Positions 1 to 61,206 of a stretch of DNA of 61,206 nucleotides are shown here, in pieces. Source of the stretch: Candidatus Poribacteria bacterium (GTDB lineage: Bacteria > Poribacteria > WGA-4E > WGA-3G); assembly GCA_021295715.1 (NCBI GenBank), contig JAGWBV010000038.1, forward strand, positions 1 to 61,206. The letters run 5' to 3'. The notes below the pieces were generated by a model. The model saw only the letters and a list, made by a program, of their open reading frames with translations. It searched no databases and was not told the origin of the DNA. Positions within the stretch are counted from its first letter, which is position 1; each line of letters opens with the position of its first letter. The position numbers and the translations under genes were made by a program.

Positions 1-370
1 TAAACTCGGCGTATTTGGTTCGGGAGTAGGTGTTATCTTTTAACTCAACTGCACAGAAAAGGAAACTGTCTGTGTTTCCCTTATCGAAGGACGCTGCTTC
101 AAAAAGTGTCTGCTGCAGGTCATCGGCGATTTCATCACTTGTAAACTGGAACACGAGTTTCACGGATTCGGCAGTGTCACGAAATTCTTGTTCAGTCTTT
201 GTGTTCAGGTTCAGTGCTTCAAATTCTCGTATGAAGTCATCCACACTTCCTGAGAGTTCAAGTGTGCGTTCGCTGCGGTAGCCTATCGTTGCCAAAAGAT
301 GTTTCAATTTTTCTAAAAGGTCGCCGGTGGGCATTGCCGCGAGAGCGGATTTGATTGTTTCCTTGTTCAT
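1..370 (-). CDS. Eco57I-type restriction-modification methylase, N-terminal fragment
   Basis: An open frame starts at ATG 370 (AGGA-type ribosome site about 10 bases upstream) and runs off the left edge, giving 123 residues that begin MNKETIKSALAAMPTGDLL. The stretch IGYRSERTLEL, then LVFQFTSDEIADD and FLFCAVELKDNTYSRTKYA, resembles the N-terminal region I associate with large Eco57I-type restriction-modification methylases that sit beside SNF2 helicases. The catalytic methylase motif would lie outside the window, so function rests on this N-terminal resemblance and on the PLD-helicase neighbour on the same strand. It would be the third gene of a helicase / GxxExxY / methylase set. The alternative is another accessory protein of a defence island. 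Confidence 0.6.
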   Translation of the reverse strand, partial: MNKETIKSALAAMPTGDLLEKLKHLLATIGYRSERTLELSGSVDDFIREFEALNLNTKTEQEFRDTAESVKLVFQFTSDEIADDLQQTLFEAASFDKGNTDSFLFCAVELKDNTYSRTKYAEF

Positions 371-407
371 TATGCTGTTTCCTTTTTCAGAATTGCGGAT
401 TATCTTT

Positions 408-575
408 TGTCAGAATCGCGGAAAGCACAGAGGACGCCGAGGACGCGGAATTAAGAGATTTTTTGTTCCCGCACCATCTCCTACGAGAGAAAATGTAGGT
501 GTCACAATAGCATTTTCCGCGTAATCCGTGTTCTCCGCGCTCTCCGCGATTCTGACAGTTTCCGCGATTCTGACA
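408..575. repeat. Inverted-repeat element, copy 1
   Basis: A 168-base unit lies between the methylase start and the GxxExxY gene. Its ends are a perfect 17-bp inverted repeat, TGTCAGAATCGCGGAAA at 408-424 and its complement at 559-575. Inside are GGACGCGG and TTCTCCGCG-type words. It shares the order and much of the sequence of copy 2 at 1007-1196, including GAATTAAGAG and CACAATAGCATTTTCCGCG. The right end stops three bases before the stop codon of the GxxExxY gene. Confidence 0.75.
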
Positions 576-577
576 CA

Positions 578-975
578 TTACCTACGATTAGGTTGTGATA
601 GAATCAATCTTTTGATGTTTATCCTTTTCTCACCGAAATTGATTAACAAACCGATCTCCAGTCGATATACCTTCAAATAATTTAATATCTGTGCTTCATG
701 GACAGGTTCTAACATCGTGACAGCTTTTAATTCCACCAACACATTCCTGCCACTACAAAATCAGCGCGTCGAGTTCCAATAGGTTCAGGAAAATCCTTGT
801 AATATATATCGTGCTCAATTTCCCGAGCAAATTCCAGTCCTACCTTCCGCATTTCAACGGCTAATGCTCTCTGATAAATTATCTCTTGGAATCCGTTTCC
901 TAAAAACTTATGGACTTCAATCGCTGCCCCAATTATCTTTTCAGTGATGTCTTTATGTTTCAGATGATTACTCAT
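578..975 (-). pseudogene. GxxExxY family protein, frameshifted
   Basis: The N-terminal part (ATG 975) reads MSNHLKHKDITEKIIGAAIE and continues with HKFLGNGFQEIIYQ, including the GxxExxY signature GNGFQEIIYQ. The reading frame breaks at about 742-747 after RRADFVVAGM. In the next frame the family's conserved C-terminal half continues as VLVELKAVTMLEPVHEAQ and LNYLKVYRLEIGLLINFG, ending at TAA 578-580. Adding one A (GGAATG to GGAAATG) would restore an intact protein of about 132 residues. GxxExxY proteins have a PD-(D/E)XK nuclease-like fold but no firmly established role. The frameshift lies in an A run, so it may be a decay event or an assembly indel. The gene is exactly framed by two copies of the same repeat. 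Confidence 0.8.
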
Positions 976-1006
976 TTATATTGTATCCTTTATCAGTATG
1001 TTTAGT

Positions 1007-1196
1007 TGTCTGAATCGCGGATTTTCGCGGAAGACACCGAGGACACGGAATTAAGAGGCTATTTGGTACCGCCCACATTTTTTGTGAAAGGGAACGTGGG
1101 AGACACAATAGCATTTTCCGCGTTCTCCGCGTTCTCCGCGTAATCTGTGATTCAGACGGCTCGGTGTCTTCTGGGTTCTCCTTCCGCGATTCAGAC
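1007..1196. repeat. Inverted-repeat element, copy 2
   Basis: Second copy of the 408-575 element, with GTCTGAATCGCGG at 1008-1020 and its exact complement at 1184-1196. The last base abuts the stop codon (1197-1199) of the helicase gene. Internal blocks shared with copy 1 are GAATTAAGAG, the CACAATAGCATTTTCCGCG block and repeated TTCTCCGCG words. A degraded piece of the same family (TAAATCGCGAAGGAAGCGGAG) lies near 43941. Confidence 0.75.
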
Positions 1197-4100
1197 TTAA
1201 GCAATCACCAACCACGTTACCAGTTCAAAATCGCTGGAGTCTCTGGGGACTTCGGATGCGACTGGCAGTTTGAAACCGCGTGTTCCACTTCTGCCGAGAT
1301 TTTGGGTTTGCGTTTTTTGATGCGAGCGTGTGATGTGTGCAATCACAGCGTTCAGCAGTTTGTTGTAGCCTTCCATATTCTGACCGTGTTCGGTCTCTTG
1401 GTCGAATTGGAGACACAACTCTCGCAATTCATCGCTCTTTCCGACAGCAACGGTTTCAAACAGATCCAGCACTTGCTTGGCGTTTGCACATCCGTAACGG
1501 ATGTCGCCGTTTTTGCGGATGTAGACGGTGTAATATGGATAGATGGGACTCGGTGTCTTCTTTTCCATATTCGTTGTGGCGTTGCGTTGCTGGAGGAAGA
1601 AGATGACCCCGGTTTCTGCCGGATTGTTTTCGTGGGTCGTGACGGCATAAGCCCCCTTCGGTGTGGCTTCTAATTCCGCTCTATTTCTTTCGAGATACTT
1701 TAGCAACTGGGCAAAGAAGTAATCAAACGTAAAATCGCTCATGACGACTCCATCGGAGAGATCGTCGAGGTCTAAAACATCTTCACGGAGTTGTTTCAAT
1801 TGCTCGTCACGGAAGTTGAGTTCCATCTGTGCCTGTTCATAAGTGAATTCGTTCAACGGATCGTCATCGCCGCTGGCGGCTGTGTCGGCGAGTGCCATGC
1901 GGGATTCTACACGGCTTTGCAGACGGAGGTAGACCTCCATATCTTCAGTGGGCCAGTAGTTAATCATCTTCACCGTTGCGTTACGGCTACCGATCCGGTC
2001 GATACGTCCGAAACGTTGGATGATACGCACGGGATTCCAGTGGATGTCGTAGTTCAGCACGGTATCGCAGTCTTGGAGGTTTTGCCCTTCTGAAATACAA
2101 TCTGTGGCGATGAGTAAGTCTATTTCGTCAGCGACGCTGTTTTTCTGGGTCCGTGCTTTTGGCGCGAAATTGTTTAAGGTGAGATTGAATTTGTTTTGTG
2201 TGTCGCTTCCTGAAACCGTTGCCATCTTCAGTTTTAATGCTTCTGCGAGGTCGGATAGGTTTTCATAGAGATAATCCGCTGTATCTTTAAAGGTTGTGAA
2301 AACGAGCAGCTTGCGATTCATTTTTCCGTCTTTGTCGGTGGTTGGGTTTTGTGCCTTATTTCTAATATGCGCTTTGATTGCCTTGAGTTTACCGTCTCTT
2401 TCTGGTGTGATGGCTTTGACGTTATCCCACGCGGCGGTCAGAGTCTCTTTGTCCTTGATGAGGTCTTTTTTCCAACGCGTGCGATCCAATTCGTGAAGGT
2501 GATACGGATTGCGCGCTCGGTTCACCAAAAACTCCTCATCGTCTTCGTCATCATCGGGGAGAACATCGGCTTCAGCGTCCTGTATACGCGGGTTTTGTTC
2601 GTATTTGTCAATCTTCTCCAGCATCACATCAATTTTGCCGACGGTGCGTTCGAGCGTTTCCGAGAGCGAGTGTGCTGAACTCTCCAAACGCTTGAGGAAG
2701 TTGGTCTGCATCATACCGATAAGGAATCGCTCGCGGTCTGCTTGATTGAAACGGAATTTCTGCTTTTCATCTGCTAACCGTTGTTTCGCGGCTTCGCTGA
2801 TGACGTAACTGGATGGCTGATAGATGGAGAGTGTGAATTCGGCTATCTGGTCTGCCAAGGCTTTATAGGAGAGTTCACCTGTCACATCGGTCGGTGGATG
2901 GCAATTTTCGGGTTTCTGTGGTGTCGGAAACTCGCCGATTCTGATCATTTCTTCGGCATAAAAGGTTTTAATATGCCGTCGGGAACGGGCAATAGAGATT
3001 CCACCGAGCAGTTGGAAGAACTCGGCACCGAGTGTTTCCAGCAACTTCGCTTTGTCTTTTTTCCCGTTCTCACCGCTTTCCTCTTCCCATTTCTTGAATT
3101 CCTTTTGCGCTTGTCGCAGCAGTGAACCGATATTACCGATACCTAAACTGTCTCTAAAGACATCCTCGCGCTTTTCGGTCATGAGATAAATCTGGTTGCG
3201 GAGGTCAATAAGCGATGTGTTCACGGGTGTGGCTGACAGCATCAGGACCTTTGTTTTCGTGCCTTCTTTGATAACTTCCTCTAAGAGCCGTGTATAACGA
3301 CTATGACGAACGAAGTTGCCGTCAGCATCACGCGTGGGTTTCGTGTCGTTGCGGAAGTTGTGCGATTCGTCAATAACGATCATATCAAAGTTACGCCAAT
3401 TGAAGTTTTCCAAATCACCACTATAGCGGGAGAGGTCGGTATGCCATCGCACGGTGAAGCCGAACTTGTCATTGAGAAATGGGTTCGTGTCTTGCGAGTT
3501 ATAAGCGGGATAGAGTGCCCAGTTGTCGTGCAGTTTTTTGGGACATAATACCAACACACGTTCATTTCGCAGTTCAAAGAACTTGATGACGGCGAGTGCC
3601 GTATAGGTTTTTCCTAACCCGACGCTATCCGCTAAGATACAGCCGTTGTGCCGTAACAAACGGGCAATCACACTTTTCACGCCCTCTTTCTGAAACTCGT
3701 ACAAGGTTTCCCAAATTTGAGTGTCATAGAGGTGCGTGTCTTCAAGGGTTTGGTCATTGGTTTGGCGGGTTTCGATTTCGTCTTGGAAGAGTTCGTAGAG
3801 GGTTTTGTAATAGATGAGTTCTGGGGCGTGATCTTTTCCTATCTGTCCTAATGTGGCGAGTACTTTCTCCTTAACATCTTCAACGAGTTTATCGTCGTTC
3901 CAGATTTCGTCAAACCATGCTTTTAGATCTTGACGGTCGCGGTTGCTATCCACTTCCAGATTGAGTTCAATATTGTTACTATCCTGCGTTAAGCCTAAGC
4001 CGCGCATGGTAAAGTTTGAGCTACCCATAATCGCCTTTTCAACTCCGTTATTGGCGATATGATACATTTTCCCGTGTATCAGATTTGATTCGCGGGTCGT

Positions 4101-4448
4101 GCGGATTTCTACCTTCTCTTTTATCCATTCGGCACACGCTTTAGCAATCGGTTTCTGTCGGAGTTGCTGGTTGAGTTGTAGACCTGTATCCGTTATGTCA
4201 AACGCTTTTGTATCTGTGTTATTTGGGTCCATACGTTTGACAAAATCAGGGTCTCCAAAAAGAAAACGGAGTTCCTCTATTTCGTTGAGGGAGTGCTGCA
4301 TCTTTTCATAGGCGTAGATGGTGAAGTAGGCGGATACGATGGAGAGTGCGGAACCGTTCTTAATTTCTTGCTCTAAAAAATCGTGAACTGTTTCACGAAG
4401 AAGATTATCTCGGATGCCGGATTTTAGGGATGTGTTTTTGTTTGACAT
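1197..4448 (-). CDS. PLD-domain SNF2-family helicase
   Basis: This is a protein of about 1083 residues with an N-terminal phospholipase D-like domain (HGKMYHIANNG near residue 125, GSSNFTMRGLG near 142) fused to a superfamily 2 SNF2-type helicase. Visible helicase motifs are DSVGLGKTYT (Walker A, about 275), VIDESHNF (Walker B, about 360), LSATPVNT (motif III, about 405), and in the C-terminal half TDCISEGQNLQ and RIIQRFGRIDRIGS (motifs V and VI). I prefer ATG 4448 over the longer frame to 4529, because the extra 27 residues look non-homologous. Such proteins occur in restriction and phage-defence islands beside Eco57I methylases, as here, and are thought to couple DNA translocation to a nuclease-like PLD domain. 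It is the upstream gene of the minus-strand set. Confidence 0.9.
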   Translation of the reverse strand: MSNKNTSLKSGIRDNLLRETVHDFLEQEIKNGSALSIVSAYFTIYAYEKMQHSLNEIEELRFLFGDPDFVKRMDPNNTDTKAFDITDTGLQLNQQLRQKPIAKACAEWIKEKVEIRTTRESNLIHGKMYHIANNGVEKAIMGSSNFTMRGLGLTQDSNNIELNLEVDSNRDRQDLKAWFDEIWNDDKLVEDVKEKVLATLGQIGKDHAPELIYYKTLYELFQDEIETRQTNDQTLEDTHLYDTQIWETLYEFQKEGVKSVIARLLRHNGCILADSVGLGKTYTALAVIKFFELRNERVLVLCPKKLHDNWALYPAYNSQDTNPFLNDKFGFTVRWHTDLSRYSGDLENFNWRNFDMIVIDESHNFRNDTKPTRDADGNFVRHSRYTRLLEEVIKEGTKTKVLMLSATPVNTSLIDLRNQIYLMTEKREDVFRDSLGIGNIGSLLRQAQKEFKKWEEESGENGKKDKAKLLETLGAEFFQLLGGISIARSRRHIKTFYAEEMIRIGEFPTPQKPENCHPPTDVTGELSYKALADQIAEFTLSIYQPSSYVISEAAKQRLADEKQKFRFNQADRERFLIGMMQTNFLKRLESSAHSLSETLERTVGKIDVMLEKIDKYEQNPRIQDAEADVLPDDDEDDEEFLVNRARNPYHLHELDRTRWKKDLIKDKETLTAAWDNVKAITPERDGKLKAIKAHIRNKAQNPTTDKDGKMNRKLLVFTTFKDTADYLYENLSDLAEALKLKMATVSGSDTQNKFNLTLNNFAPKARTQKNSVADEIDLLIATDCISEGQNLQDCDTVLNYDIHWNPVRIIQRFGRIDRIGSRNATVKMINYWPTEDMEVYLRLQSRVESRMALADTAASGDDDPLNEFTYEQAQMELNFRDEQLKQLREDVLDLDDLSDGVVMSDFTFDYFFAQLLKYLERNRAELEATPKGAYAVTTHENNPAETGVIFFLQQRNATTNMEKKTPSPIYPYYTVYIRKNGDIRYGCANAKQVLDLFETVAVGKSDELRELCLQFDQETEHGQNMEGYNKLLNAVIAHITRSHQKTQTQNLGRSGTRGFKLPVASEVPRDSSDFELVTWLVIA

Positions 4449-4854
4449 AGGTGTTTCTGTTTGTAGGTATGACTTAAGCAGTTTTGAGGGTAGCACGTCG
4501 TATAGAGATGGAGATACTCCAAAAAACACAGGCGAACTTCTGGCACAAACTAAAAGTTTATGCTACAAAAGAGCGGGGTGTGTAAGTCCTAAGTAGCTTG
4601 ATTTCGACGGGAGTAATAGTGTTGTGTTGATTGTAATAATTGTATCATGGGTGTATAGAAAAGACAAGCAGAAAGGTGCGGTTGGGAATGCATATCGCAT
4701 TTGGTCGAGTACGCCGCAAAACCGCACCTACCGGACCTGGGAAAACAAAGATTATCTCTGAGATTTTCTGTATACATCTTCTCGATTTGTGGTATACTGT
4801 ATGTAGAAATCGAAAGTGTTTTGCTGTTTGCAGTGCTATTTGAAGGAGATTTGC
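4449..4854. other. Intergenic region with a dispersed repeat
   Basis: No convincing gene is visible between the helicase start and the SMP-30 gene; the 98-codon frame on the minus strand has no recognisable features. The notable content is the hairpin repeat at 4675-4745. A TATACT hexamer at 4793-4798 is a plausible -10 for the downstream gene, but I see no good -35. Confidence 0.5.
4675..4745. repeat. GGTGCGGTT hairpin-type dispersed repeat
   Basis: GGTGCGGTT at 4675-4683 pairs with AACCGCACC at 4720-4728, and the unit continues with ACCGGACCTGGGAAAAC. Related units are at 12749-12816 (same GGAATGCA-ATCGCAT and CCTGGGAAAACA words), 7485-7500 (GCGGTTTCCTAACCGC) and 46741-46760 (GTGCGCTTCCAAAGCGCAC). 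It is a dispersed intergenic repeat of this genome. Confidence 0.7.
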
Positions 4855-5823
4855 ATGAGTACAGAAAGAAAATGGGATGATTCAATTGTTCGCTATCCAG
4901 ACCCGGCGATTGAGGTGCTGGACCCGCGTTTTGGAAAATATAAGATTGGCAATTCTGTTGTCGAACGGTTATGGACAGGATCGCGCTGGGCAGAAGGACC
5001 CGTCTGGTTCGGCGATGGCGGGTATCTGCTCTGGAGCGATATTCCGAACAATCGGATTCTGAAATGGGAAGAATCCACCGGCGACGTGAGTGTCTACCGT
5101 AAACCGTCCAACTACAGCAACGGACACACCCGTGATCGACAGGGAAGGCTCATCAGTTGTGAACACGGGGCACGGCGCGTCACACGAACCGAATACGATG
5201 GAACGATTACCGTGCTGATGGACAGCTTTGACGGGAAACCGCTCAACGCACCGAACGATGTCGCAGTCCATCCCGATGGACATGTCTGGTTTACCGATCC
5301 CGGATACGGTATTATGCTCAATTATGAAGGACACATAGCCGAGTTTGAATTGCCGACCTGCGTGTATCGTCTCAACCCAGATACGGGAGAAGCGACCGTC
5401 GTGATAGATGAACTTGAAAAACCGAACGGTATCTGCTTCTCGCCGGATTATGAGAAACTTTATGTCGTGGATACAGGTGTTACGCATAAAGAGGGAACCC
5501 CGCGGCACCTTTTCGTCTATGACGTAATAGATGGCGAGCGGTTGGGCAAGCAGGAGGTGTTCTGCGATATGGCTCCCGGTATTGCCGACGGTATTCGGTG
5601 TGATGTCGATGGAAACCTATGGGCGAGTGCGGGTTGGGTTGGCGATGGATACGATGGCGTGCATGTCTTCGCACCAGACGGAACACGTATCGGGCAAATT
5701 CACCTCCCAGAAATTTGTGCGAACCTCTGCTTCGGTGGTGTCAAAAGGAACAGATTGTTTATGATGGGTAGCCAGTCTCTCTATGCGGTTTATGTGGAAG
5801 CACAGGGAGTTCCGCTTTTTTAG
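4855..5823 (+). CDS. SMP-30/gluconolactonase family protein
   Basis: A 322-residue six-bladed beta-propeller of the SMP-30/gluconolactonase/LRE family, which hydrolyses sugar lactones or related esters using a bound divalent metal. Diagnostic blocks are EGPVWFGDGGYLLWSDI near the N terminus (metal-binding Glu), GRLISCEHGARRV, LNAPNDVAVHPDGHVWFTDP (Asn/Asp metal ligands), KPNGICFSPDYEKLYVVDT, and ADGIRCDVDGNLWAS. The start at ATG 4855 is supported by GAAGGAGAT just upstream; an in-frame ATG at 4816 lacks this. There is no signal peptide, so it is probably cytoplasmic. It stands alone on the plus strand. Its stop codon overlaps the end of a minus-strand short ORF. Confidence 0.9.
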   Translation: MSTERKWDDSIVRYPDPAIEVLDPRFGKYKIGNSVVERLWTGSRWAEGPVWFGDGGYLLWSDIPNNRILKWEESTGDVSVYRKPSNYSNGHTRDRQGRLISCEHGARRVTRTEYDGTITVLMDSFDGKPLNAPNDVAVHPDGHVWFTDPGYGIMLNYEGHIAEFELPTCVYRLNPDTGEATVVIDELEKPNGICFSPDYEKLYVVDTGVTHKEGTPRHLFVYDVIDGERLGKQEVFCDMAPGIADGIRCDVDGNLWASAGWVGDGYDGVHVFAPDGTRIGQIHLPEICANLCFGGVKRNRLFMMGSQSLYAVYVEAQGVPLF

Positions 5824-5903
5824 TCGGGATTTAATACGAAAACCAAGCCCGTAACGAAGTAGAGGGCGACTCTTAAGGAAAGCACATCAAAATCATAGTC
5901 CAC
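5820..5903 (-). CDS. Short ORF behind TTGCGG leader (27 aa)
   Basis: GTG at 5903 opens a 27-codon frame beginning MDYDFDVLSLRVALY. It is preceded by the recurrent leader ending TTGCGGGAGAACGAT, which supplies a GGAG Shine-Dalgarno. The related short ORFs at 10472, 17952 and 34892 follow the same leader. Its stop overlaps the stop of the SMP-30 gene on the other strand. Translation is inferred only; it may be a repeat by-product. Confidence 0.35.
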   Translation of the reverse strand: MDYDFDVLSLRVALYFVTGLVFVLNPD

Positions 5904-5934
5904 ATCGTTCTCCCGCAAGGTAAAGTTAAAATTG
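5904..5934 (-). repeat. TTGCGGAGG leader motif, copy a
   Basis: Read on the minus strand this is TTTTAACTTTACCTTGCGGG followed by AGAACGAT. It matches the motif at 10443, 18048, 29111, 34843 and 56467. On the plus strand the same block supplies CAAGG and an A-rich spacer in front of the TTG start of the methyltransferase at 5932. Confidence 0.7.
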
Positions 5935-6750
5935 AACGTAGATAATCTCGAACGTATCAACTGCCCAATTTGTGAACGGGATGAAACGAAAGAGTTATTT
6001 AGTAAGGACTCTTTATCGGTAGTCGTCTGCAAGCGGTGTCTGTTGCGTTATGTGAATCCGAGAATCAATCGTGAGACCCTTGAAGACGGGTATGTTGAGA
6101 CTTATTATCCGCCGGATAAAGTAGAACGCATCCATACGGATAGCATGGAATGGTTGCAGATGACGGAGCGTCTCGCTGAGTTAGAGAAACAGCATCAGCG
6201 TAGGGGGCGGCTTTTAGATGTAGGATGTGGTATTGGGACGTTTCTGCATCTCGCTCGCGAACAGGGGTGGGAATCCCACGGCGTTGACCCTTCCAAGAGT
6301 GGTATCACTTTCGCAGAAGAGATACATAAATTAGATGTGAAGTGTGGAGAGGTCTTTGATGCGGGTTTTCCGACTGCGTATTTCGATGCAATTACACTCT
6401 ACCATGTATTGGAGCATATCCCGGAATTAAATCCATTCCTCAGCGAGTTACGCCGGATTCTGAAGCCTCAGACAGGGACCCTTGTCATTGAGGTACCAAA
6501 TGGTGAGGGTTTGCAGAGCCGTCTTCAGAAAGCGGAGTGGCCCTATGTCCATCCGCACGATCATCTCTACTATTTTTCTGCGCGTTCCTTACCGAAATTA
6601 CTTCGGAAACACGGTTTTCAGGACATTACACTGGGAAAACCAAAGCGCGTTAGCCCGACATTTGGGATCGGTTTCGGACTTCGTCAAGCAGCGACTGCTG
6701 CCTTGGTTCGGTTCCATTTAGGGACAGTGATTCGAGTGTATGCGAGTTAG
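5932..6750 (+). CDS. Class I SAM-dependent methyltransferase with N-terminal zinc ribbon
   Basis: About 272 residues. An N-terminal zinc knuckle (CPICERDE near 11, CKRC near 34) precedes a Rossmann methyltransferase core. Motif I is LLDVGCGIGTFLHLA (about 98-112), followed by GVDPSKSG, the post-I region FDAITLYHVLEHIPEL and the C-terminal PHDHLYYFSARSL. This architecture is typical of methyltransferases acting on sugar or lipid-linked substrates (Methyltransf_23-like, often in glycan loci), but no glycan genes are adjacent. The start is a TTG at 5932 placed right after the leader repeat; no good ATG lies upstream of the zinc ribbon. The substrate cannot be inferred. Confidence 0.8.
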   Translation: MNVDNLERINCPICERDETKELFSKDSLSVVVCKRCLLRYVNPRINRETLEDGYVETYYPPDKVERIHTDSMEWLQMTERLAELEKQHQRRGRLLDVGCGIGTFLHLAREQGWESHGVDPSKSGITFAEEIHKLDVKCGEVFDAGFPTAYFDAITLYHVLEHIPELNPFLSELRRILKPQTGTLVIEVPNGEGLQSRLQKAEWPYVHPHDHLYYFSARSLPKLLRKHGFQDITLGKPKRVSPTFGIGFGLRQAATAALVRFHLGTVIRVYAS

Positions 6751-6760
6751 GAGGTTCGCT

Positions 6761-7237
6761 TCACGATTTCGGTTCTTGATAAGAGAATGTTTGAATGACC
6801 TCGTTCATGAGCAGTCGCTGTGCAATCGTCTCAAGCACTTCCGTATTTAGCGTGCCAGTGAACCAGTATTTATGTCCTGTGCGGACAGTGGTGACACCCG
6901 CGATGCCTAAGTCTGTGATACCTTTAACGGTGCTATCACCGACTGCATCCGTAACACCCGGCTTGAATTGCACTTCAAGGGTCCAATCTGTCTCGGTATC
7001 ATTTTCGGTACCAAAGGTGTAGGCTTGTGTAATGGGATCAGCGAGGAGTTCAGTACCGATTCGATCAATCGTTTCTGCGTCAACGGATCCTTCGATCCAG
7101 TAGACCGTGGCTGTGTGCACAGAATTAATACCATTAATACCGAGATCGGTTATATCCTCAAGAATGCCTTGTCCAACGGTATCGGGGACTTCAGGTTTAT
7201 AATAAACTTCAACTTTCCAGTTTTTCATAGTATTCAT
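6761..7237 (-). CDS. Tandem PurS-like protein
   Basis: 158 residues composed of two homologous halves (about 5-75 and 83-153). Each half has the pattern (V/L)E-V-x-(Y/F)-KP-x-V-x-D-x-V-G, then DLGI-G, a V(H/R)T segment and YW-(I/F)-(E/T)-G. This resembles PurS, the small subunit of phosphoribosylformylglycinamidine synthase, normally about 80 residues and dimeric; here the dimer appears fused in one chain. No purL or purQ is adjacent, so a role in purine synthesis is unproven. An alternative start is ATG 7228. The neighbouring genes are unrelated and convergent. Confidence 0.65.
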   Translation of the reverse strand: MNTMKNWKVEVYYKPEVPDTVGQGILEDITDLGINGINSVHTATVYWIEGSVDAETIDRIGTELLADPITQAYTFGTENDTETDWTLEVQFKPGVTDAVGDSTVKGITDLGIAGVTTVRTGHKYWFTGTLNTEVLETIAQRLLMNEVIQTFSYQEPKS

Positions 7238-7618
7238 TTTACAATAAGTCGTATCGGGCTTGGGAATCTTTTACCACGATCTCTTACATCGCCTCCATAG
7301 AAATTCCTTAGTCTTTTAACAATCTTTTTTCAATTGTATGAGAAATTTCAATAAAGTCAAATTAAATCACGTTTTCTTCTCAAAGATGTTATAATGTTAA
7401 CTTATATACATGTAGTGGCTTGTAATACCATTTCTAAAAGTTTATATCGCATTAACCGCAACATTCATCTAGACCCCGGTAGGCGCGGTTTCCTAACCGC
7501 ACCGGGCATAACCAAAAACAGTGGGACCTTTTAAGAGGAATCATCAATCAGAATTGGTATAATAAAAAAGCGAACTACATTTTGGCAACATCCTTAATCC
7601 AATACAGAGGTAAAAATC
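7238..7618. other. AT-rich intergenic region with hairpin repeat
   Basis: No gene is seen. It contains a perfect hairpin GCGGTTTCCTAACCGC (7485-7500) of the dispersed GGTGCGGTT family, and two TATAAT hexamers (7390-7395 and 7558-7563). The second is well placed for the UPF0175 gene, but its -35 region is weak. Confidence 0.45.
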
Positions 7619-7903
7619 ATGCTTTCTATTACGTTGGATGTCCCCAGTGAACTTTCAACACCACTTTCTATCTCCGGCTATAATCGAGAGAAACTGACTG
7701 AGGAGGCGAAACAGGTACTTGCGGTTTCTCTCTTCAAACGTAACATTCTCTCTTTAGGGCAGGCTGCAAAATTGGCAGAACTACACTTATGGGATTTTAT
7801 TCAGATTCTGAGTCAGCGGGGCATTCCTATTGCTGAATATGATGATGAAGAAATCCAACAGGAATTGAAGACGGTCGCATGCTTAACACAGCAAACAAAG
7901 TAA
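7619..7903 (+). CDS. UPF0175 family antitoxin
   Basis: A 94-residue protein of the UPF0175 family, small DNA-binding antitoxin-like proteins usually encoded just upstream of a DUF3368 PIN-like toxin. The family core is visible as EEAKQVLAVSLFKRNILSLG, QAAKLAELHLWDFIQIL and RGIPIAEYDDEE, a helix-turn-helix-like region with the usual C-terminal acidic motif. The ATG at 7619 gives the usual family length. It overlaps the downstream toxin frame by 25 bases, as is typical for this pair. Autoregulation of the pair is expected from the family but not shown here. Confidence 0.85.
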   Translation: MLSITLDVPSELSTPLSISGYNREKLTEEAKQVLAVSLFKRNILSLGQAAKLAELHLWDFIQILSQRGIPIAEYDDEEIQQELKTVACLTQQTK

Positions 7904-8408
7904 CTACTGGGAGCAAGTTAACTGCCGTGGCTGACGCTTCATTTGTGATTGGTATCTCTCTTTGTCAACAGTGGGACACTTTGGAAGTACTTGTCGAAAA
8001 TCTGATTATTGCGGACAAAGTTTGGGAGGAAATTGTTGAACGAGGAGAAGGACAACCGGGTGAAAAAGAATTGCGCCAAGCGACTTTTGTTGGAAGACGA
8101 ACCGTTTCTAACACATCAGCGGTTACAATGCTAATGGCAACCTTGGATGCAGGAGAGGCTGAAACACTTGTATTAGCAACGGAACTGAGTGTAACGAAGG
8201 TGTTGTTGACGATTTACGCGGACGAAAAGTTGCTCAATCTTTAGGATTGCAAGTGGTTGGTGTGGCAGGCTTTCTTTTGTTTGGCAAAAAGAAGGGAAAA
8301 ATTAGGGAGGTTCGGCCGTTGCTATTACAACTACTTCAAAAAGGCTTCCGACTCAGCAATAGATTGATCGACGCAGTGCTTGAAGAAGCAGGCGAAACAC
8401 TTTTGTAA
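7879..8408 (+). pseudogene. DUF3368 PIN-like toxin, frameshifted
   Basis: The frame opens at ATG 7879 (GTG 7927 is an alternative nearer the family start). It shows VADASFVIGIS, the first PIN acidic residue, then LDAGEAETLVLATEL, the conserved GExxxL region. The frame fails near 8205: in the adjacent frame the expected continuation is present as VDDLRGRKVAQSLGLQVVG, then GKIREVRPLLLQLLQKGF, ending at TAA 8406-8408. One inserted base around GTGTTGTTGAC restores a protein of about 176 residues. The D-D-L-R block that completes the PIN active site is therefore lost from the translated product, so the toxin is probably inactive while the antitoxin is intact. A sequencing indel is the alternative. 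Confidence 0.8.
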
Positions 8409-8413
8409 GGACA

Positions 8414-9238
8414 ATGAAAATGCCAACGTTAAATATTCTTGTTTTCGGTGCACATCCCGATGATTGTGATATAAAAACGGGAGGGGTCGCTGCCTTGTAT
8501 ACCCAACAGGGGCATCGCGTCAAATTTATCTCTGTGACGAACGGCGATGCCGGACATCACGAAATGGGTGGTGGTCCTTTAGCACAGCGGCGATATAAGG
8601 AAGCACAAGCCGCTGCCGAAGTCGTCGGAATTGAATATGAGTTATTGGACAATCACGATGGTGAATTGATGCCGACGTTAGAAAACCGATATAAGATTAT
8701 TCGTGCCATTCGTGAATTCCAGCCAGATTTAATAATGACTCATCGACCCAACGATTATCATCCCGACCATCGGTATACGTCAACCTTGGTTCAGGACGCG
8801 GCATACATGGTTACTGTGCCGAATATCTGTGCCCTCACACCACATTTGGAGAAAAACCCCGTTATTGCTTATTTGAGCGATGGTTTCATGAAACCCTATC
8901 CGTTCACGCCGGATGTAGCCGTTAGCATTGATGCTGTCGTTGAACAGAAGATTGATATGCTCCACTGCCACGTATCGCAGTTTTACGAGTGGCTTCCTTA
9001 CAACGGCGGCTCGTTAGCCTCTGTACCTGCTGTGGCATCGGAACGGCGAGCGTGGCTCGCTGAGCGTATGTTAAATCGTTTCCGAGATGTCGCAGAAAAG
9101 CATCGAGGTTTGCTGATAGCACTCTATGGTGAAGACACCGGTGCACAAATCAAGTATGCTGAAGCATTTGAAGGCTGCGAGTACGGTTCCGCGCTCACCT
9201 CAGAAAATATCCCCACCCTCTTTCCATTTTTCAAGTAA
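8414..9238 (+). CDS. PIG-L/LmbE family deacetylase
   Basis: A 274-residue zinc-dependent N-acetylglucosamine-type deacetylase of the PIG-L/LmbE family. The metal-binding AHPDD motif is at residues 13-17 and the second motif NDYHPDHRYT is near 117-126. Family-typical blocks such as VTNGDAGHHEMGG and LIMTHRPNDYH are intact. It follows the broken toxin gene by five bases, and its start at ATG 8414 leaves MKMPTLNILVFGAHPDD. Members act on glycoconjugate or small-molecule amides; this subgroup is often found in genomes rich in sugar catabolism. The substrate is unknown. Confidence 0.9.
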   Translation: MKMPTLNILVFGAHPDDCDIKTGGVAALYTQQGHRVKFISVTNGDAGHHEMGGGPLAQRRYKEAQAAAEVVGIEYELLDNHDGELMPTLENRYKIIRAIREFQPDLIMTHRPNDYHPDHRYTSTLVQDAAYMVTVPNICALTPHLEKNPVIAYLSDGFMKPYPFTPDVAVSIDAVVEQKIDMLHCHVSQFYEWLPYNGGSLASVPAVASERRAWLAERMLNRFRDVAEKHRGLLIALYGEDTGAQIKYAEAFEGCEYGSALTSENIPTLFPFFK

Positions 9239-9257
9239 GGAGTCTTGTTTTAACGAC

Positions 9258-9527
9258 ATGCCAACGGAACAAGCCAGCCCCAGAACGCTTTTTGTTATTG
9301 TCAGCGTTATTGGTCTTATCTATGCGATTGTTATGGTTATTCTTTTTTTCAACGCTGCACCTGCGCGTTCTAATATTGAGGATCATCGTGGTTCAGAGGA
9401 AGCGGTTGAGTGCCTGAAATGTCACTTAAGGGGTGATGAAAAATCACCAACGATGCCGCATCTCAATCTCGGTCGGTGCAACCTATGCCACGGGCTATCC
9501 AAGGAAGCACCGCAAGATAGTAAGTGA
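9258..9527 (+). CDS. Small membrane-anchored di-haem c-type cytochrome
   Basis: About 89 residues: a short N-terminus, one transmembrane helix (LFVIVSVIGLIYAIVMVILF, about 10-29) and a periplasmic tail with two CxxCH haem-binding motifs, CLKCH and CNLCH. Histidines in PHLN and HLRG could serve as axial ligands. The ATG at 9258 is chosen because it starts MPTEQASPRT just before the helix; the longer frame from 9126 would overlap the deacetylase. It is probably a small electron-transfer protein. It ends eight bases before the convergent prmA stop. Confidence 0.75.
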   Translation: MPTEQASPRTLFVIVSVIGLIYAIVMVILFFNAAPARSNIEDHRGSEEAVECLKCHLRGDEKSPTMPHLNLGRCNLCHGLSKEAPQDSK

Positions 9528-9534
9528 CACAGCA

Positions 9535-10431
9535 CTACGATACAGAGACGGGAGCAAGAGCGGCTTTGATTCCTACCCAAGTAACGTTATCTTCTGCTTC
9601 GCTGATTACCTCGAGACATTGAAATTGGTTTGCTTCTAAAACCGATTTAACTTGCGCAAGCTCAGTCTCCAAAATCCCAGAGAAAATGATGATTCCATCA
9701 GGATAAAGCCGCTGTGTGCAGAACGGAATCATTGGAAGAATTGCCTTCGTTAAGATGTTTCCAATGATAAGATGGTATCTGTTTTTTATTCCTTTGAGTC
9801 CATCGCCTTGAGATAAACACACCTGTGATGCCACGCGGTTTGCCCGAAAATTCGCTGCAGCAATGGGAAGTGCTGTCGAGTCAATCTCAATCGCGTCAAC
9901 GTGTTTCGCACCTAACTTGATAGCGGTAATCGTTAAGATACCGGAGCCTGTCCCGATGTCAGCAATCTGATGGTCGGGTTCGACGGTGCGTTCCAATAAT
10001 TCGAGGGAGAGTCGTGTGGTCGGATGGTAGCCTGTCCCGAATGCCATACCAGGGTTGAGTTGAATTAATATTTCCGCTTCGTTGAGGGGAATATCGCTCC
10101 ACGTTGGAGCAATGACAATCCTGCTACCAACACGCTGCGGTGGGAAGGCGGATTTCCATGCCTCTTCCCACTTCTCGGATTTGACATGTTTTAAATCAAT
10201 CGTTGCGGGGTGTGGTTGGATCCCCCACGTCGGTAGTTCCGTGAGGAAGTCGCGGAGCTTCTGCATCCGTGCGCCAACTCTGTCATCTAAAGGGTAGTGG
10301 GCGATGAGGTCTACTGTGGATGCATCGTTATCCTTGAATTCAACGCCGGTTGCCTGTAATTCAAAGAGAAGGTTCGCAACAGCCTCTGATGCCTCTTGGG
10401 AGGTGGTTACCGTGATTCTTGCCCAGTCCAT
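9535..10431 (-). CDS. prmA: Ribosomal protein L11 methyltransferase
   Basis: About 298 residues. The N-terminal substrate-recognition domain begins MDWARITVTTSQEASEAV, and the catalytic Rossmann domain has the hallmark PGMAFGTGYHPTTRLSLELL, motif I IADIGTGSGILTITAIKLGA and the NILTKAI block (NPPY-like post motif). PrmA trimethylates ribosomal protein L11. ATG 10431 is preferred over the GTG at 10440 because it matches the family N terminus. It follows grpE-dnaJ on the same strand, the classical grpE/dnaK/dnaJ-prmA arrangement, but here without dnaK. The leader repeat at 10443 lies just upstream. Confidence 0.95.
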   Translation of the reverse strand: MDWARITVTTSQEASEAVANLLFELQATGVEFKDNDASTVDLIAHYPLDDRVGARMQKLRDFLTELPTWGIQPHPATIDLKHVKSEKWEEAWKSAFPPQRVGSRIVIAPTWSDIPLNEAEILIQLNPGMAFGTGYHPTTRLSLELLERTVEPDHQIADIGTGSGILTITAIKLGAKHVDAIEIDSTALPIAAANFRANRVASQVCLSQGDGLKGIKNRYHLIIGNILTKAILPMIPFCTQRLYPDGIIIFSGILETELAQVKSVLEANQFQCLEVISEAEDNVTWVGIKAALAPVSVS

Positions 10432-10442
10432 ATTTACCACGT

Positions 10443-10471
10443 CTTTTTAATTTCCCTTGCGGAGAAACGAC
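10443..10471 (+). repeat. TTGCGGAGG leader motif, copy b
   Basis: Reads CTTTTTAATTTCCCTTGCGG then AGAAACGAC, directly followed by the ATG of the short ORF at 10472. On the opposite strand it lies 12 bases upstream of the prmA start. Confidence 0.7.
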
Positions 10472-10558
10472 ATGCGTTTAAACTATCAAGTGCGTGTCTT
10501 AAACCTGAAGAAACACCCTATCAAAAACCCTGCGCCGTTGTTGCAGGCTGCCGTTTAA
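10472..10558 (+). CDS. Short ORF behind TTGCGG leader (28 aa)
   Basis: ATG after a GGAG Shine-Dalgarno opens 28 codons, MRLNYQVRVLNLKKH, then a tail NPAPLLQAAV. The tail is shared with the short ORF at 17952-18047 (NPPAPLLQAT), and the first residues with that at 34892 (MRFNFCVR). The tail is encoded by the CCTGCGCCGTTGTTGCAGG hairpin repeat. Conservation across copies could reflect either a peptide or repeat DNA. Confidence 0.4.
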   Translation: MRLNYQVRVLNLKKHPIKNPAPLLQAAV

Positions 10559-10642
10559 TTTTTGCATTCCGTTTTCCGAATCTGATCTGCATGCGAGCGT
10601 CTGTAGGAATAAGGTTATCCAGCCTCTACGGACGGGAAGCTG

Positions 10643-11767
10643 CTATTCGGTTTCCTCGTCATCATGTCTACCGAGCAGTTTGTCCCAGAATCCGCCGTGT
10701 TCGCTCTGATGAGATTCTCCACGCAGGGTCGCAAATTCTTCTAAAGCTCTTCGCTGTTCCGTGCTGAGATGCACTGGTGTTTCAATCTCTACTCTCACGA
10801 CCAGATCACCTGAATAGGAACGCCTGTAATGTGGAACCCCTTTGTTAGGGATCCGTAGGTGTGCACCATACTGTGTACCCGGTGGGATGTGCAATTCTTC
10901 CTTTCCATCAATACTATCAACTTCAATTTTTCCACCGAGGGCGGCTTGGACGAACGAAATTTTGGAGGATGTAATAAGGTCGTTTCGATCGCGTTGGAAA
11001 CGTTGATGCGGTTCGACATTGATAACAACAAACAAATCCCCCGGGGGTGCGCCGTTTACACCCGCTTCGCCTTCACCTTGGAGTTGGTACTTGAAACCTG
11101 TATCAACACCTTTTTCGATATTTAACTTAATCTCACGTGTGTTTCGCACAACACCCCTACCGCCACAGGGAGGGCAAGGTTCTTGAATAATTGCGCCTTC
11201 CCCACGGCATCTCGGACAAGTTCGGGACATTGTGAAAAAACCTTGTGATTGGCTGATCTGTCCTCTGCCGTGACATTGTGGACACCTTACAGGACTTGTG
11301 CCTTCTTTGGCACCACTGCCTTTACATGTGGAGCACGATTCAACCCGTGGCACTTGGATTGCGACCTCCTTGCCATGGATAACATCTTCCAATGTTATGT
11401 CGAGGTTATATTGTAAACTGCGTCCACGCTTGGGGCTACGCTGAGAACCACCGCCGAACCCTCCAAAGAGGTCGCCAAAGACATCGCCGAAGATGTCGTC
11501 GAGGTTCACGCCAAAGTCTCCGAAGTCGGTCCCCATGCCCTCCAGCCCTGCGTGCCCGAACCTATCATAGCGGTCCCGTTTTTCAGAGTCTCGCAATACT
11601 TCATAAGCCTCTGTGGCTTCCTTAAATTTATCTTCTGCGACTTCATCACCCGGATTTTTATCGGGATGGAATTGTATGGCGAGTTTGCGATAAGCCTTCT
11701 TTATTTCGTCTTCATTGGCATCACGATTAACGTTCAGAATCTCATAATAGTCGCGTTTTTGCGTCAT
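10643..11767 (-). CDS. dnaJ: Molecular chaperone DnaJ
   Basis: A 374-residue type I Hsp40. The J domain starts [17 protein letters not shown] with the HPD tripeptide at about 34-36. A Gly/Phe-rich linker ([19 protein letters not shown]) follows, then four zinc-binding CxxCxGxG repeats ([32 protein letters not shown]), and the C-terminal substrate-binding domains. It stimulates the DnaK ATPase. The gene lies 18 bases after grpE on the same strand, so the two are almost certainly co-transcribed; dnaK itself is not in the window. Confidence 0.97.
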
Positions 11768-11785
11768 ATACTGTCCTTCCTGTAG

Positions 11786-12637
11786 CTATCCAGTAGTGTC
11801 AGTAGCATCTGTATCATCCGACACGTCGTCTGATGCTTCTTCTTCGGTAGATCCTTGTGAGACGACAACTTGAGAGGCGCGTAGAACACGGGTGTGCAAC
11901 ATGTAGCCACGCCGAAATTCCTCAATAACTTTTCCCTCTGGGACATCATCGGATGCTGTGACCAAGAGTGCCTCGTGTTGATTCGGATCGAACGTTTCAC
12001 CAACTGCTTCAATCGGTGTGAGTCCATGGATTTTGAGGGCATCTAAGAGTTGTTTATGAACGAGGTGCACGCCTTCGTTGAAGGTTGTGAAAGTTGGAGA
12101 CGTATCACTTGTCTCGCCTTGTTCTGCTGCGCTTTTGATCGCGGCTTCCATGCTGTCCAAGACGGGAATCATGCCTTCTAAAATCCCCTCATTGGCGAAT
12201 TTGAGTTGCCGTTGATAATCAGTTTGCAAGCGTTTTTTGGTATTCTCAGCTTCCGCTGCTGTGCGTAGGAGACGATCGCGTTCTGCTCTGTATTCCTCAT
12301 GGACATGTTGCACGGCAGTTTCTACTTCTTTTTCGATCTCTGTGTGCAATAAATCTTCGCGTTCTGTTTCGTATTGCTCGCGTACCCTTTGCACGATCGC
12401 CTCGACTTCTTCTTTGACTTCCGAGGTGAGGTTGGCAGCCGTTTTTTCGACAGGCGCGATGCGTTCTTCTATCTCCTTTTTTACTTCCGATTTGACTGTA
12501 TCAAGTGCCGTCTCCGCGATCTCTCGCATCCGTTCGACAAGTGTTTTTTCTTTGCCGTCGGTGGAATCGCTATCGGCAGACACCTCTGTTTCTGTCTCTT
12601 CTTCTGTTTCTATGTGTATTTCTTTAACTTCAGCCAT
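11786..12637 (-). CDS. grpE: Nucleotide exchange factor GrpE
   Basis: A 283-residue GrpE, longer than the usual 170-220. The C-terminal half carries the GrpE core: AENTKKRLQTDYQRQLKFA on the long helix, then VHLVHKQLLDALKIHGLTP, GETFDPNQHEALL and EFRRGYMLHTRVLRASQVVV. The first 120 residues form an unusually long acidic, Glu-rich coiled coil with an internal near-repeat (EVKEEVEAIVQRVREQY versus EKEVETAVQHVHEEY). The C-terminal tail is also acidic. GrpE exchanges nucleotide on DnaK. No CIRCE-type operator is visible upstream, so the heat-shock control mechanism is not evident. Confidence 0.95.
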   Translation of the reverse strand: MAEVKEIHIETEEETETEVSADSDSTDGKEKTLVERMREIAETALDTVKSEVKKEIEERIAPVEKTAANLTSEVKEEVEAIVQRVREQYETEREDLLHTEIEKEVETAVQHVHEEYRAERDRLLRTAAEAENTKKRLQTDYQRQLKFANEGILEGMIPVLDSMEAAIKSAAEQGETSDTSPTFTTFNEGVHLVHKQLLDALKIHGLTPIEAVGETFDPNQHEALLVTASDDVPEGKVIEEFRRGYMLHTRVLRASQVVVSQGSTEEEASDDVSDDTDATDTTG

Positions 12638-12727
12638 AATGCAGTCCTTTTATCTTTTTGTAGGCGTGTTTGAATGAAGATTAATAAAATATTTCGATAA
12701 TTCCATAACCATATCCGGCATCCCTTC

Positions 12728-12820
12728 CCAGTAACGGGTGGGAACCCTGGTTAGGAATGCAGATCGCATGAATCAACGCCGAGTGCGCGTGTGGCACTCT
12801 ACCGGGCCTGGGAAAACATA
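12728..12820. repeat. GGTGCGGTT-family dispersed repeat
   Basis: The stretch GGTTAGGAATGCAGATCGCA and, further on, ACCGGGCCTGGGAAAACA align with the repeat at 4682-4745. Nothing else of note is seen between grpE and the GGGP synthase gene. Confidence 0.65.
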
Positions 12821-12865
12821 GAATTACCGATTTAAATACTTAAACTTCATAAAAGCGCGCTTGCT

Positions 12866-13612
12866 TTAGCCGTGAACGGCGTTAGCGAATGCCTTCATCA
12901 GTTCGAGAGATCCGTTTTCTTCGAGAATGTTCCCTGTGACGATGAAGTCTGCCCCCGCTTCTACCTTTTTTGCGGCAATTTCTGGTGTGCGGATGCCTCC
13001 ACCGACGATGAGGGGGATACTGATCTGATTTTTCACTGTTGTAATCATTTCTTCCGGAACAGAGTGGACGGCACCGCTTCCTGCCTCCAGATATACCATT
13101 TGCATACCGAGATACTCGGCAGCCAATGCGTGTGGTCCCGCAATATCGGGTTTATCACGTGGGATGGGCATTGTACCACTCATAAATTCAACGGCAGTTT
13201 TATTGCCGCCTTCAATCAGCATATAGCCAGTTGGAATCGGTGTGAGCGCGTAACGTTGTATCCGCGGTGCTGCTTTGACCTGTTCGCCAATGAGATAGCT
13301 CGGGTTGCGTCCACTTATGAGACTGATATACAGGATTGCATCCGCATGGGGAGTGAGGTGCATCGAATCGCCCGGAAATAACACCAGTGGGAGTTCTGTT
13401 TCCTGCTTGAGCGCTTTTGCGACGCGGTGCAAATCGTTCGTTAAAAAACTGCCACCGAGCAAAATTGCGTCTGCTCCCGCCTGCTCTATTTCGCCTGCAA
13501 GTTTAATGCATTTTTCAATTTCACACTGCTCCGGATCAATTAGAACGAAATAACCAGCATGGTGCTTTTTCAATACCTCATGAAAGTAGTTAAGAACCCA
13601 ATCTGATCTCAA
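12866..13612 (-). CDS. Geranylgeranylglyceryl phosphate synthase family protein
   Basis: A TIM-barrel prenyltransferase of the PcrB/GGGPS family that joins a polyprenyl diphosphate to glycerol-1-phosphate, the first committed step of archaeal-type ether lipids. Diagnostic blocks are YFVLIDPEQ (phosphate/Mg site), GADAILLGGSFLTNDL, PLVLFPGDS, ISLISGRNPSYLIGEQ, YMLIEGGNKTAVEFMS, YLEAGSGAVHSVPEEMI and IVGGGIRTPE with GADFIVTGN. The length and sequence fit the group II enzymes of Bacteroidetes and archaea. I choose TTG 13612, eight to nine bases after AAGGA; the frame extends to TTG 13699 without family similarity. A UbiA-family prenyltransferase sits two genes upstream, supporting a lipid role. 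Confidence 0.9.
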   Translation of the reverse strand: MRSDWVLNYFHEVLKKHHAGYFVLIDPEQCEIEKCIKLAGEIEQAGADAILLGGSFLTNDLHRVAKALKQETELPLVLFPGDSMHLTPHADAILYISLISGRNPSYLIGEQVKAAPRIQRYALTPIPTGYMLIEGGNKTAVEFMSGTMPIPRDKPDIAGPHALAAEYLGMQMVYLEAGSGAVHSVPEEMITTVKNQISIPLIVGGGIRTPEIAAKKVEAGADFIVTGNILEENGSLELMKAFANAVHG

Positions 13613-13705
13613 ATGCGATTTTCCTTCTTTGACTATGCTAAATATCGGTTTGAATGCTGTTAGTCTGTCACATCTAAACTGATAGGTGTATTCGACCAAT
13701 TTTGT

Positions 13706-13756
13706 CGGGTTTCACTCTGTTCTACCTGCAGGAAATACCCAATCAAAAACACCTAC
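13706..13756. repeat. AAACACCCAAGCAAAAACACC-family repeat
   Basis: The unit GTCGGGTTTCACT, TCTACCTGCAGGAAATACCC and AATCAAAAACACCTAC is closely related to units inside the MITEs at 38766 and 46786. It lies between the GGGPS and TrmH-like genes. Confidence 0.6.
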
Positions 13757-13857
13757 AAAAAGTCAAAATAACGTTGACAAACTATGTGCTCTTTCTGATA
13801 TTGGGACTTATAGAGCGTCAGTTCCCTTAAGAATTTTATCATATTTATGTCGGTTTG

Positions 13858-15078
13858 TCAAATTCTGTGTTGTCGCGTGAGTTCATAAAGTAGAATACCC
13901 GCGGCGACACCTACGTTGAGTGATGATTGTCCTGATGCCATGGGGATGCGAACTAAGTCCGTGCAGTCGTCCCTTGCAGCAGTGGAGAGGCCGGTATTCT
14001 CGTTACCTACGACGATAGCCGTGGGAAGTGTAAAACCTTTTTCATGGAGTTGGTTTTTGGCACTTGCTGTGGCACCCAACACTTGCCAACCTGAGACCCG
14101 GAGTGCATCAATCGCATCGCCGATGTCTGGTGTATAGAATAAAGGTAAACGACCGACTGCCCCTCGGGAAGCACGGATGCAGTTTTTATGAAAAGGGCTT
14201 GCCCCTCCCCCGCTCAATAGAACGGCGGATACGCCTGCCGCGTCTGCTGTCCGTAGTGTCATTCCAAGGTTATCGGGATTTCCAATATTCTCTGCGATGA
14301 GCAATACACATTTTGGGCTAAAGTGAAAATTGAGACTTCCGGACGCCGAAAGGAAGTTCGGATAGCTGAGATGAACCGAAGCGATGATGGGTGGCACGGG
14401 GCGCGTTGTCGTAATTGAACCCATCACGCCATCGTTTACCTGATATGAAGATAGGTTTTCTGACGCTGCCCGCGTGAGCAATGCTTTCCCTTCGGGGGTT
14501 GCCACAAATCCAGTTGTATAGAGAAGAGCCTCGATTGGAAGTCCATCTGCGACGGCTCGTTCTACTATCAAATGTCCTTCGATGATAAATTCAGAGTGTT
14601 CAAGTTTCCCTTTCAGGGAAGTTAATTTGCGGATGTGCGATACTCTTGTATCCTTCCGTTTCGAGACGGTGCGTTGTTCGGCACGTGTGCTGCTGCCGCG
14701 TTTGATGCCCCTGTAGAAGGAACCCGTATCGGTTTGGATTACGTCTCCTTCTAAAACATCGTGGATTCTGTTTTCTATCCACTTTTCTTTGAGGTGAAAT
14801 AGCCCCCTGTAGCGTCTTGGAAAAGCGAGGAGTAATTCTCTCAAACTCCGTTCGGTTTTTGTTGTGAGATGGACTCGGTAGTCACTGTCATAAGTGTCTT
14901 CCGGTTCTAACAACATAACCCCATCAAGCCGCTGCCACCCTGTAGCAAATACTTGATATGCGGGGGACCATGTGCCCGTTTTGCAGAAGGTGTGATACGC
15001 CTCTTTAAAACGAGAAACGGCATCTGCATCGGAGTCTTTTTTCTCCAAGAAGGCGATAATTTCATTGTAATTTATCAT
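13858..15078 (-). CDS. TrmH (SpoU) family RNA 2'-O-methyltransferase with N-terminal extension
   Basis: About 406 residues. The C-terminal 250 are a SPOUT methyltransferase: substrate-binding start KLTSLKGKLEHSEFIIEGH, motif 1 IAENIGNPDNLGMTLRTA, motif 2 AIVVGNENTGLS and motif 3 VRIPMASGQSSLNVGVAAG, which form the trefoil-knot SAM site. This subgroup methylates ribose in rRNA or tRNA. The first 140 residues (INYNEIIAFLEKKDSDADAV onward) form an extra domain without a family I can name. ATG 15078 is preferred to TTG 15084. UbiA ends 25 bases upstream, suggesting co-transcription. Confidence 0.85.
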   Translation of the reverse strand: MINYNEIIAFLEKKDSDADAVSRFKEAYHTFCKTGTWSPAYQVFATGWQRLDGVMLLEPEDTYDSDYRVHLTTKTERSLRELLLAFPRRYRGLFHLKEKWIENRIHDVLEGDVIQTDTGSFYRGIKRGSSTRAEQRTVSKRKDTRVSHIRKLTSLKGKLEHSEFIIEGHLIVERAVADGLPIEALLYTTGFVATPEGKALLTRAASENLSSYQVNDGVMGSITTTRPVPPIIASVHLSYPNFLSASGSLNFHFSPKCVLLIAENIGNPDNLGMTLRTADAAGVSAVLLSGGGASPFHKNCIRASRGAVGRLPLFYTPDIGDAIDALRVSGWQVLGATASAKNQLHEKGFTLPTAIVVGNENTGLSTAARDDCTDLVRIPMASGQSSLNVGVAAGILLYELTRQHRI

Positions 15079-15093
15079 TGGCAATGAGCGGTC

Positions 15094-15109
15094 AAAGGTA
15101 AAATTAAAA
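15094..15109 (-). repeat. Partial leader motif between ubiA-like and TrmH genes
   Basis: The block AAAGGTAAAATTAAAAG (reverse CTTTTAATTTTACCTTT) is the 5' half of the TTGCGG leader. As at 34843, the TAA stop of the upstream gene is contained in the motif, and the next gene starts a few bases later. Confidence 0.5.
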
Positions 15110-15946
15110 GCCGAGGTAGATTGCGCCGAGTCCGATGAATATATCCCATTTCATCCACCGTTGAATGGATGCACAACTTGCTCTGGAGGCATCTCGACAC
15201 AGACGGATTGCCAAACCGATGAGGACCACGTCGACACCGATGAGAACGCCAATCAAGTAGTGCCATGAATACCAACCCAATACATAAGGGATGGGACTGA
15301 ATAGAATAACAGATACCATGAAACCGACGGCTATCCAGACAGCCATTCGTGGGTTGAGCGTAGCAAGTGTTTTTACGTTATTTTTCAGGTCGCCTTCCGT
15401 ATCCTCGAGGTCTTTGACGATTTCCCGAGCCGTTGTGAACAAAAAGGCGAAGATTGCTGGAATAAGCGTGCCTTGCACGGAATCTATTGCTACCCCTCCA
15501 GCAATGAAGGTTAAACCCGTTAATCCACTGACGACTAAATTGCCGACAAAAGGGGTGCGTTTCAACCAGAAAGCATAACATACAAGAGCAACCGACACGA
15601 GGGTAGCAATGGCTGTTGCATTTATATTGATAAGGGTTCCGAGATAGATGCCGATTACAATGAGTACTATTGCGAAAATTAGCGCATTGGGACGCCGAAT
15701 GCGTCCAGAAGGGAGCGGTCGCCTCGGACGATTGATACGGTCAATATCGTAATCGCAGTAATCGTTTATGGCGTTACCGGCGGAGATCACGACAAGCGCG
15801 GCAACGGAAACCAATAGAAGTCGGATATCGGCGAGATTTTCCACGTTGCCATGGCTGGCAAACATACCACCAAGCCATGCGGAGATGAAGGCGATGATTC
15901 CGTTAAGTGGGCGTGCCAACTCAACATACGCGATCAATGTCTTCAT
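15104..15946 (-). CDS. UbiA-family prenyltransferase (DGGGP synthase-like)
   Basis: A 280-residue polytopic membrane prenyltransferase with about eight or nine transmembrane helices. The first Asp-rich site is NAINDYCDYDIDRINRPRRP (about 58-77) and the second is REIVKDLEDTEGD (about 174-186). N-terminal VELARPLNGIIAF is typical of the archaeal digeranylgeranylglyceryl phosphate synthase branch of UbiA and its bacterial relatives. With the GGGP synthase two genes downstream it suggests a second ether-bond step in archaeal-type lipid synthesis. Menaquinone, haem or chlorophyll-type UbiA functions cannot be excluded from sequence alone. Confidence 0.85.
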   Translation of the reverse strand: MKTLIAYVELARPLNGIIAFISAWLGGMFASHGNVENLADIRLLLVSVAALVVISAGNAINDYCDYDIDRINRPRRPLPSGRIRRPNALIFAIVLIVIGIYLGTLININATAIATLVSVALVCYAFWLKRTPFVGNLVVSGLTGLTFIAGGVAIDSVQGTLIPAIFAFLFTTAREIVKDLEDTEGDLKNNVKTLATLNPRMAVWIAVGFMVSVILFSPIPYVLGWYSWHYLIGVLIGVDVVLIGLAIRLCRDASRASCASIQRWMKWDIFIGLGAIYLGF

Positions 15947-16273
15947 TTTTTCTCATAGTGAGCATTGAATAATAATCTGTTAGGGATAATGGATACCGAA
16001 ATGCGTTCCATACTGCCAGCACGTCGACTGTAGTATTGTTTGAACGAGGGGAGGTCCAGTGGCAAAAGAATGCTCGCGCAGAACCCAAGCATTTACCCCT
16101 CACAAGTTAGAATAGGACTTCCTTTTAGACAAAAGAGGCACACAGTAGATAAATTCGAGTGTGACTGATGGTAAAATGAGGATCAAATACGCGAGGTTTC
16201 CACGGAAACTCGAGTCGATTCAACACGATCGAGAGTATCAAAAAATTGAAGTCGCCCGCTTCCGGTAATATGC
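15947..16273. other. Intergenic region, no recognised feature
   Basis: No gene, terminator or repeat could be supported in the 327 bases between lpxD and the UbiA gene. The short frames here have no similarity I recognise. Confidence 0.5.
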
Positions 16274-17320
16274 CTACGATTCATCCTCCAGTTCTTGAAG
16301 TTTCGTTTCCAGTTCCGCAACGCGTTTTTGGAGTTTAGTGAATTCGGGGAGCAATTCTGGCAATTTCCGAGTCGCTGCGTGAATACGTAGTTCCTGTTTG
16401 TGAGGACGTGCGGGGAATCCAGATAGATGACTACCAGCAGGCATATCCTTTGTAACTGCGGATTTGGCGTAAACGACGCTGTCTTCGCCAAGTGTTAGGT
16501 GCCCTGCTGCCCCTCCATGCCCCGCAATATTGACGCGGTCACCGAGCGTCGTGCTGCCAGCGATACCGACTTGCGCCGCGAGGCAACAATCTTCACCAAT
16601 GATAACGTTGTGTGCGATTTGGACGAGATTATCCAGTTTAGTACCGCGTTTGATAAGCGTTTCGGAGAGTGTTGCTCTATCAATGGTAGTGTTCGCTCCA
16701 ATTTCAACATCGTCTTCAATGACCACGGTTCCGATTTGGGGGATTTTGTGGTGTCGGCTGCTAACAGGAGCGAACCCGAAACCGTCGCTACCAATAACTG
16801 CGCCACAATGAATGATCACTCGGTTCCCGATGGTTATTTCTTCCCGAATATTGACATGTGGATAAATGAGACCATCGGAGCCGATTTGAGTTCCTTCGCC
16901 GATATAAACAAACGGCTGAATAACGGTATCATCTCCAATTTCAACGTTGTCAGCGATATAGGCGAACGCTTGGATAGAGACGCGTTCACCGAGTTTGACG
17001 TTCTTTCCTAAAATTGCGGTTTCATGAACTCCCGGAAGTGCTCGGTGGTTTTTGTCCCACGCGAACATTTCTATAACTTTGACGAAAGCCCAGTACGGAT
17101 TCTCAACACAGATGGTAGGCTTACCGTTACCGTTGACACCGCGGCCAATAATAATTGCGCCTGCTTGTGTTGTCGCTATGGCAGCGAGGTACTTGGGGTT
17201 AGCAACAAAAGTAATCTGACTTGGGAGTGCTTCTTTGATTCCAGAAACCCCTGTAATTTCAATATCACCGTCCCCAGAAAGATCGCCATCCAAGCGATCA
17301 CAAATTTCCTTAAGTTTCAT
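16274..17320 (-). CDS. lpxD: UDP-3-O-acylglucosamine N-acyltransferase
   Basis: A 348-residue left-handed beta-helix acyltransferase of lipid A synthesis that adds the amide-linked acyl chain to UDP-3-O-acylglucosamine. An N-terminal uridine-binding domain (ITFVANPKYLAAIATTQAGA) is followed by hexapeptide repeats from about residue 105, including GVHETAILGKNVKLGERVSI and IGEDCCLAAQVGIAGSTTLG. The catalytic His region is LVQIAHNVIIG, with GHGGAAGHLTLG after it. The C-terminal helix is a coiled coil (RVAELETKLQELEDES). It lies in the bamA-ompH-lpxD order seen in many diderms. Confidence 0.96.
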   Translation of the reverse strand: MKLKEICDRLDGDLSGDGDIEITGVSGIKEALPSQITFVANPKYLAAIATTQAGAIIIGRGVNGNGKPTICVENPYWAFVKVIEMFAWDKNHRALPGVHETAILGKNVKLGERVSIQAFAYIADNVEIGDDTVIQPFVYIGEGTQIGSDGLIYPHVNIREEITIGNRVIIHCGAVIGSDGFGFAPVSSRHHKIPQIGTVVIEDDVEIGANTTIDRATLSETLIKRGTKLDNLVQIAHNVIIGEDCCLAAQVGIAGSTTLGDRVNIAGHGGAAGHLTLGEDSVVYAKSAVTKDMPAGSHLSGFPARPHKQELRIHAATRKLPELLPEFTKLQKRVAELETKLQELEDES

Positions 17321-17409
17321 AGCATTTAGCCGTGTTCCTTTCTCTGTCGATGTGAATGGTTATTCGGGGTTACATACCCCTTCCACAGCTGGAGTTTAGG
17401 CAGTCTGCG

Positions 17410-17955
17410 TTATTCGGAATCTTCGTTCATCAAACCGATTAACTGTTGCGTCAAATCGTAGTCCTTTTTCACATAAAGTGTAATGAGTCGTTTTTCGAGG
17501 ATGATGTCAAAATTTTCGGACTCACCGACTTTGACAATCAGTTCTTGAAGACCGTTGTAAATCGGTTCCATCAGTTCTTGCTCTTTTTCAAGCAATGCCT
17601 GCTGACCGATTTGGACTTCACGTTGATACTCCTGCTGTTTCATGCGAATTTCGTTATCTAAATCCGCTGTCTGTGCTCTTTCCACGAAGAGTTCCGTTTT
17701 CGCTTTCTTTTCTTGTAGCGTTCTGATCTCGTTTTCTAACTGCAGCAGTTTCGTTTTCAGGCGTTCGCTTGCCGCTTGGAGTAGTTCGGTGGCATCTGTT
17801 GCTTCTTGGGATCCTTCTAAAACTTCTTGTGTATTTACGACACCGATTTTGAAAGATTCCTGTCCGATACTCCCTGAACTGAAACAGAAAACTGTAAGAC
17901 CAATAACTAATAGTGTTAGATGTGCTTGGTAAGCACCTAATCGAAATGGTTTCAT
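17410..17955 (-). CDS. OmpH/Skp-family periplasmic chaperone
   Basis: 181 residues with an N-terminal signal peptide (LTLLVIGLTVFCFSSGSIGQ), then IGVVNTQEVLEGSQEA, the Skp/OmpH start. A long charged coiled coil of about 100 residues follows (LKTKLLQLENEIRTLQEKKA), with a short C-terminal head. Skp holds unfolded outer-membrane proteins for BamA. It lies directly downstream of bamA and upstream of lpxD. The start ATG overlaps the stop of a 31-codon leader ORF (ATGA), suggesting translational coupling; see 17952-18047. Confidence 0.93.
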   Translation of the reverse strand: MKPFRLGAYQAHLTLLVIGLTVFCFSSGSIGQESFKIGVVNTQEVLEGSQEATDATELLQAASERLKTKLLQLENEIRTLQEKKAKTELFVERAQTADLDNEIRMKQQEYQREVQIGQQALLEKEQELMEPIYNGLQELIVKVGESENFDIILEKRLITLYVKKDYDLTQQLIGLMNEDSE

Positions 17956-18047
17956 GAAATTATTCCTTCCAATGTTTGAATCAAAGACGTAGCCTGCAAC
18001 AACGGCGCAGGCGGATTTAAGAAAAGCACATGATAGATGGGACGCAT
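17952..18047 (-). CDS. Short leader ORF coupled to ompH (31 aa)
   Basis: ATG 18047 follows TTGCGGAGGAACACC, a full GGAGG Shine-Dalgarno seven bases away. The frame reads MRPIYHVLFLNPPAPLLQAT and ends IQTLEGIIS, with its TGA overlapping the ompH ATG as ATGA. The sequence is related to the short ORF at 10472 (shared PAPLLQA tail). Coupling is inferred from the overlap. It lies just after the bamA terminator, so it may be the first translated frame of an ompH-lpxD transcript. Confidence 0.5.
   Translation of the reverse strand: MRPIYHVLFLNPPAPLLQATSLIQTLEGIIS
17991..18012. repeat. CCTGCAACAACGGCGCAGG hairpin, copy 1
   Basis: GCCTGC and GCAGGC flank the loop AACAACGGC. The same stem-loop core occurs at 18076-18096 and, in reverse orientation, at 10529-10548. 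Here it lies inside the short ORF upstream of ompH. Confidence 0.7.
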
Positions 18048-18075
18048 GGTGTTCCTCCGCAAGGTAAAATTAAAA
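18048..18075 (-). repeat. TTGCGGAGG leader motif, copy c
   Basis: Minus strand reads TTTTAATTTTACCTTGCGGA then GGAACACC in front of ATG 18047. It is the best match to the motif consensus and begins within the T-tract of the bamA terminator. Confidence 0.75.
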
Positions 18076-18101
18076 CCCTGCAACAACGGCGCAGGGTTTT
18101 T
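18072..18101 (-). terminator. Intrinsic terminator after bamA
   Basis: A perfect 10-bp stem AAAACCCTGC (18072-18081) / GCAGGGTTTT (18091-18100) encloses a 9-base loop AACAACGGC. It lies 16 bases after the bamA stop, and on the minus strand it is followed by TTTTAATTTT. The A/T ends also allow bidirectional action. Confidence 0.75.
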
Positions 18102-18116
18102 GCAATTCGCGAACGA

Positions 18117-20567
18117 TTAAAAGCCGGGACCAACTGTGAAATGGAATTTGCCAGCGGGTTCCCCGGTTACACGATCCAAGCCATATCCCCAACCTAACCG
18201 AACTAACATACCGAGCATGGTAAACCGAGCCTCAAGACCGAGCCCTCGTTTCATATTGATTTCGCTGAAGATGTTTGAAGTGCTTTCATCCCACACCTGC
18301 CCTATATCAAAAAACAGTGCGGCTGTGAGCTGCTGAGAAATTGGGACACGATACTCAAGGTTTGCGAAGAATACCTTATCACCACCGTAAGGATTGATAA
18401 AGCCCGTTTCATCTGGATCAGGATAGATTTCCCAATCTTCGTAGCCACGAATACTATCTACACCGCCAAGGAAGAACCTTTCATAGAACAGGAAATATGC
18501 ATCGGTGCTTTCACTTCGCATGAGACCCGCGCGGGCGTGCACGGCGATAACGTGGTTCCACCAACCACTATAGAACAAACTCGAGTCGGCATAATATTTT
18601 TGGAACTTGTTGTCTGCTCCGAGAATACCACCGGAGTATTCATAAGAGAGTGTATTAAATGAACCCGCTGTTGGGTCAAACAGGGAGGTTCGATAATCAC
18701 GGGTATCTCTTCCAACGGAAAACAGAATACTCCGTGTCGAGCGGTTGTATAACTCTCGGTCTGGGTTGTGTGATTCTACGTGTTCATTCCGAAAACGGAC
18801 CGACAGATCAATGTCGTATGAGATGGGTCTTCCGAGCGTTAGAGACGCCCCGCGTCTCGCCCAAACGTACCGGTCGTATAAGTAGTTACTTCCTATCTGA
18901 CGATTAAGGAGGGCACCGACCGTTCCATAGTAGCGGCGGAAGCGGCGGTTGTCATAGATTCGGGCATTAAGCCGGGTGGGTGTTCCCAAGATCCAAGGTG
19001 TTCCAAAACTGAGTTCGGCGGTATGATGATCTCTCGTGCCTAACTCACCCTTTAAATGCACCCGATACGCGCGTCCGCGAAAATTGTTTTGTCCGACCTC
19101 TGCAACACCGAAGACCCCACCTTCGCTGCCATACCCGCCTCCGAGACTTAACATCCCTGTTCGTGGCGTTTCTGCGATATTAACTCTTAACTCTTTTCGG
19201 TTCTCTTCAGAGGTGTCGCTTGGGACGAAATCAACAGCACGGATGAAGGAGCCCATCTGGAATAAACGTTGTCGCGCTTTGCGCAGTGCTTTGACATCTA
19301 ATAACTCATCGGACTTGATGTCCAAAAAATCCAACTCGCGTTTAACGACGTGTTCTTGTGTTTTTTCTAATCCCGTAATGATTACCTTGTCAATAACGAT
19401 GACATCACCTTCGTTGATTTTCAGGATAATGTCAACCACGCCATCGACTTCATTGAACGTAGGAGACGGTGCGACTTCTGAAAGTAAGTAGCCTTTGTCG
19501 AGATAAGCTTGTTGTAACTTTGCAATTGATTCGTCAAAAGTGGCGCGATTAAATACCTCACCTTCCGCAGGGTCGAGCATCCCGCGTATTTTCTTTTCTG
19601 AAAAGAGGTTCTTAGCACCGGCTTCCACTTCAAGTGTGTAGCTGCCGATAATAAATTCGGGGCCTTCGTCAACAGTAATGTCCAGCATTAAACCGGTTTT
19701 GTCTTCTGTGAATCGTTTCTCGTAACCGATGACCTTCACTTGTGCGAAGCCTCGATCCTGATAGTAATTTCGGAGGTTCAGAGATAAGTCTTCTTCCTCA
19801 AACAACATCTGGTCGAAGGGCTTACCTGTGCGGGTTTTGAGTTTTTTCTGTAGCGTATTCGCGGTGATATTTGTATTTCCAATAAAATTGATTTCCTCGA
19901 TTCGCACCCTCGGCCCCTCGTTTATCTCAAACGTGATCTGGATGGTATTCGCCTCTTCGTCTTTATTCCCAAGGTGGGTCTGGATGCCCACAAGATAGTA
20001 CCCTTTTTCGTGGTAAAGTTGCTGTAGGGCACGCTCGCTTTCCCACCGTCGCCGATCACTATAAATTTCTGAGGGGCGAAGTGTAATTTCATCCTGCAGC
20101 TTACCAGTACTCAAATTTTCGTTTCCGATAATATTAATTCCGGAGATTTTAGGACTTTCGACGACCTTGTAGATGACTTCTAACCCGCCTTCTTCGTAGG
20201 GTTCTACATCTACTGTGAGTTCAGAGAAGAAGCCTGTATCTTTAAAGAGGCTTTTCAGGTCCTGCGTGAGGAGTTCTTCAGAGATTTCCTGTCCGATCTG
20301 TGTCTGAATAAGGGTGAGCAACATATCTTCGGAGGCAGTTTTCACCCCTTCAAAAGAGACTTTTTTGACAAGGAGCATCAAGTCGCCAGTGTCTTTGGTG
20401 GTATCTGCTGCCGTTTCTTTATCGGGTTGCGTCTCTGTCTGTTGTTCGGTGATAGTGGCTGCTTGGGGACCAAATACTGGTTTTTCCGTTTCTTCTGCAA
20501 AAGCGGTGATCGCCGCGAATCCGATAAATAGACTTATTAGAATAAAAATGTATTTTGGCGCATTCAT
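18117..20567 (-). CDS. bamA: Outer membrane protein assembly factor BamA
   Basis: About 816 residues. A signal peptide (YIFILISLFIGFAAITAFAE) and an acidic linker are followed by five POTRA domains (for example VKKVSFEGVKTASEDMLLTL, SGINIIGNENLSTGKLQDE, IEEINFIGNTNITANTLQKK, IDKVIITGLEKTQEHVVKRE). A C-terminal 16-strand barrel ends GKFHFTVGPGF with a terminal aromatic. The lid-loop motif corresponding to VRGY/F is SIRGYEDWEIYP. BamA inserts barrel proteins into the outer membrane. ATG 20567 has AGGAG upstream and begins the signal peptide; the frame extends to 20693 inside the ilvE-like gene. An intrinsic terminator follows. Confidence 0.96.
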   Translation of the reverse strand: MNAPKYIFILISLFIGFAAITAFAEETEKPVFGPQAATITEQQTETQPDKETAADTTKDTGDLMLLVKKVSFEGVKTASEDMLLTLIQTQIGQEISEELLTQDLKSLFKDTGFFSELTVDVEPYEEGGLEVIYKVVESPKISGINIIGNENLSTGKLQDEITLRPSEIYSDRRRWESERALQQLYHEKGYYLVGIQTHLGNKDEEANTIQITFEINEGPRVRIEEINFIGNTNITANTLQKKLKTRTGKPFDQMLFEEEDLSLNLRNYYQDRGFAQVKVIGYEKRFTEDKTGLMLDITVDEGPEFIIGSYTLEVEAGAKNLFSEKKIRGMLDPAEGEVFNRATFDESIAKLQQAYLDKGYLLSEVAPSPTFNEVDGVVDIILKINEGDVIVIDKVIITGLEKTQEHVVKRELDFLDIKSDELLDVKALRKARQRLFQMGSFIRAVDFVPSDTSEENRKELRVNIAETPRTGMLSLGGGYGSEGGVFGVAEVGQNNFRGRAYRVHLKGELGTRDHHTAELSFGTPWILGTPTRLNARIYDNRRFRRYYGTVGALLNRQIGSNYLYDRYVWARRGASLTLGRPISYDIDLSVRFRNEHVESHNPDRELYNRSTRSILFSVGRDTRDYRTSLFDPTAGSFNTLSYEYSGGILGADNKFQKYYADSSLFYSGWWNHVIAVHARAGLMRSESTDAYFLFYERFFLGGVDSIRGYEDWEIYPDPDETGFINPYGGDKVFFANLEYRVPISQQLTAALFFDIGQVWDESTSNIFSEINMKRGLGLEARFTMLGMLVRLGWGYGLDRVTGEPAGKFHFTVGPGF

Positions 20568-20631
20568 AATCAATCTTCTCCTGTGTGCTGTAGGCATTTC
20601 TACGCGCGTGTCGGCCCAATCTATAGCGTTG

Positions 20632-21513
20632 TCATACGTCAGCGGTATAGATTGGGGTGCCGCAGCTATGTGCGAACTGTCGAAATGCTGCAATGAGTTT
20701 TTCTGTTACTTTTCCCGGCTGTCCGTCTCCGATGGCGCGTCGGTCTATTTTCACGACAGGTATAACTTCGGCGGCTGTGCCGGTGAGAAAACATTCATCA
20801 GCAATGTAAAGATCATGCCGTGTAAAAACGCGTTCTTCGACGCGCATTCCAGCGTCGCGTGCCAGATCGATAACACTGTTCCGGGTTACGCCTTCCAAAA
20901 TTCCCATGTGAACCGGTGGCGTGACAAGGACATCATTCTTTACCCAGAAGATATTATCACCACTACATTCAACAACATAACCTTCTGCGTTAAGCATCAA
21001 GACCTCTTCTGCGCCGGATTGTTTGCCCTCAATTTTTGCTAATATATTATTTAGGTAGTTCAGCGATTTAACACGTGGATTAACGGCTTCTGAATAATTT
21101 CTTCGGATGGAGACGGTTACGATTTCCAAACCCTCTTGGTAGAATTTTTGTGGGTAGAGGGCGATTTTATCTGCAATAATAATAATACTCGGCTTTGGAC
21201 ATTTATCCGGGTCGAGTCCGAGATCTCCTACGCCGCGAGTGATAACCAATCGAATATAGGCTTCCGTGAGATGATTGCGACGGAGTGTTTCCAGAACCGT
21301 TTCCTTCATCGTTTCAATAGGGATAGGGATCTCTAACATGATTGATTTCGCGGAATCGTAAAGTCGTTCAAGGTGTTCATCGAGTTTAAAAACTCCGCCA
21401 TTATAGGAACGGATTCCTTCAAAAACACCGTCTCCATAAAGCAAACCGTGGTCGAACACCGAAACCTTGGCTTCTGCTTTTGGTAAAAATTCTCCGTCGA
21501 TATAAATCAACAT
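20632..21513 (-). CDS. Branched-chain amino acid aminotransferase (class IV)
   Basis: A 293-residue fold-type IV PLP enzyme. N-terminal YIDGEFLPKAEAKVSVFDHG and GDGVFEGIRSYNGGVFKLDE are typical of IlvE. The Schiff-base lysine lies in VKSLNYLNNILAK and the cofactor phosphate loop in GVTRNSVIDLA. C-terminal ECFLTGTAAEVIPVVKID completes the site. It likely transaminates Leu/Ile/Val; D-amino acid aminotransferase is a less likely alternative. It is four bases from lolD and is followed by bamA. Confidence 0.92.
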   Translation of the reverse strand: MLIYIDGEFLPKAEAKVSVFDHGLLYGDGVFEGIRSYNGGVFKLDEHLERLYDSAKSIMLEIPIPIETMKETVLETLRRNHLTEAYIRLVITRGVGDLGLDPDKCPKPSIIIIADKIALYPQKFYQEGLEIVTVSIRRNYSEAVNPRVKSLNYLNNILAKIEGKQSGAEEVLMLNAEGYVVECSGDNIFWVKNDVLVTPPVHMGILEGVTRNSVIDLARDAGMRVEERVFTRHDLYIADECFLTGTAAEVIPVVKIDRRAIGDGQPGKVTEKLIAAFRQFAHSCGTPIYTADV

Positions 21514-21516
21514 TTT

Positions 21517-22194
21517 CTAAAAAACCTTTCCGTCAACGAGTTGTATAACACGATCTACTTGTTGGGCGAGTTCTTGATTGTGTGTTACGATAACAAAGGT
21601 CTGTCCGGATTTGGAATTCAAATCCCAGAGCAATTCTAAGACTGCTTCGCTATTCCGCCGATCGAGGTTCCCTGTTGGTTCGTCAGCGAGTACAACCTTT
21701 GGGTGATTAATCAATGCGCGGGCAATGGCGACGCGTTGCCGTTCACCACCAGACAATTGGCTCGGATAGTGGGCAAGCCTTTCGGATAGCCCAACATAAT
21801 CGAGCAATGACTCCGCCTCTTTATAAACGCTTTTATTGTTTGGTGATGCAATTAATGCCCCCATTGCGACGTTTTCAAGTGCTGTAAATTCCGGTAATAA
21901 GTGATGAAATTGAAATACAAACCCAATTTCTTTGTTCCGAAATCGAGCGAGTTCTGTATCGGATAGTGTGAATACGTCTTGTTCGTCGTATAAAACGCTT
22001 CCTACGGTCGGTCTGTCGAGTGTCCCAATAATGTGAAGCAGTGTGCTTTTTCCGACACCTGATGCGCCGACGACTGCGAGTAATTCTGACATATATATTT
22101 CAAGGTTGATGCCTTGAAGAACTGGAAGTTCTGATTCGCCATCATAGTAAGATTTGTGTAAATCTTCGATGCGGATAAGTGTTTCTCTATTCAT
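21517..22194 (-). CDS. lolD: Lipoprotein-releasing ABC transporter ATPase LolD
   Basis: About 225 residues. Walker A is VVGASGVGKSTLL, the Q loop is FVFQFHHLLPEF, the signature is QLSGGERQRVAIARAL, Walker B is VVLADEPTGNLD and the switch His is in VIVTHNQEL. The LLPEFTALENV block is typical of LolD. It powers release of lipoproteins from the inner membrane to the periplasmic carrier. ATG 22194 overlaps the end of the permease gene by eight bases, which indicates coupling. Confidence 0.95.
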   Translation of the reverse strand: MNRETLIRIEDLHKSYYDGESELPVLQGINLEIYMSELLAVVGASGVGKSTLLHIIGTLDRPTVGSVLYDEQDVFTLSDTELARFRNKEIGFVFQFHHLLPEFTALENVAMGALIASPNNKSVYKEAESLLDYVGLSERLAHYPSQLSGGERQRVAIARALINHPKVVLADEPTGNLDRRNSEAVLELLWDLNSKSGQTFVIVTHNQELAQQVDRVIQLVDGKVF

Positions 22195-23647
22195 GTTGTA
22201 AGGCTTCAACTGGGTTCATGTTCGCTGCTTGCCATGCTGGGTATAATGTCGCAAGCCAACAGATTAAAAACGAAAGCACATTGATGAAAACAACAAAGAA
22301 CCAATTCACTTGTATCGGTAGTTGATTCATCTGATAAACTTGACTCAGCCCGAGTTCTTCGAGCGAAATCGGTGTAACAACACAGTAGAGCGCGAACCCT
22401 ATTACGATGAGCCATAAAACACTGATTGCGAACATCCAACCTTTACGGCGAGGTATCATTCGCCTGAAGGCAATTAGAACTTGTAGGACTATTGGCACAA
22501 TGAGAACAAGGGCGTACCAATAAGACGGACGCTCTGAATTATAGCTCAGAAGCCAACAAAGGACAAGTCCCAAAACCGTTCCTAATACCGTTCCAAGCAC
22601 CCCAATGACACTCCCTTGAATCATGAAAAGTCTCATAACGTTTCCGCGTGAAGCCCCGAGTGTGCGTAGTGTCCCAACATCTTTTGTCTTTTCCATTACG
22701 GTCATGATCAGTGTACTTGCGATATTAAAGGACGCGACCAAGATGATGAGTGCTTCAATGATGACGGTTGCTATCTTTTCCAATCGAAGTGCTGAAAAGA
22801 GCGGTGCCTGCATCTCCATCCACGTTCTCGCATCCGGCATTCCCTCCAAGACGGAGAACTGAACCTTGTCCTCAATCCGCCTGGCGATCCGAGGTGCTAA
22901 TTCCGCATCGGTTAATCGAACAAAGATCGTATTTACCTGATCCTCTTTGTTATATATCTTTTGAGCGGCTTGTAGATGAATAAACCCGAAGTTGTTGTCA
23001 TAAACCGCCAACTCGGACTCATAGAACCCAATCACAACGAAGTTCGCCAAGTCCGGTATGAGCATTGACTCATTTACAGGAGATTTCACAAGATTCACGA
23101 TAAGTCGGAGCACATCGCCTTTAATGACACCGAGGCGAGCCGCTAAACGTCCGCCGAGTACAATCCCGCCTGTGATCGTTTCATCTCTGATGAGTCGCGC
23201 GCTTTCGATGTACTCAGAATCTTGAAGCTCAGTGGATCCATCAACAAATTTTGAGAAATCGGTGACTTTGTCTTCCTGAACGGGATCGATGCCCTTGATG
23301 TAAATGACATCTTGAATGGTATCGCTGCGTTCCCGAAAAATGGCACTTTGTGCCCAAACAACGGGGGATGTGGCGACGACTTCCTCGATTGACTCAATCT
23401 GTGAAATCCTTTTTTCGTAACTCCCAAAGAAACTGCTATCGTGCAACCGAAGAACAACATGTGCTTCATTTGCGAGGAACCTCTCTTTGAGTTCTTGTTC
23501 AACACCGTCTAATACAGCAATGACAAGTATCACTGTGGCGACACCGAGCGCGACACCTCCAATGGAAATAATGCTGATAATTGAAATAAAAGATTGTTTG
23601 CGCCGTGAGCGTAGGTAGCGGGAGGCTACGAACCATTCAAATCCCAT
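22187..23647 (-). CDS. LolC/LolE-family lipoprotein-releasing permease
   Basis: A 486-residue permease. N-terminal FEWFVASRYLRSRRKQSFIS and ISIGGVALGVATVILVIAV are hallmarks of LolC/E. A periplasmic domain follows, then the FtsX-type membrane block (MTVMEKTKDVGTLRTLGASR, MRLFMIQGSVIGVLGTVLG) and a C-terminal YPAWQAANMNPVEALQHE. Family members are about 400-415 residues. The excess here is an inserted segment (about 370-445) with two further predicted membrane helices (YWYALVLIVPIVLQVLIAF and WMFAISVLWLIVIGFALYCV). Only one permease gene is present, so the complex may be a homodimer. Confidence 0.92.
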   Translation of the reverse strand: MGFEWFVASRYLRSRRKQSFISIISIISIGGVALGVATVILVIAVLDGVEQELKERFLANEAHVVLRLHDSSFFGSYEKRISQIESIEEVVATSPVVWAQSAIFRERSDTIQDVIYIKGIDPVQEDKVTDFSKFVDGSTELQDSEYIESARLIRDETITGGIVLGGRLAARLGVIKGDVLRLIVNLVKSPVNESMLIPDLANFVVIGFYESELAVYDNNFGFIHLQAAQKIYNKEDQVNTIFVRLTDAELAPRIARRIEDKVQFSVLEGMPDARTWMEMQAPLFSALRLEKIATVIIEALIILVASFNIASTLIMTVMEKTKDVGTLRTLGASRGNVMRLFMIQGSVIGVLGTVLGTVLGLVLCWLLSYNSERPSYWYALVLIVPIVLQVLIAFRRMIPRRKGWMFAISVLWLIVIGFALYCVVTPISLEELGLSQVYQMNQLPIQVNWFFVVFINVLSFLICWLATLYPAWQAANMNPVEALQHE

Positions 23648-23654
23648 ATATATC

Positions 23655-24218
23655 CTAAGACGAGATAGGAGCTAATGAATCATAGTCCGCTTTTAGCATC
23701 CCGTATCCCATTAAATCCTCAAAGTTATCCCATTTTTTTATATGCTGCCGAAAGCATCCCTCGTAGCACATCCCGATTTTTTCCAGTACCCGTCCAGAAG
23801 CGGTGTTTCGTTTGAAATGCTTCGCATGAAGTCGGTTCAACTTCAAGACTTCAAAGCTATACGCAACAACAGCCTTTGCTGCTTCTGTGGCATACCCACA
23901 GTTCCAATACGGTTTCGCTATCCAGTAACCGAGTTCACCATTTTCGTTCTTTGGATCGAGTCTAAGTGCTATCCCGCCAATTAAGTTTTTGTTCGTTCTG
24001 AGCGTAATTGCGAAGTTGAGTGCTTCGTCTTTTTCAAACCTTTCGTAACAGGAACGAATCCATTTTTCAGCCATACCATCTTCGTAGGGGTGCGGCATAT
24101 TCGTTAATGTTGATGCTACATCGAATTCACCAACGAGGCGTTGTAAATCAGCCGCGTCTTCAAGTGTAAACGAGCGAAGTAGCAATCTTTCTGTAAGGAG
24201 GGGCGGCGCGGACTTCAT
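23655..24218 (-). CDS. GNAT acetyltransferase, RimJ/RimL type (paralogue 1)
   Basis: 187 residues of the ribosomal-protein-type GNAT family: TERLLLRSFTLEDAADLQRL, NENGELGYWIAKPYWNCGYA, TEAAKAVVAYSFEVLKLNRL and the acetyl-CoA pyrophosphate region with SGRVLEKIGMCYEG. The protein is probably an N-alpha or small-molecule acetyltransferase. Its ATG overlaps the stop of paralogue 2 (ATGA), and the two are clearly tandem duplicates. The substrate is unknown. Confidence 0.88.
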   Translation of the reverse strand: MKSAPPLLTERLLLRSFTLEDAADLQRLVGEFDVASTLTNMPHPYEDGMAEKWIRSCYERFEKDEALNFAITLRTNKNLIGGIALRLDPKNENGELGYWIAKPYWNCGYATEAAKAVVAYSFEVLKLNRLHAKHFKRNTASGRVLEKIGMCYEGCFRQHIKKWDNFEDLMGYGMLKADYDSLAPISS

Positions 24219-24766
24219 TTTTCTACGAACTCACATTTTAGTAGACGGTATTGGATCGTATCTTCAAAAAAATATGTTCTTGAATCTTTGGGAATATATT
24301 CACCATAGTGCATCCCAATTTTTTGCAGCACCCGCCCGGATGCCGGATTTCGTTTGAAGTAGTAGGCGTAAATCAGTTCGATGTCACGCGCACGGAACCC
24401 ATAAGCGACAACAGCTTTTGCGGCTTCAGTGCAATACCCTCGGTTCCAATAAGATTTTCCAATCCAATAGCCGAGTTCTGCATCTTTGTAAGGTAAGTGA
24501 ATCCGAAAGGCCAAACCAACTTTGCCAATCAACGTTCCGTCTGTTCTCAGTGTAACCGCAAAATTCGTACGTTCGCCGTCTTTGAACCATTCTTGACACC
24601 ACTGAATCCATTCCTCTGCCGTCCCATCTTCATAAGGATATTCTATTTCATCAGTGGTCGATGCCATATCGGGATCGTTAGCAAGACGTTGCACGTCGGC
24701 TGCGTCTTCTGATGTAAACAAACGGAGTATCAACCTTTCTGTATGAAGTATCGGCGAAGTTTTCAT
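24215..24766 (-). CDS. GNAT acetyltransferase, RimJ/RimL type (paralogue 2)
   Basis: About 183 residues, closely parallel to the next gene: HTERLILRLFTSEDAADVQR, KDAELGYWIGKSYWNRGYC, TEAAKAVVAYGFRARDIELI and SGRVLQKIGMHYGEY. The ATG at 24766 (MKTSPILHTERL) is chosen because it matches the paralogue; it lies against the lysS stop. Tandem duplication and subsequent divergence are apparent. Confidence 0.88.
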   Translation of the reverse strand: MKTSPILHTERLILRLFTSEDAADVQRLANDPDMASTTDEIEYPYEDGTAEEWIQWCQEWFKDGERTNFAVTLRTDGTLIGKVGLAFRIHLPYKDAELGYWIGKSYWNRGYCTEAAKAVVAYGFRARDIELIYAYYFKRNPASGRVLQKIGMHYGEYIPKDSRTYFFEDTIQYRLLKCEFVEK

Positions 24767-24767
24767 C

Positions 24768-26240
24768 TTAGCGTTCCGGACGCATTTGCGGAAACAGGAT
24801 GACATCTCGGATGGAGTATTGGTTCGTTAGCAACATTGTCAACCGATCGATACCGATACCGAGTCCACCCGTCGGGGGCATCCCGTATTCCAATGCGCGT
24901 AAATAATCTTCGTCCACCATGAAGGCTTCATCATCACCCGCCTCTAAACTGTTCGCCTGCTCAAGAAACCGTTGGCGTTGGTCGATCGGATCGTTGAGTT
25001 CGCTAAAGGCGTTTCCTACCTCCATGCCGCAGATAAAACACTCAAAGCGTTCGACGAACTCTGGAGTATCGGGCTTCTTTTTGGCAAACGGTGATACCTC
25101 AATGGGATAATCCGTTATAAATGTCGGCTGGATCAGTTTCGATTCTGCAAATGTGTCAAAGAGTTCAGCTATAATTTTCCCTTTCGTCTCATCACCCGCT
25201 AAGTCAACGCCTGCGTCAATTGCGGCTTTGTATAATTCATCAGCTGATAATGTTGTTGGATCAATACTGCTATACTCTCGAACGGCATCGACCATGCTCA
25301 ACCTACGCCAAGGGGGTGTGAGATCGATCTCATGTTCTTGATAATGAATCTTCGTTGTCCCGTGAATGATTTTTGCGGTGTCAGCGATGAGGGTTTCCGT
25401 GAGCTCCATTATCTGGATATAATCTGCGTAGGCTTGGTAGAGTTCAAGCATCGTGAATTCGGGGTTATGATCCCTGTCCATTCCCTCGTTTCGGAAATCG
25501 CGCGAGAATTCATAAACACGATCGAACCCTCCTACGATGAGACGCTTGAGATAAAGTTCATTTGCGATCCGTAGATAGAGTGATTGCTCCAATGTATTGT
25601 GATATGTTGTGAAAGGACGTGCGTTTGCCCCACCGTAAATTGGTTGAAGGACGGGCGTTTCGACTTCAATAAAGTTTTGTGCATTGAGCATGTCGCGAAT
25701 TGCTTGAACAATACGTGTTCTTTTAAGGAAAACGTCCTTCACCTCTGGGTTCATGATGAGGTCTGCGTAGCGTTGTCTGTAGCGTGTCTGTTTATCTTGT
25801 AAACCGTGCCATTTTTCCGGAAGCGGTCGAATGGATTTGGAAAGGAGATGGACAGCATCAACAAGGACGGTGAGTTCGCCTGTGCGTGTCCGGAAGACTG
25901 CTCCTTCGGCACCGACAATATCGCCAGTATCAAAGCGTCGGTATATTTTATACGGCTCTGTCCCTACATCGTCCCGTCGGACGTAGATTTGAATTCTGCC
26001 TTCACTGTCTTGCAGATGTGCGAAACTACTTTTGCCATGGTCGCGCTTCGTCATGATCCGACCAGCGATTCGGATTTTCTGGGTTTCATCGGGTGTTTCT
26101 TGAACGTCAGCAAAGTCTCTATGGATGGCGGAGGTCGTGTGTGTAGGTTCATATTTATGTGGGTACGGTTCTACGCCAAATTTGCGAATTTCGTCCAACT
26201 TCTCGCGACGTTGCTGAATGATGTCCTTTGTTTCTTCCAC
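24768..26240 (-). CDS. lysS: Lysyl-tRNA synthetase, class II
   Basis: A 490-residue class IIb synthetase. N-terminal OB-fold anticodon domain with IRIAGRIMTKRDHGKSSFAH; motif 2 YEFSRDFRNEGMDRDHNPEF with TMLELYQAYADY; motif 3 PPTGGLGIGIDRLTMLL. C-terminal SIRDVILFPQMRPE is typical of LysRS. It charges tRNA-Lys. It follows prfB on the same strand, the familiar prfB-lysS pairing. Confidence 0.97.
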   Translation of the reverse strand: MEETKDIIQQRREKLDEIRKFGVEPYPHKYEPTHTTSAIHRDFADVQETPDETQKIRIAGRIMTKRDHGKSSFAHLQDSEGRIQIYVRRDDVGTEPYKIYRRFDTGDIVGAEGAVFRTRTGELTVLVDAVHLLSKSIRPLPEKWHGLQDKQTRYRQRYADLIMNPEVKDVFLKRTRIVQAIRDMLNAQNFIEVETPVLQPIYGGANARPFTTYHNTLEQSLYLRIANELYLKRLIVGGFDRVYEFSRDFRNEGMDRDHNPEFTMLELYQAYADYIQIMELTETLIADTAKIIHGTTKIHYQEHEIDLTPPWRRLSMVDAVREYSSIDPTTLSADELYKAAIDAGVDLAGDETKGKIIAELFDTFAESKLIQPTFITDYPIEVSPFAKKKPDTPEFVERFECFICGMEVGNAFSELNDPIDQRQRFLEQANSLEAGDDEAFMVDEDYLRALEYGMPPTGGLGIGIDRLTMLLTNQYSIRDVILFPQMRPER

Positions 26241-26346
26241 AGCTCTATCCCTCCTTTATTTTTTCTATGATAGACCGTTGCTATACTTCAGAAATATTAT
26301 AACAATTATACCGTAGTTTCGTCCATAAAGCAACCCAAAAGCAGTA

Positions 26347-27451
26347 TTATTTCTGCTGTGCCTTCATTTTGAGGTAACTTTCAATGAAGGGGTCTAAAGC
26401 ACCGTCCAACACGGCGTTAACATTACCTGATTCGACATTCGTGCGTAAATCCTTGACGCGTTGGTACGGGTGCAAAACGTAGGACCGGATTTGACTTCCG
26501 AAGTCAATATTTAAGCGTTCGCTCCGCTGTTTTGAGAGTTCTGCCTCCCGTTCGGCGCGATATTTTTCATGAAGCCGCGAACGGAGTAATTTCATAGCGA
26601 TTTCTCGGTTCTTATGCTGCGAACGTTCATTCTGGCATTGCACGATAATCCCAGTGGGTTTGTGTGTAATCCGAACTGCTGAGTCGGTGACGTTGACGTG
26701 TTGTCCACCAGCACCGCTTGCGCGATAGAAATCTATCCGCAGGTCTTCGGATTGGATATCGACTTCCACGGTGTCATCGATTTCAGGGGTCACGTCAATA
26801 GCGGCAAAGGAGGTATGTCGCCGCTTATTGAAATCGTAGGGGGACAATCGAACGAGCCTATGCACGCCAGCCTCGGCTTGAAGATAACCGTAAGCCGAAG
26901 CACCTGTAACAAGGACTGTCGTTCCTTTGATACCGGCTTCGTCTCCTGAGGTGAGGTCTACGATTTCGGTCTTATAGCCGCGTTGGTCGCACCAACGGAG
27001 GTACATACGCATCAACATCCCTGCCCAATCCTGTGCGTCGATTCCACCCGCCCCGGAATGAATACTGAGGATTGCATTGTTTTCATCGAACTCACCTGTG
27101 AGCATTAAGCGGAGTTCCATCTGTTCGAGATGTTGCGTGATGTTGCTCAATCCATCGACAATCTCGTTTTGTAGACTCCCATCGTTCTCTTCGGTCGCGA
27201 GTTCGATCAGGGTTTGGATATCTTCGATGTTGAAAGCGAGGTCTTCGTACGCGCCAACTTCATCTCGGAGGAAGGCGATGCGTTGGTTAACTTTTTGAAC
27301 GCGTTGTGTATTGCTCCAAAAGTCAGGGGCAACCGTTGCCTCTTCAAGTTCTGTTAATTCTTTTCGTTTTTGATCCAGGTCAAAGATAACCTCTGAGTTC
27401 TTGAAGACGGGTTTGTATCTCTTCAGCCTGGTTCTTTAAATCTACAAGCAT
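26347..27451 (-). CDS. prfB: Peptide chain release factor 2 with programmed +1 frameshift
   Basis: The first frame starts at ATG 27451 (GGAG upstream) and reads 23 codons, ending GGTTATCTT, then an in-frame TGA (27382-27380) followed by C. This is the classic CTT TGA C autoregulatory site, with AGAGGT upstream as a weak Shine-Dalgarno-like stimulator. After a +1 shift the second frame continues DLDQKRKELTELEEATVAPD. The total is about 367 residues, the standard RF2 length. GAGGQHVN is the peptidyl-hydrolysis GGQ loop. The anticodon-mimicking tripeptide region reads RLSPYDFNKRRHTSF, with SPY where E. coli has SPF. RF2 terminates at UGA and UAA. Confidence 0.95.
27380..27395 (-). promoter_or_regulatory. 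prfB recoding site
   Basis: Minus-strand AGAGGTTATCTTTGAC combines a Shine-Dalgarno-like stretch, the slippery CTT codon and the UGA stop with a following C. Low RF2 would favour +1 slippage and so raise RF2 synthesis. Confidence 0.9.
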
Positions 27452-27469
27452 ATTACTCCTCATGAATCA

Positions 27470-29158
27470 CTAAGAATGTCTACGACGCGCCCATATTATG
27501 ATTTGACTGCCGAACCATGCAACGCAAATAAGCGTGCAAAGCATCGGAAACCAGTCGCCGTAGCGGGTATAAAGTGTCTGTTCATGTTCCGTGGATGAAA
27601 GAAGTGGGACGGATGCGATGAGAATTTCCTGAGCGGTGTCAGGTGTAATCAACGAAGTTGTTATCCTACCAAACTTGTCCACGACGCACGTAAATCCACC
27701 ATTTGCGCATCGGAACACGGCAATTCGGTTCTCAATCGCGCGGAAAGGTGCCATGGATAGATGTAGTTCGGGAAAAGCAGTGCCTTTGAACCACGCATCG
27801 TTCGTGAAGATGCCCATCACTCTGGCACCCATTTTTACGGGTCTGCGAAATTCATCTGGAAACACGGATTCAAAGCAAATCGAAGCACCGACCTCTATCT
27901 TCCGGGTGTTTGTCTTATTTTTAACGTCAAACACCGGTAAAAGGTTTACTGTTTTTCCGTGAGCGAAGGGTTCAAATTGGATAAAATTGGGGATAAAATC
28001 CGGCAGAAGGTGTGCCAGAGGCACGTATTCACCAAACGGAACGAGATGCATCTTTGCATAGTCCCCGTGTATCTTACCATCTGGGGCTATTGAAAGGACG
28101 CGGTTGTATATTTCCGTGTTTCTTTTATCAGCACTTTTGGAAAATTGACCTATCGCTGCGTCTGTTTCTCCTCGATTCGCGGTCCCGAGGAGCATTGGAA
28201 TTCCTATATCACGGAGCATCAACGAGAATCTTCTGTAGTATGTGGGCCACTCGCCTGTCAAGGCCCTGCTGCGTGTTGCAGTTTCGGGCCACACAATTAA
28301 CTCAGGATCTTCTCTGCTGGCTTTATGTGTCAATTCGATATAGCGTTGCAAAATCTGTGGGAACTGACGGAGATCCCATTTCTGAAGTTGCGAGATATTG
28401 CCGGGAATGAGCGCAACTTTTAAGGTCTCGACGTTTGTGTGTGTCGTTGCGTTTGTGCGCTGGTCTAAGGCGTTAGCGTTTTGGAGTTGGCGTATCCCGT
28501 AACCGAAACAAAAAAGCATCAGGATCAGTGGCAGGACTACAGCGCGAATTTCTTCTCGCCAGTGATGACGGTTACAAAACAGATGAGCGATAGCGGCATT
28601 GAAAAGCACGATGACGAAACTGATACCATGAACACCAACAAGCGAGGCGACCTGTATACCCAACAGATTATTCCATTGCGAATAGCCGATGCTTCCCCAT
28701 GGAAATCCTGTTATCATCCAGCTCCGCACCCATTCTAATGCTGTCCAGATACATGCAGCGGACAGAGAAAATAGGACGCTGGAATGCCTCGGCACAAACC
28801 GCATCAGCACTGCAAAAACGGCGAAATAAAGTGCCGTGTATCCCACTAATAATAGGTATCCGACCATTGTGGCGAAAATATTCGCATACGGATAGAGAAG
28901 GAGGATGGCAGGGAGCAGACCTGCGAAGAACAGAAAACCTGTTAGGTAACCGATCCAAAAGGCGGATTTCCGGCTTGTTGCGCGGGTCAGAGCAATGAAG
29001 AATGGCACCATCGCGACCCAAGCAACCGGAAAGAGATTTAAATTTGGGAAACTGAGGAATAACAGGAATGCTGAAAGTACCGCGAGCATCCAGTGTTGGT
29101 AGCATTTCAAAATTTTAATTTTCCTTGCGGAGAAACGACGTGGATTTGGGTCATTCAA
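27470..29158 (-). CDS. lnt: Apolipoprotein N-acyltransferase
   Basis: About 562 residues with a multi-helix membrane domain (LSAFLLFLSFPNLNLFPVAW onward) and a nitrilase-type periplasmic domain. The catalytic triad regions are WPETATRSR (Glu), KMHLVPFGEYVPL (Lys) and VGASICFESVFPDE (Cys). A C-terminal transmembrane helix follows. Lnt adds the third acyl chain to lipoproteins, consistent with lolC/lolD nearby. The start is uncertain: TTG 29158 overlaps the stop of the upstream gene (TTGA), TTG 29110 follows AAGG of the leader repeat, and an ATG begins MLAVLSAFLLFL. Confidence 0.93.
   Translation of the reverse strand: MNDPNPRRFSARKIKILKCYQHWMLAVLSAFLLFLSFPNLNLFPVAWVAMVPFFIALTRATSRKSAFWIGYLTGFLFFAGLLPAILLLYPYANIFATMVGYLLLVGYTALYFAVFAVLMRFVPRHSSVLFSLSAACIWTALEWVRSWMITGFPWGSIGYSQWNNLLGIQVASLVGVHGISFVIVLFNAAIAHLFCNRHHWREEIRAVVLPLILMLFCFGYGIRQLQNANALDQRTNATTHTNVETLKVALIPGNISQLQKWDLRQFPQILQRYIELTHKASREDPELIVWPETATRSRALTGEWPTYYRRFSLMLRDIGIPMLLGTANRGETDAAIGQFSKSADKRNTEIYNRVLSIAPDGKIHGDYAKMHLVPFGEYVPLAHLLPDFIPNFIQFEPFAHGKTVNLLPVFDVKNKTNTRKIEVGASICFESVFPDEFRRPVKMGARVMGIFTNDAWFKGTAFPELHLSMAPFRAIENRIAVFRCANGGFTCVVDKFGRITTSLITPDTAQEILIASVPLLSSTEHEQTLYTRYGDWFPMLCTLICVAWFGSQIIIWARRRHS
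29111..29139. repeat. TTGCGGAGG leader motif, copy d
   Basis: Plus strand reads AATTTTAATTTTCCTTGCGG then AGAAACGAC and GTG. On the minus strand it lies within the extreme 5' end of lnt, providing CGCAAGGAAAATTAAAATT just before TTG 29110. Confidence 0.65.
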
Positions 29159-31344
29159 AAAAGGTCTGTTTTCAGGAGGTGCGAAATTTTGATGAACACA
29201 ATTCGCTCCGTGTCTCCTTCGACATCACGGTTGTCGGTGTAGACGACAAACAGATTGCTTTCAGGACGATACTCATAAGCGAAGAGTGCGAACACGCGGC
29301 GTTCTTTTTCTAATGTAAATTCCGCACTGGCTCTTGCATACATACGCTGTGCAAACTGGTAGTTCACGACAAAGCGACGCGTCCATTCAGAAAGTTCCCA
29401 CGCGGTTGCATCGGGTTCCTTTTCATGGAGTCGCTGCAAGATGAACTCAAAACTGAGTTTGGCAGTTGGACGAATTGTGATTTCGGGTCGGAAAAAGAAT
29501 ATGTTTTTGTCATTACGTAGACCGAAGTTACCGGTGTTTCGGATTTGCACATATTTCGGTGGAAACCACCCGACGAAGAAACGAGCGGTTCTGTCTTCAT
29601 ATAATTGATTGTCGTCATCGTCAATGTGATTGTACCATTCAGGACCGATGAGGAAAAAGAAATCGTAAACCCCGAAAAGTCCACTTAAACCCGCTCTGTG
29701 ATTTGTAAGTTCACCTGCGTGGTTCGTGAGGCGTTCATATTCTACCTCACCGCGAAGTCTTTCAACAGCCCCTTTGTACTGTTTATTATAGCGACTTCTG
29801 ATCATCAACCCACGTCTATCGACGCGTGGAACGAATCCTGTTTCAGGGTTAAAGTATTCGCCAATATCTGCGTAGATTGCATCAAGTGAGAATACATTTG
29901 TGCGACGGGCGAGTTGAACAAAGACAAGGTTGTCCTCGGTACTCTCTGGTCTGTCGAGACCGCCGCCTTTCCATTCTCTTGCGTATTCCAAGTTAAGACT
30001 CGTCGCGGCGGGGAGTTGAATGCGGGCATCAAATCCACCGGCTCGGTCATACGTGGCACCGCGTTGTTTGTTAACGCCTAAAAATCCGACGGATGACGTT
30101 TTACCGACCTCCCGTTGCAACCGAAAAACGGAGTAATTGTAGTTTGCGAGAGGCAATTCGCCTGCTTCTATTTCTCTATCGGGGTTCTCCGGTCCCGCGA
30201 CGGCTCCCACGAAAGCGAGATTGTACTTACTGAATTTCCCGATGACTTTTCCACCACCGAGCAGGGCTTCAACTTTACGGCTGTAGAACAGGTCAAGGGG
30301 CATTTGAAAAAGTTCGTTTCCTTCAAGGAAAAACGGGCGTTTTTCAGGAAAACGGAGTGGGATGTCTGTGAGATTCACGAGGTCAGGGTCCGCCTCAATT
30401 TGTGCGAAATCTGGATTTAGCGTCAGATCAACAGTAAAGTCCCCAATCGGATACCGGATGTCTAACCCAGTGTCCGGTTTCAGGGCGGTTGATGCTTCAC
30501 CCTCTGCCGGTTGCAGGAGTTGCGGTCTTAGCGTGGCATACGGTTTGAACTTCACAGGTCGTTTGGTAACCAATCCAGAGATCTGGAGGTCCGTGAGATG
30601 TCCGAATTTTGAGACAGCGTACTGGCGTTCCCCTAAATCTGCCCACATCTGTTCTTCGGCAGGAGATTCGTCGTTTCGCCAGAAGTTGATGCCCCACGTC
30701 GCGGTTTCCATTCCTTTTGAAAATCGGATTTCTGCAAACGGAATGGCAAATTCTGCGGTCCAACTGTCTGTTCCTATTGCGGCTTGACCTTGCCAGTCGC
30801 AATCCCATGAGATAGCAGTACCGATCATGGACTGACCTGTACGCCTATTCGCACCTTCGTTAATCAGGCGTCGATCGGTTTGTGTGCCGAGTGGGTTTAA
30901 GGCGAATGCATAACAGTTTCTGCCGTCAAGGAAGGTATCGATTAAAACTTCAACATGGTCATCGGAGAAGAAGAAGGAGTCGCGCCGTGTCAGGTTCGCT
31001 GCGAGATTGTCCATGTTGGTCTTAAAGCATTCAAAGGCAATATAGAGATTATTGGCATCGTAGGCGAGATAAACAGTCGTTGACTGTGTTGCTGGTTCAC
31101 CCCGCTGCGGTTCAAATTGAAGAAATTCACCGGTTTTTGCACTATTTTGCCAGCAGACGTCGTCCAATATTCCGTCGATTGTTGGAGGGGTTTCTATGCG
31201 GACTGCTTTAATCTCGCGGTTCGTAAGAATTTCGGGAGGCTCCTCATTCGTGTCTGCAGGCAGGCCCTTAAAACTCCACAAACAGAGGATGAGGGAGACT
31301 GATAGTATCAAATACGGGCTAAGCCGCGCCCTAATTATTCGCAT
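29155..31344 (-). CDS. CBM9-domain/DUF5916-type outer membrane protein
   Basis: 729 residues. A signal peptide (LILSVSLILCLWSFKGLPAD) precedes a CBM9-like domain: IKAVRIETPPTIDGILDDVC, TVYLAYDANNLYIAFECF, DDHVEVLIDTFLDGRNCYAF and WTAEFAIPFAEIRF. The rest (about 250-729) matches the DUF5916 pattern, with RFPEKRPFFLEGNELF and amphipathic beta strands expected of a barrel. Such proteins are common in FCB-type bacteria and are presumed to bind carbohydrate at the cell surface. Its stop overlaps the start of lnt. The IsrB element lies 29 bases upstream of the start. Confidence 0.85.
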   Translation of the reverse strand: MRIIRARLSPYLILSVSLILCLWSFKGLPADTNEEPPEILTNREIKAVRIETPPTIDGILDDVCWQNSAKTGEFLQFEPQRGEPATQSTTVYLAYDANNLYIAFECFKTNMDNLAANLTRRDSFFFSDDHVEVLIDTFLDGRNCYAFALNPLGTQTDRRLINEGANRRTGQSMIGTAISWDCDWQGQAAIGTDSWTAEFAIPFAEIRFSKGMETATWGINFWRNDESPAEEQMWADLGERQYAVSKFGHLTDLQISGLVTKRPVKFKPYATLRPQLLQPAEGEASTALKPDTGLDIRYPIGDFTVDLTLNPDFAQIEADPDLVNLTDIPLRFPEKRPFFLEGNELFQMPLDLFYSRKVEALLGGGKVIGKFSKYNLAFVGAVAGPENPDREIEAGELPLANYNYSVFRLQREVGKTSSVGFLGVNKQRGATYDRAGGFDARIQLPAATSLNLEYAREWKGGGLDRPESTEDNLVFVQLARRTNVFSLDAIYADIGEYFNPETGFVPRVDRRGLMIRSRYNKQYKGAVERLRGEVEYERLTNHAGELTNHRAGLSGLFGVYDFFFLIGPEWYNHIDDDDNQLYEDRTARFFVGWFPPKYVQIRNTGNFGLRNDKNIFFFRPEITIRPTAKLSFEFILQRLHEKEPDATAWELSEWTRRFVVNYQFAQRMYARASAEFTLEKERRVFALFAYEYRPESNLFVVYTDNRDVEGDTERIVFIKISHLLKTDLF

Positions 31345-31407
31345 TGTTTTATCAAATTCTTCAGAGTCAAAACTCCATGCTTTAGCTTGGAGATGTAGAC
31401 GCCGCTC

Positions 31408-32478
31408 CTATATATCCAAAGTGAGGTGTAGTGCTAATTCACCTTGTTCCACTTTCGGTTGTTCAGATACAATTTGTTTGTATCTAAAGTTAAGTCTGGT
31501 TAGTATTTTGTAAGTATCAAGTTTTGCTGATAACACGACTTGTTTCGCATTTTCTATATTGCTTAAGGTTAATCCACCTTTCTGATGTCCAGTTACACGG
31601 AGAATTCCATGTTTAATATGCTTTACTAACATATTTTTGCGAGTGCCAAGGAATCTGGTGCCGCCATATCGGGTTCTGATACCACCTTTCTTTGGGACTT
31701 CTCTATGCAAATTACGTCTTTGTATAGGTAAAGGTGATATACAAAATATATCAGTATTATCCACAATTGGCTCACCGCCTATGGTATGATATGCTAACAC
31801 CCAACTATCCACGCAATGTGCATCAAAGGATTCTGACATCTTATCTTTGGACTTCTTAATTCCAAGGCTGTCACGTAATTCTTTTGTTTCGTAACCCTGA
31901 AGCGTGAGTAACTCCCACTTCTTCTGTATTTCAGAGTAGAACCAGTTTTTACCGACTTCCAACGGACTAAAAGACTGGTTCCATTTCTTTTAATATTGTT
32001 TGGTTCTTGCCTTAATATCTTCTACACATATATGTGTGACTGGATACAATTTGTTTAACCAATCCAATATGCGTAGTTTCCAGTCCCATCTTGCACGTGT
32101 GCCAGCAGGGATGCGTTCTTTGTTGGCGAGGCGGTTCATGCGATTCTTTCTATTCGGACACTTGCGACCCCGTCTACCTCGCCTTAATTCACTACGCTTT
32201 TTGACCTTCTTACCAACTTTATTATGTGCATCCGCCTGAACATTCAGATAAGTATGCTTTTCAGACTTAACCGTAAATCCTTCCTTTTTACTACCAGGAT
32301 CTACGCCCACTGCAATCTCTTGATTATGCCTACCAGAAGGCTCTCTGTTAAGTCTTACACAGAATATGCCATTCTTCCAAAAAGGAGTGGCTTTGCCAGA
32401 TTTAATCCATTTCTTTGCCCTTGCCGGTGTGGTAGGCATTAATGGATTTTGGTTTTTATCTACAACTGGTACAAACAT
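31408..32478 (-). pseudogene. isrB: IsrB-like RNA-guided nickase homologue split by in-frame stop
   Basis: From ATG 32478 (AAAGGA upstream) the frame gives MFVPVVDKNQNPLMPTTPAR, the N-terminal PLMP-type domain. RuvC-I follows in AVGVDPGSKKEGF (Asp 60), then an Arg-rich bridge helix ELRRGRRGRKCPNRKNR and RuvC-II in THICVEDIKARTK (Glu 153). An in-frame TAA at 31990-31992 comes next. The same frame continues KKWNQSFSPLEVGKNWFYSE, RuvC-III SFDAHCVDSWVLAY and a basic C-terminal domain (IRTRYGGTRFLGTRKNML). There is no HNH domain between RuvC-II and III. The total of about 355 codons is the size of IsrB, the HNH-less relative of IscB. The stop is a simple nonsense change; a split protein or read-through cannot be excluded. 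Confidence 0.88.
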
Positions 32479-32662
32479 AGTTTGTAAATTCCTTTCGGAT
32501 ATATATTGCCCCATCGAGATCACGAAATCAGAGCGGATATAGACTTGGGAAGCATCCATATCGTCTTACCAGTTGCCATACTGAGATTCCGCGATATATG
32601 ACTCTATTCAGTGTATTTATAATCATTCAACCTATAGGAAACCGGCTACCGTACTGAACAAT
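32479..32662 (-). ncRNA. Candidate omega (HEARO) RNA upstream of isrB
   Basis: In IscB/IsrB elements the guide RNA scaffold lies between the element's left end and the ORF. Here that interval is 184 bases without a good ORF of its own and contains paired words such as CGGTAGCCGG and TTGAATGATTATAAATACACTG. I did not derive a full fold. The guide would be specified by sequence at the element's 5' end, near 32663-32700 or beyond. The call rests on position. Confidence 0.45.
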
Positions 32663-32816
32663 CTCCAGACTTTAGTCTGGAGTCACTGAAGTCTTTAGAC
32701 CTTCCTTTTGATGTCAATCTGTTTACGATTTTAGCATGCGCCTATTTTTCTGTCAATATCAAAAAGGAGAGGTAAATGTTTTTCCCACCCGTGAATGTAA
32801 ACGAAATGAAAGCGAT

Positions 32817-32845
32817 TTGCGTTATTGCTCGCGTTGTTATATACT
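32817..32845 (+). promoter_or_regulatory. Sigma70-type promoter for the PorV-like gene
   Basis: TTGCGT (32817-32822), a 17-base spacer, and TATACT (32840-32845), 43 bases upstream of the GTG start. Confidence 0.6.
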
Positions 32846-32887
32846 ATTAAGTAGCATTGCTTTTGAATAAAAAAATGGAGGAATTAA

Positions 32888-34012
32888 GTGTACTCTTTTA
32901 GACGCAAAATCTTCATATTGCTTTTATGTCTTGCGATCTTTTTTCCGGTGGGAGCTTTTGCCGGACCCGGTCGAACAGGTGCTCAAATTTTAAACCTCGG
33001 CGGCGGTGCGCGAGCAAGAGCACTCGGTGACGCTTTTTCTGCGATGTCAGGTGATGTAACCACGTCGCTCTGGAACCCAAGTGGATTGGCAGATATGCCT
33101 GAAAGTAAACTCCGTTCTGGCAGGAAAGCGACACAAGCCTCAATGTTTTATACAGATTACAGCGCACCCTTTGGAGAAGCCGGGGAAGGATTGTACTATA
33201 CCTTCCTCTCAGGCGCGATGCCACTCGGCGATGTCGGAACTATCGGCGCGACGCTCCAGATGCAGGGACAAGGCACAATCGCTGTGACAACAGATTCTCC
33301 CGATATTCTTCGTGAAGAAAGTCTCGGTACCAACTTCGCGTTGACGTTTTCATACGCGGACCGCATTACAGAGTCTTTATCGGCGGGTATCAACGGCAAG
33401 ATGATTCGGATGGTTCTCGGACGCGAAAGTGGAAGTTCTTATGCCGTTGATTTGGGAATGCAATATCTCCTTCCGTTCGATCCTATTCCAACAACGTTCG
33501 GTGTTGCAATTCAGAACGTTGGACCGGGCATCTCTTTCATTGATGAAAACCAAGCAGATCCGTTACCGCGGTTCTTACGAATCGGTACGTCTATGAGTCT
33601 TTATCAGTCAAGGTATCATCACATTCGCTTCGTCAGTGGTGTCACAGCCTACATTGATAAATTGGCAGAGGATGAAAACGAATTAGCCATAGATTTGGAC
33701 CGGCTCAACGCCGAAAGAGAAGAAAAACTGACACGAGAACAACTCCTTTCCGATCGCGGGGTGGGTATCCGAGCATTTGAATGGCGGCACCTTCAAAAGA
33801 ATCTCGGCTTGGAGTACTGGCTCGGTGGTATGCTTGCATTCCGTGTTGGCTACAAGTCGGAACCCGGCATTAACTTACCGGACTTGACAGATTACATTAC
33901 TGCCGGTGTAGGTGCGCGATGGTATCTATTCAATATTGACTTTACAATTGGACCGAGCTTCGGTCCAAGCCGCTCGCGACTCTATGAAACCACTTTGATG
34001 TTCATCTTTTAG
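32888..34012 (+). CDS. PorV/PorQ-like outer membrane protein (UPF0164 type)
   Basis: 374 residues starting at GTG 32888, with GGAGGAATTAA as a strong ribosome site. A signal peptide (IFILLLCLAIFFPVGAFAG) precedes GAQILNLGGGARARALGDAF and SGDVTTSLWNPSGLADM, the PorV/UPF0164 signature, followed by alternating amphipathic strands to the terminal Phe of TTLMFIF. PorV-type proteins are FadL-like barrels, in some FCB bacteria associated with type IX secretion. No other type IX component is seen here, so a secretion role is not claimed. The DUF5683-like gene follows 17 bases downstream. Confidence 0.88.
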   Translation: MYSFRRKIFILLLCLAIFFPVGAFAGPGRTGAQILNLGGGARARALGDAFSAMSGDVTTSLWNPSGLADMPESKLRSGRKATQASMFYTDYSAPFGEAGEGLYYTFLSGAMPLGDVGTIGATLQMQGQGTIAVTTDSPDILREESLGTNFALTFSYADRITESLSAGINGKMIRMVLGRESGSSYAVDLGMQYLLPFDPIPTTFGVAIQNVGPGISFIDENQADPLPRFLRIGTSMSLYQSRYHHIRFVSGVTAYIDKLAEDENELAIDLDRLNAEREEKLTREQLLSDRGVGIRAFEWRHLQKNLGLEYWLGGMLAFRVGYKSEPGINLPDLTDYITAGVGARWYLFNIDFTIGPSFGPSRSRLYETTLMFIF

Positions 34013-34029
34013 AAGGAAAACAACGAAAA

Positions 34030-34848
34030 GTGAAATCTAAGACCCAAATTTTAATAATCGTGCTGATGTTATGTTTAGCGTCCGGTCTCTGTGTAGCATC
34101 CGAAGGTCCTCGTGCGCCACTACTCACAACTTTTTATTTAGATTCTACCCTCGGAAGCCGCACGCTCATGAATCAATCCACTGTCGTTATGGAGGCGACC
34201 CAAGAGTTCCAGACTCGGAAATCTCCAAACGAGGCGTTTTTGTATTCGCTCGTTATTCCGGGGATGGGACAACTCTATACTGGGGCAAAACGCGGGTATC
34301 TCTACGCTGCTGCAGACGTTGGTTTGCTCGTGACCTATTTTTTTCTACGAAATAATGCTTCAAACACACGAGAAGACTATCGCGATGTCGTCAGACAACA
34401 CGTTACGTTTATCGGTCCAGGTTCCTTTGAGGACTGGGATCCTATAGAGGATTTTGAGCACGCCACGCAATATGAAACATGGAATCATGTCTACGATTCG
34501 GACGAGACACGGGCGCGCACTGGCAAATGGTATTGGACGGATCTCGATCCGAATCTAAAAAATGAACCCGATTTAGACATTGATTTCGACTCGCGGTATC
34601 GCTTGGAAGCGTTTGATTTACGGCAGAAAGCGAACGACACCTTTCAACTCGCTCGGACAATATTAGGTGTAGCAATCTTAAACCATGTTGTCAGTGCTGT
34701 GGAGGCCCGGATCTCAACGAAACGTTTCAATACCCGCTTGCAAAAGACACTGACACAAACACGAGTCAACGCACTTGAGATAGATTTACAAACCGACATA
34801 GCGGCTGGTGCGCTTACAGGCACACTTGTCCTACGGAAAAGATTTTAA
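34030..34848 (+). CDS. DUF5683-like membrane/secreted protein
   Basis: 272 residues from GTG 34030. A signal peptide (ILIIVLMLCLASGLCVAS) is followed after a variable stretch by AFLYSLVIPGMGQLYTGAKR and GYLYAAADVGLLVTYFFLR. The P-G-x-GQ-x-Y-x-(K/R)xxxG pattern is characteristic of DUF5683-type proteins. The remainder is acidic. It probably forms an operon with the PorV-like gene. The function is unknown. Its TAA stop is embedded in a tandem leader repeat. Confidence 0.75.
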   Translation: MKSKTQILIIVLMLCLASGLCVASEGPRAPLLTTFYLDSTLGSRTLMNQSTVVMEATQEFQTRKSPNEAFLYSLVIPGMGQLYTGAKRGYLYAAADVGLLVTYFFLRNNASNTREDYRDVVRQHVTFIGPGSFEDWDPIEDFEHATQYETWNHVYDSDETRARTGKWYWTDLDPNLKNEPDLDIDFDSRYRLEAFDLRQKANDTFQLARTILGVAILNHVVSAVEARISTKRFNTRLQKTLTQTRVNALEIDLQTDIAAGALTGTLVLRKRF

Positions 34849-34891
34849 TTTTACCTTGCGGATTTTTAATTTTACCTTGCGGAGGAACAAC
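34843..34891 (+). repeat. TTGCGGAGG leader motif, tandem copy e
   Basis: TTTTAATTTTACCTTGCGGA occurs twice in immediate succession (34843-34862 and 34864-34883), the second followed by GGAACAAC and GTG 34892. The first copy contains the stop codon of the DUF5683-like gene. Confidence 0.75.
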
Positions 34892-34981
34892 GTGCGTTTC
34901 AACTTTTGCGTGCGTTCCGTATATCCGCTCTCCATTCCATTACGAGCTACGGGGTTTGAGACTATTGTAACGCCAGTTTGA
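34892..34981 (+). CDS. Short ORF behind TTGCGG leader (29 aa)
   Basis: GTG 34892, preceded by GGAGG at seven bases, opens MRFNFCVRSVYPLSIPLR and ends TGFETIVTPV. The N-terminal MR-x-N-(Y/F)-x-V(R) pattern is shared with the ORF at 10472. Nothing else is known. Confidence 0.4.
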   Translation: MRFNFCVRSVYPLSIPLRATGFETIVTPV

Positions 34982-35101
34982 AAATACATCCTCACGTTAA
35001 AGTAGCATAACCTGTTAGGTTGTGCATCTTCGCTCAGATGTTAAACAACGAGAGGTGATGTAAGCTTATTTCTAAAATTTACCAGAATACGGGAGACTGC
35101 T

Positions 35102-36040
35102 ATGCCATTAGAACTATCAAATCTTTTGGAGGCACTTAATTCGGTTACTGCGATTCCTATTGTTCCTTTCGAAGGGGACAACATTGATTACACCGGACAC
35201 GCTAAGAACATTGACTATTTAATGCGTAACAACTATCTTGATGAAGGACGGCAGCGGGTCATTGCTATCGCTGGGACAAGTCTGATCCATCATATCAGCG
35301 AAGCAGCGCAACTTCGGCTCATTGACCACACCGGACAACAAATGGGGGATAGTGGTATCCTCATGTCTGGTATTGTGCCGAATCCCATCGGTCAGGCAGG
35401 TCAACTCATTGAAGCCCAGTCTGGACTCAAAAGACCGCCAGATGTGTACTTGCTCATGCCCTTGACTGGCGTCTCAAGTCCAGAGGGGATCTACCAACAG
35501 TACATGGAATTTGGTGAGAAATACGGCACTTCTTGTGGTGCCCGATTCCTCTACTATTTCCGTCAGAAACGCGACTTAGAAGCGGTCATTCGTCTCCTAA
35601 ACGATTCGCCGCATTTCGTGGGTGTGAAGATCGGGACAGGTGAAGAGGACGTTGTGCCACTCGTTGAAGGTGTTGGGGACAGCGGAATTGTGATGTGGGG
35701 CATCGGCGATAGGTGTACCCGTCCGGCGGAGCTGGGTACGAAAGGGCATACCTCTGGTATTGCGGTCGCCTTTGCGCGTGCCTCTGACGAGATTAATAAT
35801 GCCCAACGCCGAGGGGATTACGAGACCTCTGCACGCATTGAAGCCGACATTGCGCCGCTTGAGGAGATTCGTTTCATGAACGAGCGGGTGTATAACTATT
35901 CTGCTGTCGTTGAAGCGATGATCTTAAGCGGTTTTGATGATATTGCCGCTGGGACGGGTGCTCCATTTAATCCGCGTGTTCCGTCCGAAATTCAGGAACA
36001 CCTCCGCGGCGTGGCACAGAACTTAAAACGTTATCATTGA
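35102..36040 (+). CDS. DapA-family aldolase/dehydratase (DHDPS/NAL superfamily)
   Basis: 312 residues of the class I lyase TIM-barrel family that includes dihydrodipicolinate synthase and N-acetylneuraminate lyase. SVTAIPIVPFEGDNIDYTGH is the usual start. The Tyr of the proton relay is in RFLYYFRQKR, and the Schiff-base Lys is in HFVGVKIGTGEED. The nucleophile-binding GxTGE-type loop is altered (AIAGTSLIHHISEAAQ). The C-terminal half diverges from true DapA, so it is more likely a sugar-acid or keto-acid aldolase/dehydratase. ATG 35102 is preceded by GGGAGA. It stands alone. Confidence 0.8.
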   Translation: MPLELSNLLEALNSVTAIPIVPFEGDNIDYTGHAKNIDYLMRNNYLDEGRQRVIAIAGTSLIHHISEAAQLRLIDHTGQQMGDSGILMSGIVPNPIGQAGQLIEAQSGLKRPPDVYLLMPLTGVSSPEGIYQQYMEFGEKYGTSCGARFLYYFRQKRDLEAVIRLLNDSPHFVGVKIGTGEEDVVPLVEGVGDSGIVMWGIGDRCTRPAELGTKGHTSGIAVAFARASDEINNAQRRGDYETSARIEADIAPLEEIRFMNERVYNYSAVVEAMILSGFDDIAAGTGAPFNPRVPSEIQEHLRGVAQNLKRYH

Positions 36041-36149
36041 GGTTTGTAGATACAGGTCTTGCGTTGATAGAAACCGCCTGCAGTGCGTCTGTAACCGTCT
36101 AAACATAAACCCAAGAAAAAATGGAGGTTAATGATGGTATGTAAAAATC

Positions 36150-36178
36150 TTGACCCCCTCCTGTAACAATGTTATAAT
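36150..36178 (+). promoter_or_regulatory. Sigma70-type promoter upstream of MITE and Uma2 gene
   Basis: TTGACC (36150-36155), a 17-base spacer, and TATAAT (36173-36178). A transcript would start at the left end of the MITE at 36187 and run into the Uma2 gene. Confidence 0.65.
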
Positions 36179-36186
36179 AGAATTAC

Positions 36187-36301
36187 AGGACTTACGCAGC
36201 TTCCTTTATTGGCGAGGTTTCTTAGAAGAAACACCCTTCGACAGCAAAACACCTCGCCTATGGTGGACTGTAGATTCTTATCAGAAAATTGCCTAAGTCC
36301 T
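36187..36301. mobile_element. MITE-like element, 115 bp
   Basis: AGGACTTACGCA (36187-36198) pairs with TGCCTAAGTCCT (36290-36301), a 12-bp terminal inverted repeat with one mismatch. Inside is a second hairpin GGCGAGGT (36211) / ACCTCGCC (36251) with GAAACACCC and CAGCAAAACACC words of the dispersed repeat family. No ORF. Confidence 0.6.
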
Positions 36302-36332
36302 AAGAACCCCTAAAAATTCCTGGAGGCAAATC

Positions 36333-36923
36333 ATGGCAACTCGGGCAGTTCAAACATATCTCACGCCAGTGGAGTACATCGCTTTAGAACGTAAAGCGAT
36401 ACCTGATGCTGAAACAGTCAGAAGCGAATACATCAATGGAGAGATTATCAACATGCCCGGAGCCAGTTTCGCACACAATCTTGTCACAGGTAATATCTTT
36501 GGTGAGCTCCACACTCGCTTGAAGGGCACAGCGTGTGCTGCTTTCGCGAATGACATGCGTATCAGTATTCCGACAGCAAAATCCTATTTTTATCCCGATG
36601 TTGGCGTTGTTTGTGAGGAACCCCGTTTTGAAGATGATGTCTTTGACACGCTCTTGAACCCGATTGTTATCGTAGAGGTGCTTTCATCTTCAACCGAAGC
36701 GTTTGACAGGGGTGAAAAATTTGCCCACTATCGCCATGTCACATCGTTGCAGGAATACGTCCTCGTTGCTCAAGACCAGATTCGTGTTGAACACTACTAC
36801 CGTCAAGAGAGGCAGTGGATTTTTACCGATTTTGAAAAACGTGATGAGATTCTGTCGCTTCCTTCCATTCAGTGTGAATTACCCTTGCAGGAAATTTACG
36901 AACGCGTTACATTTTCTGATTAG
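36333..36923 (+). CDS. Uma2 family (DUF820) putative endonuclease
   Basis: 196 residues of the Uma2/DUF820 family, PD-(D/E)XK-like proteins multiplied in many environmental bacteria. Family blocks are YLTPVEYIALERKAIPDAET, RSEYINGEIINMPGASFAHN, YFYPDVGVVCEEPRFED (catalytic D), NPIVIVEVLSSSTEAFDRGE (ExL) and KFAHYRHVTSLQEYVLVAQD. The ATG has GGAGG nearby (CTGGAGGCAAATC). The biological role is unresolved; nuclease activity is predicted only. Confidence 0.9.
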   Translation: MATRAVQTYLTPVEYIALERKAIPDAETVRSEYINGEIINMPGASFAHNLVTGNIFGELHTRLKGTACAAFANDMRISIPTAKSYFYPDVGVVCEEPRFEDDVFDTLLNPIVIVEVLSSSTEAFDRGEKFAHYRHVTSLQEYVLVAQDQIRVEHYYRQERQWIFTDFEKRDEILSLPSIQCELPLQEIYERVTFSD

Positions 36924-36963
36924 CAACGCTACAATGTAAATTCCATGAAGTGAGATCTCCACT

Positions 36964-38673
36964 ATGTCTTACGATAGTTTAGCACTTCGTCTGGTTGCCC
37001 AAGAATTGCGAGAAACCCTTTTGGGCGGGACAATTCGGCACATTGAACAGGCGAATCCCCACACCTTTTCATTTAAGATCGGTCGCGGTGCCCAATCGCA
37101 GTGGCTGACGCTATCTGCACATTCATTGCATGCCCGCACCCACCTCATCGAGAAACCTCCACCCGGACAAAAGCAATCCTATCTGGCGGATTTTCTCACA
37201 ACACATCTCAGGCGCGGTGTGATTACTGCAATTGAACAACTCGGTTGGGATCGGATCCTCAAGATAACCGTTCAACCCGTTTCCGATGAGCCGATACAAC
37301 CGTCCCCTAAAGCCGTTATCGCTGAATTTATGGGAAAACATAGCAATATTATCCTCATTGACGCAACCGACGACAGGATTTTGGAAAGTCTCAAACGTAT
37401 CGACGAGACAATGAGCCGACATCGAGAGATCTTACCCGGTGAAACGTATGCTCTGCCACCGCAGCAGGAGAAGGTAGATCCATTGACGCTGGATGAGACA
37501 ACGTTCACTGAACTTTTTGACGGACAAGCGGACGTGAGTTGGCGGAAGCTTTTTAACAAAATCGACGGTTTTAGTCCAACACTCGCAAAAGAGGTGGTTG
37601 CACGGGCAGCGGAAACAGGTCTTTGGGAGGCGTATCAGCAGGTTATTGACTGTTTCGATGCGGCGCAGACTTCACCGCAACTCCTCATGGATGGAGATGC
37701 GCCGATTGCCGCTTCAGCGATGACGCTGCATCAATTCCCACATGCTTCCTCTCAAACGTTTGACACAATGAGCGGCGCGCTCACCGCATACTACGAGGCG
37801 GTTACCCTGAAGGAGGAGATGGCTTCGGAACACCGGACCCTCACGCAAGCGTTAAACAAACAGGAGAATCTACTCCAGCGGAAAGCCGATGGGTTACACG
37901 CCGATTTGGGACGGGCAGAGAAAGCGGAGGATTATCGCATTCAGGGTGAGTTGCTTCTCGCGAATCTACACGCTATCACCCGCGGGCAGAAACAGATAGA
38001 ATTGCAGAACTATTACAGTTCTGACCTTGAAATGCTGTCGATTCCGCTGAATCCGGAGCAAAGTCCGTCCGATAACGCACAAGCATATTTTAAGAAATAC
38101 ACAAAAGCAAAACGAGGGCGTTCACGCATCGAGCAACTCATTTCGGATGTAGAGGCGGATCAGGAAACTCTTCGACTGTATGCCTCCAAATTAGAAGCCG
38201 CTGATACTTTAAACGCGCTGCAGCGTCTCAAAACGGAATTTGTCGCGAACGGCTATCTCAAGTCACCCCAGCGTGGTAAGCAGAAACAGGAGGTAGGTGG
38301 AGGTCCTTTCCGAAGGTACACTTCTACCAACGGCTTCCAGATGTATGTTGGACGAAACAGCCAGTCGAATGACTTGCTCTTACGTCAGATTGCCAAGCCT
38401 CGTGATATGTGGCTGCATGCGAAGCAAATTCACGGTTCACATGTCATCATCCGCAACCCAGAAAATCGCCAAGACATTCCGATGCCGACGTTGTTGCAAG
38501 CCGCGCAACTCGCTGCCTACTACAGCAAGGCACATCATGCCAGTAATGTGCCTGTTGATTATACGTGGGCACGGTATGTTGTGAAGCGCAAGGGGAACGT
38601 CGCTGGTTATGTGCATTACACGCGTGAGAAGACGTTATTTGTTGAGCCTGCCGTGCCTAAGTCGAAAGAATGA
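36964..38673 (+). CDS. Rqc2/RqcH-like NFACT protein
   Basis: A 569-residue NFACT-family protein. NFACT-N is at the start (DSLALRLVAQELRETLLGGT), helix-hairpin-helix-like regions follow near 195-215, and a coiled coil spans about 285-430. The C-terminal NFACT-R domain has RDMWLHAKQIHGSHVIIRNP with YYSKAHHASNVPVDYT and GNVAGYVHYTREKTLFVEP. The bacterial RqcH homologues bind obstructed large ribosomal subunits and direct alanine tailing of stalled chains. The start at ATG 36964 fits the family. It is monocistronic here. Confidence 0.93.
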   Translation: MSYDSLALRLVAQELRETLLGGTIRHIEQANPHTFSFKIGRGAQSQWLTLSAHSLHARTHLIEKPPPGQKQSYLADFLTTHLRRGVITAIEQLGWDRILKITVQPVSDEPIQPSPKAVIAEFMGKHSNIILIDATDDRILESLKRIDETMSRHREILPGETYALPPQQEKVDPLTLDETTFTELFDGQADVSWRKLFNKIDGFSPTLAKEVVARAAETGLWEAYQQVIDCFDAAQTSPQLLMDGDAPIAASAMTLHQFPHASSQTFDTMSGALTAYYEAVTLKEEMASEHRTLTQALNKQENLLQRKADGLHADLGRAEKAEDYRIQGELLLANLHAITRGQKQIELQNYYSSDLEMLSIPLNPEQSPSDNAQAYFKKYTKAKRGRSRIEQLISDVEADQETLRLYASKLEAADTLNALQRLKTEFVANGYLKSPQRGKQKQEVGGGPFRRYTSTNGFQMYVGRNSQSNDLLLRQIAKPRDMWLHAKQIHGSHVIIRNPENRQDIPMPTLLQAAQLAAYYSKAHHASNVPVDYTWARYVVKRKGNVAGYVHYTREKTLFVEPAVPKSKE

Positions 38674-38717
38674 AAATCTTGTATGGCTGCTTTGAGAAAC
38701 GCGCCTACCGAAATTTA

Positions 38718-38746
38718 TAGACATTAATCCCTACCCCTGTTATACT
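38718..38746 (+). promoter_or_regulatory. Possible promoter upstream of the secreted unknown
   Basis: TAGACA (38718-38723), a 17-base spacer, TATACT (38741-38746). A MITE lies between it and the next gene, so its target is uncertain. Confidence 0.4.
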
Positions 38747-38765
38747 ATTCGCATAATCTATAAAT

Positions 38766-38915
38766 TAACGTGAGTTTGATAAAAGTGTCAAGTTGGGTTT
38801 CGCTACTGGTATTGATACAGAAAGTGGTCTTGAAAAACGAAATAGGTGTTTACTGCTCTACCTAGGGGAAACACCCAAGCAAAAACACCTACAAGTTTAT
38901 TTTCAAACCGGCGTT
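38766..38915. mobile_element. MITE with IS982-type ends, 150 bp
   Basis: The left end TAACGTGAGTTTGATAAA (38766-38783) is identical to the IS982 terminal repeat at 41723. The right end TCAAACCGGCGTTA (38902-38915) is a weaker inverted copy (11 of 14). The interior carries GTTGGGTTTCGCTA, CTCTACCTAGGGGAAACACC and CAAGCAAAAACACCTAC, as in the MITE at 46786. Confidence 0.65.
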
Positions 38916-38938
38916 AAATTAACATAGGAGAAACTCTT

Positions 38939-39667
38939 ATGAAACTGGTTAGGTGGTTCATACTGATTGCATTCCTTTGTGTTGTCAGTCTTTTTGCGGC
39001 AGGAACCGCTGCTGCACTCGAAGAATGGATACATGTTGATATAGAGCCCTATGCAAACACGAAACTCGTTAAACACGAGTGGTGGACGAAAAATCCTGGA
39101 GATAGTACGCTTTCCCGATTACCTATCGGTGAAGTGGACGAGTTTGAAGGACCGGATGGGAAGGTAGAGTTTAAAATTATAGACGGTGCCATTGTTATCT
39201 TCGGCACCAATGCCGCGATATGGCCCAAAGCGGTTGAAGACATCGTCGTTGGAGGTAAGACAAAGTTCATCTATTTTTTCCACTCGACCGGGTGGGAACA
39301 GAACGGCGTTCCGAGCTACATGTTCGTGATGAATTATCAGGATGGTAAGAAGGAAGAGCTTGAGATGATTTCAGGTTTTAATTCCGATGATTGGTGCCAC
39401 GACGATGCTGAGCTCCAAGACGATAACTCGGTCTGGGGCTGGGTGAAGAAGGAAGGCGGTCCTTGTGGACACGCGGGGTTAATTACCACAAAATGGGAAA
39501 ACCCGCGACCCGACATAAGGATTGAGACGATAGATGCCATTTCTTTGGAGTTAGGGTCAGTGCCTGTCATTCCAGCGATTACCTTGGGTGAAGCGTCACT
39601 CGCAGTTGATCCATCGGAGAAATTGGCGATCACTTGGGGGAGTCTGAAAAACCCACGTAGATTCTAA
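38939..39667 (+). CDS. Secreted protein of unknown function
   Basis: 242 residues with a clear signal peptide (WFILIAFLCVVSLFAAGTAA, cleavage near ALE). The mature part has alternating beta-type sequence, WIHVDIEPYANTKLVKHEWW early and KTKFIYFFHSTGWEQNGVPS centrally. A C-terminal KWENPRPDIRIETIDAISLE resembles the end of jelly-roll carbohydrate-binding modules. The sequence then passes through PVIPAITLGEASLAV to LKNPRRF. I do not recognise a named family. It is exported; the role is unknown. Confidence 0.75.
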   Translation: MKLVRWFILIAFLCVVSLFAAGTAAALEEWIHVDIEPYANTKLVKHEWWTKNPGDSTLSRLPIGEVDEFEGPDGKVEFKIIDGAIVIFGTNAAIWPKAVEDIVVGGKTKFIYFFHSTGWEQNGVPSYMFVMNYQDGKKEELEMISGFNSDDWCHDDAELQDDNSVWGWVKKEGGPCGHAGLITTKWENPRPDIRIETIDAISLELGSVPVIPAITLGEASLAVDPSEKLAITWGSLKNPRRF

Positions 39668-39982
39668 ACTTTACTCGCGGGTGAGGTGTCTTAGGGGAAA
39701 TATGAAGAAACACCCCAGCAAACGCCTCGCCTATTTTTATGTGCTCGTGCCGGCTATAATCAGAGCCAGGGAAGTCGGGAATCGGAGTTCCCTCCTACAA
39801 GAATGGCAATCGGCAGTTAGCAGTCGGCGGTCGGTAAGAGGGTGTTCGTAATAATTCACCCGCTCTCGGAATATTCCAAGAAAAGTCAATTGTTACAGAA
39901 TCCTTCTTTGCTGAGCACTGAAGGTTTCTGAGTTCCCTCCTACCAGGGAAGTGAGGAACTTTGCGCGTTCTTCTATAAAAAA
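39668..39982. repeat. Repeat-rich intergenic region upstream of groEL
   Basis: It contains a GTGAGGTG...CGCCTCGCC unit with GAAACACCCCAGCAAACGCC (39682-39732), a direct repeat GAGTTCCCTCCTACAAG (39785-39801) / GAGTTCCCTCCTACCAG (39930-39946), and a CAATCGGCAGTTAGCAGTCG block (39807 onward) similar to GGCTGTCAGCCGTCAGCCG near 50753. No gene is seen. Confidence 0.6.
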
Positions 39983-40011
39983 TTGACTTTATCTGGCGTG
40001 TATGCTATAAT
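39983..40011 (+). promoter_or_regulatory. groEL sigma70-type promoter
   Basis: TTGACT (39983-39988), a 17-base spacer, TATAAT (40006-40011), 76 bases upstream of the groEL ATG. Confidence 0.8.
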
Positions 40012-40018
40012 TATAGCA

Positions 40019-40033
40019 GCGATTTGTAATCGC
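40019..40033. promoter_or_regulatory. Palindrome at the presumed groEL transcription start
   Basis: GCGATT-TGT-AATCGC lies just after the -10 hexamer, where a repressor or early RNA hairpin could act. It is not the CIRCE sequence (TTAGCACTC-N9-GAGTGCTAA). Confidence 0.4.
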
Positions 40034-40072
40034 AACATTTTCTAATACTAAATATTGCAACACTTAAATTGA

Positions 40073-41722
<1,650 letters not shown>

Positions 41723-41725
<3 letters not shown>

Positions 41726-42746
41726 CGTGAGTTTGATAAAAGTTTAGCGTTTAGAAAATCACGGGTAAATCGCTGACACCTTGAAGTTCAGCGAGGTTCA
41801 GCGAGGGTTTTTTCTCCAACAACTGATACGCAATCAAAGCAGAGAAGACATTGACTTGGAAGTTTTCAAGGCTTCTATGACGACTGTGTTCCACCTGCAT
41901 CTGTGTCTTGAGTTCCCGGATCACCGATTCAACGAGCGTCCGTTTTTTCAGCAACACCTCATCGGAGACAGATACCTTTAGGGGTTTCATGTTCTTACGG
42001 ACTTTGTAAACCAAGTTGACCCCTTGCTCCCGGAGTGCTTCGCGAATGTCTTTGGAGATATACCCTCTGTCTGCGTAGAGACTCCCGTGAAGGCGTTCTG
42101 CGAACGTTCCGAGCGGTTTTCGGTCATCTATATTTCCAGGGGTCAGTGCGACATCCAAGAGATCCCCAGTGTGATTGATAACGAGATGAAGTTTGAATCC
42201 ATAAAACCACCCCATAGACGTTTTTGAACGTTCCGCAACACCTGCGAAGACGCGATGTGAGGAAATCCGCTTGGTATCACAGACCCGCAAGCGTGTTGAG
42301 TCGACGAAGGACACCCCGCTACAGTCGCCAAGGCGCGTGCCGAGATAAACGTCAAAAGCGTCAGGACTTCTTTTTTTCGCTGCACGAAGCGAGAATAACT
42401 CAGTAGATGCGGGAACGCTGTCCGCCAATAGACGCAGACGTGTTTGAGATAAAAGTGTTTAAACGTCCGATAGTTGCTTTGATGGAACGCGATCAAGATC
42501 GTCATCACCTCGCTTGGATGCAACCGTCTCGGACGTCCCCGGGTTTCGAGGGGGGCGTCTCAGGGAGACACTGTGTTGACATCCATTTCTCATACGCAAG
42601 AAAAAAGTCGTCTATGTCGCAGAAAAGTGTTAGGATATTCATCGGAGAACTCCTTTTGGTGAAAAAAATAAAATGGTTTTACTTCATTCTACCAAAAGGG
42701 TTCTCTTTCTTTAAAAATTAGGCAAATATTTATCAAACTCACGTTA
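41723..42746 (-). mobile_element. IS982-family insertion sequence
   Basis: A 1024-bp element bounded by an 18-bp perfect inverted repeat, TAACGTGAGTTTGATAAA (41723-41740) and its complement (42729-42746). It carries one transposase region on the minus strand. No target duplication is evident between the flanks CTTCCAT and CTGTACC. The left terminal TAA supplies the groEL stop. Confidence 0.9.
41751..42642 (-). pseudogene. IS982 transposase in three overlapping frames
   Basis: ATG 42642 (AAGGAG upstream) reads MNILTLFCDIDDFFLAYEKW and runs to LPETPP. The frame then moves -1 at a C6 run (about 42550) to LETRGRPRRLHPSEVMTILI, HQSNYRTFKHFYLKHV and LLSYSRFVQRKKE. It moves -1 again at an A7 run (about 42376) to VYLGTRLGDCSGVSFVDSTR. 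From there it is continuous: HRVFAGVAERSKTSMGWFYG, FKLHLVINHTG, LYADRGYISKDI and VESVIRELKTQMQVEHSRHR, the DDE-type core of IS982. CGA AAA AAA GAA contains A-AAA-AAA, a canonical -1 slippery heptamer, so the second shift could be programmed. The C6 shift is less convincing. Decay or homopolymer indels are the alternative. Confidence 0.88.
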
Positions 42747-42770
42747 CTGTACCTAAAAGGAGGGACACCG

Positions 42771-43832
42771 ATGAAAAACATATTCGCAACAAAAATCAGA
42801 TACCTTCCGACCTTATTGATACTTCTACTGATTTCAACGTTCTGTCTCCCTACCACGCTCTTTGCGCAATCCCCTTTACCCGAAGATGCGAAAACAAAGT
42901 TCAATGTGGGGCGCATCTACGATGTGGAGTATTCACCAGACGGCACACTGCTCGCTGTCGCAAATTCTGTGGGGATTTGGATATACGATACGACCGCCTA
43001 TCAATTACTCCGTTTGGTGAAGAGTCGTAGAACCGGTGTACACAAGATTGTTTTCAGCCCGGACGGGAGCATCATCGCAAGTGAAGAAGAACTCTCCAGA
43101 ATCCATCTTTGGGATGTCAACACAGGAAAGCATAAATATAAACTCGATCGTAGCAGCTGGATCAGAAGTTTCGACTTCAGTGCTGATGGGGAAACACTCA
43201 TGACAGTGGGAATACACGGAGTCCTTACTTATTGGGACACAGACACTGGTGCCGAAAAGGAGCGTATCATGCGGGGTTTCGGTACAGAATTTATAAATGC
43301 TTACTTTTCCATTTTCGACCCGAATAACATTATATTGGCAGTTTCAAATCTGCACGCCACCATCGATTTATATGATCCGGTTAAAGGCGAAGTCAAAAAA
43401 ACGCTTATAGGACATAAACGAGGTTGTCATTGCATTGTTTTTAGCTCGGACGGCAAAACATTGGCGAGCGGAGGAAGTGAGCCGGTTATCCGTCGTGAAG
43501 ACGGGACCTTCCGTAGTGGCGGAGTTCTCCATGTGTGGGATACGGTGAAAGGAGAACTGAAACATAAAATTTCTGGGAACGGTATGTATGATCTTAATAG
43601 CGTCGCTTTTAGCCCAGATGGGAGCCTGTTAGCTGGTGGTGATGAATTCGGACATATCCACTTGGTGGATCCAAACACAGGCGAATACAGAAAAAAGTTT
43701 AAAGGGCATAGCAGATGGGTAATTGCTATCTCCTTCAGTCCGGATATGCGGACGGTTGCGAGCGGTAGCAGAGATGGCACCGTCCGTATTTGGGAAGTCG
43801 CTTCCGGCGAAAATAAGCAGACACTTTACTGA
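42771..43832 (+). CDS. Exported WD40-repeat protein
   Basis: 353 residues with a signal peptide (LLILLLISTFCLPTTLFAQ) followed by about seven WD40-type blades. Examples are GRIYDVEYSPDGTLLAVANS with VGIWIYD, VHKIVFSPDGSIIASEE with IHLWDVNTG, SVAFSPDGSLLAGGD with IHLVDPNTG, and AISFSPDMRTVASGSRDGTV with RIWEVASG. It forms a beta-propeller, likely a periplasmic scaffold with no catalytic residues. GGAGG lies upstream of ATG 42771, and the gene starts 25 bases after the IS982 right end, so its original promoter may have been displaced. Confidence 0.88.
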   Translation: MKNIFATKIRYLPTLLILLLISTFCLPTTLFAQSPLPEDAKTKFNVGRIYDVEYSPDGTLLAVANSVGIWIYDTTAYQLLRLVKSRRTGVHKIVFSPDGSIIASEEELSRIHLWDVNTGKHKYKLDRSSWIRSFDFSADGETLMTVGIHGVLTYWDTDTGAEKERIMRGFGTEFINAYFSIFDPNNIILAVSNLHATIDLYDPVKGEVKKTLIGHKRGCHCIVFSSDGKTLASGGSEPVIRREDGTFRSGGVLHVWDTVKGELKHKISGNGMYDLNSVAFSPDGSLLAGGDEFGHIHLVDPNTGEYRKKFKGHSRWVIAISFSPDMRTVASGSRDGTVRIWEVASGENKQTLY

Positions 43833-43924
43833 TATTACCGTCCGTATTGTTGGGTTTCGCACGATCTACCTTTATGTGTCAATTTAAGAAAATATCTGTA
43901 TTTTCTTTTGTGTGTGAAGTTTGG

Positions 43925-43970
43925 CGGTTTTTCTGTCGTCTAAATCGCGAAGGAAGCGGAGAACGCGGAC
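43925..43970. repeat. Degraded piece of the 408/1007 repeat family
   Basis: GTCTAAATCGCGAAGGAAGC and GGAGAACGCGG resemble the end of the repeat copies at 408 and 1007. It lies between the WD40 gene and a broken small gene. Confidence 0.45.
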
Positions 43971-44041
43971 AGGATTATCACATCTTCGGTGTCAAGCCCC
44001 CGTTGCTTTAGTTCGACGACGTGGACAGGGAATACGACAGG

Positions 44042-44480
44042 ATGAAACTATACAACCAAGTATCAGAGGATCAACTCTACATCCTCCAACTAATGGAGTG
44101 GGGATTGAACACGTGCACAGGTCGCTCACCTTGGGAGTTGCCGAGAGATAACTGGGAATGGACAGAAAGCGAACGGATGATGAAGTGGCGTGATGAGCAG
44201 CGACGGGATGGACACTATGCTTTTGCAGATTTGCAGATCGTTGAAGAACAGATGAGAAGCTTTATACTGGTATCTGACCCCGAAACAGATAATGCTGTAT
44301 CTGATGGTTGTCCCAGAGGAACACCCAGAGGAAGCGATATATGGAGAAATGAGTGTCTACGAGAAGACATCCGATCCTTCAACAGGTGCGATCTTCCTGC
44401 TCCACACCGTCTGCGAGCTAACGAAGATAGCTGCTTCCTCCTTGTATTGGACACAGTATTGGTGGACAACTTGGTGGTAG
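44042..44480 (+). pseudogene. Small unknown protein, probably frameshifted
   Basis: From ATG 44042 one frame gives MKLYNQVSEDQLYILQLMEW, NTCTGRSPWELPRDNWEWTE and GHYAFADLQIVEEQMRSFIL, which looks like authentic coding sequence. It degenerates after about 44285. The next frame then looks coding (MLYLMVVPEEHPEEAIYGEM, GAIFLLHTVCELTKIAASSL) to a stop at 44478. I do not recognise the family. The interpretation is a single frameshifted gene of about 146 codons. Confidence 0.45.
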
Positions 44481-44560
44481 TCATAGGATACAAGACAATA
44501 CTCGTCCTGCTGTTAAAGGGTTATATCCATAAATCCGGCTTATCCATCAAGAGGAGAAAA

Positions 44561-45318
44561 ATGAAACAACTTTCAAGAAGCATCTGGATCATCGTGTGCC
44601 TTTGTGCCACCATCGCATCCGCCGAATGGTCACAATGGCGCGGACAAAACCGAGATGGTATCTTGACTCAATTCTCTGCACCAGAGGTTTGGCCGAAACA
44701 ACTTAAAAAACTATGGCATGTGGAGTTAGGGAGTGGGGACGCTTCGCCTATCGTTGTGGAAGGACGGATTTACACGCACACACGGCAGAACCAAAATGAA
44801 GTCGTTACTGCACTTGATCTCAAAACAGGTGAGATGCTTTGGCAGAATTCCTATGGACCGGTACCTTACATGTGGCCCTGGCATGGTGCAGAATCGCGTG
44901 GTCAAGGTCCATTTTCCACACCGGTGTTTCATGACGGGATTGTTTATGCCCTGGGGATCGCGCAAGCCCTCTCCGCATTCGATGCCGAAACGGGTCAACT
45001 GCTTTGGCGCAAAGACTTCAAAAACACCTCGGCTTTGGGAGTTCGACATCGCCGATTGTGGAGTCAGGTTATTGCATCGTTCATGTAGGCGATCCGAAGA
45101 ACGGTGCATTAACTGCGTTTGATGCACGTACAGGAGAAGTCGCGTGGCAGTGGACTGAAGATGGACCGTCCTACGCATCACCAATCTGTGTTGAGTTTGA
45201 AGGAATAAAACAACTTGTCGCACTTACCCGGAAATACTGCATCGGCATTTCACCAACCACCGGCAAACTCTATTGGAAAACGCCTTTTGAGCAGGTGTGG
45301 GACGAGACCGTTCCATAG
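44561..45318 (+). pseudogene. PQQ-like beta-propeller protein, frameshifted and truncated by IS4
   Basis: ATG 44561 (GAGGAG upstream) opens a signal peptide (SIWIIVCLCATIASAEW), then WRGQNRDGILTQF and propeller repeats VTALDLKTGEMLWQNSYG and SAFDAETGQLLWRKDFKN. The frame is lost near 45025. In the following frame LGFGSSTSPIVESGYCIVHV, TAFDARTGEVAWQWTEDGPS and GISPTTGKLYWKTPF continue the propeller until the IS4 insertion at 45314. No continuation is found after the IS at 46741. The full protein would normally be 400 residues or more; this is a dead gene of the exported PQQ-propeller type common in Planctomycetes and Poribacteria. Confidence 0.82.
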
Positions 45319-46740
45319 GTGTCAATTTAGGGATTTTCCGTAGCCTCTTGGAGTTTCCGCCATGTTGTATTTTTTCCAGTGGCTCTCTGAAAAGTGCCTC
45401 CATTTTCAAAGGCACGCTTTATGTCTTTCAAGGTTTTGCGAAGTGTCGTTTTTGCGTGATGAAAGCTCATGGTGATCAGTCTCGCATAGCCTGCGATATA
45501 TTTTGCGGTTTTGATGAAACTGTGTTGTATGTGTCGGTATCCAGTGCCTAACATGACGGTATGCTGAATCAAAAGTGCGATGAGTTTGGCATAGATTTCA
45601 GAGAGGCTGCGATAGGGTTTCTGACTTCGGGAGACCTGAAGTTTTGAGAGACTTTTGAAACTCTTGAAGATCAACTCAATCTGCCAACGGACACCGACGA
45701 TGGCACAAATCTGCTTCGGTGTGAGCCGATGTGCCTCGATATTGGTGATATAGAGGTTGTATCCAGCGAGACGTAAGAGTGCTTTTGAGAGGGTTTCTGC
45801 CTTGCGTTTGGCACGGTGCTGGATGGAGCGTCGGCGTTTATCGGTTTCTGCTTGAGAAAGTCTTTCAGCGACGAGAGACACCCGAAGTCGCTTGGTTTTG
45901 CCGATACGAATAGACTTACGGATGAAGGTGTTTTCTGCTTCTGCTTTGAGCATGTTTTGTAGATCGAGGCGTTCCCCGGTGTCATCAGACACGAACGAGT
46001 TGGCTTTCAACCGAGATATCCAGTAGATACCGTTTTCAGTCAGTTTCTCAAGCGCATCGAGCGAAAAATATGCTAAGTCTGCGAGGCGTAAACTCCCCTT
46101 TGGTAGGGGGTGAGCGGCTTTCATAGCCGTGGCATCCGCCGTCATCCCGTCAGTGAGTTGGAAGTGTTGAAAACTTCCCGTAAGGACATCAAAACACAGA
46201 TGAAGTTTCAAAGCCGCTTTGTGAGGATGATCCTTTTTCGGGGGCCCTTTGCAAATCTCATGGAGTTCATTGGGGAGTCGTATCCATGTCGAATCTTGAA
46301 CATAGACACCCGTAAACGCCTCAAGTAAAGGGAGCGTTTGCCGTTGATTGCCCCCTTCGAGCATTTCCGCAATCGCTGTTTGAAGCGTGCGTTTGAACAT
46401 TTCAGCGGTTTCAGGGGTCAGCCGTTGTTCAAGAGCCTGGCGTCTGACTTGTATACCGAGAGTCGCAGCTGTTTCAGTGAGGTGCTGATAACTCGCTTCA
46501 GGGTCTTCCAACCACCCGAAGACCAGCGTTTGGGCTAACGCACTCCCGGTGAGTTTGCGTTTTCTTTTCACGCACCCCGTCTGCGGTGCGACTTCATCGG
46601 GGACGGTTTGAAGAATCATTTGCATTTTTTCGGGAACCTGTAGTAAAATGGACATTGGAAATACCTCTTTTGTAGAATTTACCTCTAACATTTGTTCTTA
46701 CACCAAAAACATACTTATTCCTACTAAATTGACACCTATG
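45314..46740 (-). mobile_element. IS4-family insertion sequence
   Basis: A 1.4-kb element bounded by the perfect 17-bp inverted repeat CATAGGTGTCAATTTAG (45314-45330) and its complement (46724-46740). The outermost CATAG/CTATG may include target bases. It carries one transposase. A related fragment GTGTCAATTTAAG lies near 43878. Confidence 0.88.
45327..46655 (-). CDS. IS4-family DDE transposase
   Basis: About 442 residues in one open frame. The N-terminal domain includes KLTGSALAQTLVFGWLEDPE. The first catalytic Asp is in GVYVQDSTWIRLP, the second in SLRLADLAYFSLDAL, and the YREK-type C-terminal motif (R-x3-E-x6-K) is in VGVRWQIELIFKSFKSLSKL. The element is therefore potentially active. ATG 46655 has GAGGT upstream and is preferred to the longer frame from 46691. 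Confidence 0.92.
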   Translation of the reverse strand: MSILLQVPEKMQMILQTVPDEVAPQTGCVKRKRKLTGSALAQTLVFGWLEDPEASYQHLTETAATLGIQVRRQALEQRLTPETAEMFKRTLQTAIAEMLEGGNQRQTLPLLEAFTGVYVQDSTWIRLPNELHEICKGPPKKDHPHKAALKLHLCFDVLTGSFQHFQLTDGMTADATAMKAAHPLPKGSLRLADLAYFSLDALEKLTENGIYWISRLKANSFVSDDTGERLDLQNMLKAEAENTFIRKSIRIGKTKRLRVSLVAERLSQAETDKRRRSIQHRAKRKAETLSKALLRLAGYNLYITNIEAHRLTPKQICAIVGVRWQIELIFKSFKSLSKLQVSRSQKPYRSLSEIYAKLIALLIQHTVMLGTGYRHIQHSFIKTAKYIAGYARLITMSFHHAKTTLRKTLKDIKRAFENGGTFQRATGKNTTWRKLQEATENP

Positions 46741-46785
46741 GTGCGCTTCCAAAGCGCACCTACCTAACAAATACACGACTTGATT
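46741..46785. repeat. Hairpin repeat next to IS4
   Basis: GTGCGCTTCC-AA-AGCGCAC (46741-46759) followed by CTACC belongs to the GGTGCGGTT hairpin family. It abuts the IS4 right end, so the IS may have inserted beside or into such a repeat. Confidence 0.55.
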
Positions 46786-47011
46786 TAACGTGAGTTTGAC
46801 ATAAGCGTATCTTTGGAAACCCGCCTCATTCTCACAGCCCCCCGGTGGAGTGTCGGGTTTCGCTATGTTTATTTTTCTCAATGTGTCATGAAAAAGAGAC
46901 GTTTCTGGGTAAACTGAAGGATTCTGAGGTCTTCATCACTCTACCTGGCGGAAACACCCAAGCAAAAACACCTACGGGCCTCTTTCAATTTTTATTATCA
47001 AACTCACATTA
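46786..47011. mobile_element. MITE with IS982-type ends, 226 bp
   Basis: TAACGTGAGTTTGA (46786-46799) and TCAAACTCACATTA (46998-47011) are inverted with one mismatch and equal the outer 14 bases of the IS982 ends. The interior includes GTCGGGTTTCGCTA, CTCTACCTGGCGGAAACACC and CAAGCAAAAACACCTAC. No transposase is encoded. Confidence 0.7.
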
Positions 47012-47036
47012 TTTAGTGTTCTATCCGGCACTGTAT

Positions 47037-47561
47037 CTAATACCGTGCTTCCATCCCGCTATCCCAATCACAATCAAGACAAAACATCACCTTTGGTCCT
47101 AAATACTGGATGTTTTTACCACCACAGTCTGGGCACGTTTTTATCGGCTTTTCGGTGTCGTCTCTCTCACCGTGTTGGAGAATGTTCAAATAATACACCT
47201 TTAGCACGCCTGGATAACGATGCCCCATTGGACAACGGATCAGATCGGAATTATCATTCTCAAAACGTTCCATTGTTTCTCGAAGGAACGTTAACCGGCG
47301 GTGGCAGATCGGACAGGGATTAGGGGTCAATTCCTTCAGAACGACAAGGTCTGTGTTCTCCTGTTGGATGGAAACTGACAAGGCGAGGTGATGCGCGAGT
47401 TGCAGATGCGATATGCCTTGAGACCCGAGTTTTTCGGCGAGCTCAGAAACAAGTTTCGCGTAACTTTGTGGGCTCAGGACGACTTCAGTCGGAATCATCG
47501 TTCCGCCTTTTAAACTGGAGAGAAGCTGATAGATGCGTTCTAAAATAGTTGCTACCTCCAC
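47037..47561 (-). CDS. Unknown protein with two zinc ribbons
   Basis: 174 residues. The N-terminal half is helical (ERIYQLLSSLKGGTMIPTEV, SYAKLVSELAEKLGSQGISH). The C-terminal half has two zinc-binding modules: CPICHRRL with IRCPMGHRY, and CPDCGGKN with VMFCLDCDWD. The second resembles rubredoxin-like or RPB9-type ribbons. I do not recognise the family. It lies nine bases after a small partner gene on the same strand, so they probably form a two-gene operon. Confidence 0.65.
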   Translation of the reverse strand: MEVATILERIYQLLSSLKGGTMIPTEVVLSPQSYAKLVSELAEKLGSQGISHLQLAHHLALSVSIQQENTDLVVLKELTPNPCPICHRRLTFLRETMERFENDNSDLIRCPMGHRYPGVLKVYYLNILQHGERDDTEKPIKTCPDCGGKNIQYLGPKVMFCLDCDWDSGMEARY

Positions 47562-47570
47562 AGCAGAGAA

Positions 47571-47951
47571 CTATACTGTCCTGCCTTCGGTCGGCTCAGA
47601 AACTAATGTCCGTTCATTGCCGCGCGCGAGGGGTGATGCGGATACATTCCTTTGGGAACGGTAAGCATCCGCCGGTTGGTTCCGGGTCAGGATGAGGTCA
47701 TCCCCGTCACGCTCAATAAGATCGTCCTGCATTAATGTGATTTCAAATTTTCGCATGCTGGTTATGAAGTTGATAGTGACCCGCGATGCTGCCTTCAACT
47801 TAATCTGCCAACCGGTTGCTGTTTTCGTTCGAGTGAACCGATCACTAATATCAAGGGACTGCATCTGCGCAGCGTTGACGATCACACCGCTTTCTGCCAG
47901 TGTTTGTTCTTCGGCTTCGACAGCATTCTCGTTAGTATTTTGTTCCACCAT
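47571..47951 (-). CDS. Unknown small protein upstream of zinc-ribbon gene
   Basis: About 126 residues from ATG 47951 (MVEQNTNENAVEAEEQTLAE). The central part IKLKAASRVTINFITSMRKF and EITLMQDDLIERDGDDLIL looks beta-rich. The C-terminal tail is Ser/Arg-rich and low complexity (RSQRNVSASPLARGNERTLV). No family is recognised. A longer frame starts at 47987 (MLNSDFVEVKC) but has no better ribosome site. Confidence 0.55.
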   Translation of the reverse strand: MVEQNTNENAVEAEEQTLAESGVIVNAAQMQSLDISDRFTRTKTATGWQIKLKAASRVTINFITSMRKFEITLMQDDLIERDGDDLILTRNQPADAYRSQRNVSASPLARGNERTLVSEPTEGRTV

Positions 47952-47987
47952 GTTGCACTTCACCTCTACAAAATCTGAATTGAGCAT

Positions 47988-48283
47988 ATTTTATCAAAGA
48001 GGAGTGTCTATTGTCAAACAATTTTTTCTAATGTTTCCTGAAGCGTCTACAGATTCGCGCTTCTGAGGAGACTTTCACAATTTTTATAGTAAAATTTAGA
48101 ATGAATGAGACACTCTAAAGAGGCGAGGATACAATCCTCGCCAGTGGCGGGGGCGGTTTGTTTCGCTGCACAACTGTCCACATATTTTTCGACTTTACTA
48201 TATATTCTACAAAAATGAATGTGAAAATATAATTAACTTCTCGCAACGCAAGAACTGAATACGCTGAAGAAACAGAAATCGGG
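47988..48283. other. Divergent intergenic region with GGCGAGGA hairpin
   Basis: The only clear element is the perfect hairpin GGCGAGGAT-ACA-ATCCTCGCC at 48122-48142. Its stem begins with the same GGCGAGGA as the structured leader of tnpB at 60928. No ORF is supported. Confidence 0.55.
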
Positions 48284-48313
48284 TTGACAGTGATTCGCTA
48301 ATTGGACTATAAT
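48284..48313 (+). promoter_or_regulatory. Promoter of the vWA operon
   Basis: Consensus TTGACA (48284-48289), an 18-base spacer, consensus TATAAT (48308-48313), 22 bases before the ATG. AAAGGA at 48321-48326 is the ribosome site, so the 5' UTR is very short. Confidence 0.85.
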
Positions 48314-48335
48314 ATGTTCTGAAAGGAATTCAAAT

Positions 48336-50744
48336 ATGCGATTCACCTATTTCTTGCCAGGGTGGGTAGTTGTACTCAGTATCGGCGTTGTCATCGGTAT
48401 AACGGTGTTTGTTTATTTTCGTATGGCGCGTTCATTACACCCGAGGTATAGATTCTTGCTCATTCTGCTGCGGATCACTGCAGCGTCGATTCTGCTCGGT
48501 TGTCTCTTAGCCCCTGTTATCATTGAAAAGAAAGACATCACACCACCGACACACCTCTCTATTTTGGTTGATACCTCGCGCAGTATGCAACTCGTTGATA
48601 CCTCTATGAGCGAGATACCTATGTCAAGACTGAGTCAGGTGAATCAACTGCTTTTCAATGTCCCCGGGCAATTCCTGCAAACCTTACAAGATAAATTTGA
48701 GATTCATCTCTACCCTTTCAACACGCGACTGCAACAAAGTGTTTTGTTAGCACAAGCGGATGATTCTCCAATGCCGCCGTTTGAAGCAGAAGGAAACCTT
48801 ACTGATATCGCAAATGCTATACGGGGTGCTGCAGCGGCATGGAAGGGGCAACAAACTGCCGGTATTGTCCTTATTACAGACGGGGCACACAATTCTGGAC
48901 AGTTTCCTGTGGAGACGATCACCGAATTAGGAGTGCCGATCTATCCAATAGGTGTCGGTTCTGTGGAACCGCCAAAAGACATTCAGATTCAGGGTGTCAA
49001 TTACACGCCAATTGCTTACACAGACCATGAGAGTGTTATTCGTGTGACCGTTGTGCAAACAGGCTACACCGGCAAAACGACCCAGTTGTCTTTACGGGAA
49101 GTAGAAAGTAAGGATCTCGTGGATGCTGTAACGTTTACCTTCAACGCGCATCAGGGAGTAAACGCTGTCGATGCCGGCGCGAAACAGGTGATTGAGTTGA
49201 AATTGACACCGCAGTCAGAAGGTAACTTTCAATACACGGTTACACTTCCGATGCTTGACGGTGAACTCACGGAGGCGAACAATCAAAAGACGTTTTCGGT
49301 GAAAGTTGTGAAAGCCAAGTTGAACGTTTTTTATTTGGAAGGCAGGCCCAGGTGGGACTATACTTTTTTAAAACGGACATTGGAACGAGACCCGGACATT
49401 GAGGCTACCTGTGCAATTTTAGCGTCTCATAGATTAAAGAAATTCCCTGTAGGTAGCCTCCTCAATCGTTTAGATGGATATTATCCGCAGGCGACTCCGG
49501 TATCGGAGACCCCTCAGTTCCCTGAAACGCTTGCTGAACTTTCTAAATACGATGTTCTGATTTTAGGTGATGTGGGGGCTGAGCATCTTACTGAAACCCA
49601 GCAACGTGCAATCGTCGATTTTGTTGAGACGCAGGGAAAACCGGTTATCTTTCTACCTTCTCGGAACATGCTTGGCGTGAATGGGTTCGGGAATACAGAA
49701 TTAGCACCTCTTTTGCCGATTGACATCCCCAGTAATGGATGTCATGTAGAGGATACAGAATTTACGCTGCAATTAACCGAATCTGGTGCATTTCACCCGA
49801 TGTTGCAACTTGATGACCGTCAGAACACACAAACGGATAAAACTGTGGTGTTGGGTGAAAATAGCGTAAGTTTGTGGCGGAATATGCCAGCGTTGCCGCG
49901 ATCCTTCAGTGGATTTCGTCTCAGGGGTGGCGCGATGGCTTTGATGGAAAATGGGAGAGGCATGCCTATTCTGATTCTTCAGAGAGCAGGTTTAGGCAAA
50001 AGCCTCCTTATCGCCGCGGAGGGCTTCTGGAATTGGGATTTTGGTGTTAAAACATTTAAAGATAGCCGTTATCACACAATCTATGCTCGTTTTTGGGCAC
50101 AGGTGCTGCGATGGATGGCAACAAATACCGATGACAAGAATGTGTATCTTACGACAGATGCCTCTACCTATGCAATAGGGGATACAGTGAAGGTCACAAC
50201 ATATCTCTATTCTGAAACCTATCAACCTCAAGCGGGAGCAACAGTCGAGATCGAAGTCGTACCGCCTGATGGAGATCCTTTCCAGTTCCAGATGAATGCA
50301 ACGGCTGGAAGCACAAACCGGTCTGGAATGGAAGAGGGGAAGAATGGAAGAGTAGATGCCCATCCTTCCACCCTTCCTTCCTTCCATTATACCGCCCAAT
50401 TTGTGCTACTGCGAAAGGGGAGGTACCGCATTCGCGCAATCGGTAGGCGTGACAATCTGAAATTAGGTGAAGATCAAACAGATATTTATGCTCATCCACA
50501 GCTTGCCGAATTAGAGAACCCGCAGCTCAATGAAGACTTACTAAAGCAACTTGCTGAACAAACCGGTGGCACCTATTTTACAATGGCTGACGCAGAATCG
50601 GTCCCTGAAAGCATTGCGAATGTCCAAAATCCGATATTTGTTGATGCAGAACGCGAACTTTGGGCACATCCATTGATTCTGATCACAGTTGTCGGATTAT
50701 TAGGGACTGAATGGTTTTTGCGTAAACGGGTTGGACTGACTTAA
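48336..50744 (+). CDS. vWA-domain membrane protein (BatA/glutamine amidotransferase-like type)
   Basis: 802 residues. Two N-terminal membrane helices (GWVVVLSIGVVIGITVFVYF and FLLILLRITAASILLGCLLA) precede a von Willebrand A domain with MIDAS LVDTSRSMQLVD and TAGIVLITDGAHNSG. Ig-like segments follow, then an amidotransferase-like Rossmann region (KLNVFYLEGRPRWDYTFLKR, YDVLILGDVGAEHLTETQQ). The C terminus has one helix (HPLILITVVGLLGTEWFL). A palindromic DNA repeat is read in frame at about residues 664-684 (MEEGKNGRVDAHPSTLPSFH). Such proteins belong to MoxR/DUF58/vWA gene sets thought to act in envelope protein assembly; MoxR and DUF58 are not in the window. Confidence 0.85.
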   Translation: MRFTYFLPGWVVVLSIGVVIGITVFVYFRMARSLHPRYRFLLILLRITAASILLGCLLAPVIIEKKDITPPTHLSILVDTSRSMQLVDTSMSEIPMSRLSQVNQLLFNVPGQFLQTLQDKFEIHLYPFNTRLQQSVLLAQADDSPMPPFEAEGNLTDIANAIRGAAAAWKGQQTAGIVLITDGAHNSGQFPVETITELGVPIYPIGVGSVEPPKDIQIQGVNYTPIAYTDHESVIRVTVVQTGYTGKTTQLSLREVESKDLVDAVTFTFNAHQGVNAVDAGAKQVIELKLTPQSEGNFQYTVTLPMLDGELTEANNQKTFSVKVVKAKLNVFYLEGRPRWDYTFLKRTLERDPDIEATCAILASHRLKKFPVGSLLNRLDGYYPQATPVSETPQFPETLAELSKYDVLILGDVGAEHLTETQQRAIVDFVETQGKPVIFLPSRNMLGVNGFGNTELAPLLPIDIPSNGCHVEDTEFTLQLTESGAFHPMLQLDDRQNTQTDKTVVLGENSVSLWRNMPALPRSFSGFRLRGGAMALMENGRGMPILILQRAGLGKSLLIAAEGFWNWDFGVKTFKDSRYHTIYARFWAQVLRWMATNTDDKNVYLTTDASTYAIGDTVKVTTYLYSETYQPQAGATVEIEVVPPDGDPFQFQMNATAGSTNRSGMEEGKNGRVDAHPSTLPSFHYTAQFVLLRKGRYRIRAIGRRDNLKLGEDQTDIYAHPQLAELENPQLNEDLLKQLAEQTGGTYFTMADAESVPESIANVQNPIFVDAERELWAHPLILITVVGLLGTEWFLRKRVGLT
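50327..50388. repeat. In-frame palindromic element, copy 1
   Basis: AATGGAAG (50327-50334) pairs with CTTCCATT (50381-50388). The left half is GGAAG-rich and the right half CTTCC-rich (CATCCTTCCACCCTTCCTTC). It is read through in the vWA gene without breaking the frame. Confidence 0.75.
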
Positions 50745-50752
50745 ATGGCTAT

Positions 50753-50785
50753 CGGCTGTCAGCCGTCAGCCGTCGGCAAGAGGGG
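50753..50785. repeat. CAGCCGTCAGCCGTCGG repeat
   Basis: CGGCTGTCAGCCGTCAGCCG followed by TCGGCAAGAGGGG resembles the CGGCAGTTAGCAGTCGGCGG block with TCGGTAAGAGGG at 39811-39841. It is a second dispersed intergenic repeat family. Confidence 0.5.
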
Positions 50786-50793
50786 AAACGTGA

Positions 50794-51579
50794 ATGAAAG
50801 GATGGAAGAAAATATTGAACGATTGGAAGATTGGAAGATTGGAACGGTGGACACTTATCCTTCCATCTTTCCTGCTTTCCATTTCCAAGCCGAAAGCCGT
50901 TTTACGAAACTCTTTTTGGATCTGTTGTTTCCTTTTTTGCGCTGTGGTAGGTGTGCAGATGAAACGGAGTTTACAGGCTTCCGATGTCCCGATAACTATC
51001 GCCCAAATCCACTATAGTGGTGGCGGTGATTGGTATGGTGACGCGACAACGATCAAAAATTGGCTTCAACTCCTCCGAAACCGAACAGATATTGAAACCG
51101 CTAAGGATAGAGTGATTATTAAGCTGACCGATCATACCCTTTACCAATATCCGATACTCTATTTGGTAGGGCATGGGAATATCCGATTGACTGAAGGTGA
51201 GATTGAGGCATTGCGGGATTATCTCAAGAACGGTGGTTTTCTGTTCGCGAACGATGATTACGGGCTTGACAAGAGTTTTCGGCGTGAAATGCGAAGAGTG
51301 TTTCCAGAGCAGGAACTACACCCTATCCCAAACACGCATCTGATTTATCGCTGTTTCTACGAACTGAAAGGACTACCTAAGATTCATGTACATGACGCTG
51401 AGCCCGCACAAGGGTTTGGGCTTTTTCATGATGGACGTATGGTCGTTTACTATGCCTATAGTGCGGACATCGGGGATGGGCTTGAGGATGCCGATGTGCA
51501 TCCAGACGATACACCTCAGGTTCGCGAACTCGCAGCGAAAATGGCGGTAAATATTGCTGTATATGTGCTGACCCACTAA
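50794..51579 (+). CDS. DUF4159-type protein
   Basis: 261 residues. The conserved domain starts near PITIAQIHYSGGGDWYGDAT, then ILYLVGHGNIRLTEGEIEAL, YLKNGGFLFANDDYGLDKSF, GFGLFHDGRMVVYYAYSADI and a C-terminal MAVNIAVYVLTH, all typical of DUF4159 proteins that accompany vWA/MoxR loci. A hydrophobic stretch FWICCFLFCAVVGV (about 43-56) serves as signal or anchor. The first 35 residues (MKGWKKILNDWKIGRLERW) come from a copy of the palindromic repeat, so the original start may have been replaced. It overlaps neither neighbour and is 13 bases from the next gene. Confidence 0.82.
   Translation: MKGWKKILNDWKIGRLERWTLILPSFLLSISKPKAVLRNSFWICCFLFCAVVGVQMKRSLQASDVPITIAQIHYSGGGDWYGDATTIKNWLQLLRNRTDIETAKDRVIIKLTDHTLYQYPILYLVGHGNIRLTEGEIEALRDYLKNGGFLFANDDYGLDKSFRREMRRVFPEQELHPIPNTHLIYRCFYELKGLPKIHVHDAEPAQGFGLFHDGRMVVYYAYSADIGDGLEDADVHPDDTPQVRELAAKMAVNIAVYVLTH
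50797..50888. repeat. In-frame palindromic element, copy 2
   Basis: GAAAGGATGGAAG (50797-50809) is complementary to CTTCCATCTTTCC in the right half. The interior repeats GATTGGAA. It forms the 5' end of the DUF4159 coding frame. Confidence 0.7.
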
Positions 51580-51592
51580 AGGACGAAATGAA

Positions 51593-54500
51593 ATGGATGG
51601 ACAAAATGTGAACGAGGCTTACGGAAACCTCATTGATCGGCTGCGTGCGATTCAACGACAGTGGCGCTGGCTCATTTTCTCTGAGGGATTCCTGAAGTGC
51701 ATCGGTATTGTGGCACTCGTGATTGCGGGGACACTTATCGTTTTAACAGTGAGTTTCCAATTATGGCAGTCTCCTTTCTCACGCTGGATACGAATTGTGA
51801 TCCTCCTGTTATCAATAAGTGGTGCTGTCTATGCTGTCATCCGATCGTTCGTTCTGCCCCTCTGTCAGAAATTGACGGACGCGGCTGTTGCATCGCGCCT
51901 TGAATCGACGCAGACAGAAGCATCCTTCGCTACTGAAAACCGGATTCTCAGTGCTATACAGCTCCGGAAAAACTTGACGGATAACCCACTCGGATATGCC
52001 CCTGAGTTTATTGAACACCTTATCGTTCAAGCCAGTCAAGATGTAGAACAGATTCAACCCAAGCGAGTGTTCCAGACTGAGTTTCGGAAAGTTCGGCGGA
52101 ATGCTGGTATTGCTGTCGTGGGCGTGGTGTTTCTCTGGGGTACACATCTTCTTTTACCTACCGCTTTCATGGGATTTGCGAGGACCTTTGAGACTTTACC
52201 AACGGCACTGCAAGAGGATTCTGTTTATCTGAAAGACTCCATTCAAATTACAGACATTCAACCCGGTAGTATCCAGATTGAACGAGGGAGCCATGTTGGT
52301 ATAACCGCCGAAGTAAACGGACACTTCGACGCGCCTGTTTCACTCTACTATCGTGTTGGAAGTCGCGATGAGGCTACACCCACTGCGGAATGGCAATCCC
52401 TACCAATGCATCGTAACCCCATTGACACTGGTCACATTTCGCAAACAATCGAGATTTTATCGCCGCATAGCGCACTTCTTGAGAATGTTACACGTCCGCT
52501 TCAATATTATATTTCTGTCGAAGAGGTGACATCGGAACAGTATCAAATAACGATCAGTAATGAACCGATTGTCACGCAGTTCCAGTATCGACTTAATTAT
52601 CCTTCTTACACGCAGTTACAGTCCCAGACCCTCCCCGCAAATGTCGGGGACATACAAGTGCTTTCCGGAACAGAGGTAGTGTTCACAGGGGAGAGCAATA
52701 AACCGCTTCAGAAGGCACACATTGCTTTTGATGCATCTGGTAATGTGGAATTGGAGGTTACGGAGCGGCAATTACAGGGGACTCCTACACAGGATAGAAG
52801 GATGGAAGGATGGAAGGATGGAAGAGCGGAAGGATGGGCACCCACTCTTCCACCCTTCCCCTCTTCCATGCAAGGGTCTTTCGTTGCTCGTCAGAGTGAA
52901 AATTATCGTATCCACATTACTGATAGTGATGGGTTCACGAATCGAAACCCCGTGAGTCGGACGATTACTGTTTTTGAAGATACCGCTCCCGATGTCAATA
53001 TTGTCGCACCTGCACGGGATACCGTGTTAGACGATGCAATGTTGATCGCGCTAAAGGTGGAGGCTACAGACGACTACGGCATACAGGAACTTCAATTGGT
53101 ATACCGTATTGAGAGTGAAGGTGCTGAAGAGGTAAATGTGCCTTTAAAACGTTGGGAGTCTGGGGATGCGCTCTCACACAGATCGGTTTATGTAGCATAC
53201 ACGTGGGATGTTGATCGGATTGGCATGTTCCCCGGCGAAACGCTCGCGTATTACGTTCAAGCCTTGGATATTGATGATGTCTCAGGACCGAATATCGGTA
53301 AGTCTCATACCTATACCCTCCGTTTTCCTTCTCTCTCGGAGTTATATGACGCTGTTGCTGCGGAACAGGAAACCGAACAACGAGGACTTGAGGAACTCGT
53401 TGACGAGCAGGCAGATGCGACGGGTCTGGTTGACACGCTCCTTGATAAAATCAGGAAGAGCCAGGAACTTACCCTCAATGACGAAAATCTGATGCAACAA
53501 GTGCTTGAGAATCAGAAGCAGATTGAGGAATCGGCGAAGCAACTCATCGAAAACATGCAGGAGACAGCGGAAGAGATGGAACAGAACCAACTCTTTGACG
53601 CTGAGACGATAGAGAAGTATCAAGAACTGCAATATCTCATGGAGAAAGCACTTTCCGAAGAACATAAAGAACTCCTACAGAAATTATCAGAGGCACTCGC
53701 CGAACAGCAGGTGGATGAGCAGGAGCGGTCGATGGCGGAAGCGAATCTCAGTCAAGAGCAGTTTTTACAGCAATTGGAACGTGCCAAATCGCTCTATGAA
53801 CAGATTCTCCTCGAACAGGAACTCGAAGCGGCAGTGAAACAAGCAAAGGCACTCGCTGAACAGCAGAAGCAGTTGATGGATACATTGGAGTCGTCGGGAC
53901 AGTCCGCACCTACAAGCGATCTCGCAGAAAAAGAGGACCGAGTGGCGGATGAATTCAATGCGCTTAGCGGAAAGTTAGAGGAACTCGGCACAAAGATGGG
54001 CGAACTCGCTAAAAATCAAGAGAACGCACCGCCGCAAATAGAACGACTTGCGGATGAAATTCTTCGACTCAATGCGTTTGCGCACGAGCATAAACTGCCT
54101 GAGATGCTTGAAGCGACGAGTGAAAACCTCCGACGTGGAGAAAATAAGGAGGCACTTGAATCTGGACGGGGTGCAGAACAGACACTCACAGAATTCGCAC
54201 AGGGGTTGGATAACGCCTTGGCGTTCATGGAAGGGGCAAACGCCAACGAAACTTTGACCGCCCTACAGGAAGCCGTTGAAAGTGGGCTTCACCTCTCACA
54301 TCTCCACGAGAAAGTCCTCATGCAAACGAACGACATCCTCACCGCTGGGCAGTCTGATGCTTACATTTCAAGTGAGATTGTGCGATTGCAACACCTCGCT
54401 GCGGATGAACTCAGTACGGCGGAGAGTCTCACGCAGCTTTCCAGTAAACTTTGGAATTTAGGCAACCGACAGATACAAGTGCCACCTGAAGCTATATTCC

Positions 54501-55225
54501 ATCTTAATGCTTCTAACGATGCCCTTTCTCGTGCCGCCCGTGCTTTAGAGGATCGGCAGCCAAGCCTCGCTGTCCCGATCCAAAAATCCGCGCTCGCTGA
54601 TCTTAATCAGGCGGTTTTTGAACTCCTTGAGGCGATGGGACAGATGAACCAACAGATGGGTGCCAGCGGGTTTGAAAACATGATGGAACAGTTGCAGCAG
54701 CTCGCTGAGAGTCAAGAGCAGCTCAACGAGATGGCACAGAATCTGAATCAGCAGATGCGGGAACAGGGACGAACCCCAGGGATTGAGCAGATGATGCGTC
54801 AACTCGCTGCGCAGCAGCAGTTGATCCAAGAGGCAACTGAACGGATCGCTGAGCGTGCAGAGCAGATGGCGCAGGTTCTCGGTAGTCTCGAAGATGTTGC
54901 TGAAGAGATGGCTCAGGTTGAGAAGTCGCTTCGTCAAGGTGAACTCAATGAGGACGTTCTTGAGAGACAGGCGCAAATTCTGACGCGGATGCTTGACAGT
55001 TTAAAATCGTTGCAGAAACGAGATGTCGGTAAACAGCGCAAAGCAGAGGTCGCGGAGAGACCCGAAGCACCTGCACAGGAAGTGCCGCCTTTGCATCCTG
55101 AGCTCCTCGAAGTCGTTCGGAAATTAGAAACCACACCTTATGCCAAGGAATTTGAAGATATTCCATTCCAGTATCGGAAGCAGCTTCTACAGTACTTCAA
55201 AGCATTGTCCCAGAAGACACAGTGA
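51593..55225 (+). CDS. DUF4175-like giant membrane coiled-coil protein
   Basis: 1210 residues. Two N-terminal helices (IVALVIAGTLIVLTVSFQLW, IRIVILLLSISGAVYAVIRS) and a third near 175-195 precede periplasmic Ig-like domains. About 600 residues of Gln/Glu-rich coiled coil follow (LMQQVLENQKQIEESAKQLI, QMMRQLAAQQQLIQEATERI). The architecture matches DUF4175/TIGR02302-type proteins found with vWA and DUF4159 genes. Residues around 400-425 (RRMEGWKDGRAEGWAPTLPP) are encoded by a palindromic repeat inserted in frame. It is probably a structural envelope protein. ATG 51593 is chosen; MDGQNVNEAYGNLIDRLRAI is amphipathic. Confidence 0.82.
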   Translation: MDGQNVNEAYGNLIDRLRAIQRQWRWLIFSEGFLKCIGIVALVIAGTLIVLTVSFQLWQSPFSRWIRIVILLLSISGAVYAVIRSFVLPLCQKLTDAAVASRLESTQTEASFATENRILSAIQLRKNLTDNPLGYAPEFIEHLIVQASQDVEQIQPKRVFQTEFRKVRRNAGIAVVGVVFLWGTHLLLPTAFMGFARTFETLPTALQEDSVYLKDSIQITDIQPGSIQIERGSHVGITAEVNGHFDAPVSLYYRVGSRDEATPTAEWQSLPMHRNPIDTGHISQTIEILSPHSALLENVTRPLQYYISVEEVTSEQYQITISNEPIVTQFQYRLNYPSYTQLQSQTLPANVGDIQVLSGTEVVFTGESNKPLQKAHIAFDASGNVELEVTERQLQGTPTQDRRMEGWKDGRAEGWAPTLPPFPSSMQGSFVARQSENYRIHITDSDGFTNRNPVSRTITVFEDTAPDVNIVAPARDTVLDDAMLIALKVEATDDYGIQELQLVYRIESEGAEEVNVPLKRWESGDALSHRSVYVAYTWDVDRIGMFPGETLAYYVQALDIDDVSGPNIGKSHTYTLRFPSLSELYDAVAAEQETEQRGLEELVDEQADATGLVDTLLDKIRKSQELTLNDENLMQQVLENQKQIEESAKQLIENMQETAEEMEQNQLFDAETIEKYQELQYLMEKALSEEHKELLQKLSEALAEQQVDEQERSMAEANLSQEQFLQQLERAKSLYEQILLEQELEAAVKQAKALAEQQKQLMDTLESSGQSAPTSDLAEKEDRVADEFNALSGKLEELGTKMGELAKNQENAPPQIERLADEILRLNAFAHEHKLPEMLEATSENLRRGENKEALESGRGAEQTLTEFAQGLDNALAFMEGANANETLTALQEAVESGLHLSHLHEKVLMQTNDILTAGQSDAYISSEIVRLQHLAADELSTAESLTQLSSKLWNLGNRQIQVPPEAIFHLNASNDALSRAARALEDRQPSLAVPIQKSALADLNQAVFELLEAMGQMNQQMGASGFENMMEQLQQLAESQEQLNEMAQNLNQQMREQGRTPGIEQMMRQLAAQQQLIQEATERIAERAEQMAQVLGSLEDVAEEMAQVEKSLRQGELNEDVLERQAQILTRMLDSLKSLQKRDVGKQRKAEVAERPEAPAQEVPPLHPELLEVVRKLETTPYAKEFEDIPFQYRKQLLQYFKALSQKTQ
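52794..52869. repeat. In-frame palindromic element, copy 3
   Basis: GAAGGATGGAAGGATGGAAG units on the left and CACTCTTCCACCCTTCCCCT followed by CTTCCAT on the right form an imperfect palindrome around GGGCACCC. It is open in the DUF4175-like frame. Confidence 0.75.
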
Positions 55226-55282
55226 GCGGAATGGACAGGAGATTTTTTTAGAATGTAATTGAATAACACAATAGGGGAATTC

Positions 55283-56428
55283 ATGAACCGCAGGAATTTT
55301 TTAATTAACGGAAGCACCGCATTCGCAGGACTCTTTCTCGCTAACGGTCCCGCGCGACCGCATCCGAACCATCATGAAACCCATATTGACAGGCATATAA
55401 ACGAAAGGCAAAAAATTATGAAAACAGAAATTAGTATTGTTGATGATGCGTTTTACATCAATGGAGAAATTACCTATCCGGGACGGGTCTACCGAGGACA
55501 TAAGGTTGAAGGGTTACTGCTCAACACCCGTATGGTGCAAGGTATATTTGATGATCGGAATTCTGAAACGGTACATCTCTGGGAATACCCGGATACAGGG
55601 GAATGGGATCCAGAACGCAATACGCGTGAATTTCTATCTGCGATGCCGACGTGGCGTGCACACGGTATATTGGCGTTCACTATTAACCTCCAAGGTGGGA
55701 GTCCGGAAGGGTACTCCAAAGCGCAGCCGTGGCACAATTCAGGTATAGAAGCCGATGGTCGTCTGAATTCCGATTACTTATCGAGGCTTGAACGTATTAT
55801 CGACTTCGCTGACGCGCTCGGTATGGTTGTTATTCTCGGTTATTTCTATTTTGGTCAGGACCAACGGATCTCTAACGAAAATGCCGTCAAAAACGCCGTT
55901 GACAACGCAACGGGTTGGCTCTTTGACAAGGGATACACAAATGTTATTGTTGAAGTTAATAATGAGTGCAATGTGAGATACTCACATGAAATTCTACAAC
56001 CTGAGCGGGTGCATGAATTGATCGAACGGGTGAAGGCGACGACGCGCAATGGGGATAGGTTCCTCGTCGGGACGAGTTACGGCGGAGGCAGAGTGCCCCT
56101 TGAAAATGTTGTTCGTTCTTCCGATTTCCTACTCGTCCACGGAAACGGCGTGAGTGATCCGAACCGCATCATTGAGATGGTCCAACAGACCCGCGAGGTC
56201 CCGGGCTACCGTCCGATGCCAATCCTTTTCAATGAAGACGACCATTTCGATTTCGATAAACCCCTAAACAACTTCGTTGCCGCTGTGAGTCAATATGCCT
56301 CATGGGGCTACTTCGACCCAGGCGAAAATGACTATTTTAACGGCTACCAGTCCGTGCCAGTGCAATGGCAAATCAATACACCGCGCAAACGTGCCTTTTT
56401 TCAAAAGGCTCGCGACATTACTGGCTGA
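55283..56428 (+). CDS. TAT-exported glycoside hydrolase-like TIM-barrel protein
   Basis: About 381 residues. MNRRNFLINGSTAFAGLFLA is a twin-arginine signal. The barrel shows RAHGILAFTINLQGGSPEGY, DFADALGMVVILGYFYFGQD, a likely acid/base region YTNVIVEVNNECNVRYSHEI (E in NNE) and MPILFNEDDHFDFDKPLN (second Glu), an arrangement typical of clan A cellulase-like hydrolases. The usual GH5 family assignment cannot be made by eye. ATG 55283 is preceded by AGGGGA; the longer TTG frame from 55259 is rejected. It follows the DUF4175-like gene by about 57 bases. Confidence 0.8.
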   Translation: MNRRNFLINGSTAFAGLFLANGPARPHPNHHETHIDRHINERQKIMKTEISIVDDAFYINGEITYPGRVYRGHKVEGLLLNTRMVQGIFDDRNSETVHLWEYPDTGEWDPERNTREFLSAMPTWRAHGILAFTINLQGGSPEGYSKAQPWHNSGIEADGRLNSDYLSRLERIIDFADALGMVVILGYFYFGQDQRISNENAVKNAVDNATGWLFDKGYTNVIVEVNNECNVRYSHEILQPERVHELIERVKATTRNGDRFLVGTSYGGGRVPLENVVRSSDFLLVHGNGVSDPNRIIEMVQQTREVPGYRPMPILFNEDDHFDFDKPLNNFVAAVSQYASWGYFDPGENDYFNGYQSVPVQWQINTPRKRAFFQKARDITG

Positions 56429-56442
56429 TATGCTTCATAGCA

Positions 56443-56466
56443 TCAGGCATAAAAGTCTAAATGCAC
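56443..56466 (-). CDS. Minimal short ORF behind TTGCGG leader (7 aa)
   Basis: GTG 56466 follows TTGCGGAGAAACAAC and gives only MHLDFYA before TGA. It is listed because the start context is the same as in the longer short ORFs; translation is doubtful. Confidence 0.2.
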   Translation of the reverse strand: MHLDFYA

Positions 56467-56496
56467 GTTGTTTCTCCGCAAGGAAAATTAAAAAAG
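56467..56496. repeat. TTGCGGAGG leader motif, copy f
   Basis: Plus strand reads GTTGTTTCTCCGCAAGGAAA then ATTAAAA, 14 bases before the slipin ATG. On the minus strand it reads TTTTAATTTTCCTTGCGGAG. Confidence 0.7.
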
Positions 56497-56509
56497 GAAA
56501 AATTAAAAT

Positions 56510-57292
56510 ATGCCACAAGTTGACCCTATCTATTTTGCCATCACAATTGCCGTTGTTATAATGATCGCAACGAGCGTCCGCGTTCTCAAAGAGTACGAAC
56601 GCGCCGTCATTTTCCGACTCGGACGATTGGTTTCGACCCGCGGTCCTGGACTCGTGTTTTTGATACCGTTCTGGATCGAACGGATGCAGCGTATCAGTCT
56701 ACGAGTTATCGTCAATGATGTCACACCGCAAGATGTGATTACGAAAGACAACGTCTCCGTGAGCGTTAACGCCGTGCTTACATTCAGAGTGACCGAAGCG
56801 GATAGAGCCGTGATTGAGGTTGAAGATTTCGGTTTTGCGATTGCCCAGGTCGCACAGACGACGCTCCGGAGTGTACTGGGGCGTGCTGAACTGGACGACC
56901 TGCTCTCAGAACGAGAGAAACTAAATCAGGATTTGGAGGAGATCATTAAGAAACATTGTGAACCGTGGGGCGTTGAGGTGCTTGCGATGGAGATTAAACA
57001 CGTGGATCTCCCTGTCGAGATGCAACGCGCCATGGCGAAACAGGCGGAAGCAGAACGGGAACGGCGTGCGAAGGTCACACACGCTGAGGGTGAGTTCGAG
57101 TCTGCTGAGGTACTAACCAATGCCGCTGAAATTCTCAGTAAGACCCCGACGGCTGTGCAACTCCGATTCCTTCAGGCTTTGGTCGAAGTGAGTGCGGAGA
57201 AAAACTCGACCGTTGTCTTCCCAATCCCGATTGATTTACTCAGTCCGTTCCTTGAGAAGATAAATGGTGCCACAAGTAGCAAGGATCTTTAA
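56510..57292 (+). CDS. Slipin, SPFH/Band 7 family
   Basis: 260 residues. One N-terminal hydrophobic segment ([20 protein letters not shown]) is followed by the SPFH domain: [60 protein letters not shown], and the helical [20 protein letters not shown] and [20 protein letters not shown]. It is a stomatin-like membrane organiser. Bacterial slipins are often paired with a NfeD-type partner, which is not present here. The start lies just after the leader repeat, whose AAGG and AAAAAGGAAAA offer ribosome binding. Confidence 0.93.
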
Positions 57293-57367
57293 ATCTTATA
57301 ATAATAAAGAGATTGCCAAAAATCAAACATCCGTCAGAATTGATTCAAAATTTGGCAAAAGGCTCCT

Positions 57368-60300
57368 ATGAATGCTCTGAAAGATATTATTCAACGCTGC
57401 CATCAACGACGCGAGAAACCGCTTCGGCAGAAAAAGACGGTTGTAACACCTTCGTTCTACAAAGGACTTTTTCACCATTTCACGGTCTTTTGTGCGCAGA
57501 GATATCCAGTGGCGCTCTACGACTTAGAGCAGGCGGGCATTTCTTTTATGCCGATAGGTGGTACTCCTGAGCAAGATCGTGTTCCACAGTCTTTTGGGGA
57601 TGAAAGGTTTTTGAGACCTCAACGAAGGGCAGATTGGGAGATCCGGCAGTGGCACGCGTCTTGGGGGATTCAGGTGTATACGGGTATCCCTTCCGAACGT
57701 GACGAAGCGCAATGGCACGACTTGGATTTCAAATATGAAGCTATCTGTGCGGCACCCGATGCAGTCCATGCTTGTATTGAGACGCTCGTCACCGTTGTTG
57801 CAAACCCGTTGTTGGTCCTGACGAAATCCGGTGGATTACGCTTCTCTTGCAGAGTGCCACGTTATCTCCATCCAAATACCGAAGTGGCGAGGTATTACAT
57901 CTACAAGGATATCGCGACCGCTGAAAATGCATATCAGCGAGATGTGTATCTGGAAATACTTGGAGACGAGGGGCATAGTCCATGGGATGGGCGCTATGAG
58001 GTGCTACTTGGAAATTTGCTAAACCCGCCTGTCATTCCGAAAGAGATCCTCTTTTCATCTATTGACGCGCTTCGAGAAGCACTTCACGACCCTATCAATC
58101 TTGCAGCAGAAATAGCGAAACCTATTCTCCAAGATTTTATAGTTTCGACACCTTCTCTGGGGTCGCGTAAATTGGATCTTGCGAAAGAAGCGTTTTTGAA
58201 GCGAGGGTTTTCATATCTCCGACAAGAGAACGATTTGCATCACTGGGCTGAGAGTGCTGACAGTGATGAGGTCGATGTGTCGTTATGGGAGTGTGATAGG
58301 ACTGTATGGATACGGGCATCTACATCTGATCTTCAGCTACCGACGGAAGACACGCCTATCACAGATGTCTGGGAGGATACGGGAATTCTGCCAATGATCC
58401 CCGCGACTGGGCTGCCTGTATCCGAGAATATACTTGCGGTGCGAGAAGGAAAACTTAGCCCGTTGGCGATAAAACGTCCATCCCCAGTGCTGAAAAAGTC
58501 GGAAGACAGTGAGAAAGTTTACGAGCCACTTGAGAAGAATATCAGTCAGATACAGCAGATCTTTGAGACCGATACGCGCGTTATTGGACTCCTTGCCGAG
58601 ACGGACGCAAGGAGCAACTATGAAGTGGAATCACATCTCCTGAGAAGCGGTGCAGTTGCTTTCAGCGCGGGCTACCCAATAGTTGAAGATGCCGTAAAGC
58701 ACTTTGAAAGACAAAGCCTACCACCCATTGCACGCTGGCGACATGTGACTTATTTGTGGGATCAGGTGAAAGAGATACCCCTTGACCTTCGGATGGCAAC
58801 CCCTTTTGAACGCGGGAATGTCTGTGAAGATCCGGAACGGTTCTTAGCACTGGTGGGGAGGGGAGTGAATGCGAGTAAAACCCTCTGCCCACAATGCCCT
58901 GTCTATGCAACATGTCAAGAACGAGGTTATTTATCGCAACCTGCTACACTGCAACTCGCGAAGACACAAATATTTGGGTTCACTCAAACGTTTTTGGATC
59001 CCGATCAATTGGCAGTGTCAGAAAAAATCCTTGAACCTCTCAACGGCACGGAACGTCTTTGTATTGTCAGTTCATCAAAAGCGGATGGATTGTTTTTGGA
59101 ATGTGGCATATCCAAGAGTAAATTAGAAGCATGGAATGTAAATTGGCAAGGGAATGCCTTAGCGGACTTCGCGCAAGCCTTACTGAGTATTTTAGAAATT
59201 GAAAACGATACAGACGATATTGTCGCCAAACGGATTCGCATCGTGATGCAGGGGTTTCAACAGCACGAAGAAGAACTTATAAAACAGATGTGCCAAGTCA
59301 ATCTGAAAGGGAGAGTTGTTGAGCAGCGGATCATTGATGACGAATCCGAAGAGGAGTTGGCGCGCTGGACAATTACCTTTGAAGGGGGTGCTTCTGCCTA
59401 CATTCCACTCAACGATTACGCTGCAGAGAGACTTATGGCGCAAGGACTACCGGTTTTCCAACTCGAAGCCTTTGAGCTTGACAAAGAGATGAGAATAGCG
59501 ATGTCGATTGAACGAGCAATTGGATTGGGTATTATGGATATCGGAACGGTCGAGAAGATTCAGGAATTTCCGAGCGTCTACCGGAATCCAGACTGGACGT
59601 TCTGGCATCAACTCAAGCGTTTCTTAGCACACTACACCCGCAATGCTGATGCCCCGATAATATGGTATGACAAGGTACTACTATTCTGGGTGCCACCGGT
59701 GCTGCATCCGAGTATAAAACGGCTTTTGTTTATGTCAGCGACGTTGACTGAACGGGATTTCCGTGAAACATTTCCAGATGAAGAAATCGGTGTTGTTCAT
59801 ACCAGACCGATGCCATGGGTTACGGGGAACAAGGTCTTTCAGATTCGCTCAGGTGTCCATTCGCTAAAAACTTTGTTAGATTATGATTGCACATGTGACG
59901 TTATTGGGCTCTCTCAAATAGGAGAGCGCATCCTTCTCGGTATCTGCGCGGAAATTGAGAGGAATCTGAGCGTTAAACATGCGATTATTACCTATGACCC
60001 GATTATTGAGCAGCTCAAAGAGATCGCAGAAAAAGAAAATGTCTGTTTACTGACGGAATTTAAGAGCCTCTACAATTTAGGAACGGCTATTGAAGCGGCA
60101 GACGTTGTTTGGATAGTCGGAACGCCATACTGGGAACCGGGTATTATATGGAGGCGGGCACAAGTCTTGTTTGGGAACGACGAAGACCCGCTCTGTTATG
60201 AAGCAGACACGGAGTTCCAACACTATAAAGATGAACGGATTCAGAGAATTTATACACAAACCGTTGCAGAATTAATTACAAAGATTATCGGACATGCGGG

Positions 60301-60775
60301 ATTGAACCGATTGACCGGTAAAAAAGTGGTGTTGGTGAGTAGCCTTGAAATCCCAGACATCACTGACAGACCTGAGACCCTCCTTTTTGACTGGGAAGAT
60401 TTTGAAATTGCTGGTGAACTCAACAAACTGACTGAGACAATAGCAACACGCGAGCGTTTTGAAGTAGAACGTGACAATCTGACTGCGGAGACCGGTAGAG
60501 AAGAGGTTGAGCGGATCCTCGGATGCTCTTCAAGGCAGGCGAATCGTGTGTTGAACAAACTCAGGGGTGGGAATATCCCACGCGTAACCTTCCGCGAACA
60601 AATATTAGCTCTCCTCGCTGATGGTGAGAAAAAAGCCGCTGAAGTGGTTGCAGCTATTGAAGGGAATTCGGTAGCGATACATCACGAACTCATTCGACTT
60701 ACCAAGCTCGGTGAAATTGTAAAGATTCGTTGGGGTGTGTACGCTCTCCGAGATATTGACCCGCCTCAGCAATAA
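57368..60775 (+). CDS. Very large primase-helicase-like protein
   Basis: 1135 residues with no close match I recognise. The N-terminal 200 residues resemble a prim-pol (AEP) domain: PIGGTPEQDRVP, QWHASWGIQVYTG, QWHDLDFKYEA (acidic pair at 118-120) and LVLTKSGGLRFSCRVPR. The middle resembles an XPD/DinG-type helicase. IGLLAETDARSNYEVESHLL occupies the Walker A position but lacks GKT. Cysteines C486, C507, C510 and C516 have Fe-S-like spacing (CPQCPVYATC), RLLFMSATLTERDF looks like motif III, and VVWIVGTPYWEPGIIWRRAQ lies in a C-terminal helicase-like region. Two winged-helix-like units end the protein (ILGCSSRQANRVLNKLRG, ILALLADGEKKAAEVVAAIE). It may be a catalytically altered replication or defence protein. 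ATG 57368 is used. Confidence 0.7.
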   Translation: MNALKDIIQRCHQRREKPLRQKKTVVTPSFYKGLFHHFTVFCAQRYPVALYDLEQAGISFMPIGGTPEQDRVPQSFGDERFLRPQRRADWEIRQWHASWGIQVYTGIPSERDEAQWHDLDFKYEAICAAPDAVHACIETLVTVVANPLLVLTKSGGLRFSCRVPRYLHPNTEVARYYIYKDIATAENAYQRDVYLEILGDEGHSPWDGRYEVLLGNLLNPPVIPKEILFSSIDALREALHDPINLAAEIAKPILQDFIVSTPSLGSRKLDLAKEAFLKRGFSYLRQENDLHHWAESADSDEVDVSLWECDRTVWIRASTSDLQLPTEDTPITDVWEDTGILPMIPATGLPVSENILAVREGKLSPLAIKRPSPVLKKSEDSEKVYEPLEKNISQIQQIFETDTRVIGLLAETDARSNYEVESHLLRSGAVAFSAGYPIVEDAVKHFERQSLPPIARWRHVTYLWDQVKEIPLDLRMATPFERGNVCEDPERFLALVGRGVNASKTLCPQCPVYATCQERGYLSQPATLQLAKTQIFGFTQTFLDPDQLAVSEKILEPLNGTERLCIVSSSKADGLFLECGISKSKLEAWNVNWQGNALADFAQALLSILEIENDTDDIVAKRIRIVMQGFQQHEEELIKQMCQVNLKGRVVEQRIIDDESEEELARWTITFEGGASAYIPLNDYAAERLMAQGLPVFQLEAFELDKEMRIAMSIERAIGLGIMDIGTVEKIQEFPSVYRNPDWTFWHQLKRFLAHYTRNADAPIIWYDKVLLFWVPPVLHPSIKRLLFMSATLTERDFRETFPDEEIGVVHTRPMPWVTGNKVFQIRSGVHSLKTLLDYDCTCDVIGLSQIGERILLGICAEIERNLSVKHAIITYDPIIEQLKEIAEKENVCLLTEFKSLYNLGTAIEAADVVWIVGTPYWEPGIIWRRAQVLFGNDEDPLCYEADTEFQHYKDERIQRIYTQTVAELITKIIGHAGLNRLTGKKVVLVSSLEIPDITDRPETLLFDWEDFEIAGELNKLTETIATRERFEVERDNLTAETGREEVERILGCSSRQANRVLNKLRGGNIPRVTFREQILALLADGEKKAAEVVAAIEGNSVAIHHELIRLTKLGEIVKIRWGVYALRDIDPPQQ

Positions 60776-60885
60776 TGTTTCTTGCCAACTACACCTATCA
60801 CTTGCCAAGGGGTAAGTTGCAGTTCGGTATTTCCTACTAAAACCTATAAGAACCTGTTAGAATCTAAAATTGTATCGTTTTTTTC

Positions 60886-60914
60886 TTGACAATACTTTGA
60901 GAAAGTGCTATACT
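60886..60914 (+). promoter_or_regulatory. Promoter upstream of tnpB leader
   Basis: Consensus TTGACA (60886-60891), a 17-base spacer, TATACT (60909-60914). Transcription would begin near 60920, exactly where the structured region starts. Confidence 0.8.
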
Positions 60915-60919
60915 AATTA

Positions 60920-61001
60920 TATCACGTGGCGAGGACTTATCACCTGCACGCTTGTGCAGCCTCCTCGCCGACCGACTGTGATAAGCGGTAAAAGCGTGAT
61001 A
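60920..61001 (+). ncRNA. Nested-pseudoknot RNA leader of tnpB (candidate)
   Basis: Perfect complementary pairs are TATCACG 60920-60926 with CGTGATA 60995-61001; GGCGAGGA 60928-60935 with TCCTCGCC 60962-60969; CTTATCAC 60936-60943 with GTGATAAG 60978-60985; and CTGCAC 60944-60949 with GTGCAG 60954-60959. The second and third helices cross, so the fold is a pseudoknot with an inner hairpin, closed by an outer stem. It ends 12 bases before the TnpB start, so it could control translation or form the element's left-end structure. Confidence 0.6.
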
Positions 61002-61013
61002 CGTGAGAGCCCA

Positions 61014-61206
61014 ATGAATTTGAGAACACAGCAAATAGAGTTGAATCCGAATAACAAGCAAGCCACACAAATATCTCAACATTGTGGAAACTATGCCCGT
61101 GTTGCCTTCAACTTTGCTTTGTCGTCTTTCAAAGTCGGTTTAGACCAAGACGAATGGCGAACCCATGTTGACATCAAGCGTGAGTTTAACGCCGTCAAAT
61201 ACGATA
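61014..61206 (+). CDS. tnpB: TnpB (IS200/IS605 OrfB) N-terminal fragment
   Basis: ATG 61014 opens MNLRTQQIELNPNNKQATQI, then HCGNYARVAFNFALSSFKVG and a WRTHVDIKREFNAVKYD stretch that runs off the right edge. This is the N-terminal helical domain of the TnpB/OrfB transposon-associated RNA-guided nuclease family. The RuvC motifs would lie beyond the window. GAGAG eight bases upstream may be the ribosome site. It is preceded by the structured leader and a strong promoter. Confidence 0.85.
   Translation, partial: MNLRTQQIELNPNNKQATQISQHCGNYARVAFNFALSSFKVGLDQDEWRTHVDIKREFNAVKYD

Follow-up and report, generated by a model that had tools for sequence, protein, structure and literature searches.

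Octamer palindromes in the vWA-DUF4159-DUF4175 operon

The window, that is, the whole stretch of 61,206 nucleotides analysed here (Candidatus Poribacteria contig JAGWBV010000038.1), contained an operon of three consecutive genes predicted to encode a vWA-like protein, a DUF4159 protein and a DUF4175-like protein. In Pfam searches, DUF4159 was strongly supported (E 1e-58) and DUF4175 scored marginally above its cut-off, while VWA_2 and MG2 fell below theirs. Each gene was associated with a palindrome built from an 8-nt unit, TGGAAGNN, and the second palindrome lay within a heptamer element. The features of the region are as follows.

48336..50744, + strand: vWA-like gene, 802 aa, with an in-frame octamer palindrome at residues 663-685
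50323..50388, no strand: octamer (TGGAAGNN) palindrome 1, inside the vWA ORF; conceptual translation SGMEEGKNGRVDAHPSTLPSFHY; fold z -4.6
50752..50779, + strand: 5' arm of a heptamer (TCRGYNN) palindrome, TCGGCTGTCAGCCGTCAGCCGTCGGCAA
50794..51579, + strand: DUF4159 gene, 261 aa, putative start codon
about 50796..50890, no strand: octamer palindrome 2, nested in the heptamer element and forming the DUF4159 N-terminal extension
50889..50899, + strand: heptamer 3' arm remnant GCCGAAAGCCG, 3' of octamer palindrome 2 and below the strict arm detector
51593..55225, + strand: DUF4175-like gene, 1210 aa, with an in-frame octamer palindrome at residues 401-426
52794..52870, no strand: octamer palindrome 3; conceptual translation DRRMEGWKDGRAEGWAPTLPPFPSSM; centre TGGGCACCCA; fold z -5.6

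The initial annotation had described a palindromic repeat inserted in frame in three consecutive genes and translated without a stop. Palindromes were indeed present at these three places, the ORFs were continuous and stop-free across all three copies, and no other cluster of TGGAA/GGAAG words with their complements occurred in the 61-kb window. In-frame insertion held for the copies inside the vWA and DUF4175 genes, whereas the middle copy, with a weaker fold (z -1.7), formed the start of the DUF4159 gene and not part of its interior. The orthologous ATG used by congeners was missing from this gene, the frame of which opened at 50794, the octamer edge; because of this absence, the ATG at 50794 was taken as the candidate start; alternatively, translation would begin near 50959 and the signal segment would be missing. 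The operon has more copies than expected from the genome-wide density, and the co-occurrence of three, as annotated, is genuine and out of the ordinary. The vWA and DUF4175 copies, which are mutually inverted, were the most similar pair among the 27 octamer copies examined, a post hoc observation that is only suggestive of local spread.

The operon was aligned with those of 20 congeners. The octamer inserts were absent from most of these orthologues, and the sites corresponded to hypervariable linkers or to the N-terminus. At the vWA site, the octamer was found in 0 of the other 20 orthologues; G010 possessed a TCAGC-type heptamer palindrome, G008 and G017 possessed TCGGT-type heptamer sequence, and the remaining congeners had short ordinary linkers. 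At the DUF4175 site, related octamer sequence was observed in G001, G007, G009, and G010 and in none of the other 16 aligned congeners, the frame being open in 23 of 23 congeneric orthologues. Upstream (5') of DUF4159, where the heptamer palindrome is located, G010 had a heptamer palindrome at the same site with no octamer. The insert sites in vWA and DUF4175 fell in the least conserved 25-residue window of each protein, and when element-bearing genomes were excluded they still ranked 4 of 791 and 68 of 1246, respectively, for low conservation (12-residue windows). Comparison with orthologues lacking the insert, the check proposed in the initial annotation, thus supported the insertion state, and distant orthologues carrying the same peptide, which would have spoken for ancestral sequence, were not found. 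These alignments indicate that the three inserts are insertions and not ancestral protein sequence. Presence and absence were clear, but the turnover of spacers between species was so great that it blurred the edges, and about 20 octamer sites that were compared yielded no clean empty site.

Architecture, coding capacity and distribution of the octamer palindrome

The left arm of the palindrome consisted of tandem TGGAAG plus two free bases, the right arm of the complement of this unit, and the centre of a sequence close to GGGNNCCC, typically TGGGNNCCCA. Copies measured about 45 to 105 bp and had only the unit core and the centre in common, so that the notion of one conserved repeat sequence had to be given up, conservation being confined to a 5-6 nt core. 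The first spacer base was a purine in about 85-93% of the units, while the second could be any base. Adjacent units had identical spacer bases in 33 of 84 cases (0.39 versus 0.12 expected), suggesting that the arms grow by tandem duplication. Spacers in opposite arms were complementary no more often than by chance (0.459 observed versus 0.467 in shuffled data); thus, the palindrome consists of the 5-6 nt cores only, and copying of one arm from the other, from which complementary spacers would be expected, was rejected. Palindromy limited to the cores is not what recent copies of a single master element usually show.

Fold z was below -2 in 20 of the 21 intergenic copies. These copies were free of stops in 117 of 126 six-frame readings (93%); the corresponding share was 40% in random intergenic 66-mers and 20% in heptamer elements. 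Since 8 shares no factor with 3, every frame of an octamer array runs through one and the same hydrophilic cycle of residues (WKDGRMEG or LPIFQSSN, for instance); the period of 8 therefore accounts for the shared peptides without selection on the peptide. These two properties, a unit with almost no stops in any of the six frames and a frame-independent peptide cycle, explain tolerance in genes and make the survival of coding copies likely.

Copies in the 5.14-Mb genome were counted by pattern searches, in about 460 kb of sampled sequence and in targeted stretches, genes in the sampled stretches being called with a simple codon-usage script. Seven octamer palindromes were found in 400 kb sampled outside the window, corresponding by extrapolation to about 90 per genome; a reversed-word control gave 0 clusters in 461 kb, and the pattern TGGAAGNNTGGAAGN{8,34}CTTCCA had 27+34 matches in the genome versus 0 for the backward pattern. 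Although the sample was about 81% coding, 19 of the 23 copies outside the window were intergenic, 3 were inside genes, and 1 formed a gene start; octamer palindromes are thus depleted in genes. All four coding copies were in frame with no internal stop. By Pfam, the L088 copy was placed between TPR and FG-GAP repeats and the L099 copy between two ABC ATPase domains; those of L106 and L092 preceded a POTRA domain and CtaA, respectively, the L092 copy with a likely start codon inside the element. The family is mainly intergenic in the Poribacteria genome studied and therefore not a coding-targeted element. Insertion into coding sequence by members of a dispersed family of palindromes, each with tandem-octamer arms, was accordingly supported, but a general targeting of genes was not borne out; tabulation of the frames showed that coding copies leave the frame open and that no single frame is common to the copies.

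The palindrome was present in most congeners, with strict-pattern matches ranging from 0 to 67. It was rare in sister families of the order and common in G053, a member of another family of the class. Among the matches listed, those in named genomes were mostly from Candidatus Poribacteria, scattered in sponge-associated members. A stricter two-sided pattern, a scan that reports presence and not abundance, gave among the matches listed Anaerolineales and other Chloroflexi, Bacteroidetes, Rhodothermaceae, and Acidobacteria, as well as Gemmatimonadetes, Verrucomicrobia, Armatimonadetes, Pontibacter, and Stutzerimonas. For TAACTGA heptamers, MacGregor 2015 (PMC4679880) described a similarly patchy occurrence among Beggiatoaceae, Cyanobacteria, and Bacteroidetes that had no obvious mechanism. 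Strict octamer palindromes numbered zero in G045, G049, and G051, which offer a natural comparison for finding the mover.

Association with heptamer palindromes and a MITE family

Palindromes of the heptamer unit TCRGYNN numbered hundreds in the genome; strict four-unit arms gave 214 matches in the genome studied, 365 in G010, and 197 in G018. A heptamer arm was situated within 90 bp of 8 of the 27 octamers, versus 8.1% of random intergenic positions. The junction heptamer-AAGAGAC|TGGAAT, or a near-identical one, recurred at the unrelated loci L100, L101, L106, and L108, and the 5' edge of the vWA octamer, CTGGAATGGAAGAG, was the junction of heptamer-octamer composites seen at other loci. The DUF4159 octamer had a clear heptamer arm on its 5' side and the remnant of one on its 3' side. 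At a number of orthologous sites (vWA, L088:15759, L094, L096, L101:2738, and L108), an octamer in one species corresponded to a heptamer in another; at L088:15759, for instance, G001 had an octamer with adjoining heptamer units, G000 the octamer only, and G018 the heptamer only. Differential decay of composites is the simplest reading of this alternation, and replacement is an alternative. A strand or replication bias of the heptamer arms, indicated by 25 versus 3 single-arm clusters in the 461-kb sample, was rejected as sampling, since whole-genome counts were 123/91, 181/184, and 105/92 and orientation was mixed along the complete G018 genome. In a separate observation, an in-frame heptamer palindrome was located at L092:1448-1532 in a CtaA/COX15-like gene; it was also present in G010 and absent from G017, G018, and G001.

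Three octamers resided within elements with the ends AGGAYTTACGCA...TGCGTAAGTCCT (L311, L312, and L315, the last without a recognisable right end). The left end had 22 matches, in most of which the right end followed at a distance of 310 bp or less, with differing hairpins in between. In 14 of 19 elements, at least 4 of the 5 positions of the flanking 5-mers agreed (mean 2.7 and maximum 10 in 2000 shuffles). The AGGACTTACGCA-ended shell has 5-bp target duplications; thus, a true MITE family carries the octamer at some places. Of the octamer carriers with both ends, L312 had a 4/5 flank match and L311 did not. Bare octamers showed no target duplication, a 5-mer being shared in 4 of 27 versus a shuffled mean of 1.8, and the duplications belong to the MITE family. 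Members L311-L332 of this family were about 90-310 bp, mostly with 5-bp target duplications, and their internal hairpins, namely the octamer palindrome, GGTGCGGTT..AACCGCACC, and CCCCCTAAATCCCCCTTATCAGGGGG, were interchangeable.

Relation to known repeats and probable origin

The repeat had been likened to the Rickettsia palindromic elements (RPEs), which are described as about 150 bp long, grouped in defined families each with a conserved peptide, and located in ORFs in nearly half of the cases (Ogata et al. 2000, 2002, via PMC10969869). Compared with RPEs by description, the octamers are likewise dispersed palindromes that occur in frame in unrelated genes and add a peptide to the protein. 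Hairpin formation was predicted for the vWA and DUF4175 copies and 20 of 21 intergenic copies, and weakly for the DUF4159 copy; in-frame occurrence in unrelated genes applied to two genes of the window and to L088, L099, and L106, as well as to the starts of DUF4159 and L092. On the other hand, the octamers, at about 45-105 bp with core and centre only in common, have neither the length nor the family consensus and peptide of RPEs, and only 4 of 23 copies outside the window were in or at the start of genes. They also differ in being nested with other palindromes and MITEs, which the analogy does not cover, and in belonging to another host phylum. As two defining features of RPEs are lacking, the octamers are better assigned to a broader kind, dispersed palindromes entering coding sequence. 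The octamer is RPE-like in its working but is not an RPE, and it is linked to TAACTGA-type heptamers and to the MITE family.

In the accessible text of MacGregor 2015 (PMC4679880), the TAACTGA heptamers are short-unit repeats, mostly intergenic, with some at the protein edges of ORFs, and patchy across unrelated phyla, in all of which they resemble the octamers. The complement, TCAGTTA, fits the TCRGYNN pattern of the heptamers adjoining or surrounding octamers; tandem TAACTGA/TCAGTTA was indeed found in the accompanying heptamer palindromes (TCAGTTA/TCGGTTA arms) and not in the octamers. According to the same text, TAACTGA repeats are direct, with one indirect, whereas both arms of the octamer form a palindrome, and TGGAAGNN is not among the repeats given there (PMC4679880). 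Forward TAACTGA repeats generate stops, whereas the octamer is nearly stop-free. Some octamer palindromes resemble bacterial MITEs as cargo of the AGGACTTACGCA-ended family with its 5-bp target duplications, but bare octamers, including the vWA and DUF4175 copies, have neither such ends nor detectable target duplication. Heptanucleotide hairpins with tandem 7-nt units in inverted arms exist in cyanobacteria (STRR and tRNA-Leu intron repeats); as generally described, they differ from the octamer in unit sequence and host. A literature search for the exact octamer motif gave, among the matches listed, only unrelated papers.

We consider it likely that each of the three inserts is one copy of a small repeat module that forms hairpins, is non-autonomous, and is dispersed in the genome and tolerated in linkers and N-termini. 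The module, with its two facing arms of short tandem TGGAAGNN arrays around a GGGNNCCC-like centre, would be propagated as selfish or hitch-hiking DNA and would chiefly enter intergenic spacers, travelling alone or as the inner part of heptamer palindromes or TIR-bearing MITEs. Its arms may lengthen and shorten by tandem duplication, presumably through slippage. Coding copies would persist only at tolerant sites, such as inter-domain linkers and N-termini, and with a frame-keeping length, while out-of-frame or domain-breaking copies would be removed by purifying selection. At a gene start, an octamer may supply a new start codon and an N-terminal extension.

Alternatively, the palindromes may be functional RNA or DNA signals under selection (terminators, mRNA stabilisers or protein-binding arrays), with the coding copies as by-products. 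The conserved intergenic core could be a sign of function: the GGAAG/CTTCC core is kept while the spacers vary, the hairpins are strong, the majority of copies occupy short spacers, frequently from a few bases to some tens of bases 3' of a stop codon, and translational regulation has been proposed for the related TAACTGA heptamers in Beggiatoaceae (MacGregor 2015, PMC4679880). However, close species gain, lose, and swap elements at orthologous sites, and three congeners had no octamer by the strict pattern. Copies between co-directional genes (17 of 21 intergenic copies) were about as frequent as such gaps (206 of 266), and those at convergent ends (3 of 21) showed no strong concentration as would suit terminators. 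An Rfam search of the octamer gave no family above the gathering score and only sub-threshold miRNA hairpins. This alternative is therefore regarded as unlikely. A purely local origin, by in-place replication slippage and template switching with no dispersal of copies, would agree with the homogeneity of units within arms and with the lack of target duplications in bare copies, but appears somewhat less probable again, since one and the same TGGAAGNN core is found at numerous unrelated loci and across many phyla, composite junctions are repeated at unrelated loci, MITEs of a target-duplicating family carry the module, and no two of the 27 copies match better than those of vWA and DUF4175.

As short, high-copy, mostly extragenic palindromes, the octamers resemble REP/REPIN sequences (PMC3116915, PMC3733652), and Y1 transposases were present in 25 of 25 genomes tested. 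Movement as REPIN-like elements by a Y1 (RAYT/IS200-type) transposase is nevertheless very improbable, since a single Y1 gene was found in the genome versus dozens of octamer copies, and octamer and Y1 counts were uncorrelated (Spearman -0.01 across 24 congeners); Y1/RAYT as the mover was thus not supported. The octamers also differ from REP/REPIN sequences in their tandem-octamer arms, and no GTAG/CTAC or GTAG/CGTC-type foot tag was apparent in the flank composition. That the inserts are ancestral protein sequence, repeat-rich by chance, is hardly credible in spite of similar acidic/glycine-rich peptides at the DUF4175 site of G001, G007, G009, and G010, for the remaining 16 DUF4175 and all 20 other vWA orthologues lack them or the octamer, respectively, and the same DNA motif occurs intergenically and in all frames at other loci.

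On the module reading, small palindromes have repeatedly gained entry to coding sequence in frame outside Rickettsia as well, and a simple cause is suggested: if a unit is free of stops and its length is not divisible by three, each frame yields an identical peptide. Modular nested palindromic repeats are common to distant phyla, which bears on how TAACTGA-type repeats spread. More tentatively, and with the balance of probability against it, palindromes with tandem arms of 7-9-nt units (TGGAAGNN, TCRGYNN, CTCCGCGNN, and others) might form one cross-phylum class of interchangeable, nesting hairpins, which in Poribacteria would be a continuing source of new linkers and translation starts through the readability of the octamer in every frame.

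Several other repeats were observed. Two palindromes at 408-557 and 1030-1157 of the window, within one intergenic spacer, had arms of 9-nt units (TTCTCCGCG / CGCGGAGAA) and represent another tandem-arm family. Octamer palindromes at L074:15678, L081:17341, and L103:1991 were located within another repeat with AAGCAAGTTTCAATATT in its ends. Short segments at L092:8887-9040, 6683-6789, and 11964-12076 recurred many times in congeners, with identities of up to 98%, and probably represent further MITE families. Repeats of TTTTAATTTTCCTTGCGGAGAAACGACGTG were found in both orientations at 10445-10547, 18011-18102, 29113-29147, 34856-34928, and 56454-56494 of the window.
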